Shown in pieces: positions 1-64,000 of a stretch of DNA of 64,000 bases (position 1 is the first letter of the stretch; each line of letters begins with the position of its first letter). The DNA is from Apostichopus japonicus (Eukaryota; Echinodermata; Holothuroidea; Aspidochirotida; Stichopodidae), in NCBI RefSeq assembly GCF_037975245.1, contig NC_092562.1, positions 31,436,554 to 31,500,553 on the forward strand, written 5' to 3'. The notes under the pieces were generated by a model that was not told the DNA's origin, made no database searches, and saw only the letters and a program-made list of their open reading frames with translations. The translations under genes were made by a program, and so were the position numbers.

Positions 1-3000
1 CTGGTGTATTAACAACCTGTTAATGTCAAGGACAGTCTGAGGAAGTGATGATGGATACTGCAGGCACTGTCTACTGTGTGAAGAACAACCCACCTGGTAT
101 AGAGGAGGATGGTTGCATGTAGGTGATGGGTACTGTAGGCAGGAGCCTGGTGACGAGGATGGTGGGGGGGGGGGGATAGGTGTAATAGCTACTGCAGGCA
201 CCTTTAGGTATTAAGAATCGTGGTCATATATCCACTTTCCTGAAATGCTCATAAATATTGATGAACCCGAACTACTGATTTTATAATCACACTTAGGGAA
301 CAGTATTAGGGTAAAGTTGAAAGAATCGCATTCCTTCACAAACAAGAGCATCTACTATGGATATTGCTGACTAATGTGTGTATAATTGAATAATTGTCAG
401 GTTTTTGTTTATCTTTACACAAAGTGAGGATTATGTAACTAGATGAAGATTGCCAGGGGCCAATGCAAGGATTCATGTATATATGGTTAATTATCTAGTA
501 CAAATAATAATGTGGGCTTGTAGTGAAATAATGTATCTGGCAATTAAGCATAAATAAACAAATACATGCAGAATTAGTCATATTATTAAAGGATGAGAAA
601 CAACTCCTGGTTTCTATAGTCATAATAATCATATTTACTCTTTTGCTGAAGTAGAAGGAATTATTAATGAAAGTATGACAAAATGTGATCATTTCAATAT
701 TAATAATAGTAACCAGAAAGACCACAGTGATCGAGGCCTCTGTGCATTTTTGCTACATTTAATTCTGTTTAGAATTTGTTTGCTTTCTCACTTTAGTTAC
801 AGGAACATTAACTACTAATGCTAACATGAAATTGTTAGGCAGAAAAATAATCTTGATGATTAGTTTAGGGCAGCATTCCACAACCTTTCCTTGCTATGAC
901 CCAGTCAAAACTTTGGGCATTCAGGGGTGACCCATCAATTAGTCTCTCCCCTAGCCCCAAATATATCAATACAAATGCCACTGGTTTGTATGGTTTCAAA
1001 TGAGTTCTTTCGTCTCGGCCTGAAGACATGACAAAGCAATCCCGAGATTGGGTTACACAAGGCCACAGTGTCGAACTGAGATACTAAGTTGACAATTTTC
1101 TTTTGCGATTTCTGAGAGCACTAAGCATTTGTTTTGGGGAAAACTAGGTTTTGAAGAAGATCATATATGAAAGTGACTCATGAACATCTCAGGTTAGCAC
1201 AGCCAATGGGATCAGCTCCTCAAATAAAAACAAAACAATAGGAATACTGTACAAACCAAAACGGAGAATGTTGATCACAAAAGGCAAAACCGTTCTGTGG
1301 GCCACATGTGGCATCACGCATACATAGGGATTTGGGCACCAATAACTATGACCTTGATTGCCACACTTAAACAGTTTAAAATGCTCATGATGCATTGAAA
1401 ATGCAAGCTGAAATCTGTGGGACAAAGTCCTTCCCTTTAGAAATAAGGACTTTAGCAGTGATGATAAAGCAATGTCTAGGAGCAATGGTTGATGATGCAG
1501 AAGTAAATTGAATTATGTCCATCTGTGCTGAAAACATTTCTATCTGCAAAGGATACATGTAAATTTACATGCAATGGGTGTGTCTAAGATTTACCAAACA
1601 ATGGTTTTGCAAAAAGTCCACTCTAAAAGTCATTTCATCCGCACTAAAATGTGTATATTACAATTTGCTCAAAACAACACTCCAATTTTATTTTCAAACG
1701 GACAAATCTGAGGGTAGAACTTCCTTGTCATATCCTTCAAGAGATTATTCCTAAGTGACCTGATTACATTGTGGCCACTCTTAATATAAAATGGAAGCTA
1801 TGTGATCCGAACCACTTCTCGCGTCTGGACATGGCATCGATTTTCGCTGAGAATACAAACAAAATAAATGATCAAACAGTTTGTTGGAGGTGGTCCTTTC
1901 AAATGATATGTATTACTTCCAATACAAACAAGCCAAGGACAGGTTGACTCTTATGTATGATGTGTAGTATTCTTTTTTATGATGTGTAAATTTTATAATC
2001 AAATCTTCAGGCAATTTTCCAGACCATAATTCATTCTCTTTTCCTCAATTCCTTATGCAGAAGATTATTAAATGATTAAATCAAAAATATTTCTTCAGTC
2101 ATGCAACATGACACATTAGAAGACAATAACTTACATCTAAAAGATGGAAATAAATGTTCAGTTGATAGCCAAATGTTCATAGCCAACCGTTTGTGAGCTA
2201 TCATAATTCTCTAACAATTCGATGACCAAATTGAAGATTTATCTTGCTGTAACTTAGTTTGACAATAACTGCCTGTCAGGAAAACTTTGCTCCTTTACTC
2301 CTACAACTTATCTACTTTAAAGGAAGACTTACGCACCAATTTAATCTTTGAGTCATAACAATTCACTGCCATCATATAAGGATGTATTTCTATAGCGCTG
2401 TGAGGCTATTAAAGTAATTCATGTGCCTGAAGTACTTCCTATGGCATTCAATCTATTAATTCAGATGCAACACAAACCTTAATAGGGAAAATAAGAGGCT
2501 TAAAATCTAGTAAACAATGGATTAACATTAACACATAGGCCTGAAGTGAAGTACTGACCTCAAGTTAGCCTTATCATTTGACAGATTTAACATATTTTGA
2601 AGGTGAATATCTCTGAAAAGTATATAGCAACATTCCCTAATAGGCAAGCACACAAGTTTCCATTTCTTTGTTGGATTATACAGTCATCCTTTAATAATAG
2701 GGGCATACTTAACTTACTATGACTTAATACTTATGGAATATACTTTGGAATAGTACAGGTTTCAAGCAATAGCTTCACAGCATGTTGGTGATTTTATGCA
2801 CAATGATAACTGATGTAATCTAGATCAGCTGATATCATCAAATCCTACTTGACTGAATTACTAGTAACTTCACTTTTAATGAACTGACAGTTTAGTTTGA
2901 GTTTGAGTATATTTCCACAACAATAAGAGAGGAGTAGTACCGAGTCAAGATAAAACAAAGTACTTGGTGTTTCTTATTATGCTTCTTAAATCTATTAATT

Positions 3001-3470
3001 TATCACATTTCAAATTCTGTGTTAGCTTCCAATCATTTCACAGCAACATTGTCAATCGCACCAAGCCTCTTTGGTTCTGCCTAAGTTAATAGAAGTATTT
3101 AAATGTTCACATGATAGTCTTATGTTAATTCAGGAATTCGTTTACTAATTTTATAAAGGAATATTCAGGAATAGCTGTCCAAAATCTACAGAAAAAAGCA
3201 AAATCAAAAGATGAAACATTAGTCAAGGTAAGCAACCCCAAAATATATATGTCAGTGATCCTTATTGAATTTAAACACCAACATTAAATACTAGTCATTT
3301 CAATTAGCCAAAATGACTGAACATAATAAATAGAACCCTTGAGCAAGACACCCTTCCACACAAAGAAATCCCTATAAATATCTTCTTGTTGAACTATTGA
3401 CAAAAATCACATATTACTTGGTCCAATACATGACAGGTCTTTCAAGTTCGGTTGAAGCATTGAAACACAC
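1..3470. other. Intergenic sequence, no gene seen
   Basis: AT-rich sequence downstream of the DBT 3' end. Open frames here are short (under 100 codons), lack recognisable protein motifs and lack paired splice sites around conserved peptides. A run of ten or more G occurs near position 165. I cannot exclude exons of an unrecognised gene. Confidence 0.6.
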
Positions 3471-3474
3471 CAGC

Positions 3475-3925
3475 CGCTACACAACCTGAGTGTTGTGTAA
3501 TTGGCTGTGCTTGCAGCCACTACACACTCTGAGTGTTGTGTAATGGGCTGTACTGCACATCAGCTACTATACAACCTATGTGCTAAGTAATTGGCTGTAC
3601 TACACACGAACCAGAGTGTTGTGTAATTGGCTGTACTACACAGCAACCACTAACCAGAGTGCTGTCTTATTATTTGTACTACACACCAACCACTACACAC
3701 CCTATGTGCTGGGTAATTGGCTGTACTACACACGAACCAGAGTGTTGTGTAATTGGCTGTACTACACAGCAACCACTAACCAGAGTGCTGTCTTATTATT
3801 TGTACTACACACCAACCACTACACACCCTATGTGCTGGGTAATTGGCTGTACTACACAGCAACCACTAACCAGAGTGCTGTCTTATTATTTGTACTACAC
3901 ACCAACCACTACACACACAAATTGC
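3475..3925. repeat. Minisatellite with 126-bp higher-order unit
   Basis: Tandem units of about 42 bp built on 'ttggctgtactacaca' and 'cagagtgctgt' recur. Groups of three units repeat at 126 bp: the phrase 'cacgaaccagagtgttg' starts near 3605 and again near 3731. The 126-bp unit is divisible by three, so long repetitive open frames exist in two phases. These are by-products of the repeat, not genes. It lies 0.3 kb beyond the DBT stop codon. Confidence 0.85.
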
Positions 3926-4170
3926 TGTGATGTATTTCATAAAATGTTTCTCAAAGTAAGGTTTTCCCTGTTTAACTATAACATGCGGCAAATCACCTTA
4001 TTCAGTGTGACTAAATTCATTAAAAAAAAAAACTCTGTGGCTTTTGTTTTTACCATACATTTTGTTATATAACATAAATATTTGAATGAGTGCTTGCACT
4101 ACACTTTGGAACCAATATGCCGCATTCACAAATTGACCAAAGTAGGAGGTGCCAAATTGAGAGTCACACA

Positions 4171-4201
4171 CAACTGGGGTGGGGGGAGGGGGGGCGGGGG
4201 A
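4171..4201. other. G-rich run abutting the DBT stop codon
   Basis: Several runs of three to seven G occur on the plus strand, ending one base before the DBT stop codon (4203-4205, minus strand). The DBT transcript therefore has a C-rich tract at the very start of its 3' UTR, while the template strand could form a G-quadruplex. No function is shown. Confidence 0.5.
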
Positions 4202-4202
4202 A

Positions 4203-7200
4203 TTATTTCATATCCAGCATCATGGTAGCAGGATTCTCCAGGTATGACTTCCACTGGTTGGAGAACCTTGCCATGGTAGCTCCATCAATGACTCTATGAT
4301 CAGCTGACCAGCTCACATTCAAGATATGGGCTTTGATAATGTTATCATCCTCATCAAACCTTGGCACCACCTGAAAACAGAACAGACAATGGAGGGTAAA
4401 TGAGGTTGTCCAGTAATAACACATCATGACTTATCAGATGGGAGATGGAAGCTTAGGAAAGCTAACGGTCAACATAGATTTTGGTTGCGTATTGCAGATA
4501 CAAGCTTAGGGTACTGCAATTTGAGAAATGAGTTGTCTCAAAGAAAATCATACATTGTAGAGGAATACATCCTTTATTCCTTCCAATACAAGAATTACAA
4601 CCAATCACAACCAACCAATATTTTATCAATTTCATTGAACCTCTTTCTCTTTTGCCTTATGTTTACATATCCGGATAAATCTTAAACCTCACCTGGACTT
4701 TACCGATAGCTCCAATGGCGACTTCTGGAGAGAAGATAACTGGCGAAGTGTAGGTGCCACCAACCTGCCACAGAGAAAAGCAAAATTATTAAAGATAACT
4801 GGCGTTGTGTAGGTACCACCAAACTGCCACAGAGAAATACAAAATGATGGAATGCACTTAAAGGAACCTTAAAAACAAGACCACCAACTTGTCACAGAGA
4901 AATACTAAATGATGAAATGCCCTTAAAGGAACCTTAAAAACAAGACCACCAACCCTGCTACAAAGAAAAGCAATATGATTAAATGCCCTTAAAGGAACCT
5001 TAAAAACAAGAACACCAACCTGCCACAGAGATAAGCAATATGATTAAATAACCTTAAAGGAACCTTAAAAACAAGACCACCAACCTGCCACAGAGATAAG
5101 CAATATGATTAAATAACCTTAAAGGAACCTTAAAAACAAGACCACCAACCTGCCACAGAGATAAGCAATATGATTAAATACATTTAAAGGAACCTTGAAA
5201 ACAAGACCACCAACCTGCCACAGAGATAAGCAAAATGATTAAATGCCCCTAAAGGAACCTTAACAAACATGACCAGCTCTGCTCATTGCAGGTTACATTT
5301 TGGCAACAGTTTTACCTTTAGTGATGTTATATATCAGTATCACGCCATCTATTTTGTAAAGTTGTTGTGACCTGCATGTGACCTGATGAAAATAAACAGT
5401 TCAATATGGCCGCATGCAGTGGCGTCGCCAAGGGGGGGCTAGGGGGGGTATGTGCCCCCCTGGAAAACCGAGTGCCCCCCCATCTGAGATTTGGGTTGGT
5501 AAAAAAATATATATATATTTTGTTATATTCAACTCCCATCATCTGAGTTGGTTTTTCATAAGGACAAAGAAGCACAGTAATTCGTATTTTCTTCAAATGA
5601 GCTGCGAAAAAATGAAAAAGTTTATCCTTGAACGTCGGGTATCGAAGTCGTAACCCGCGCCATCACAACAGGTGTCGATATTTACATTGAATGTGTCAGT
5701 GCTCACGCCATACCAGCGGATATACACGTCCGCTTCGCGAGCTACATGACTGTGAGAAGGGAGGGTACTGCAATATGTTGCCTTGGTCTGAGGTTGACAG
5801 GTTAGGAGCTGACGAACTGTGAGAATGTGAGGGTCCGCAGGCACCATACTTGCCTATATTTGTGGACCCATATATTAACCCTGTTGTGTAGGGGGTGCAG
5901 AGGTCATTTGAGGTCAGATGCTTGTAGGAACAAATGGCGAATGTTCACACCTGCATACTGAGCCATACTCGATGTGTGATCAAACTTTGGATTGCATGGT
6001 GAGATCCCTGATAGGAGCCAATAACGATGCTGGAACCTGTTACATCTCAATAGATAATGGGTGAAAACGAGAAGGACAAGAAAGGAGTCGGGGGTCATGC
6101 ACACATTAATTCAACAACTGTAGGTTCTATTGATATCGGGTTAGGCATAATATCGACAGCATGTGGTTCATATCCTCTGCAAAATTCTGCGCCTTGTTAA
6201 AATCATTATCTCAAAAATAGCAATTTCTGGAGATATCTTCAGATCGAATTTAGCATCAAATGTGGCAGCATTTTGCATCTAGTCCATCCTCCGTATGCGA
6301 AAAGTTTCCAAAGGGGAGGGGGGCAGTGGCGGCGGAACCAGGGGGAGCTTGGGGGGCTCAGCCCCCCAATGAAAAAGTTGAGGGGGCAAATGCATGATAA
6401 GCCCCCCCCCCCAATATTTACCAAGGCTCCGAAACGTGCATCTGCCCATTTTTCAATGCATACTTGTCGATCTGTCCGATGCACACGTATACTATATAGG
6501 TGTAATAATTTTAGTAAATGCTGGGGGACCCTCGGCCCGTCCCCTGGCTATAGACCACATTGTCACCCCAACCGCGTCTTCACGCCCCGTGAAAAGTGGA
6601 AGCAGTGAGTGTGAGTACCGGTAAGCGCAACACAACTTCGTCTTAGGCCAATGACTTGCTTCATTTCAGCCAGTTCTCCAACATCCCCTTACTACACTCA
6701 AAAACGTCTTTGCGAGTACACTACGAGTAATAGCTACTTTCTTAAAACACCATCGAATATACAAATTACAATGTTTTTACAGACTTTTACGTGCAATCTG
6801 AGAAATTGCAGGCTTGAGACTCATATTTTAGGGCTAGGTATTCGCAGCATAAAACAGTCGGGAAGTGCCGTTTCCGGCCATCTGGGGGTTTGAAAAACCC
6901 AAAATTTTATTGTACGCTCCGCGCCAACCGATGGTGGCGCTCCGCTTAGATAGTCTCTACACATTAGCCCCCCCCAATAATTTTCCCGTTCCGCCGCGCC
7001 CGTAGGGGACACCCCTCCCCTTAGACCCCTCCTCCAGGACGGCGATCCGTATCCACCTAAGTGCCCCCCATCAAATGCTGGTGCCCCCCCAGACTGAAAA
7101 GTCTGGTGACGCCACTGGCCGCATGTGCTGTAAACACTTAGCATTTGTCTTCTTGTTATATCGCTAGGAATCAGGATAATCCTCCATTAATCCAGGGTAT

Positions 7201-10200
7201 AACAAACTGGCGACGAACTAAGGAACAACCTATAATTTAACCCAGAATATTTCTGTATCGTAAACATGGCAGTTTATGGGAATATCGGGCCGTTTGACAA
7301 CACAGTCGAAAGCTTCGAAGATTACGCAGATCGCTGCGATGCCTTTATAGTGGCAAACGATATTGCCGAGGCGAGACAGGCTAATTTTTTTCTCGCTATG
7401 GTGGGCGCTGACACTTTCAAGCTCTTGAAAACGGTATGTAGCCCAGACAAGCCGTGTACACAGACGTATGCGCATCTGAAAACCATCCTGAAAGGACATT
7501 TTTCACCAAAACCGATCGTGATCGCTGAACGTTTTAAATTTTGGGCTGCTTCACAGTCTGAAACCGAGTCAGTTGCAGACTTTATTGTTCGCTTGAAGAA
7601 CTTAGCGACCCATTGCGATTTCAACGCATTTCTACTGGAGGCACTGCGAGACAGACTGGTCTCGGGGCTGCACACAAGATTTGTGAAAACTCAAACGCAG
7701 CTACTCTCAACCGCTGATCTGACGTTTGAAAAAGCTAAAACCAAGTGTCTTGCAGACGAAATGGCTGGCATAGCAACAAGGGAACATATCGATGCAGGAA
7801 GTTCTGTGAGTACAAACAGATTGAATTGGCGGAGCCCTCAAGGTCAAGGACGAAGGAGTCAGGGGACTAGAAACAACAACAAGCACAATAGGTCTAATCA
7901 GCAGCCCTGGCAAGCTAACAGTGCACAATCATGCTATCGCTGCGGGGGAAGCAACCACAAGCCCGATGATTGCAGGTTTCGCGAGGTAAACTGTCATTCG
8001 TGCGGGAAGAAGGGTCATATTCAAAGAGCTTGCCAATCTGGGGCTAAGGGACCTCAAAGCCAGAACAGTTCGCAGAATCAGACGAGGACAGGGGGTCACC
8101 TCAACCACTCCGGCTCAACTACAGTAGCTATAGGCCTATGGAGGATGGTGAGCCTAACGTTAGTTCTAGTAATAAGGACACTAATGAACAGTATGTAGAT
8201 AGTGTTAATACTGATGAAAGTGATTTACATTATGGTTTATATCATACATTATCAGGTGTAAAGACCAATAAGCCGTATTTGATTACATTAGTGGTAGGGG
8301 ACACTAATGTTCCAATAACCATGGAAATTGACACCGGTGCGGCTCTTTCCACCATTTCGGAGCATGTGTACAAGTCCAGTTTGGCCCATTACCCCATAAA
8401 GGATACCAATATAACCCTACGTGGCTATTCAGGTGAAAAGGTGCCTGTGATAGGGAGTATTGTAGTCACGGCAAAGTATGGAGGTTCTAGTTGTAGGATG
8501 GATTTATTGGTTGTCAAGGGAATCCGTCCATCCCTTTTCGGCAGAGACCACTTGAGTAAAATCAAACTAGACTGGGAGAATATTTTTGTGGTATCTGAGC
8601 CAAAACCAGCAAAGGTTGGAATCCAAAATTTGGGGAATCCTGTGTCACCAACCTTGGAAAATTTGTTGAGTCATAATCAGAAAATATTCTCATCAAGGGA
8701 AATGGGTATTAAGGGATTCTCTGCTAGGTTGAGGGTGAAATCAAAAAGTAGACCCAAATACCAAAAGAGTAGGCCAGTGCCTTACTCATTATTGTCAAAG
8801 GTGGAAAATGAATATGAGAAACTTATCAAGAATGATATAGTTACCCAAGTCAACTATAGTGAATGGGCCTCACCAGTTGTGCATGTACAGAAGGGAAACG
8901 GTGAAACAAGAGTATGTGGAGACTACAAAGCTTTGAATGATTGTATTGAAGATGAGGGATACAAATTACCAAATACTAATGATTTATTTGCAAAACTGGC
9001 ACAGGAAGGTACACACCCTAAGGTATTTTCAGTGCTTGATTTATCTGGTGCTTTCAGTCAGCTGTTTCTTGATGACGAATCAGCTAGGCTCCTAGTAATG
9101 AATACACATAAGGGGTTACTATCACCAAAACGTTTGTGTTATGGGGTGAAAACTGCACCAGCTATTTTCCAGGAAACGATGGACAAAATATTATCTGGAT
9201 TAGACAATGTATTTTGTTACATAGATATCTTGATTGCAAAGTTCTGAGAATGAGAATAGTCAGTCACCTTAAGGCCCTCGATGCAGTGTTTGCGAGGTTA
9301 AACATGCACAATGTTCGGCTGAATGGCACAAAATGTCAATTCGTGAAATCAAAGATCAGGTATCTTGGTCATGAGCTCACCAGTGAAGGTGTGAGCCCTT
9401 TGCAGGACAAAATCGAGGCCATACGAAAGGCACCTCGACCAACCAATGTATCTGAATTGCAGTCCTTTCTGGGCATGGTGAACTATTATGGCAAATTTGT
9501 AAGGAATCTCTCTTCTCAGATGCAACCATTGTATGCCCTACTGCAACACAACATTAATTGGGTCTGGAGTGATGACTGTGAGCAAGCTTTTGTTAATGCA
9601 AAGAATGCTTTAGCTAGTAATCAGGTACTCACCCATTTTGATCCAAATAAACCTCTAGTGTTGAGTGTGGATGCTAGTCCATGTGGACTTGGAGCTGTTT
9701 TGGGCCTTCGATATCCAGATGGTTCAGATCGCCCCATAGCATATGCCTCTAGGACATTGAGTCAGACCGAGAAGAATTATGCCCAAATCGAAAAAGAGGC
9801 TCTTGCCATTATTTTTGGGATCAAGAAATTCCACTTGTATTTGTATGGCACTAATTTCACACTTATCACAAATCACCAACTGTTGACTAAGATCTTCGGA
9901 CCAAAACATGGTATCCCGGCTTTGGCGGCAGCTCGTATGCAGAGATGGGCAGTGTTATTGTCCGCATATCAGTACAATATTGAGTACCGCTCTTCTGCAA
10001 AGAATGCAAACGCAGATTTGCTCAGCAGACTCCCAGTTGGGGAAGCCTCCAGTGGTGACCCAGAGGAGTATTTTGTTTTTGAGACAGTCCTAATGGAAAC
10101 CCCTATTACTGTGACTGAAATTTCAAAACATACAGACAAGGGCCCAGTTTTAGCCAAAGTTTTACAGTTTACTCTATCTGGCTGGCCAAATCATTGTGTG

Positions 10201-13200
10201 GACCCTGCCATACAACCATACTTCACACGCAGAGATGAGCTATCCCTGGAGGATGGATGCCTTATTTGGGGGCGTAGAGTAATTATTCCATCCAAATTGC
10301 ATGAGCTTATCCTGAGTGAACTTCATGAATGTCATCCGGGCATGAGTCGGATGAAGGCACTTGCTAAGTGTTATGTATGGTGGCCAGGTTTAGACAAGGA
10401 TATTGAGGATAAAGTTAGGCTGTGCACGCAATGTATACAAGTGCAGAAGGCGCCTAACCCTGAACCATTGCTGTTATGGCCATGGGCCACACAGCCATGG
10501 CAGCGGGTTCACATAGACTATGCAGAGGTCAAAGGTCAGAATTTCTTGCTAGTGGTGGATAGCCATTCAAAGTGGTTGGAGGTATAACCAATGAATACCA
10601 CAACAAGTACTGCCACGATTAATGTGTTGAGAACACTTTTTGCACGTTATGGGTTACCCATTCAGCTAGTAAGTGATAATGGTCCTCAGTTTAGATCTGA
10701 GGAATTTCAGAACTTTCTGAAGTCCAATGGTGTGGACCATACTCTCACTCCTCCATACCATCCAGCTACGAATGGGCTTGCAGAACGCAATGTTCAAACT
10801 TTCAAGAATGCTTTTGCTAAGTCAAGTGGGGAGACATTGGGTCACAAGGTAGCTAATGTTTTATTTACTCTTAGAAATACCCCGAACACAACTACCGGGA
10901 AAACTCCATCAGAGTTATTTCTTAAGAGATCCCCAAGGACTAGGCTCTCTTTAGTGAAACCTAGCCTGCAGAGGAAGGTGGAAAAGAGACAGGATGCTGC
11001 AAAACAGCAAAGGGACCGCAGTTCATCAGTGCGGCAGTTCGACCTTTATCAACCAGTGAGGGTGCGAAATGTGAGAGGGGGGAAGGATCGATGGATTCCT
11101 GGTACCATAGTGAAAGTCAAGGGGCCTCGTACATATATTGTTAGGATCCCTGGCAATAATCGTAGGTTTCTACACTCAGATCATCTTATCCTTGTTGATA
11201 CTGGTGCAAATGCTATGGCTGGAAAACCAAACATCAACTAACCCTATGGATGCTGATGTTGTGCCAGTTCCAGTTAATGTACCTCAGACAACTAGGGAAT
11301 TAGGGCAGAGCTCTAACTTGGATCAGCCAGGACCTTCCACCACATCCCCAGTAGTATCTGGTAGTCCTGTCCACACAGGTCAAACCCCAGTTGTGGTAGC
11401 AGAGTCACCTGCACCATCAGCTACAGTAACCAGGTCAGGCAGAGTTGTCAGACCACCCAAGAGGTTAGAGATTTAACTATACCCTCAAGTTGTTAGTTTT
11501 GGTTGCTTAATTTGATAAAAGATTGATTGATTTAATAAAAGTTGAGTTGTTTAATGAAGAAAAATATTTGATTGTTTCATCATCTGGTAGGAAGGAGTGT
11601 TATATATCAGTATCACGCCATCTATTTTGGTAAAGTTGTTGTGACCTGCATGTGACCTGATGAAAATAAACAGTTCAATATGGCCACATGTGCTGTAAAC
11701 ACTTAGCATTTGTCTTCTTGTTATATCGCTAGGAATCAGGATAATCCTCCATTAATCCAGGGTATAACAAGTGAAATTATCAAATGAGCATCAATCTAAG
11801 AGGTATGGACACCCAGTGTTACCACAAACTATTGATTCAATAAATATGCAAGACCTGAGAGAGGAGATGTTACCATCAAATCCAATCACAACTACAACTG
11901 TGAGTACAGCAGCCATCAGCTCAAAAACTAGCAGATAGTTAACTACTGCTGCTATGAAGTAATGGTTACATTCAATGTTACATTGCCACTGCCTCACCCC
12001 ACCTAAACCCCTGAATTTTGTGTACTGCCTGAATATGCCTGAAAGTAGGGTTTGTACTAGTTTGTACATGTAACATCAACTTTACTTCTCACATGTAATT
12101 TGACCAAAACATCACTTCAAATTTCATCATTGGCTTAGCTTTAGGTTTCTTTACGATGTATTAAAATAAATACCACAAGACGATTCCCAAACAGTACTGT
12201 TCCTTGTCATACATATGCCGTAGAGGATTGATAGAGATCTTACCGTTCCGATATTGGACAAGGAGAAGGTTCCACCACTCAGATCATCACTGCCGAGTTT
12301 ACCAGCCGTTCCTAAGGCTATTAGACGGTTTATTTCAGACGCTACTTCATACACTGTCAGGGCCTGTACATTTTTCACATTTGGCACGAGCAGTCCCGCT
12401 TGTGTGTCAAGTGCAAATCCTATATTGTGGCTGGCCTGAAGAAATGATCAGAATGGTTAAATGTTTGATTGATTATTGTGTCACTCTTGTGGCATTAACA
12501 AAGTTTGGGAGGGGTGGGTGGGTGGGGACTGTAATCTGTGTGGGAGGGGGTGCGTGGGTGGGGGTGTAATCTCCAATGATCGCAAGGTAAATGGAAGGTA
12601 TCACCATCTATGAATAAAACTTCAAATCACTTTAAAACTAATGACACACATTTTAGATAGACAAACATAGTAAATAGTGATGAAGGTTTCTCTCATCGGG
12701 AGTCCCAGCCACAAATTTGAGTTTTAATTACCTTGTACGTCAAATTTTCACAGGCGTCATCCACACTGGCATTCAAAATAGGATAGTGTAGTAAAGCCAT
12801 TGAAGCAGCCTGCAAAGATAAAACAACAACGATAATTCATTTAACAGCCATTGAAGATAAATACAAATCAATGGCAGGCTCTGAGACAAGACTGTAATGT
12901 TCAGTATTAACAGTGTCTATGCAATAACCTCTCATTGAAGGAATGAGGAGAAGTTTACAGAACTGTTACTGGTCTGTTTAATAGAGATACTTGTAGCCAT
13001 CAACTGAAAAGAAAAACTGAACTGTTAGTCCATTCAGGAGATATCACAGTTTAAATGTAGCTTAATACGCAAACTGACGGAATTCTTTAGCAAGCCTACT
13101 TCTTCTTACCTTAATAAATACTGGCATGAATGAGAACCTATCCACCCCTCTCTGCAATGCAGCTTCCTTTAACAGAGGCTTGACAGAAACAAGGCTGGTG

Positions 13201-16200
13201 AGCTCTATTTCATCTTTATAACCAAAGTGAGGTATGAGTAAAGACTTTGACATCGCTTTGGTCATGGCACGCTGGATACCTGTGACAGGTTCTGTCCTGT
13301 CCTCCCCTGAGATGACCGGGCGTGATATCCTCTCCGGTATAGGAGATGGTGGTGCAGTTGGGGTGATACGTTTGCTTGGTTTGGGCATGGATGGGGAGGG
13401 AGGTGGGGCTCTGAGCTCTTCAATGGTCTCAAATGCTATAATAAACGATTCAAGTGCAAAATCCATAAGTATGGCTTTAGGTAGAAGTTTAGACTAGATA
13501 TGTCAGTGTCCAACAAAAGAAAGAAAATCTTTAGTGTTGGTAATGTTTCTCAATCGGTTTTAAAGGTATTCAGTTTTCAAACATTTCAAATTCTGGAATA
13601 TTCCTTTAATGCTAAACTGATGATGATGTCAACACCAAAGTGGATATATTAATAACGACACCAAACCATGTACTTTTTACATCGTATTAATAATATTTAT
13701 TTGTATTTAAAGGCCTAGATAAAAAAAATCTTCATAGTAATAAAAACTTGGCTCATAGCAGTATATTTTGACGGTCTACAAAATATCACAGGTATATTTG
13801 TGCCTAAGGTCATCTTCTATCATCATAGTCGTAGTATTGAGACCAATTATGCTAGGGGGCCAGAAACTGGTCAGCAAGCATATTCCAGTGCCACTTTCAC
13901 AACAGGTTTGCTTATTGATGCTACTATAGTAGTTTTATTAAACATTAAATATGATGGAGAGAGATAATTTCTTCAATTTAGCACAGTTTGCCACCCTGCT
14001 GGATGTGATAATTGGCTAGGGCATCAGTAGAGATTAAACCAAACAGGATAAGGTTGGTTGTTATTGTTCTATTATGGAATACATAGGCTGATCATGGTCC
14101 TAATACTTACATGGCTGGCCTCCTTTCAGAGCCCCAATGTAGCGTAGAATATCCTCTTTCAGGACTCGGCCATCTTTACCAGTGCCATCAATGTCTTTCA
14201 AAGAGATCTGAAAAGACAGTATTTAAATTTATGCAAGTAATGAACTGCACAATATCAAATCCTGGCTTCTTGACTAACAATGTTACTAGTGTAAAGATCA
14301 TTATTATTAAATCTATGTGGTGAACTGGTGATGTTGTCAATAACAGGCATTGTAGACCTACGCATCCTGCAAAATAAATATAGTCTAAAAATCCTGGTTA
14401 CATTAGCTGGGCAAGCTGTAAAAAGGTAACTGGCTTTTCAATGCATATTCTCCAGAAAAAGTCAAATTGATGTAATTGCCTTTTCTAACACAGCATTGAA
14501 ATTGAAATAGATATGTGTCTACTATGATTAGCAATTTAATTACCTTTATTAACTTCATATACCACATTCATGGTGGACAGATACAACATACAAAGAAGAA
14601 AAAAAACCAAAGTATACAATCCTCTCTCACATCCTACAGGAGTTTCTGTCATATTCCTAAGTTTCTGTAATATTCCTAATATTTCTGTAATATTCCTAAG
14701 TAATGTAACCGTAGATAACCTTAGAACCCTCGCTACTCACATCATTTTCCATAGCAAGCCTCTTGACTGCAGGTGTTGCTAGCGCCCGTGCTGATCTCTT
14801 TCCCGCGTCGTGTAACCCCACATTACTGACTTCTACAACAGGTTCAATATCTGCATAAGCCATCTCTACTTGATCAGCCTGGCTTTCTTCTTCAAATTTA
14901 AAAGTGTAAAAGAAAATGAATAACTCTAAGCAGGTGATGGATTGGAGGAAAGCAAACAACAGGGCTTGAGACTTTTGAGAGAGGGCATATCATGTCTGGT
15001 CATCAATAAAGGACTTACTTTTACACAACACATCATGGATCCTGCTTCCTATTATAATAATTGTAATAAAATGTAACATATTCAGTAAGTCCCTTAGAGC
15101 AACTGGAGCGATTAACCCTCGGTGGTCAAGGTGTCCCTGAAAGTTCATCAAATACCCAGGTTTCACGCTCTCCGTTATATACCAAGTTGAGGTCTAAATT
15201 GGGAAACACTTTGTAGCGCACTCTGAGTTGATACTCGTTTCTCAGTTTGGAGAAGAAGAATTTATAAAGTTCAAACACTCTGTTAATGAAGAACAAATTA
15301 AGAGGTGAAATCAATGACACATGATAGAGACAGATGTGGTGGACCATCACTAAGTCTCTGGAAACATAGAGAGAGGACTATTAACATATGACCTCTGACC
15401 TGAGCTAACCTTATTCTGCTACTTTACTCCTTTTTATAAATATGCTATATTTATACTGGTTTCAATAAATGAATGAAATGAATGAATGCTAATTAACTAA
15501 CCTGATTTTTCACTTTCGATATCAATGAGGGGTTTCCCCACCAGGGCGATGTCATCTACTTCATGGTGAAGCTTTACAACCACCCCATCGTAACGACTTG
15601 TGATGGTCACCGAGGCTTTGTCACTCTGAACTTCACAGATGCTGTCAAACTGAGCAACAACATCTCCTTCCTTAACATACCTGTACAATAAAGATAAGTT
15701 ATAGCAAAACCAAAACCTCAGTGCTGTCTTATGATATCACCAATAAAAAGTATGCTCTAGACCAGGGGTTCCCTTACTGGGGTGAATGAACCCCCAGGGG
15801 GTGCATGAGTCCATCTCAGGGGTTCGTGAGACGTTTCCGAAAGTCAAAACTGGAATACTTTTTGTTGAACTAAAATCTGATATGTCATATAATTTAGTAA
15901 TGTACAAAAGTGGTACCTATCGACAAACTCTTTTTCGCGTTCCATACGCATATGTTGCCATAGAACTAACGTACCGTGCATGTGATAAATAACTGAATTA
16001 TGAAACAGACACAGGCTGCATGACTTTGGTGAAGTTGGTGTACGCATGACATTACTTCGTGAAGATAAAGATCTGATCTGATCTCGAAGTTTTCAAATAA
16101 ATATTTGTTCATCTCTTGCTTTTTTTCATTACAATATTACACTATGAGCTTGATCTTTTACGAAGCATTGTGATGCCTATTATAGTATAATAATGACTCA

Positions 16201-19200
16201 GATCATGTCTCGAAAGTTGGGGGTTCGTGGACAACTCTGACATCCACAAGGGGTTCGTGGGGGGATAAAGTTAGGGAAACCCTGCTCTAGACTGTACTAC
16301 TCTCACCAATACAAAGGATGCTCTAGACTGTACTATTCTCACCAATAATATATACAAAGTATTCTCTAGACTCTATTAGACTGTACTACTCTCACCAATA
16401 CAAAGTATGCTCTAGGCTGTACTACTCTCACCAATACAAAGTTTACTCTAGACTGTACTACTTTCACCAATACAAAGTATGCTCTAGAGTCTAGACTGTA
16501 CAGTTTTCTCTCATTCTGAACTTGATTTCAAGACCAATAGAGCTGCCATATTGTTCAATAATTGAGTATAAATTACTCTTCTTGGAGTTTCTGTTTGATT
16601 ACACTATTCCACACAGTTAATAAACTGATTCACTGCCTGAGTAAGGTACAATGAGATGATCTGAATTTCAGGCAATACATCAAGATAGTTCAACTTTGAT
16701 CATAATTGAATGAGAATGAGCTCTTCATCTTTATATTTCAATTCTACTGAAGGTCTTTATAGCTCCTCTTAGTGTTGTTCAACTTGTAGACAATGCAATA
16801 ACTTGTTTTGTTTCCAGTACTAACAAAAGATAAACAAGTTAAGGTAAACCTATGGTTAATGGAAGGTGTCGTGTTTTACAAACATTATCAAAAGTAGCAA
16901 CCAAAGGGTATAAATCATTTATGGTAAGCCATCTTCCATGAAATTGTTGCATTTCCTAACATTCTCCAAAAGAGACATTTACATAGTTGGCAGGGACACT
17001 TACTAGGGTTGGGCGATATATCGAAAATTATTATTATCGCGATAATTTTATTTCAAGACGATATTTTTTGAGGATTGAACAAATGACGATAATTTCTTGT
17101 GAAAGAAATTTGAAATAGATGTAGAAAAAAAATTCTCTGTTTTATGTGTAAATGTTATTCTAGCATTCCATGGTTAAGAAAGTTGAAAAGAAATATTTTA
17201 TCAACTTCATTTACTGACTTTTGAACTTCGTAAAAATCCGTTCTTTACAACATTGACTGTATAGAGAACAAAACTGAAAATCAGTAGAGAAATTATCAAT
17301 TGTGTACGAAAAGTAAGTTGGTACACCTTTCTAATTTTACGAAAGATCGAGCAAAATACTTTCGAAAAATTCACGCGAAACTGGCATATCGTGCTAAATG
17401 CAACAAGTGTCATGTAAACAAGGCTCTAGTACCCCCATTTATGAATAAACCAGAAGACCACATCTGGTGTAAAGCGGGGGGAAAGAGTATTTTCTAGAAT
17501 TTCCAAAAATACGCAAAAAATGATATCCTACCATAGTTAAGTGTATAGTAAATAGCCTAACCACTTCGTCGGTTACGGATCTCACGTAACAACAAAAACA
17601 CAACTAATTGTATTTTGCGAAGTTGACGATTTCTACAAGGACATGGAAACAATATTTAGCATTAAGTTAATCACGCCTGGTGGCCTAAAACATGGAATTA
17701 CAAGGTTTACTTTCATAAAGATGGCCATACTGTAGCTATTGGGGCCTTGATATCGTGCTACAGTATGTCTGTATGGTATAGACTGTGCCTCGTGTATCAT
17801 GGGGAATAGATTGTTTTGTTCATGCGGAGGAGTCGGTTGGCTTGAGGTGTGTTTTACTTACCTTAATGTTACGGGGATATTTACCTACTTTCCTTGAACG
17901 TCTAAGATAATATTTCGCATAACTTTACGGATCCTTTACTGACTGACCTAATTAATTCTAGCGTGAAGCCAAAAACGTTTACTCAATGAAAAGTTTTTTG
18001 GAACCGTGCCAAAAATGTTAACAAACAAGTGTTAGACAGGGGGGTTGCTTTGCAAGGTACCTGAGAAAATTTGAAGCACATTGTAACCTACCGTGATATT
18101 TAAGTACGGTTAAACACTGCAGTTGTAAACTGATTGTTAGGCAGTCTAGAAACGAGGCTTTGCCGAACGTAGTTTGTTTCATAATATTGACAGTTTTGTA
18201 AGTTAAACTTTATCAAGATTGTAAGACAGATTAATTCTCTTTTCATTTTATCACATAATATAGCTACTCTAACTTGTCATTTTAAAACTTTCATCAGTTT
18301 CGTGACAATTTAAATTCATAAAGTTAGTCAGTATTTTGAATCCTCAATTGCGAATTTTTTATCGCCAGACACGCAAAAATACTTAACTTTTCCGGGGGTC
18401 TTCGCCCCTGGATCCCCACAAGGGGTTCCACCCCTTGACCCCAACGGGGCTCTAAGGCGGGCCCTGAACCCCACGCCATTAGGCTCGGTGTGTTTGCTGC
18501 GCGAAAACACCGGTGGGAAATCGGCAGTTGTTTTTAGTGTGTTCGCGAACACACTTAAAACAACAAGAAAAAATTATCGTAATTATCGAAGTATCGCGAT
18601 AATTTTTGAACTATTTATCGTGACATTAAAAAGCAAGTATCGCCCAACCCTAACACTTACCATTCCTTTACAGTTACTTCTGTGATTCCTTCTCCAATAT
18701 CTGACAGAAGAAACGATTGAATACTTCCTTGCTGTCCTAAGACAAAAAACCAGAGATGAACATAGAATTGTAATAAGTTGTTATATTATGCTACTGAAAC
18801 AATCATATTATAAAGACAGATGTAAGCTGGCCATATGAATGAGCATAAACTGATAACACTGTGAAATTTGAGAATTTGAATTGTGTTTGTTTCATGTTTA
18901 TGATCTTAACAAAATAAAGGATGGCCAAAAAAAAAGGTACAGGGTTTAATCTGTCATAAATTATTAAATATGGCTCCCATGAATCATATGTAGAAACGAT
19001 ATAATGTAATTAGTACCGACATGAATCAGTGTACCGCATATGACACATGTATGCATTTAGTTCTGAATGTATCAAAACACAATGGAGGTGTGACCCCATC
19101 AGCCAATCCACTACCCTTTTACAGACCCTTCCATATAATTAATAGGGAACACAGACGATATTTACAACTTACTGTTGGATGTATGTATAAGCCTCTCATT

Positions 19201-19803
19201 CATTGAAGATAACAGATGATTCCGATTAGTTTTTTCATATATAGAGAACAATCTTGGGCCACTTTGACGTCCATCAATCAAAGACTGCAATCCCCGGTCT
19301 TTCACGTTCTTCCCAAATACCCCATCCTGAGTATGGTACAGTTCAGCTCTTACACATGTACATAATTTAGCACGTTGAGACTAAAAAGAATGGCAAATGA
19401 GATCAGGGTGATTTAATTATTTCCGATTTAGTTATTATGAATGTTACCCTGTAAATTGAGAATAATGCTATTTATATAATAATAAATTTCATGCGAAATT
19501 GCCAAATCAACAACACATGTCCCGTAACATGAGCTCTTATTTCTACTACAGTACATAGGCCTAAGTCTAATCCAGTAACATAAACATTGTAAGACTACCG
19601 TAGCTTTAGGTTTAGGCTAGCTACCGACTTTATACTGTTAACTTGGGACCAATTTTCGTACACGTTAGTCTTCTTTTCATTAAAATCAATAACACACGAT
19701 ATGCAAAAATGTACATTTTAAACACAGCATTGGGAAGTACCTTGCGAAAGCCGCACAAAATATGAGTTGATCGGTAGAGGGGTCCTCTCGTGAGACCTGC
19801 CAT
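4203..19803 (-). CDS. DBT: DBT: lipoamide acyltransferase (E2) of branched-chain 2-oxoacid dehydrogenase complex
   Basis: This mitochondrial matrix enzyme transfers branched-chain acyl groups from lipoamide to CoA in Val/Leu/Ile breakdown. Eleven coding exons join in phase with GT/AG borders: 19803-19741, 19380-19173, 18736-18661, 15680-15502, 14889-14741, 14207-14111, 13435-13110, 12809-12732, 12435-12244, 4764-4693 and 4370-4203, giving about 535 aa. Residues 1 to ~90 are basic, fitting a transit peptide, and longer than in the 482-aa human protein. The lipoyl domain follows (about 101-172; SDKAS, with the lipoylated Lys near 138). The E3-binding domain begins at [14 protein letters not shown] (about 212-250). 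The acyltransferase domain ends with the HRVIDG motif (His ~505, Asp ~509). I chose the ATG at 19803; an in-frame upstream ATG at 19905 would add 34 residues with no presequence character. Exon 5 could start 3 nt later. Intron 9 holds a 65-bp repeat array and a Ty3/gypsy element; intron 3 holds two hAT elements. It is divergent from RTCA. Confidence 0.95.
4770..5285. repeat. 65-bp tandem array copying the DBT exon 10 splice acceptor
   Basis: About seven to eight units with a period of 65 bp: the phrase 'aaggaacctt' recurs near 4861, 4926, 4992, 5057, 5122, 5187 and 5252. Each unit contains 'accaccaacctgccacagag' or a close variant. This is the reverse complement of the DBT exon 10 acceptor and first exon bases (CAG then GTTGGTGG). 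The unit nearest the exon (4787-4823) also copies further exon sequence ('agataactggcg...gtgtaggt'). The array therefore grew out of the exon boundary. Confidence 0.9.
5325..7204 (+). repeat. 5' LTR, split by a hAT insertion
   Basis: LTR halves lie at 5325-5416 and 7126-7204; together about 171 bp without the insertion and its duplicated 8 bp. It contains 'gaaaataaac', with an AATAAA-type polyadenylation signal. Compared with the 3' LTR it lacks one G (near 5356) and has G instead of A near 5412. Confidence 0.92.
5417..7117. mobile_element. Non-autonomous hAT element inside the 5' LTR
   Basis: Terminal inverted repeats are CAGTGGCGTCGCCA on the left and its near complement TGGTGACGCCACTG on the right (one mismatch). 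They are flanked by the exact 8-bp duplication GCCGCATG (5409-5416, 7118-7125), the hAT target-site length. Length is 1701 bp with no recognisable transposase. An internal CAGTGGCGGCGGAACC near 6324 looks like another hAT end and hints at a nested or composite structure. A block at 6845-6955 also occurs, inverted, at about 37370-37470 and 49250-49345. Confidence 0.92.
7208..7223 (+). other. Candidate primer-binding site of the Ty3/gypsy element
   Basis: TGGCGACGAACTAAGG begins three bases after the 5' LTR end. It starts with TGG, the complement of a tRNA CCA end. The matching tRNA was not identified. Confidence 0.6.
7266..8198 (+). CDS. Gag of the Ty3/gypsy element
   Basis: 310 codons, intact. 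The first ATG lies about 60 bases after the 5' LTR. A capsid-like region is followed by a basic, Asn/Gln-rich stretch and two CX2CX4HX4C zinc knuckles (about residues 223-257), typical of nucleocapsid. It overlaps the pol frame by 61 bases in the -1 phase, consistent with expression of pol by -1 frameshifting; I did not identify a slippery site. This is an endogenous retrotransposon gene. Confidence 0.9.
   Translation: MAVYGNIGPFDNTVESFEDYADRCDAFIVANDIAEARQANFFLAMVGADTFKLLKTVCSPDKPCTQTYAHLKTILKGHFSPKPIVIAERFKFWAASQSETESVADFIVRLKNLATHCDFNAFLLEALRDRLVSGLHTRFVKTQTQLLSTADLTFEKAKTKCLADEMAGIATREHIDAGSSVSTNRLNWRSPQGQGRRSQGTRNNNKHNRSNQQPWQANSAQSCYRCGGSNHKPDDCRFREVNCHSCGKKGHIQRACQSGAKGPQSQNSSQNQTRTGGHLNHSGSTTVAIGLWRMVSLTLVLVIRTLMNSM
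8138..11476 (+). pseudogene. Pol (protease, RT, RNase H, integrase) of the Ty3/gypsy element, broken
   Basis: Protease motif IDTGA appears near 8327. Reverse transcriptase covers about 8790-9400 ([19 protein letters not shown]). At its active site near 9219 only one Asp is present where the family has YIDD, and the frame shifts just after (about 9230-9250). RNase H follows (VDAS near 9667; the usual TDH is TNH near 9870). Integrase has an HHCC zinc region (about 10320-10440) and DDE residues in HIDYAE, SDNGPQF and NGLAERN. An in-frame TAA at 10585 interrupts it. Near 11200-11240 the frame changes again; the second frame ends in a basic [12 protein letters not shown] tail typical of gypsy integrases. 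Not functional as read. Confidence 0.93.
11589..11597 (+). other. Polypurine tract of the Ty3/gypsy element
   Basis: AGGAAGGAG sits directly before the 3' LTR, where the plus-strand primer is expected. Confidence 0.7.
11598..11769 (+). repeat. 3' LTR
   Basis: 172 bp, TG...CA ends, uninterrupted. It matches the reassembled 5' LTR except at two positions. It is followed by the AGTGA target duplication. Confidence 0.95.
12507..12527 (+). other. G-quadruplex-type motif in DBT intron 8
   Basis: Five runs of three or more G separated by single bases. It lies about 70 bases upstream of the DBT exon 9 acceptor and is C-rich in the transcript. A second G-rich stretch follows to about 12563. Confidence 0.5.
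15725..16500. repeat. ~38-bp minisatellite hosting a hAT insertion
   Basis: Units built on 'ctctcaccaatacaaagtatgctctagactgtactact' (shortened here to its period) recur about five times from 16285 to 16500. One unit lies left of the hAT element (15738-15762). It is located in the DBT intron between exons 3 and 4. Confidence 0.75.
15763..16284. mobile_element. 522-bp non-autonomous hAT element
   Basis: Left end CAGGGGTTCCCTTACT; right end is the complement of CAGGGTTTCCCTAACT. Flanked by the exact 8-bp duplication CTCTAGAC (15755-15762, 16285-16292). There is no transposase. It lies in DBT intron 3 to 4 sequence just upstream of exon 4 and is inserted into a 38-bp minisatellite. Confidence 0.9.
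17004..18652. mobile_element. 1649-bp non-autonomous hAT element at the DBT exon 3 donor
   Basis: Perfect 15-bp terminal inverted repeats, TAGGGTTGGGCGATA at both ends, each followed inward by AT-rich 'tatcgcgataat' motifs. Flanked by the 8-bp duplication ACACTTAC (16996-17003, 18653-18660). On the minus strand this duplication reads GTAAGTGT, the first eight bases of DBT intron 3. No transposase is recognised. A GC-rich patch with short inverted repeats lies at 18390-18500. Confidence 0.93.
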
Positions 19804-20167
19804 TGACACGGGAAAAGGGATATCGATACATGCGATTGACCATTTTTCGTGGATCCCGTTGCTAGATAATAATAAGCTGTCATACTCATAGCTTGCAACG
19901 TACATAAAAAATAAGTGCTCTAAACTTTGGTAGGCATTATCACATTTAGTTTGCCCAATTTCACTCCGAATTTATTCTTTTGAAACATATTTTGGGCACA
20001 TTTTCAGTGACGATGATCGGACAATATTGCATAAAGCAGGCTGAAATTACAATATTAGCCATCGCGGCTCTTCACTAAGGTTGGTTGTGTCCCACCAATA
20101 TTACAAAATACCTATAACAACTTACAACCCTCATCTCTCGATTCGTGGCCCTCGCAATTTCAATGAA
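19804..20167. promoter_or_regulatory. Presumed bidirectional DBT/RTCA promoter
   Basis: Only 364 bp separate the start codons of the two divergent genes. The interval includes CCAAT at 20095 and several CG dinucleotides near 20060-20160; I see no convincing TATA box at either side. Both genes are broadly expressed in other animals. Start sites are not mapped, so promoter sharing is inference. Confidence 0.65.
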
Positions 20168-32383
<12,216 letters not shown>

Positions 32384-33083
32384 TTGGATACAAGAACCCT
32401 CATGCAAATGAAGTCATGAATATTTATTGCATTTAAGTTTTAAGTCTAAAATACAAGAAGCAGGTAATGAGTGCTATAGCTACTTATTGTTTGACCTGAC
32501 AGAATGATTTGGAGGCATTCTGAAGAACAACTCTACGTAATTGGTGGAAATTAACTCATCATGCAAATATGAAATCATGTATATTCATAAATGACACTGA
32601 AATGAATGTAAAATCATGGAATATTTCATGTAAGTCATATACTCCTCATGTTTTTCCTGTAAAGTTTGTATTAATGGCTTTACTGAAACTGTCTAGCTTT
32701 TAAGTCTTTTCTGAAATATTAAGCACAGGATGTTTAAAAAGGCTCTTAAGAAATGGACAGAACCTTCATCTTCAAAGTTATCTCATTAAATCATGTTTTG
32801 CTTAAACATTAACATTATTTTGAATACTTCAGAATATTCAGACATTCCATTAGAAAATACTTCCCCTTCCAGTCATTTGATGTTTATCATTATCATGTTC
32901 TTTAAATTTGGTGATAGAAAACAACTCCCTCTGACCTTCCCCATACCCCCCCCCCCCCCACTTCAAAATATCCTGAATGCCAAAGGAATTTTCTGCAGAT
33001 AAACATACTTGAGGGGGACCTTCTTGATTATTGACATGAGAGTTGAACTGTTCTATGGTTCTAGCATTTACACTTGGCTGTTT

Positions 33084-33089
33084 AATAAA
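33084..33089 (+). terminator. Candidate RTCA polyadenylation signal
   Basis: AATAAA 0.7 kb after the RTCA stop codon. A second AATAAA lies near 33611. Not verified by transcript data. Confidence 0.45.
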
Positions 33090-33254
33090 GCATAAATTTG
33101 CTTTACAACTTTGGTTTTACGTCTAATCAAACACCCAACGATGGGGATGTCTTTGACATTGTAAGTCAGTTGACCATACACCCAGTAGTGTACACAGTAG
33201 CTCATTGCTTACTCTTGTCCTAACAAGTCAAATGGGTTATATGCAACTGGTCTT

Positions 33255-33390
33255 GCTGTAGACTGTTTAGCTTGGCAGTGTGGTTGTAGTTGTGGGTTTA
33301 TAGTGGTACTAGGAATCTACCTGTAGACTGTTTAGTTTGGCAGTGTGGTTGTGGTTGTGAGTTTATAATGGTACTTGGAATTATAACTGT
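33255..33390. repeat. Tandem duplication of ~67 bp
   Basis: 'tgtagactgtttagcttggc' and the following 'agtgtggttgtagttgtgg' occur twice, starting near 33257 and 33321, with few differences. The rest of 32384-34309 is RTCA 3' UTR and intergenic sequence without recognisable exons. Confidence 0.75.
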
Positions 33391-34309
33391 TACAGTACTA
33401 GTCAGTGCCAACATTTGCAAACACAGAATAATTTGTTGTTTTGATGTACAGTTGAGCACGTAGGCATCTTATTAGTCAGTATTCGGAAATACTTTGAATG
33501 TGAGCCTAGAATTTATGACTTTCTAACATATTTGAGAACAATACTAATGGCCATTCACAGTATGAAGATGTATGTGTTAAGTTACATATATAATATATAA
33601 CTTAATTCACAATAAAATACTCTATTTCACTATGGTCATTTGATTCTAGAGTAATTAATGAATCTTAACGATGTTGCCACATTCACCTTCTACTCGCCCC
33701 TCTCCATGCACAACAGTTCTAGAATATCCTGAATGAATGCCGAAAATGTGGAAAATCTACCTTCAACCTTTCCTTAACACACCCACCCCCTCCCCCACTA
33801 CACACATCTCATTACTTCTAATCAAAAGTGAGTAAGCTGAATTGAGGACTTAACGAATGTCGGTGAGAGAAGAATTCTTATAAAGTTTCTAAAATAACGT
33901 ATTTTCTGCGACAAAAGACTTTTACGGATTAATTTATTCCGCGGCTATTTTGCTCCTGAAAGTTTCAGCTTCGATTCCTGTTTTCCTTTCTGTGGCTCGG
34001 ATTGTATTTTATTCGGTACAGTCACTGGGTTCGGTTTCTTCCGGAAGAAACTGCAAACAGGCGGTTTTGTCCGCCTTGCAAGAAACTTTCGAATCCTGTA
34101 CAGCGATATCTAGTCCGACTTCCTTTGTCCATTTTTCTTCTTCAGGTTTTCTCTTTCATTATGGTTGTCATAGGAACACAGAGATGGATAATATACTGTC
34201 ACGTGATACTGCCGTCGGTGCATATTATTCGCGAAGCGCGAATTATTCTTGAAGCTGTTTCTTAGACATCTTAAAGCGTAGTATGTAAGCAGTTTATTAA
34301 AGTTCTATG

Positions 34310-37300
34310 CTACCTGAAAGGTGCAATATTTATTTGATATAAGTTCAAAGTAAGACTAATCACAAATGAAACGATGAGCCAATATCGAGGCTGGATGAGA
34401 TGTCCACTGTTGGAGGTTTCTTTCTTGTCAGCTGCAAGTAAAGATAGATAAATCAGTTTTCATTCTGTTGTTTTCTCATGTACTTTCGACCAAAGAAAAA
34501 GTATAGTTAATAAAATGTCGAAGAATTTCCAGTTGCATTTGGATTCGTTCTAATCATTGCATTTGTGTCATTTAATAAGTTTTAAACATATCGAAAAGGT
34601 TTCATAATAGTTTCCCCCGAATTGTTTAAAATCACACACAATGGGAAGTTTTTAGCAGCTGTAATACATATTGCTCTGAAATGTTGTATCCGTTTGTCCT
34701 ATTTTGAGATGGTTCAATTCTTAGTCGTACTTACCACACCCTTCAAGCGGAAACAGTTCACATCTTAAGAGTCCGTTGTCACAGTGACAGAGGTTACAGT
34801 TCCTATATACCCACGCCCCATTGGCCAGACGATCACATAGGGAGATGTTACGCACGTCAGTTTCACAGTACCTTCCAGTGAAATAATTCGGACACATACA
34901 GAATGCTCCAAGGTAACCTGTCCCGCCATTTTGACAATGAGAGTCATCGTAAATGACTGCAAGTTTAAGAGAAGAAAAGGCAATCAATATGACAAATGTT
35001 TGCTGTATTTATCTGTACCCTTGTACTATATATAGGTAAACAAACTCCATTAAATGAATACTGTATGGAGGCATATACCCAACTTCAAAAGAGAAGGCAG
35101 GGATGGGCCCTTGCAAAATGAATTTCTCGGGGTTCAAAATTATATTATTTGAAATTGAGGGCAGGATCACATGGGTGTTGGAAGAGGGTACAGTCTGAAT
35201 GGAGGGGGGCGGGGGGGGGGGGGTTACAAAGTTCTATCGGCAGTGGGAAATACAACTTTAACTTCGGGGGCGAAAGAATAAGTTATCTCAAACTAATCCG
35301 ACCAAATTTACCTAAAAATCACGTAACACGAATTCCATTAAACAAACAGGCACTTTTTAATGCATTTTTTTTCAACAACGGCTCCTTTTCCTCACATATT
35401 ATAGAGAGTACTTTCTGTTTCAAAAATGTGTTTATTGTTTTAATTTTCATTATCAACGGGGCACATATTATTTATGGATATAGAAGCACTTTTGACGCTT
35501 AAAAAAAATTCCAGCCCCTTTCCAAGCGGGGAGGTAGCATTGAACGTAGTGCTACATAAACTACAGATTAAAAGCATCTGGGAGTTGTTGGGAAGTGGAT
35601 ATAGAGGACCTTTGAAGGCATTGAAGACTCGCCCCAAACAGCCTGCCGCCATCTTTAAATAGTTAACTTTCCGTTGCTTGCAAGTAAAGTTTTTTCTCTT
35701 GTCGCTACAAAATGCAGACAGTAATGAAACGTGATACCTTGTTATCTTTAGCTGGACCTGATATGTCCATCGCTGTATCGTTTGTACACTGTGCTGTGGG
35801 TATTGACCGCAGCTGTATGTACTGACTGTACACTAGTGTCTAATTACCGACGTAGCAAGCTGTGTGTGTATTTTCTGGGATCGATGGTGGTGCTAACACT
35901 TCCGCTACACCTCATACGAAACTAGGTCAGATTACAGGCATTAGACGTTTCTTTTTGCGCGAGTCTTCACACCCTTTAGAGTCCTACTGTATATGTAATG
36001 ACCGTATAGCCAGGCATCCGCGCTGATCATGGATAATATCGGTTCACGTTCAAGAGCGCTAGTCATGGTGTCGCTTCTCAGCTAGCTTTATAATTACTTT
36101 TTCTTCAAATCATAAGGTTTTCGTTTAGGCTATTTGAATTATGTATTAATATCACAATTTGATATCATAGCTTGAGATGCGTGTTAGGGTGTTGGCATCG
36201 TCCACGAAGGACATAAAGTAATATAGTGTTCCTCTGATCAGTAAGAACATGGAGGTAAAAACAGAGTTAGAATGAGGACAGGAACACGAGAGAAAGAGAC
36301 ACGTTGTACACTAGGAAGTGAAACCGGCTGTGCTATTGTGCCGATTCACTGTTGATAAAGATGTTCTGGGGTGAACTTCGGAGCCAACGATGTGTGAATG
36401 GTTACGTAACGGCGTATTGATGACTTTAGACCTATATTGAAAGACATCTATTGTGTTAACTTTCTAGTCAATAAGAGATTGGTATCCTATGGTGAGTAAA
36501 GGGGTGCCAAAGTGGTTAACGACCTATAGTTTACAATGAATGGGTAAAGACTGTCAATCGACTTTAATGAAAGTCAAACTTTTAATCAGAAAATAGTTGT
36601 TTATGGAATGTAACTCCTCCGTGTGTGTATTCGGGATGATTGAAGGCCGTCAGTTTTGATACACTTCAAACCCATCCCTCCTAAAATTACCAACTTAAGA
36701 TTTTGAAAGTGTTTCGCTTTAAGTGGTGTTGCAGAAAGAAATATTTTTCGGACACCGACGGTTGTATGGATATAAAAAAAAATCGTGACGTAACGAAAAT
36801 CTGTCACATCATATAGTGATTAACATTTTAGGCAAGAACATACCTACACAAATGTCACTTCAGAAATCAAACTTACATCCGAAACAATGAATAAAGCAAT
36901 GGGTTCAAATCATGCCAAAAGAAATCAAGAGCAAAAAAAAAAAAAAAAAAAAAACATTAAATGTGTTTTACACAACATTTTCGCATTATATTAATTGGAT
37001 AATTACTCCTTCGTTCGGGTAGGCAATTTTTGCTAATCAACTAAATTTGAAATTAGGGTTATACCATTATGTGTGAATATGGGCCGTGTACGAGTGACAT
37101 AAAGATACAGCTCAACTTATATGAATGATGTGTAGGCTAAGTGGCACTGTGTATTGTCTTTTAAGGAGGGTGGGGTGGGTGCATATAGAAGAAATGGGTG
37201 TATTGAGAGGACCAGTGTTGCCTTCACAAACTTGTCGTCAAAGAAACTGTTGGCAAAGAAACTGACGCCAAATAAGGTACAAAATGACAGGGGTAGATCC

Positions 37301-40300
37301 AGGATTTTCTTAAAGGGGGAGGGATGCGGTGGAGGCGATGTTACTCTGAGAGACGCACTTATGACGGTTACTATCTAAGCGGAGCGCCACCATCAGTTGG
37401 CGCCGGTAGCGAAGCAAACAATTTTTTGCCAAAAATGCCTCCCAGATTGCCGGAAATGACACTTCCCATGCCCTGGTGCATTCTTCATTTTGAGATCTCT
37501 TGCACAACTAATACAAAACGAAAAAGAATTCACTTTATATTTGATATTTTACACATGCAGGTAATTGAAGGTAACCATATTTTGATAAGTACTTCACGTT
37601 ACATGGATAGAAGTCCATGACATGTGTTCTTGGCTAGGCCAAAATTCATGTTAATTGCGACTACTTGTGTGTACTTGTAGGTGAATAATAATTGCTACGT
37701 CAATAGCCAGATGCAAAAGCAAGCTAGGGCATATGATGGTAGCCGTAGCTATACATACTGAGGGAAAGCATTGTGGGGAATTGTGGTGTATATTAATTGT
37801 TAGGTTTGTGTTATTATTGTTTGTTAACATACCACAAAGGGACCTACTGGGGTACCAAATGAGCTGAATGATTGGGCCGTGAAGGGGACTGGGGGCCACG
37901 TCCCCTCGTTAGTTTGTTACAAAGGCCCTGACATGGGGTTGATGAAGTAAGCAATTGACGATACCGGGAGAGCATACGCCCAGGTAGGAAATTCTATTTG
38001 TACACATTGCATTACTATTATTGTCCAAATATTTACGATTAATTTCCAAGGGGCGGGCCGGCCACCCTCCCCCCCCCCTCCCTCCCCAGGATCCATCCCT
38101 GATTAAGGTGATTTTATATGAGAGAACACTTACCAGGAATCTGCTCTTGGTGATTCACGTGATGTATGGTTGGTTTTTTAGGGCTTTGTATATCTAGTCC
38201 ATATTTCTGATTATTATCCGGTTTTGCGTCTCGCATGTCTTGTCTTTGATCGTAGAATGCTCTATCCTGCATCAGCGTGTTACCGACGACTGCGGTAAGC
38301 AACCCCAGCAATAAAATCAAATGAGTAATTAGAATTACAAATCTGTTGGAAAAAAAAAACCGGAAAAGAAACATGATGTGAATGCTCCTGCTTAAAGGTA
38401 TGCTGTGTTGGCCCCAAATATGCTAGATATTCAAATATGGTCACCATTGGTCAAAATTCTGAAACTGTTTTTATTACAACCTTTGATGAAATTTCCTCAC
38501 TGGGACTTTCAATCATCAAGTGTGTTCCTTAAAAATGCATGAGAACAATTTGGAGAGTAATGACCTCCATGAATGTACTTTTTGAAAACTTCTAGCAATT
38601 ATATATAGTGTGCTATAATTTGGTGCCTATACTGACTACCTTTAAATGTGTATATTTCACGAGATACTTGATCGTAAATTGATAGTATTACTCAAGGCTA
38701 ATTTACAGAGACCTGTAAATTAATTGGATACAACCTACCTCGTATTCTCAACTCATATACAAGCTCGTCTGCAGCATATTATTTGCATTACAAACAACAT
38801 AACGGTCACTAGCGTATGGTTCCTTGCTTTAGTGTTGTAATTTCATCACCCAATATCATAACATTTATGCACACGATAACCAGCGATTGCGCTCAAATGG
38901 TCCCTGTTGCTGTGTCATCGCGGACCCAAGCAAGTGTCACAGACGCACAAACAGACACACACGCTAACCTGACAGCATAGGTTCATTTGGTTCCAGCAAG
39001 GAACCAAAAAGCATCAAGGCCAGTGGATCTGAATATACGTATAGGCCTTACTTGTTAAAAAAAGGACAGTATCATTTGATTCATTTCATTCATTTATAAA
39101 CTTGTATCAATGTATCAGCGATATATTTGATACATGAGGGAGAGAGGAAGAGAGTGGTGTGAAGAAATAATCAAAATACCCAAATATTCATGGTATACGG
39201 CATTACGCATGCAGGGGTCTCAGTATAACTCCACCAGCCCCCCCCCTCCACCCACCCACACCCCCCCCCCCTCCCCTGCTCCTCCCGGTTTTTGCTTTCC
39301 TCTTCAATTTATCGTATTTATCGTACATGAGGATAACGTTGATTCCAGTAGCCACTTGTTCATCAGCAGTTTCCTGTATTAACATTGATAACAACAGGAA
39401 ACCACCGAACCTACTACTATACCACTGATCTAAATATCCTGTTTTAGTCTCCATACGGTACCGCGTAAACGTCTCCTTTTCAATTAAAAAACTGCCGTTG
39501 ACATTCCGTGACGTTCTAGTGTTTTCTGATACCAGTTTGGAACAGAGTCATGTAAGGTTCTGGTTTGGACCAAAGGATAATGAACATCACACAGGTAATC
39601 CCTGAGTCTCCATTGTTACCATGAAATCCATTAAAACATTAGTGAGTCAGTTTTGGGTCGCAAGTCATTGCATGCATGTTATACGTTAATCCATCGATGA
39701 ATCACAAAGTTTACACATTTAACTATTTTTACCGCGTTCTTGGTTTGTGTAACAAAGCATACAAACAGTATCATTTGATTCTTTCATCGCCTCAACATTT
39801 TTTTTGTTACATTACATTTGGCTTTCTTGTACACTTTATACAATCCCTTACAATTTGTGAATCCATCCGGTAATTAAGTTCCTCTACGGTAGCCTAAATA
39901 AACTATGGCCTAGCAGGAGATTCTTTCCAAGCCTTCGATGCCAGATAATGGATGAGAATTCCCCCCCCCCCCCCCCCCGTCATCATTTGAGGCTTGGAAG
40001 TATACGAACCATAGTCGACTTTGACTGTTTGAACTGTTGAAAAATGTTTATTATAATCGAAGAAGGAATTTAGACAAACATTCCAACCACTTGCTTGATA
40101 ATGGAATTTATAACATGATAATAAACTCGATAATAAAGTCCCAGGTTATAGCCAGTTGGCATAATAAATGATTATTTCGTTGTTGTCGGTAAATGTTATG
40201 GGGTAAAAGTATGCAACCTAAAATCCCGGCACCACTTAACACTTACTTCAACCCATCACATATAATGTTGTTAACACATAACTTGTATAGCCAACGGTGC

Positions 40301-40589
40301 AATAAGGTGACTATCCATTATCTCTATTTGAATCCTTTCGTATATATATAAAACTAGATTTCAACACAGCTCTATCATGTAGCGCGTGGAACATTGAGTC
40401 TTTAACAGTGTACAGTACAAGCATAACTTATACTTACGTAAACTTAAATTACTCATCTAACATTCCTATCTTGATGGAGAAATCAAGACATTTATGATGC
40501 CTTTGACTATTAATTAACTTGTTTTAATTTGCATTCCATTTTAAATCAATACATGCCAATACTCACCTCCCCATATGGCTGTTACTCAT
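34310..40589 (-). CDS. EGF-CFC family (Cripto/FRL-1/Cryptic-like) Nodal co-receptor
   Basis: These cell-surface proteins let Nodal-type ligands signal through activin receptors. Four coding exons join in phase: 40589-40567, 38342-38134, 34956-34735 and 34431-34310, giving 191 aa (human Cripto about 188). Exon 1 gives only MSNSHMG plus part of an Arg codon; with exon 2 it forms a signal peptide (about 1-28). The EGF-like domain is about 84-108 (HCQNGGTGYLGAFCMC...GRYCE). The CFC domain is about 118-151 with all six Cys and the conserved Trp126. A hydrophobic C-terminus (about 168-191) suggests a GPI signal. Oddities: the EGF domain lacks Cys1 (His84) and Cys3 (Gly91), and Asn123 stands where human Cripto has the ALK4-contact His120. 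Splice borders are GT/AG; exon 2 has a ten-T acceptor tract. It is convergent with RTCA. Confidence 0.93.
35612..35979 (+). mobile_element. TTAA-type MITE, copy 2
   Basis: Full-length match: begins TTGAAGGCATTGAAGACTCG and ends CGAGTCTTCACACCCTTTAG, so terminal inverted repeats are retained while both TTAA ends are mutated by one base. Located in intron 2 of the EGF-CFC gene. Confidence 0.8.
37288..38101. mobile_element. Probable hAT-type element
   Basis: Left end CAGGGGTAGATCC; right end complement CAGGGATGGATCC, typical hAT terminal sequence. The 8-bp flanks do not match (CAAAATGA versus ATTAAGGT), so the boundaries or a single-insertion origin are uncertain. Block 37370-37470 is shared with elements at 6845-6955 and 49250-49345. 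Located just upstream of EGF-CFC exon 2's donor. Confidence 0.45.
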
Positions 40590-40690
40590 CTTCTTGAAGC
40601 ATCAAAAATGGGCATCTTCTAAAGACATCCAGAGGACGTCATTGGTCCAATAATGTTCGTTTTTAATTCTAACCCCACGATTTTTACTTC
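40590..40690 (-). promoter_or_regulatory. Candidate EGF-CFC promoter / 5' UTR
   Basis: Upstream of the short first coding exon the minus strand reads CCAATGACGTC (about 40647-40637), that is, a CCAAT box touching a CRE-like TGACGTC. The start site is unknown. Confidence 0.35.
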
Positions 40691-41207
40691 GAAAATCCAA
40701 CTTTTATACGAAATAGTTCATATACATGCAACTATTCAGCATGGAACTTAAGTATCCATCCAGTGAAAATAACCAGTAAAAGTAGTTTAAACTTCAGAGG
40801 TTTCTATGACTTATAGAATGCAATGCTGTTGGCCTTGATCTGAAGATGTAGAAATATGTGTGTGTGTGCGTAGAAGAGTTGTTTCTCGGAAGAATAAAAA
40901 ATACGTGAACTTCACCAACACATGTGTGTGTTTTAGGTACGGGGCGCAATCATGCGTAACTGGCGCGATAGAAGGTGGACCTAAAGTTGGTGGTTTGAGT
41001 AACCAGATTATCTCGTGAGTACAATAGCTCTATTGACAATGGAAGTGACATTCAACTCCCGTGAATTCAGCCTCGTTAGTCAAACAAAGCAGAGCTTGGC
41101 TATTCAAGTAAAAAGACGAGATAAGAACGAGAACTGATGCGAGTGAAAGGAAACTGACAGCGTCGATCCTCCATGACTCGATAGACAAGCTGACGTCATT
41201 CCTTGAC

Positions 41208-41772
41208 TTGTTCAGAAGTTTATCATCTGGTCATAGGCTGCTGCTTAGAGTAAGGAGGTGTAGCATTGGCCTAGCTATATATAAAAAGGTCCAGAGGAGG
41301 GCTACTAGGATGATTAGTTCCTTAAAGAGTGTTCCTTATTATAGGCGGTTACAACTGTTGAATCTCACCACACTGGAGCTTAGGAGGTTACGTGGGGACT
41401 TGATCCAGATTTTCAAGATTGTGTATGGTTTCGACAATTTATCCTTTACCGATTTTTTCATGTTTGCAAACAGTAGTTGTACCAGAGGTCATTGTCTTAA
41501 ACTCCAAAAGTCACATAGTAGGATTAATATTCGGCATAACTTTTTTTTCTAATAGGGTTGTGAATGAGTGGAATGGTTTGCCTGAGAAAGTTATACTTGC
41601 AAGTAGTGTCAATGGGTTTAAGAATGCTTTGGACAAGCACTTTAAGCATTGTAATCGGGTCTGAGTGTTTGTGTCTTCAGTTTTTTCCCCCTCTCTATAG
41701 GGTCCCTGATGGGGACTTAAGTGTCCCTCCTGATCCTTTTTCTACTAAACTAAACTAAACTAAACTAAACTA
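41208..41772 (+). mobile_element. 5'-truncated non-LTR retrotransposon (CR1/L2-like) 3' end
   Basis: Peptides KKVQRRATRMI, LTTLELRRLRGDLIQIFKI and RVVNEWNGLPEKV are characteristic of the C-terminal part of CR1/L2/Jockey-type reverse transcriptases. The frame shifts at a run of eight T near 41545. The coding end (41664) is followed by a short 3' UTR and a (TAAAC)n tail (41743-41771), as in LINEs that end in microsatellites. No target duplication was found. Confidence 0.8.
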
Positions 41773-42402
41773 TATAATACGGACAGGTGCACGATATGTA
41801 TTGAAGTAGGTTGCAAACATTTGAAACCATGAAAGTGGGTAACAGTGGAATTAGGGTGTGATTTGTTACAACTTCCGGAGGCTCAGTCGCCTCCACATAA
41901 TAGGATGGGGGAACTGAGTGGAATTAAACATCTTTCGGTGCTATGTAATATCCTCAATAAATACAGCCAAGATTACATTATCAATAAAGGATCTATCCTC
42001 AAGGATCTATCCTCCATCCCCCACCCCCTCCACTGGGGGCTCAGTGGATGTACCCCTGCACACGAGTCTAACCAGGTTTACTCGTTTCGCATTTTGTACC
42101 TATATAAATCCACTATGCCATATCGACCACATGTGATATTTCATTTCGTTCGTCGAGGTGGTGAGGGGTACGTAGGGTGAGATGGGCGTACGGGTGGGTT
42201 GGGAATGAATGAGAGGAGGTATATCATTACAATTATGACATTAAGTATAATACAGTTACACGTTACTCAACCTGTAAGCTTCTGCGTAACACCACGTTAC
42301 ATTTGAAACGGAGTTACAAGTTGATTTTTACAGCTAGTCTTTTACCAAGTCCACTACCTTCTTACACGACTTAACATCAGTAAACTCCTGCATGATCATC
42401 GG

Positions 42403-42512
<110 letters not shown>

Positions 42513-42534
42513 TTTGATTTTTGCAACCAAACCT

Positions 42535-43360
42535 CTACTCAGAGTTTCATGCTTACTAGCAATCGTCAGGAGGTGTACTAAAAAGCTATCTCTCTTTCAT
42601 ATTAGTTTTGACTTTATTTTGGGGGTGTTTTGGTTGGTGTCTGCAGCTTGCCAGGATTTCTGATCTTTTGGGCTAGAATGATCTATTATTGCTAGTTTCT
42701 CGGCCTGGCATAAATTACAAGAACCTGGGCTGTTGATCAATGTGTTTGATCTCCTGACAATGGACCAGGAGATTCGGAAGGCTCTATTAGTTTCTTCTAG
42801 AGACCAAACATGTTTTGAAAGCTCAGTTTCTCCGTGATAATTCTTCAAGTTGAACGACTTTTTGTGGTTATTGAACCTTGTTTTGAACTGCCCTCCGCAC
42901 ATACCAATATAAATAGAGAATCCCCAGCAGTCACTTCAGCTTTGTATACTATGGAGGGGGTCAAGCACTCTCCTCCGAGGGGGCAGGTCTCTCGCATTCT
43001 GCAGTTGCATTCATGCTTGGGTGGGTTTTCAACGGCCTTTGATAGGACTTTTTTATTGTGGCTGTTGACTATAGCCTTTGCGTTTCTCATGCAGCTGTAG
43101 CTTAATTTGAGAGTATTTTTGTTGAATATTTGATAGAGCCTGTGTCCTGGCGAGAGTGCTTGGCCACGTACTTTAAAAAAGTTTTTCCAATGTTTGTCTT
43201 TACAGTTTTGCTAGATGGGGGGTTAAACCATGTGATTTTTTCTGGTTCTGTTGTTCCTTTTTGTTGAAGCAGGCCGGGTTTCTGGTTCGAATTTGAGGTC
43301 GCAGTCGTAGCCACTTGAGTTGAGTGCCTCTTTGTATGCTGGTGACGCTTCATTGAATAT
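42535..43360 (-). pseudogene. Penelope-like element relic: RT C-terminus and GIY-YIG endonuclease
   Basis: On the minus strand, in order: ITWFNPPSSKTVKTNIGKTF (about 43235), the Cys-rich linker ECNCRMRETCPLGGECLTPSIVY (about 43000), YIG followed by GGQFKTRFNNHKKSF (about 42900) and ETELSKHVWSLE, ending at a stop at 42597. This is the linker and GIY-YIG endonuclease of Penelope-like retroelements. Frame changes near 43110 and 42930 and loss of the RT core show a dead, 5'-truncated copy. (TA)n tracts lie on both sides. A CTGACGA-hairpin-GAAAC motif lies at 42544-42569, 28 bases after the stop. Confidence 0.87.
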
Positions 43361-43361
43361 A

Positions 43362-43365
<4 letters not shown>

Positions 43366-43428
<63 letters not shown>
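43366..43428. repeat. (TA)n microsatellite
   Basis: About 63 bp of TA between the Penelope-like relic and the candidate solo LTR. Confidence 0.95.
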
Positions 43429-43432
<4 letters not shown>

Positions 43433-44109
43433 ATGATGCAGCATGTTACTTTAAAGGTTTGCTACGCTAATTGCTGTTTTGCACGTCTGTTATGTATTAT
43501 TATGGTAATTTGTAAACGTAGAGCACAATCAGTGCAGTTCTAAGTTACGGTCGAGTAACCTTACAGATTGTTATATAACTGAGTTTGCAAGGAGTGGCTC
43601 GGGCTCTTCTCCCAGTGGCACCAACCTGTACGTCACGCCACGTCGAAACAACCATGAAGTCTGCCTAGCACTAACAAAAAAACACCTTTCCGTTCCGGCC
43701 TTTCTTCACCATGCCAACCAATCTGTGTGTGACTGTGTTAATTCTCTTTTGGACACCACAATGTTCTTGTTTTCTTCTGAACTGGTATTTACCTTACATG
43801 GTCCTGTTCTCTTCCAGAACTGTTATTTACTTAAGGCGCCTTCCTGAAGCTTCCAGACACACCCGCCCTGTTACTTGAGCAAACACCGACTTCTCTGGGA
43901 TGTGACACCCCGACAAAGAGCCCATTGGTAGCCTAGGTACTACCTTCGCGCGTTAAGCTAACTTTAAGTATACCGGTACGTAATGCATTTATGCTAAGTT
44001 ATATGTTTTTGTACCAAGAAACACGGATTAGATTCATTTAAAGACAATACCTCTTTTATCTACTTTATTGTGTTCGTTTCCCAATCCATAATATCTGGAC
44101 TTCGTAACA
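43429..44109. mobile_element. Candidate solo LTR in a TA array
   Basis: 681 bp beginning TGTTATGATG and ending CTTCGTAACA, so the TGTTA/TAACA termini are inverted repeats as in LTRs. TA repeats lie directly on both sides (ATAT on both sides would fit a 4-bp duplication, but this is not decidable in TA sequence). No coding sequence or second copy is in the window. Alternative: an unrelated single-copy stretch that happens to have such ends. Confidence 0.45.
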
Positions 44110-44734
44110 ATATATATAGATATATACGGTACATGTCCTATATACATGTCCTATATATAGGGCCTACATATATAATGTAATGTAATAAAACACGTACATG
44201 GATTTATCATACACGGCCCTAGCTAATCGTTATCAAAGCTATAGCAACATTTAAAAGAATCTGAACTAAGACCTCGGTCACACGTACATTTTTTCAGACA
44301 TAACGATGTTCCGACCATGGTCCGACCATGCTACGGTTTGCGTGTGACCGCTCTCTACTATGGTCTGACGATCGTCCACTAAAGATGGTAATTAGCATCG
44401 TTAGCCCCGAATTAACCATGGTCCGACCATCTTTAGCAGGAAGAACCATGCGTGTGACCAGGCAACTGAGTTGTCCGACTATGCATTTTAGCGTAACACT
44501 GACATCATCTACTACTTACAACTAATAAAACGCGAAACATCGTCAAAACCGTGACCCTTGACCGACCCAACGCGACTGCGCATGATAGCTTTGCAAAAGC
44601 ATTATAACTCACTGAAAGTGTCCTGCTTCCCACTGATGCATGTGTCCGCGCATAACGATCGTCCGAATATAGTACAAAGTCGTGTGAATACGTGTGAACG
44701 CTACCGTAGTTAGATTAATATGGTCGGACTATAG

Positions 44735-45106
44735 TTAAAGGTTGTGTAGACTCGCGCAAAAAGAAACGTCTAATGCCGGTATTCTGACCTAGTTTCGAAT
44801 GAGGTGTAACAGAAGTGTTAGACACCACCATCGACCCCAGAAAATACACACTCAGCTTGCTACCGTCGGTAATTAGACACTAGTGTACAGTCAGTACATA
44901 CAGCTGTGGTCACTACCCACAGCACAGTGTACAGCGATACAGCGATGGACATCTCAGGTCCAGCTAAAGATAACAAGGTATCACGTTTCACTACTGTACT
45001 GTCTGCATTTTGTAGCGACACGAACAAAACGTCACTTGCAAGCAACGGAAAGTTAACTATTTCAGATGGCGGCACGCGATTTGGGGCGAGTCTTCAATGC
45101 CTTTAA
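44735..45106 (-). mobile_element. TTAA-flanked MITE, copy 3
   Basis: 372 bp, inverted relative to the others. Ends are TTAAAGGTTGTGTAGACTCGCG and CGAGTCTTCAATGCCTTTAA, with intact TTAA at both sides. TTAA flanks point to the piggyBac type of target duplication (inference). Confidence 0.85.
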
Positions 45107-45646
45107 GAAACAGTGGTCGGAAGATGCAATTTTAAACGTGTGACCGTGGTACACTAAAGATTTGTTTTTGCCAAGATGACATCACAGACCAACCTCTGTG
45201 TTCTATTTATCACATGTAGTGATGTATGATACGTTTTGATCTATGCGTGTATGCAGAAGTCGTCTAATTAGTCATATGGCAAGTCACAGATGTGCTTTGT
45301 CAGGTCGTGTACTCCGCAAATAATAAATATGTAGAGACATTTTTACACGATCATAGACTGGCGGTATACTATAGTACTGAACATTAGGTGACCCATATAC
45401 GGTACGTAGTTATTCCTGGCGTTCACATATAGCTGCATGCAGTGTTGAAATACATAACATATTAGTTAAGGATGGTTAAGTGACCATAGAGAGAACGTTG
45501 AAAAAACAAAGCCTGTTATCACCAAAACGTGTGTAAAAGCGAAAGAAAGTAGCAAATCTTTCTTGAAATTCTCAGACAGTAATATACTATCTAGATAAGT
45601 GTTATCATGCATTGTTAACGCTCAGTCCATTGAATGGAACATCATT

Positions 45647-45649
<3 letters not shown>

Positions 45650-45716
<67 letters not shown>
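45650..45716. repeat. (TA)n microsatellite
   Basis: About 67 bp of pure TA. Confidence 0.95.
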
Positions 45717-45721
<5 letters not shown>

Positions 45722-46871
45722 TGAGGCTGTGGAACTGTGGAATACAATATAGCGGACTGTTAGAAGTGAAAGACGATTTAAGTGCCCTGAAATGGTCACA
45801 AACGCCCCTCACACCCCTCTCCCCTACCCCCCCCCCCCCGTCCTTCCCAATATTTCATATTAAAGCTAGTAGATAGATATAACACAAAATTTGATATTGC
45901 ATTACGTACATGACACCGAACCACTTGTGACAGAAACTTCTTAGTGAAATGAAACACGTCAGAGGCCAACTCACAGTTGATTTGAGGTTAGTGCATTCAC
46001 AGCAGATACAACACAAGATATGTTTTGTTTGCCTAACTTGAATAACCAACACTCGTTATAACGTTGGAAGTTAATACAAATGTCGGTGAAGGTGCCATGT
46101 TTTGGTACGCTGGTAACGTAAGGTCAAATAACTTCATGATAATAAATTAGTGATTTCAATTGTGTAGGAGCTGGATTCTTATTGAATATGTTGTCCGCGC
46201 ATGCGTATGTGACGTCACACAATGCGGTATATCTTGTAAGCCTCAGATTTTGTTGTATCGGTTCTCTTTAATTTGAAATATCCATAGTTGAACACTACCT
46301 GTTCAAACATCGGTTTATGGCTGTTGTTAATGGTCCCGACCCCCCCCCCCCCCCCTTCCACAAACTCACGGACACAACCCACGCGTCTTTTTAACATCAG
46401 AGTGATGTCATACATGCCACAAATGTGTGTACCGTTAGAAAAACAAATTGTGAAACTTTGTCAGTCCATTTCGATGAATCTATTTCATCGTTTGAACAGC
46501 TGTATGGTTTAGAAGGTGATCCTAAAATCGGGGATTTCTGCGTACTCCCTCATTCTAACAAATAAATGACAGAAACTGTTCCCACATGGGTGCTGACATT
46601 TCATGCAAAAATAGAATTAAATACAATCACAATAAGGGTCAAAGGTCTAGGTCATGACACAAGGCAGGATCCCACTTGGATGTATATGAAAGACGGCGAG
46701 CCGATATAAGAATCGCTCCATTAAGAATTATAAAGACACTGGAGTTCGACTGACACCAGACAAGAGTAAATAGTGTGCATAAAACACGAAAAATCAATAC
46801 CAGTTTTGCCTATAGTTCAGGTACCAAACCAGGACATTTGGTAAGTATGCCTGTCAAGTTTACTACTACTG

Positions 46872-46938
<67 letters not shown>

Positions 46939-46985
46939 CTTTTATTTATTTATCTATACATATATAACCAAGAACTTAAACCGAG

Positions 46986-47025
<40 letters not shown>

Positions 47026-47075
47026 TATTTATATCTATACATATATAACCAAGAACTTAAACCGAGATAATAGTT
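46872..47075. repeat. (TA)n arrays and a ~80-bp tandem duplication
   Basis: Two TA tracts (about 46872-46926 and 46989-47019), each followed by the same sequence 'ctatacatatataaccaag' plus 'aacttaaaccgagataata'. The duplicated unit thus includes its own TA tract. Otherwise 45110-48280 shows no recognisable gene. Confidence 0.8.
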
Positions 47076-48288
47076 CAAGGGGTTACCACGCATTGGTCTA
47101 TAGCTCTACAAAGCAAATGCGCATATTTAAACATGCTTATTTTACGAGGATTTGACAAATACTGCCGTGTTTACCATCAATTATAACGAACTACACACTT
47201 GCAGTCTGTTGCACAGCACAAAGTTGGATGCTTCTATTAGGGGTACACCATATACTGTAACATCGGGTAAACCATTCATCCCAGTATAGTTTGCAGTCAT
47301 CGAAGTTTATACGTTACCGGGTAATACAAGGTGATTCGTACGCAGTTACTCTTTGAAAGTTCGTTATTTTAAAGGTAATTCCCATGAATTTTGTTCTCTG
47401 GATAAAGTCAATATTTATGATGCCAAGCAGCTAATAATAGTATGAATCAACTTGAATGACCATGGCAATTGAAAAATGTTTCCTTGAATCAGCCTTCAAA
47501 ATTGTATGAGTAAGAGTAACATCGTAGAATTGGAATCATTGTTGAAATGTAACTAATTCTCAATTATTAAACGTCAACGGTGACAGTTTTTGTATCGCAG
47601 TGTTGTAGTACTAAAGACCGGTCTGCGCCTCGGTCTCAGATTGGCGGGTAGTGGTCTAGGGTCATACGACTCGATCGATTTCTCGATGACGAGACAGCAC
47701 AAATCAATTTGTTGTAGCTCTTTTTAAACATTACAAGGAAATTTAAAAATATGCGACTAACTGTGTTATTAAGGATGGAGCTAACCCAACCGCCAATAAT
47801 GCAGGTCTGTGTGAAGAAGATGCTATTGATGAACAACTTTCACAAACAACTAAAAACTATTCCACTAGCTAGAAGATAACATAGTTTCAATTTTTGTTCA
47901 CACCACCGACTAACGAGTTGAGCAAGTCTAAATGTGACGTCACTGAGCACAGAAATGCTGAAATTTAAATTAATTTCCTTGATACAGTTCAATATTTATT
48001 TTCTGTAATAAATATATCATGTGATGTTATGCGATGTTTATGCAAATGTTGAATCTGAAATTTTAAACTTCGTAATATGACTTGATTTGAGGATCAACAC
48101 CGTTGAATCCAAACAGTTGATACTTAAAAAGAATAAATGAAAGATCTCCTGGTCTAGCTGGAAGACAGTCACGGCCCCAGAGGGGTGTGTAGGGATGTAC
48201 ACCCCTCCCACCCCCCCTCTCCAACCTTGACATCACTGAAGGGAAACTAGTCATTAGCAAAACCTTGCGTTTAACTCTACTATAGACC

Positions 48289-48652
48289 TTAAAGGCATTG
48301 AAGACTCGCCCCAAACCGCGTGCCGAGCTCTGAAATAGTTAACTTTCCGTTGCATGCAAATGACGTTTTCTTCTTGTCGTTACAAAATGCAGACAGTAAT
48401 GAAACGTGATACCTTGTTATCGTTTAACTAGACATGAGATGTCCAACGCTGCTATATACACTTTGTTGTGGTTATGACCGTAGCTGTATGTACTGACTGT
48501 ACACTAGTGTCTAATTACCGAAGGTAGCAAGCTGTGTGTATATTTTCTGGGATCGGTGGTGGTGTCTAACACTTCTATTACACCTCATTCGAAACTAGGT
48601 CAGATTACCGGCATGAGGCGTTTCTTTGTGCGCGAGTCTTTACACCCTTTAA
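48289..48652 (+). mobile_element. TTAA-flanked MITE, copy 4
   Basis: 364 bp from TTAAAGGCATTGAAGACTCG to CGAGTCTTTACACCCTTTAA with TTAA at both ends. It is highly similar to copies 2 and 3. Confidence 0.88.
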
Positions 48653-48921
48653 TTGTAGTCTAAATATGACTCAGAATTCATTGTTTGACGTTAGACCTTA
48701 TATTTATTTTCTCTGGGGATGTCCTTCAAGGAGTAGGCTTCAGTGATGATCTATGGACCCACCCGCTCCTTTATAAAATCCTGGATCTACCCATGTGTTA
48801 CGGAGATCACATATTGACACATGGTTGTTGACTCGTTCACTTAATTGCCTTTGGCTAAGGACTGTTGCGAATATTGTCTTTAACATTATGAAGCTTAAAT
48901 ATTATCTAAACTGACATTGTT

Positions 48922-49150
48922 TCAGAATTTATAATGCTCAATTCCACCATAAAATTGTAAAACGGAAATCACGGGGAAGCTGTCACCAATGGTTCCTGGC
49001 GTCAAATTGTCCACATTCGGCCACCTAAGAGGGTGATGTCTTAAGTAAATATCTCCTAATCGGATCACACCTTTTACAGAGCTATTTATACCTATAGCTT
49101 TTTCCAGGAGATTTTCATCATCTTGATCTGAGTCTCTATGACAGTAGACA
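48922..49150 (-). other. Coding-like open frame of unknown nature
   Basis: About 76 codons ending at a TGA at 48922, containing HRDSDQDDENLLEKAIGINS and HHPLRWPNVDNL. The composition looks like real protein rather than repeat, but I do not recognise the family. The frame runs into a hAT-like left end at 49155, so any upstream part is interrupted. It could be a degenerated exon or a transposon piece. Confidence 0.2.
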
Positions 49151-49154
49151 AAGA

Positions 49155-49882
49155 CAGGGGCGGCGATTTGTTTCAAATATTGGGGGGGGGGGGGACATTT
49201 GCTTGGACGCAGACGCGTAGGATTTTCTAACCCGGGGGCGCGAATTACTATCAAAGCGGATCGCCACCATTGGTTGGCGCTCAGCGTCCAAGAAAATTTC
49301 TGGTTTTGATAGCCCCCCAGATCACCGGAAATGGCACTTCTCGGGCTTGGAAATGACCAACCAGATGTACACTTTTGCCTGAGAACCAAGTTTTCCGCAA
49401 TTGTTTTTTTTTCTCCATCCATAACCCTTTTCAAGATTGTCACCAGTTACACATCATGTTCGACCTCATCGCATCTCCTTTGGTTATTGCTTTTGTAGGT
49501 GATACTATACGTAACGGCCCACCATACCCGTCAGCCCCACTTTTCAAGGTTTTAATATGTTTTTATTTGTTCAGAATTTGAATAATAAATTCATTCCAAA
49601 GCATACCCATAATGTTGCACAAAATTTCATCTATGGACAACCAATATAGAAAACCCCCTTCAACCCCTCACAGACCGGTCAAAATTGCACGAGTAGAGGG
49701 AAGTATGATGAAGAATGTTGGTCAGGGAATTCAGACACAGTTAATTTATTGGTGTACAAATATTAAAATCTCTTATAACGGCTATATAAAACTTCAATAT
49801 CATAAAAAAAATACAAAATATATGCTCAAGGGGTGGGGCGGTCTCCCCCTTCGCCCCCCCCCCTTGCATGGCTTCGCGCCTG
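49155..49882. mobile_element. Possible hAT-type element
   Basis: Starts CAGGGGCGGCGATTT and may end at the complement of CAGGCGCGAAGCC, a weak terminal pair. The 8-bp flanks do not match. The block at 49250-49345 is shared with the elements near 6845 and 37370, supporting a common hAT-derived family. Confidence 0.35.
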
Positions 49883-50473
49883 TGGTTAGAAATCTTGTAG
49901 GAAACAGGCCAAATGGACACCCAGTGAACCCATATCGATGTGGATCATATATAGGATTGTACATACACTCATACACAAGAGATGTACAGACATTATGATA
50001 ATAATCATGAGTGACAACATGCTACATGGTCACAGGTCACAGAAACGATCACGAAGAGTCATCTACCTCATGCAGCATGTGTTGGATGAAGTTTTAGCCA
50101 CCGCCAAATATGATTTGGATAAATAATCTCACGCATTATCTTCTATTTGTTGTCAACATACACCATCAACGGCATGCATATATTCAAATAACGATAAATT
50201 ATGATTTCCAGATAATCTTAAAAAGGTCGGTTTAATTTGTCTCTTAATTCATTGCAAATTTTTACTGTCCAGAAACTGTAGCCATCCTACTATATGAATA
50301 TTTGAAATTGCTATGGAATTGCTATGTTATAGCAGTAATACACACAATTAACGTTGCCTACATAGTTAATTATCACCTTTAAACAAATCAGATCCAGTAA
50401 GCTTGTGACATTATATAATACTGTTTTTGTGTTTTACAGATTTGGCCACTTAAATCCTCAATAATACAACAAG

Positions 50474-52750
50474 ATGGAGACATTAGCAGCATTGGATTAC
50501 TTGATCATCGTTGGTATGCTGATCGTCTCTGCTTTAATTGGAGTCTTCTTTGCCATCAGACAACAGTCTGTTAGTGATTATTTTCTCGGTAATCGCCATA
50601 TGTCGGTGTTTCCAGTTGCTATATCGCTGACAGCTACGTTCATATCCGCTATCACATACCTTGGAACGCCAGCAGAGGTGTACATCCATGGACCGAAGTA
50701 CGGATTGATGGCCACTCTTCGGACATTTGTTCCCATTGTGATAGTCTACTGTTTCATACCGGTGTTCTACCGTCTGAAGATCACCACAGTGTATGAGTAC
50801 TTGGAGATGAGATTTAATAACACCGTTCGCTTCCTCGTCCTCGCTTCCGAGTTTGTCGGCGGATTCATCTACATGGGTATCGTTGTATACACACCTGCAC
50901 TGGCACTGAGTACAGTTACTGGACTAAATCTAACTTTCTCTATTCTGGCTATCGGTGTCGTTTGTACCTTTTACACTTCAATAGGAGGAATCAAGGCTGT
51001 TATATGGACAGACGTGTTTCAGGTAAGAGAGTGGCACTCTACCCCACGACCCCTTCCAAGTCCTCTCGTAGGCAACAAAGTACGTGGAAATGCCATTCTT
51101 TGGCCAGATCTGTGCATAATATAGATAACACTAATTTTCCTTGTGACGGGTCTCATTTTTAAATTGTCTCTGCAGAAGAGACAACCCTTATCCAGTTTAA
51201 ACACTATTCTACACTTATACTTTCTAACATCTTGCATCTATAATCTACAGACTTTGTTCATGTCTATTTTATATGAGATATATGCCCTAGATGAATTCCG
51301 CTGGGAACAGGAAAGGGAAATGAAGACTATATATGGCATTACGTTTATTCAGTTCTAGGCTAGGATAACAAGTTGCAATGGAGGACATCTAAAGGGTCTG
51401 GAGATTCCACGTATCCCAAATGATGAGGGATGGGGGAGGAGTTGGTGGGTTACCATCTACACATTCCCAAGGACATGGGTACATTAATTGTAACAATCAA
51501 TCGACTTCAAAAATGATTCAGTTTATGTGGTTATTGCTGTTTTATTGCAGGCCTTCGCGATGGTAATTGGGGCCATAATTATGATCATTGCCGGTACGGT
51601 CAGCATCGGAGGACCAGCCGAAGGTTGGCGACGAGCAGCCGAAGGAGGTCGAGATCACTTGGTTGATTTTAACATAGACCCAACTATTCGCCTGACATTC
51701 TGGTCCATTTACATAGGTGGTACTTCTTTCCTTATTATGATAGGAGGAACCAAACAGAGTTTCGTCCAACGATATCTGTCTTGTAAAAGTGAAAGCGATG
51801 CTCGGATGGCAGCCTGGGTAGGAATGATTGGTACAGCTGTAATGGAATTACTAGCAGTAGCTACGGGCATGACAATCTTTGCTTATTACCACGTATGTGA
51901 TCCTCTTACTTCCGGTGAGATTTCACGTGCAGATCAGATTGTTCCCTATTTCATGATGGATATTTTCCAATCTGTGCCAGGTTTACCTGGACTTTTAATA
52001 TCCGGGGCCTTCTGTGCGTCACTTTCCTCTATGTCGTCTGTGTTGAATTCCATCGCTTCAATAGCTGGACAAGACATCGTGAAAACCATCTGGCCGGATA
52101 TGACGGACGCAACGTATTCATTGGTTGTCAAGGTGATATCTGCAGTCTTTGGCCTGGTTACCATTGCACTGGCCTTTCTTGCGTCTGTTCTTGGCGATGT
52201 CCTGCAGACTGCTCTATCGATTGCTGGAATAACAGGGGGTCCAGCGTTTGGGGTTTATATCCTTGGTTTGTTCGTTCCGAGGTGTAACTCAAAGGGGGCG
52301 GCGGTTGGCATGATAGGAGGTACATTAGTCGGTCTATTTTTGTATCTTGGGTCCCGTTTTTACCCGCCTATTAGTCACAGACCTCCTCTGTCTGTTGAGG
52401 GATGTGACGCGTTGTTGAATGAGACCTCTTCATCAATGTATAATGATGTTGCCACCGAACTGTTTACTGTTAGTGATACAAACACCGTTGAATCGGTATT
52501 GTCAGAGAGACCACCTGGTACTGCAATGTTTGCAATCAGCTATCTTTACCTTACAACAGTCAATGCATTAGTTTGTGTAATCCTAGGCGTTGTAGTCAGT
52601 TACGTAACCTCTTGGAATAAGCCGCAGAAAGTAGATCCCAAACTTCTAGCACCGATCATTGCTCGATCATTCATCAGTTTGGTACAAGATCATGAAGAGA
52701 AAGATAAACCGCCAAGTCCGACAGATTATTTACCGTTAAGTAAAGTTTGA
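50474..52750 (+). CDS. SLC5-family sodium/solute symporter, paralog A
   Basis: Two coding exons, 50474-51022 and 51551-52750 (GT/AG, phase 0, after TDVFQ), give 582 aa. A splice acceptor at 50439 implies a 5' UTR intron. The sequence fits a 13-helix sodium symporter fold: SDYFLGNRHMSVFPVAISLTAT (helix 1 region), TVYEYLEMRF, GGIKAVIWTDVFQ, SGAFCASLSSMSSVLNS (helix 8 Na2-site serines, about residues 338-354) and a C-terminal tail after the last helix near 525. It is closest in feel to the SMCT/SMVT/NIS branch (SLC5A8/12/6/5), so the substrate could be monocarboxylates, vitamins or anions; the sequence alone does not decide. Length fits (580-640 aa). Tandem with paralog B. Confidence 0.93.
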
Positions 52751-55700
52751 TATGTTTAACTTATAAGAACAAAATGTTCTACAAATATGAAAGAATTGTT
52801 CTATAGACGTTCTTGTTTCAAGTACTTCTGTAAGCATTTGGTTCAAGGTTTAGAGACCAGCACTTCTAGCATGGGCTTGTCGTGTTCTATCAGCCCCTGT
52901 CGACTTCTGTTATCATTGTACTAAAAGCTTTTTTCGAAGATAAAAACATGATATTGAATTAGGCTTTGAAATTTTCAATGTTAACTATTTTGTAGTAAAA
53001 TCATCAATACCGTGAACAGACTCACACACTGAAGTTAACATAAAATAGACCTAATTATTAATATGCTGATGAAAACTGGTAGGTTACCAATATAGTGGAC
53101 ATAAATAATGGCTTGTTCTGTCTCGTGGGTGTTTGCTTACTCCCCATATAACATTATTAAATCTGACGGAATGGTAATGTCTTGTATTTTCTGGAAGGGG
53201 TTTGTAATGTGGTGTGAATGGAGAGGCAGGGTGGGGCGTCCTCTGATGCAATCGTCGTGACGTCAGTATTTCATCAGTGAATGCACATTATATTGTGTTA
53301 TAAGAGCAGGGTAGAGTTTGTACCGTTGCTGTATTTTAAGTTAATCAAAATTACAGGAGATTTTTCCCGAACGGAAATGATTGTGGTATTGAAGAACTCA
53401 GCATTCATAGTCTCTGGATGTGTGACCTAATTAATATCGTAGGTCCTACCTTGTACCGCGAAAGATTTGACATACAGGTTCTACTCAGACTGCGTAAGGT
53501 TGGCATGAAATATAGATATTTGAGTTGTCGAATGAGCACTTTATTTCAGAATACATGAAAATTATGTGTGTTCCTTATCGTATTTTACCGTGCAAGCAGT
53601 TATTTTCGTCATATATAGATATATTTTCCACTTTTGTTTTTATATAAAGCCAACTTACGTTACCCCTGTCGACATAGTAGTACTAACCAAAGCCGCAGTT
53701 ACATGGACTATTGTATAGGGTTTACTCAAGTACTGTATCAAACACAACATATGTTAACATTTAAAGGCATATTAAATACAGAATATTGTCAACATTTACT
53801 AATGTAATAGTACCTAGTACAATCTTAATGTTTCTTTGATCATATTATTCTACCTGTTGAATGTTTTTTGTAACACTGACAAACAGTGAAGAACCTAATA
53901 TTTTAGTAATAGCAACCTTTCGTCTACCCAGAGGATTTGTGCCAACAAAGTCTTCGGCTTTAAGTACAGCGCGTCTGTATGTTGCCGTGTTGGGCGAATC
54001 CAACCTTAATAGTAATTATCGACTTTGTGGTTCGTATTATAGTCGTTGCTGACTTTGTAATCCGCGGTCCCCCTCACAATTTTGCAAGATCGGTAAGAGT
54101 GACTTTCCTTTCGGGAAACCAAAAGGTTGGAAACTTCAGAACAGAGTGGATAAAGCCCTTATGACGGGCTACTTTTCAAGTACTTTACCCTACAATTGTA
54201 ACATAAAAGAGCCAATGTGGCCTTGTAGCCTTATGTCAAGGTGATCCCTCAGGCCCTCAAAACTCACCCACCACACTTTAGATGCATCTGCCACGGTTCT
54301 TAATTCAACACAATTTCAATCGACAGAGATAGGTGCAGATGAGATGTTGGTCAATTTAACTGCTCTAGGAAGTCTCACGCGATTGCAGATAATATAGGAG
54401 CGAATTTTTAACCGTTTGGATCCAAGAATGTAATGTAACTTGGTATTTTACTCTTTCCAATGATTCTGCAAGAATCGATTAGTGTATTTGATTACAGTGT
54501 ACAATAATGTAGATATTTGAAAGTTTCATTATTATTTGACACAATAAATGGATATGATATTTTAGTACCTATTTTCCATGATGTCAAGTGAAACGAGTGG
54601 CTTGTTTCAAGCGCTTCATTAATTCGTAAGATATGGTGCCTCTGCAATAACAATTGCGCTAAGCCTTATAACTACAAATGCTATAACTGCATCTAATTAA
54701 ATTGAAAGTAGGGGTATTCCTAAGAATGTTTTTAATACTCCCGAAAGGTATGGTTAGTTATTGCTTTTTATTGTTGACTCAAAGCAGACACAAACCTAAT
54801 CATCATCATTGGTCTACCTTATGTCTTGGAGATGACTGCGAATAACGTCTCCAAACAGTTAAAAAACCTCCTATTCCATTAGGAGATATCACAGATTTCA
54901 TGTTCCTTCACAAACAAGGCAGGGGACTTGATCAAGTCTGAACATGACACCAGATGTGCTACATTTTCTTTATAAAATATTCAAAAGATAAGCAAAGAGA
55001 AAATATAAGACTTATCTTTATCGTATTATGGTTCTTTGACATCAAATGTTTATTAAATGGCAGCTGCCAGATACGACTATTATACTAATAAAGATGTCTC
55101 CCAAACAAGCAATATTATTCTCCTGTTTTGGAAACTTATTCATCATAGAGGTTACTGTCCTATATGCTCGATGATAGTGGGGTTTGCGACTCCGTAAAGT
55201 ATTCACTACTTGTTATCTCCCTGCTTCGTCTTGCCAGTGTTCGTGAAAATTTAAGCCTCGACTGGAGGGCTTAGTCTAAAGAATCAACGTTTAATGTCTT
55301 CCAATACCAAGTTTAGATGTCCCAACTAATTCAATCCATGATATCTCTAATGCAATTTTATTCAATCCTTGAATCCGTTTGTAATTCGATTGATAGTTGT
55401 AATACATAACTGAAGATCTTTAACAATTGTTAGTATCTTTGATCGAAGTTTTCGATATCAGTGTGATACAAGAAGCCATCAAGATGAAAGTTGAGTCAAT
55501 GTCTTTTGTATGTATAGCCCTCCACCGACATTTCTTGTAGCTGTCGTATCAGCAAAGGATAAACTACATTGAATTCCTTAATTGATAAGACTTGTACAGC
55601 ATTGTTTGGGTATTCAATTGAGAATTGTCCGCATCATAACAAGCATACTAATCGTGAACTACGCTTATTCTTTACATAAATCAAGAATAGCAATAGCTAC

Positions 55701-55910
55701 CTTAATGCAAAACTATATCATGTAGCATCACCTTACCCTGGATGTGCTTAGACACATTATGTAGCCAACAACATAGACAAAGTTAGCCAGGCTCACGAAT
55801 AAATAATTCATGAGGGATTGTGGTCGTACTTTGCAGTGTACATGACACACATCTGCTGATTGAATCTGTTACTTAACAAATACTACACCCAGGCTCTATG
55901 CTTGACTAAT
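52751..55910. other. Spacer between SLC5 paralogs A and B, no gene seen
   Basis: Contains the 3' UTR of paralog A and AT-rich sequence. No conserved peptide or large repeat is recognised. Confidence 0.55.
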
Positions 55911-55914
55911 TTGT

Positions 55915-56235
55915 TAAGCTACTTCCTGTGGGGTATCTCTCCTTTCCACTAGACCAAATTAAATAAGAAGAAAACCCTTAATATCATGACTTACCTCAAG
56001 CCAGCTTCACCAGTGCGGGGCATATCTTCTACCCACTTGACCCAATGAAATAAGTAGAAAGCCCTTAATATCCTGATATACCTCAAGACAGTTTCACCAG
56101 TGTGGGGCATATCTTCTACCCACTTGACACAATGCAGTAAGTAGACAGCCATTAATATCCTGATATACCTCAAGCCAGCTTCACCAGTGTGGGGCATCTC
56201 TCCTTGCCACTTGACCGAATGAAATAAGTACTACC
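55915..56235. repeat. 87-bp tandem repeat, ~3.5 units
   Basis: 'caccagtgtggggcatatct' recurs at 87-bp steps (56008, 56095, 56182), with weaker half units outside. Being 29 codons long it leaves a small open frame on the minus strand, which I do not consider a gene. Confidence 0.85.
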
Positions 56236-56370
56236 CACCAGGTTTTCAATTATGGGGGTATCAGATTTCCATACTCTTCATGGATCCAGATTATCCACTA
56301 CTTCAACTAATGTTCCTTTACTTTTGTGATTGTTGGAATTTCTGGATATCTCTGCTGAGAACAGGTGTTC

Positions 56371-56498
56371 GTAGATACTATGCTCAGATGAGTATGGAAG
56401 CCATAAGGGGTCATGCCAGATGTCGAGATACCTTGTTAGAATACCATAATATCTCGCATATCTCCTTATGGCTTCCGTACATATCTGAACGTAGTAGC
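56371..56498. other. Long imperfect fold-back (hairpin)
   Basis: Left arm 'tcagatgagtatggaagcc' (from 56384) and right arm complement 'tcagatatgtacggaagcc' continue through 'ataagg'. They extend outward to about 35 bp, with an inner short stem (CGAGATA / TATCTCG) around a ~19-nt loop. It may be a small inverted-repeat element or a structured transcript. Confidence 0.6.
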
Positions 56499-56891
56499 TG
56501 AAAGTTCACCCTCCCATAATGCAACATACTGTAATAAATTTCGAAATATCTTTACAGAAGTCGATTATAGATTGTGTACATTTTCAAACACTTTGAGTGG
56601 TATATAAATCCTGTTCCATTACACACTGCAATTAGAATTGAAACCTTTGATTCTTATCTACTGGTGTAAGTTTATAGTTATACCTGCAGCTATATGAGTA
56701 TGACACTGATAAAAGATACAAATAACCCAGCGTTTACTTCATTCATTTAACTGTCGAGCTACAGGAAAGAATCTATTTGTATTCTCTGCACCCTCTGGTG
56801 AGCTAGTATTGGTGTCACCCATTAGACGATATTAGAAGATTAATAGGTACGAGAGTTCTTTCTGCTACATTAAAATCATATGGCACTGTAT

Positions 56892-56950
56892 TATCATCAT
56901 CATCATCATCATCATCATCGTCGTCGTCGTCGTCATCATTATTATTAGGA
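56892..56950. repeat. Trinucleotide microsatellite (ATC)n-(GTC)n
   Basis: About nine ATC units, five GTC units, then ATC and ATT units. Confidence 0.95.
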
Positions 56951-57187
56951 GATTGAATCCTTAGGTACAGCCGTCCTGACCTAGTACGAAATCAGCAGAG
57001 AGAGACTTCGGATGCAATACTTTCGCACAATTACTCTAGTTTACTCCATATTCTCTCCCCCCTGTTAGTTGCTTTCTTCTCTGCATCCCTTGTCTACTAA
57101 TCCTCTTGTGTTCACCCTGATCATTAACCTGGCTGTAGTCTGTGTGTTTATTTGTCCCTTCTGTTACTGTAACTTGTAATTCAGTCT

Positions 57188-57218
57188 CTGAAGAAGATCC
57201 TGCTAGGATCGAAACGTC
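57188..57218 (+). other. CTGAAGA-hairpin-GAAACGTC motif
   Basis: CTGAAGA, one A, a perfect 6-bp stem (GATCCT/AGGATC) with a 3-nt loop, then GAAACGTC. The layout resembles a hammerhead ribozyme core (CUGANGA...GAAA...GUC) and matches the motif behind the Penelope-like relic at 42544-42569. It may mark another Penelope-like 3' end. The extra A before the stem speaks against full activity. Confidence 0.4.
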
Positions 57219-57700
57219 AGGCCCTCTTACTTTTACTTATTATAATTATTGTTATGTAGTAGGCCTATGTCCACTAATTTAGTACTTCAGACATTTATTA
57301 CAGAGAAATTGACGACGCTTTCAGCTAATATTATTGCTGGATGTTGACAATATCTAAATGTGCCCTCAAGCTAGAGGATATTGTTAGCAAAGATAGTTAG
57401 ACCGGACAATGGGATTATCTACAGGTAGGGTTGTAAGGGGATAATCCAAACTAGGGCCTTCATGTGTGATAATAACCAACGTTATTTCACTGATTAGCTG
57501 ATATGGTTCCTCTAAACATCTACGATGGAGATATCTCATACTCTTATCACGACTGGACGAAATCTCACACGGTTGTGCCAGTCTTTAGACGGGCTTGGTA
57601 TCCGCAAGTTGCGGACCTCTCCCAGTCACTGCAAGTCACTGATACCTGTTTCTTTACCTTACGTTCAGGACTTTATCTAGTCTTACGAGATTTGAATGAA

Positions 57701-59911
57701 ATGGAGGCTCTAACAGCGTGGGATTACTTGGTAATAATCGTTATGCTGGCGATATCAGGCCTGATCGGAATCATCTTTGCAATTCGGTCTGTAGGACGCC
57801 AACAATCATCAAGTAATTACTTTCTCGGTGATCGCCACATGTCGGTGTTTCCTGTTGCGATGTCACTTACAGCGACGTATATCTCAGCTATAACCTACCT
57901 TGGAACACCTTCCGAAGTTTACCTACATGGACCGAAGTACGGCCTGATGGCGATGACTCGTATATTCGTCCCATTTTTGATCGTGTATTGCTTCGTGCCA
58001 GTGTTCTACAATCTTGATATCACTACGGTGTATGAATATCTCGGTATGCGCTTCAACAACACTGTTCGGTTTCTCGTCGTTGCTATGGAGTTTTTCGCAG
58101 GGTTCACCTACATGGGTATAGTGGTTTATGCACCTGCATTAGCACTCAGTACAGTGACTGGACTAAATCTAACCTTCTCCATTCTCGCTACCGGCATCAT
58201 CTGTACTTTCTACACAACAATAGGAGGAATAAAGGCTGTCATTTGGACAGATGTCTTCCAGGTAAGATTCCATCTAACTATTCCTTGTTTAGTCCCACAT
58301 CAAGAAGATGGAGGGTGTTTGGGACTGTTCGAACATCATCCGGTAGGGCGTCAACAAGGGAAGGGTGTGGTTGGCTAAGGATGCTGCAACCAAATAAGTA
58401 TGTACTTGGGTAGGGATGAAAATGCTGGAACACGATACATATGTTTTTATGAAACGAAACTGTTATGCGTGGCGAGAGTGACGAGAGAAAGTCAAACTTA
58501 AATAAAGCTAACGAGGAGACTAAAGTAATATTTTTACGACATGTTGGTATTACCTATGCCTTAGTTAAACAGAGCACAGTACAATCAAAACTGTAAGCAG
58601 TTACATCCGTATCGCAGATCTGTTTTAAGTTAATATATTGATTTGTTAATCTTATTAAGTTCGTTCACAAATGATATGGAATTTTCCTCTTCCAACTATT
58701 AGGCTATTTTGATGATCGTCGGTACAATTATGATGATCATCGCAGGTACGATTCAGATCGGAGGTCCTGCAGAAGGATGGCGAAGAGGTGCTGAAGGGGG
58801 ACGAACACAGCTAATAGATTTTAATATCGATCCAACGGTTCGATTGTCATTTTGGTCTCTATGCTTAGGAGGCTCAAGCTACTTGGTTATGATTGGAGCA
58901 ACAAAACAGGGCTACGTCCAAAGATATATGTCTTGTGCGAGTGAACGAGAAGCCCAATATGCGACTTGGTTGGGCATTTTGGGGACAGGTGTTATGCAAA
59001 TCCTGGCCGTGACTGCTGGCATGACCATATTCGCTTACTATTGCAAATGTGATCCACTGACTTCTGGTCACATTAATCGGCCGGATCAAATCGTTCCCTA
59101 TTTTATAATGGATGTTTTCCAGTCTGTTCCTGGGATGTCTGGATTGGTCATATCCGGGGCTTTTTGCGCCTCGCTTTCCTCCATGTCTTCTGTATTGAAC
59201 GCCATTGCTTCTATGACTGGACAGGACATCATAAAGGTGATTTGGCCAGATATTTCAGATGTGAAATATTCGGTCATTATTAAGATAATATCTGCCCTGT
59301 TCGGGGTTTTAACCATTGTGCTGGCCTTTCTTGCTTCTGCTTTGGGAGACATCTTACAAACAGCTGTATCTCTTGGAGGGTTGACTGGAGGCCCTGTACT
59401 TGGGGTATTCATGCTAGCATTTTTCGTCCCGAGGGGTAACTCTAAAGGAGCCACGACAGGATTAATTGGAGGAACTCTCTTTGGCTTGTATTTATATATT
59501 GGGTCCCAAATGTATCCTCCTCATGTCCAACGACCTCCTTTGACTACTGAGGGTTGCGAAGTAGATTTAAAGAATGGAACCTATACAACACTTGGTGATA
59601 ACTTGTTAACCGAAATGTTTACAGTGAGTACTGACAATTCAAGCCTAGAAGAGTCGGTCGTTTCAAACAGACTACCTGGCACTGCAATATTTCAAATCAG
59701 TTTTTTGTACCATATAGTGATCAACTCACTGATCAGCTTCATCATAGGGGTAGCTGTTAGCTATCTGACGTCATGGAAAAATCCCAAATTGGCGAAAGCT
59801 AACTTGTTGGCACCAATCATCGCTCGGATGTACACCAAATTAGAAAATGAGAAACAAGTTGATAGAGGTTGCATGAATTTGGAAGAACACGTCCCTTTAC
59901 AGAACGTATAA
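57701..59911 (+). CDS. SLC5-family sodium/solute symporter, paralog B
   Basis: Coding exons 57701-58261 and 58703-59911 (phase 0 after TDVFQ, same place as paralog A) give 589 aa. Start chosen because MEALTAWDY aligns with METLAALDY of paralog A. An in-frame ATG at 57503 would add 66 unrelated residues, and a possible acceptor (TTACGTTCAG, ending 57668) suggests that stretch is intronic. Motifs as in A: NYFLGDRHMSVFPVAMSLTA, TVYEYLGMRFNNTVRF, GGIKAVIWTDVFQ and SGAFCASLSSMSSVLN. An insert of four residues (SVGR) after FAIR distinguishes it from A. AATAAA at 60016 is a good 3' end candidate. It likely arose by tandem duplication; the substrate is not known. Confidence 0.93.
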
Positions 59912-62455
59912 AGCAAGGGTGTATATAGAGGGGCAACTTTTTGCTGCGACTGTTCAAGTGCACAGTCGGTTATGGGAATCCATTTCTTATCTTGTATAAT
60001 TGTTTGTCGTTTGGTAATAAAGCGTGCCTCTTTCCTGTTTAATAACACAGCAAATATAGATAAAAAAGGTCTAACCCAGGTTAATAAAAATGAATGTTTG
60101 TACATTGGTACATCTATTTAATTTTATGATATTATTTTATAATTTTATAAGTTGTAAACTTATTATTGCTATTGACACAATTCTTTATACTAATGTATGG
60201 AATGAAGATATGCTTAACAATCTCGACAAAATCTTAGAAGTAATAACATTGGTGCGCTGCCCTTTGAATGACGGTAGGCATTGTTATAAGTTTTCAGATA
60301 AACTAATGATATGTGAAGTCCTTGTATTCATTGTTAAAAGAGTGGCAACTCATGTACATCGTAAGAACACCCTAAAGTTATTAAACATCTTTAAATAAGT
60401 TGATTATCAAAGTAAGATTTAAACCCATTTCATTCAACATCCTCTCTCCATCCCCTTCCCCCTCCCCCTTCCACCTTCTCGTGACATTCTGAACTACCGT
60501 ACTGATCAGAAATATTATAATATAAGCAAATAAAATGAAAAATAAAAATGAAATGAAATAACACAAGTTCAGGTGTTTCAATATTTATTCCTCTTCCTCT
60601 TAACCTAATTATCAGAATATTTAGGTAACTTTGTAATAATTTTATGGATCAGAATCAGACAAAAATATCCCTCAGTGATCCTCACATGTGTTAATAAAAG
60701 TGACAAAAGGGGACAAATGATATTAATTTTCCAGAAGAGACATTAATGGCACCCAACATCATTCGTCGTTAGGTAAATTCATAACCCATTTAATATGTTA
60801 TTTGAGTTATAAAAGCCTTTTTTACCATAGAACATCGTGTGTCTTCTGAGAAGCTGACCTTATGACCTGTATGTTAGAATAAATAGACCAGTCGCTTCGT
60901 ATAAAGAGCGTCTGATATATAAAGCGTTGTTTCTCAAATAAAAGAAATTAACGTGTTATACAACTTTAACCTTATACACTGCTAGAAGTGAATTTGATCG
61001 GTATAGGCTATAACATATGAAGGAAAACTAATAGCTTATTAATTTTAATAAAAGAATAACCCATACATATGCAATAAATGTCAATTCGCAATGATCCTCC
61101 TGGTCACTTTAAGAACCTCACTTTAAGAACGACAAGGTAGCATACGCCCATTAAAAGCCCCATTGATTAACACAATAAGTCACAAAAGTAATGTGGTCTC
61201 TAAGTCTATAGATAGAAGTTCTCACTAGCTAAACGCTACCCATCACCGGATAGCTGAAGAGTTGGTCTTTTATGGCACCCTCAATTTTCCGTACCATGAC
61301 CGCGCAGATTTTTTGCTATCAGAGCCTGAAATTTTCGCCACTTGTAAACAAACCTCTTCACTCAGTAGTAAACAATTTTCGTACGCTGCTCATGTGAGGC
61401 CTAAAGGGGTCTTAAATTGCCTCAATTGACCCAATTTGTTCACGACATGTACTTCCATTCATGCTCTTCAAAATGCAAGCCACATAAAAAAAAAATAGAT
61501 CATGGTTGATAACAGGTCAAAAAATATGTTCTCCTGCTGCTTTTTGGCAATTTTCCTGAAACAGGAGAACAATCGAGCGGATTATGCCACCACAACATTG
61601 ATAGATTCAAAGAACACGTCAAGCACCTTTAATAGCGTAGCATTTGATAATAGGGTTTAAACTACAGTTTGTCCGTCTTGTTCGTATTTGTTTGTATCTC
61701 ACCAGCCCAACTGCGCATGTCTATATGTCGTCTCGGCGAAGATAGAAGTTTGGCTATACAAATAGTACCTGATTCTAGCTATCTATATAAAACATGTTAC
61801 TCGTAAATATGTAAAGAAAACTTACAGCAATGTTATTAACTATGTTCTACATAATAAACTACGACACTGTTCATGTAACTGCATAGACTAACTAATGGAA
61901 TTGTATATACATGCGTTAAACAATAGATACGGATTTAAAATTCAGCCCTTTATGTTAACATATCAACACATTATATTTGCTTAGTAAATGTAATATGCCA
62001 AGTGTTTCTGTTGCAAATGAAACGACTGTTCTATCAAGTTTAAGGTATTATGATTACAAGAAGAACTGGACATCAAAATGTCCTGAAGTTTCTCGTCAGT
62101 TCTTCGCTTTTTTTTCATTTTCGCGTTGCGTTTATTTACGTGAGTACACAAGCAATTATTTCCTCTTATCATTTCCTTACAGCCTTGAAGTACTAACGTT
62201 CATGTTTCCAGTAAATTTAAATAGTTTGACAGATCATACAATCATATAGATTCCGCGTTGCAACCGTTATTTACCATAGTGCCGAGCCTTGGCGATTCAT
62301 CAAGCGGGGAAATGGTGATGATTTACTTTCTTACCTCAACCAACTCTTTATAATTGTGTTGAGCTTCATCTAAATGACTTTCTTGCTGTTTTTGGTATCC
62401 TTTTCCCCCCATGATTGCCAATCGCCAGTCTTGGTAATCGCAAATTAGGTTAGCA
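59912..62455. other. Spacer between convergent SLC5 paralogs B and C
   Basis: Holds the 3' UTRs of both genes (AATAAA at 60016 on plus; TTTATT near 62131, i.e. AATAAA on minus). No other gene or large repeat is recognised. Confidence 0.55.
60016..60021 (+). terminator. Candidate polyadenylation signal of SLC5 paralog B
   Basis: AATAAA 105 bases after the stop codon at 59911. Confidence 0.6.
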
Positions 62456-63706
62456 TCAAACATTTTTCGAGATATCTTCCATCTCGGTCGGTACTTCCTG
62501 ATACTGGTTTCCAAGACCTTTCTTCGTTCCTTCCTTCTCCTCTCTCGATTTCAAGAAGTATTTTTGAACCATTGGCGTCAGATGAGCTGAGTCACATGCG
62601 TCCGCCCCTTTACCGCCGGGTAGATAGCTTACAAGAACACCCACAATAAATGTGATTACTGTACTTATTGTACTGTAATGTAAGTTACTTATAGCAAAAA
62701 TAGCTATACGATGAACGTGTAACTCCGCCTCACTCGCGGTTACGTCAGAGAATCCGGTAGTTTCGCTGTAATAATCTGCAGGCGCTAAATCAGTGAATGT
62801 TTGATACGTCATTGGCATTTCTGTAATATGTGAAGTATTAAGGCTCTCGCAGCGTTCCACGGAAACAGGAAGGTTAGACTGTGATCGAGATCCAGTCACT
62901 CTAGCTCCTATCTCCAGGGAGAGCCCGACTATTACAGCTACAATCAGCCCACTTAGGGCGCTTCGGGCGTCAGCCCTAGGAACAAAGACTCCGAGACATA
63001 TGACGCCAAAACCAGGTCCGCCAAATATACCACCGAGGCTGAGAACGATTTGAATGACGCCACCGAGGAATGAGGTCAGCAGAGCAATGCCAATAGAAAT
63101 GAGCCCCAAGAATGCAGAGATGAACTTCATGAGTCTGGTATAACTAGCCTCAGACATATCCGTCCAGTAGTTCTTTATAATTGTCTCCCCTATCACAGCA
63201 GCCAGTGAATTAATCAGAGACGATACCGAGGACAGAGAGGCGCAGAATGCGCCAGCAATGGCAATACCAGGAAGGCCAGGTATACCATGGAACAGATCCA
63301 TCACTAGAAGAGGGACCAGCTGGTCACGCGATGTGATCCTGCCTGTCGTGAGTGGATCGCAGTAGGCGTACCATGCAAACGCCACCATCCCACAGATGAC
63401 AGCAAGCATTTCTACCACACCCATCCCGATAATTCCTATCCAGGCTACCAGCTTTGCTTCCCTCTCTGTTTTGCAGGAGTTGTACCTCTGTATTACGGCT
63501 TGTTTGGAACCATTGAGCATAGTATAAAAGAAAGTACCTCCTATCATGATAGTCCAGAACGTATATCTAACTGTTGGGTCGAAGTTAAAATCCACCAGTT
63601 GGGTCCTTTGTCCTTCTTTGGCGCGCCTCCATCCTTCAGCAGCGCCACCTATTCTAACGGTTCCACCGATGATAATAAGTAGAAATCCAATCAGCATAAT
63701 TAAAGC
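62456..63706 (-). CDS. SLC5-family sodium/solute symporter, paralog C (last coding exon only)
   Basis: One exon of 416 codons plus stop, from acceptor CTCCACAG (ending 63707) to a TGA at 62456. It corresponds exactly to exon 2 of paralogs A and B, beginning with the residues that follow TDVFQ (ALIMLIGFLLIIIGGT). It retains GWRRAKEGQRTQLVDFNFDP, SGAFCASLSS-type helix 8 serines (here AGAFCASLSSVSSLINS) and GVFVPRADARSALSG. It is clearly more diverged than A and B are from each other. The first coding exon was not found to 64000 and presumably lies to the right. It is transcribed towards paralog B. Confidence 0.9.
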   Translation of the reverse strand, partial: ALIMLIGFLLIIIGGTVRIGGAAEGWRRAKEGQRTQLVDFNFDPTVRYTFWTIMIGGTFFYTMLNGSKQAVIQRYNSCKTEREAKLVAWIGIIGMGVVEMLAVICGMVAFAWYAYCDPLTTGRITSRDQLVPLLVMDLFHGIPGLPGIAIAGAFCASLSSVSSLINSLAAVIGETIIKNYWTDMSEASYTRLMKFISAFLGLISIGIALLTSFLGGVIQIVLSLGGIFGGPGFGVICLGVFVPRADARSALSGLIVAVIVGLSLEIGARVTGSRSQSNLPVSVERCESLNTSHITEMPMTYQTFTDLAPADYYSETTGFSDVTASEAELHVHRIAIFAISNLHYSTISTVITFIVGVLVSYLPGGKGADACDSAHLTPMVQKYFLKSREEKEGTKKGLGNQYQEVPTEMEDISKNV

Positions 63707-64000
63707 CTGTGGAGGGGAAAAGGGTCAAACTTGGTTAAGAGATCAAAGGATCGATAATATGATTATTCCAAATGCAATTATTCCACAAATCGTAAACATG
63801 ATAATGGTAAAGAGATCAAATAAACGATCTCATTATGAGAAGTGGACCATGAAAGATAAAGGGAGTAAAGGGAGTTACTGTGGGATAAGAAGCCTTGGTG
63901 AAAAATGCTTAAATTCTGGCACTAGCTATAATTTGTGCGCCAATGTTTTGGAGCTACTTCGGAGACACGAGTAGCCTATGGAGGTAAACTGGTCCAAAGC

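Follow-up and report, generated by a model that had tools for sequence, protein, structure and literature searches.

The window, the whole 64,000-nucleotide stretch of sea cucumber DNA analyzed here, carries on its minus strand an EGF-CFC (Cripto/Cryptic) gene whose three exons are bounded by canonical GT-AG sites, agree in phase, and join into an open frame; in it the family motif CCxNGGTC has become HCQNGGTG. The reading that we favor from the sequence, and hold to be probable though well short of certain, is that this is an intact single-copy gene whose product has lost Cys1 and Cys3 of its EGF domain as a pair and still serves as a Nodal co-receptor. It is a variant of the EGF-CFC family rather than a new kind of system.

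Gene Architecture

The three exons, and the three EGF codons on which the argument turns, are as follows.

38134..38374, minus strand: exon 1, with the ATG, a hydrophobic signal-type segment, and a cysteine-free N-domain; open frame, GT donor, phase 1
34735..34956, minus strand: exon 2, with four of six EGF cysteines and six of six CFC cysteines; delimited by AG/GT boundaries and phase
34310..34431, minus strand: exon 3, with the C-terminal tail, a hydrophobic stretch, and the stop TAG; phase-1 AG acceptor, frame uninterrupted as far as the stop
34937..34939, minus strand: His87 at the Cys1 position, codon CAT; directly precedes Cys88 (Cys2)
34919-34921, minus strand: Thr93, equivalent of human T88, codon ACA; just before Gly94
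34916..34918, minus strand: Gly94 at the Cys3 position, codon GGT

The joined reading frame of 585 bases encodes 194 residues followed by a stop. Exon 2, of 222 bases (34956 down to 34735), lies between an AG acceptor (...CTTGCAG/TCA) and a GT donor (TGTG/GTAAGTAC; minus strand, slash at the boundary) and joins exon 1 (38374-38134) and exon 3 (34431-34310), both in phase 1. The interval 34735..34956, which had been singled out in an earlier sequence-only reading of this DNA, coincides exactly with this splice-bounded middle exon.

The order of signal-type segment, N-domain, EGF domain, CFC domain, and hydrophobic tail fits the EGF-CFC family, with the two ends assigned by hydropathy. The signal-type segment of exon 1 covers residues 12-30, with a mean hydropathy of 2.75 (a hydropathy assignment only), and the exon 3 tail reaches 1.69 at residues 173-191. 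This tail is a putative GPI-signal-like sequence or membrane anchor; the C terminus is hydrophobic and includes a possible small-residue site, SNSG, yet it ends in the polar NIAPFR. An AATAAA, which may be there by chance, lies 11 bases past the stop of exon 3. The only N-glycosylation sequon of the protein, NIS at residues 117-119 (34841-34849, minus strand), is in the linker between the EGF and CFC domains, whereas human CRIPTO has the N79 sequon just before the EGF domain, where the sea cucumber protein has none.

Relationship to the EGF-CFC Family

Human CRIPTO (188 residues, with N79, T88, and W123 in agreement with the numbering of PMC11751877) matches exon 2 at 1e-13 in a tblastn search, with identity in 34 of 70 columns, and part of CRYPTIC is identical to exon 2 at 36 of 65 positions. 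The Pfam CFC model scores 25.2 bits on exon 2 alone and 27.8 bits in the genome search, against a cut-off of 23.2, and 22.5 bits, slightly under that cut-off, on the spliced full-length protein; the nearest Pfam EGF model, EGF_2, gives 19.0 bits on exon 2, under its cut-off of 22.1. A PDB search at E ≤ 1 gave 17 sequences, of which only the CFC domain of mouse Cripto (2j5h, E 0.0057) belongs to the family; the others are Notch, clotting-factor, and further EGF proteins.

Like human CRIPTO (TDGF1) and CRYPTIC (CFC1), the protein has a signal-type start, a cysteine-poor N-domain, an EGF domain followed by a CFC domain, and a hydrophobic tail. With both it also shares the NGGT turn, the stretch FCxCP..F.GRxCE (here FCxCP..FTGRYCE), the six CFC cysteines, and the ALK4-contact tryptophan (Trp129, corresponding to human W123); the Nodal-contact threonine, human T88, is present as Thr93. 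It differs from the two human proteins in having His for Cys1, Gly for Cys3, and no POFUT1 consensus. All six CFC cysteines are in place, with the spacing C-x12-C-x2-C-x-C-x6-C-x7-C, the last interval being 7 residues where human CRIPTO has 8 (12-2-1-6-7 versus 12-2-1-6-8). Asn126 stands at what we take to be the site of a further ALK4-contact residue, a histidine, in CRIPTO.

Ambulacrarian Nodal co-receptor genes on record include Cripto of Paracentrotus lividus (PMC11239237) and the hemichordate Pf-cripto (PMC4571091). Our literature searches, run mostly outside subscription journals, found no publication on a sea cucumber EGF-CFC gene and nothing on lost cysteine pairs in EGF domains. Pattern searches for relatives gave 3 matches in viral_contigs and 53 in genome_contigs, none of them confirmed, as expected for an animal gene.

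Loss of Cys1 and Cys3 from the EGF Domain

Exon 2 encodes the stretch ...DDSHCQNGGTGYLGAFCMCPNYFTGRYCE..., in which the EGF domain keeps four cysteines (88, 100, 102, and 111) and the CFC domain keeps six (121, 134, 137, 139, 146, and 154). The N-domain and the tail are free of cysteine, so that the total is ten, an even number. A six-cysteine EGF domain with adjacent Cys1 and Cys2, which is usual in EGF-CFC proteins though not defining, is not found here, four of the six being present. The residue listing of the joined frame bears out the earlier claim that Cys1 and Cys3, and exactly those two, are gone from the EGF domain (His87, CAT; Gly94, GGT) while the other cysteines of the EGF domain, four in number, and the full CFC set of six are retained; the residue numbers first given, 84 and 91, become 87 and 94 in the 194-residue gene model. 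The usual EGF disulfide pairing is 1-3, 2-4, 5-6 (PMC7349879), under which the two losses would correspond, as had been proposed, to a single bond and would leave no free cysteine. The bonds retained would be 88-100 and 102-111.

The change from TGT to GGT takes one base, and CAT is at least two changes away from any cysteine codon. From the code table, neither A-to-I nor C-to-U RNA editing should be able to make a cysteine codon out of CAT or GGT. Domain 1 of Plasmodium vivax MSP1-19 is an EGF-like domain that lacks one cognate cysteine pair and is still used, although that protein is unrelated and the pair missing there is a different one, Cys2-Cys4.

Only a single assembly was examined, and the two codons might reflect an error of sequencing or assembly, or the allele of one animal. 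We consider this very improbable, given that an error would have to account for three or more base differences confined to two codons while the rest of the exon is clean, and that HiFi reads underlie the assembly if its source is the one described in PMC10344927.

Pairing by itself is weak evidence, because when two of the six EGF cysteines are lost at random, 3 of the 15 possible combinations are bonded pairs; for all twelve cysteines the figure is 6 of 66. We simulated neutral decay starting from the present frame and stopping when two of its ten cysteines had been lost (3000 runs each), and found frame and splice sites intact in 17%, 7%, 5%, and 3% of runs at indel/substitution ratios of 0, 0.05, 0.10, and 0.15, respectively. 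Decay is therefore disfavored, yet possible. The sequence-only reading had judged that the change looks selected or compensated rather than like random decay. That view is partly supported: the simulations speak against decay, but they have no bearing on positive selection, for which the bonded pair is itself weak evidence.

A gene recently relaxed or dying, its cysteine changes being the first visible decay and its product folding poorly or having no Nodal role, would account for two missing EGF-domain cysteines. Such a history is compatible with the chance frequency of bonded pairs, with the minority of simulated genes that survive intact, and with Cripto-independent Nodal signaling, which is discussed as a possibility for a hemichordate (PMC4571091). 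We nevertheless regard it as unlikely, since the splice sites, the frame, the six CFC cysteines, NGGT, FCxCP..FTGRYCE, and the tryptophan are all retained, the cysteine number is even, and the CAT of His87 is two or more steps removed from cysteine.

The age of the change is a separate matter. We see about an even chance that it is old, common to many sea cucumbers or other echinoderms, and an ordinary feature of the clade that annotators have left unremarked; this would be compatible with a working co-receptor and overlaps with that reading in probability. A sea urchin Cripto exists, and in Paracentrotus lividus it co-precipitates with Panda (PMC11239237).

Copy Number in the Genome

Vertebrates have families of EGF-CFC genes, and in the sea cucumber the full cysteine set might in principle come from a second such gene or from a mutually exclusive exon that the gene model misses. 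Both altered codons fall inside exon 2, and a six-frame scan combined with tblastn found no second EGF-CFC exon in the 64,000-nucleotide window. Searching the whole assembly (671,581,487 bases in 35 contigs) with exon 2 gave 2 matches from 17 candidates: the query exon and an exon of a Notch-type EGF. When the Pfam CFC model was run over the genome at E values up to 10, a single one of the 24 matches listed scored above the cut-off, and this was exon 2. Taken together, the window scan and the genome searches with the exon and the CFC model uncovered no missed or duplicated exon that supplies the cysteines, and we give the existence of one hardly any credence. On these searches, the EGF-CFC gene is most likely single-copy.

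Three loci were inspected as possible EGF-CFC copies and set aside. The second genome match of exon 2 (L002) encodes a Notch-type EGF in which all six cysteines are present, and two loci read from the 23 sub-threshold CFC matches (L004 and L006) resemble, by eye, VWC-type repeats.

Loss of the O-Fucosylation Consensus

POFUT1 recognizes the consensus C2-x4-[S/T]-C3 and requires a folded EGF domain (PMC11990869). The pattern occurs nowhere in the 194-residue protein, whereas Thr93 is present, which agrees with the original observation that the O-fucosylation consensus is destroyed and its threonine kept. Because the replacement of Cys3 by Gly abolishes the consensus, and POFUT1 needs both consensus and fold, O-fucosylation is unlikely, and the sea cucumber protein is probably without O-fucose. 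The genome gives 13 matches to O-FucT genes, one of which (L026) has what we take to be a POFUT1-like motif.

The need for O-fucose on the Cripto EGF domain in Nodal signaling has been disputed, and two papers cited by PMC11751877 bear titles with opposite conclusions. To go by the titles, Shi in 2007 reportedly held that what is needed is the threonine rather than its fucose, and Schiffer in 2001 is said to have held that fucosylation is required, which counts against a fucose-free working co-receptor. If the sea cucumber gene is functional, a threonine-bearing co-receptor without the POFUT1 consensus would bear directly on this dispute, and would also reveal which of the EGF disulfides is dispensable in a Nodal co-receptor.

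Candidate Nodal and Lefty Genes

The mature domain of human Nodal, pieces of which are given in PMC4613256, detected 13 loci in the genome, six of which were compared with six human references. One locus (L011, G000:C6:18618577-18618879) scores best with human Nodal, with 48 of 100 positions identical. Another (L023, G000:C8:2253416-2253733) scores best with LEFTY2 (36 of 105 identical) and lower with TGFB1 (37 of 112 identical). Candidates for both the Nodal ligand and its antagonist are therefore present. The second locus reads as a Lefty-like TGF-beta exon, RCCR...LPMM...PNM...CSC.

The pre-helix loop that faces Cripto reads CSGPLEAIHNPSNHA in the candidate Nodal and CPNPVGEEFHPTNHA in human Nodal. 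In the human protein two glutamates are crucial for Cripto binding (PMC4613256), and the PNPVG stretch contacts Cripto T88 in AlphaFold3 models (PMC11751877). Both glutamates and PNPVG, with the exception of one proline, are absent from the sea cucumber loop. Because the loop differs in this way, the partner site on the candidate Nodal may be changed or weakened; the difference may also be ordinary divergence.

Proposed Mode of Action

The EGF domain of Cripto binds Nodal and its CFC domain binds ALK4; AlphaFold3 models place T88, which is normally fucosylated, at Nodal and W123 at ALK4, in agreement with cited mutants (PMC11751877). For the sea cucumber protein as a working co-receptor, we envisage an EGF domain that two bonds (88-100 and 102-111) would stabilize and that would bind Nodal through the retained NGGT turn, including Thr93, while the CFC domain, with its six cysteines and the ALK4-contact tryptophan, would bind the type I receptor. 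The Cys1-Cys3 bond would be partly redundant with the Cys2-Cys4 tether and is perhaps the cheapest to lose; we infer that it is the most dispensable of the three because Cys1 and Cys2 are adjacent, which means that bonds 1-3 and 2-4 both fasten the chain at one and the same place. One cysteine may have been lost first, in which case the loss of its partner would have removed a harmful free thiol. Such a co-receptor would rely on the threonine itself, in line with the 2007 title and contrary to the 2001 title.

A more specific proposal, which we put forward tentatively and think on balance doubtful, is that this is a natural Cripto whose two-disulfide, fucose-free EGF domain supports Nodal signaling, the loop CSGPLEAIHNPSNHA of its Nodal having changed in step. 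If true, it would constitute a natural experiment in which the threonine matters, rather than the fucose or the Cys1-Cys3 bond.

Other Features of the Window

Five open frames, at 50465-52747 (plus strand), 57494-59908 (plus strand), and 62459-63724 (minus strand), match the sodium:solute symporter family (Pfam SSF) and probably represent three neighboring genes of one family. A retrotransposon extends across several frames at 7236-11238 (plus strand); in the two pieces of it that were scanned, gag, RNase H, and integrase zinc-binding matches lie over their cut-offs and the reverse transcriptase match lies under its own. A long TA-type simple repeat, read as YIYIYI in open frames, occupies 28289-28942 (minus strand).
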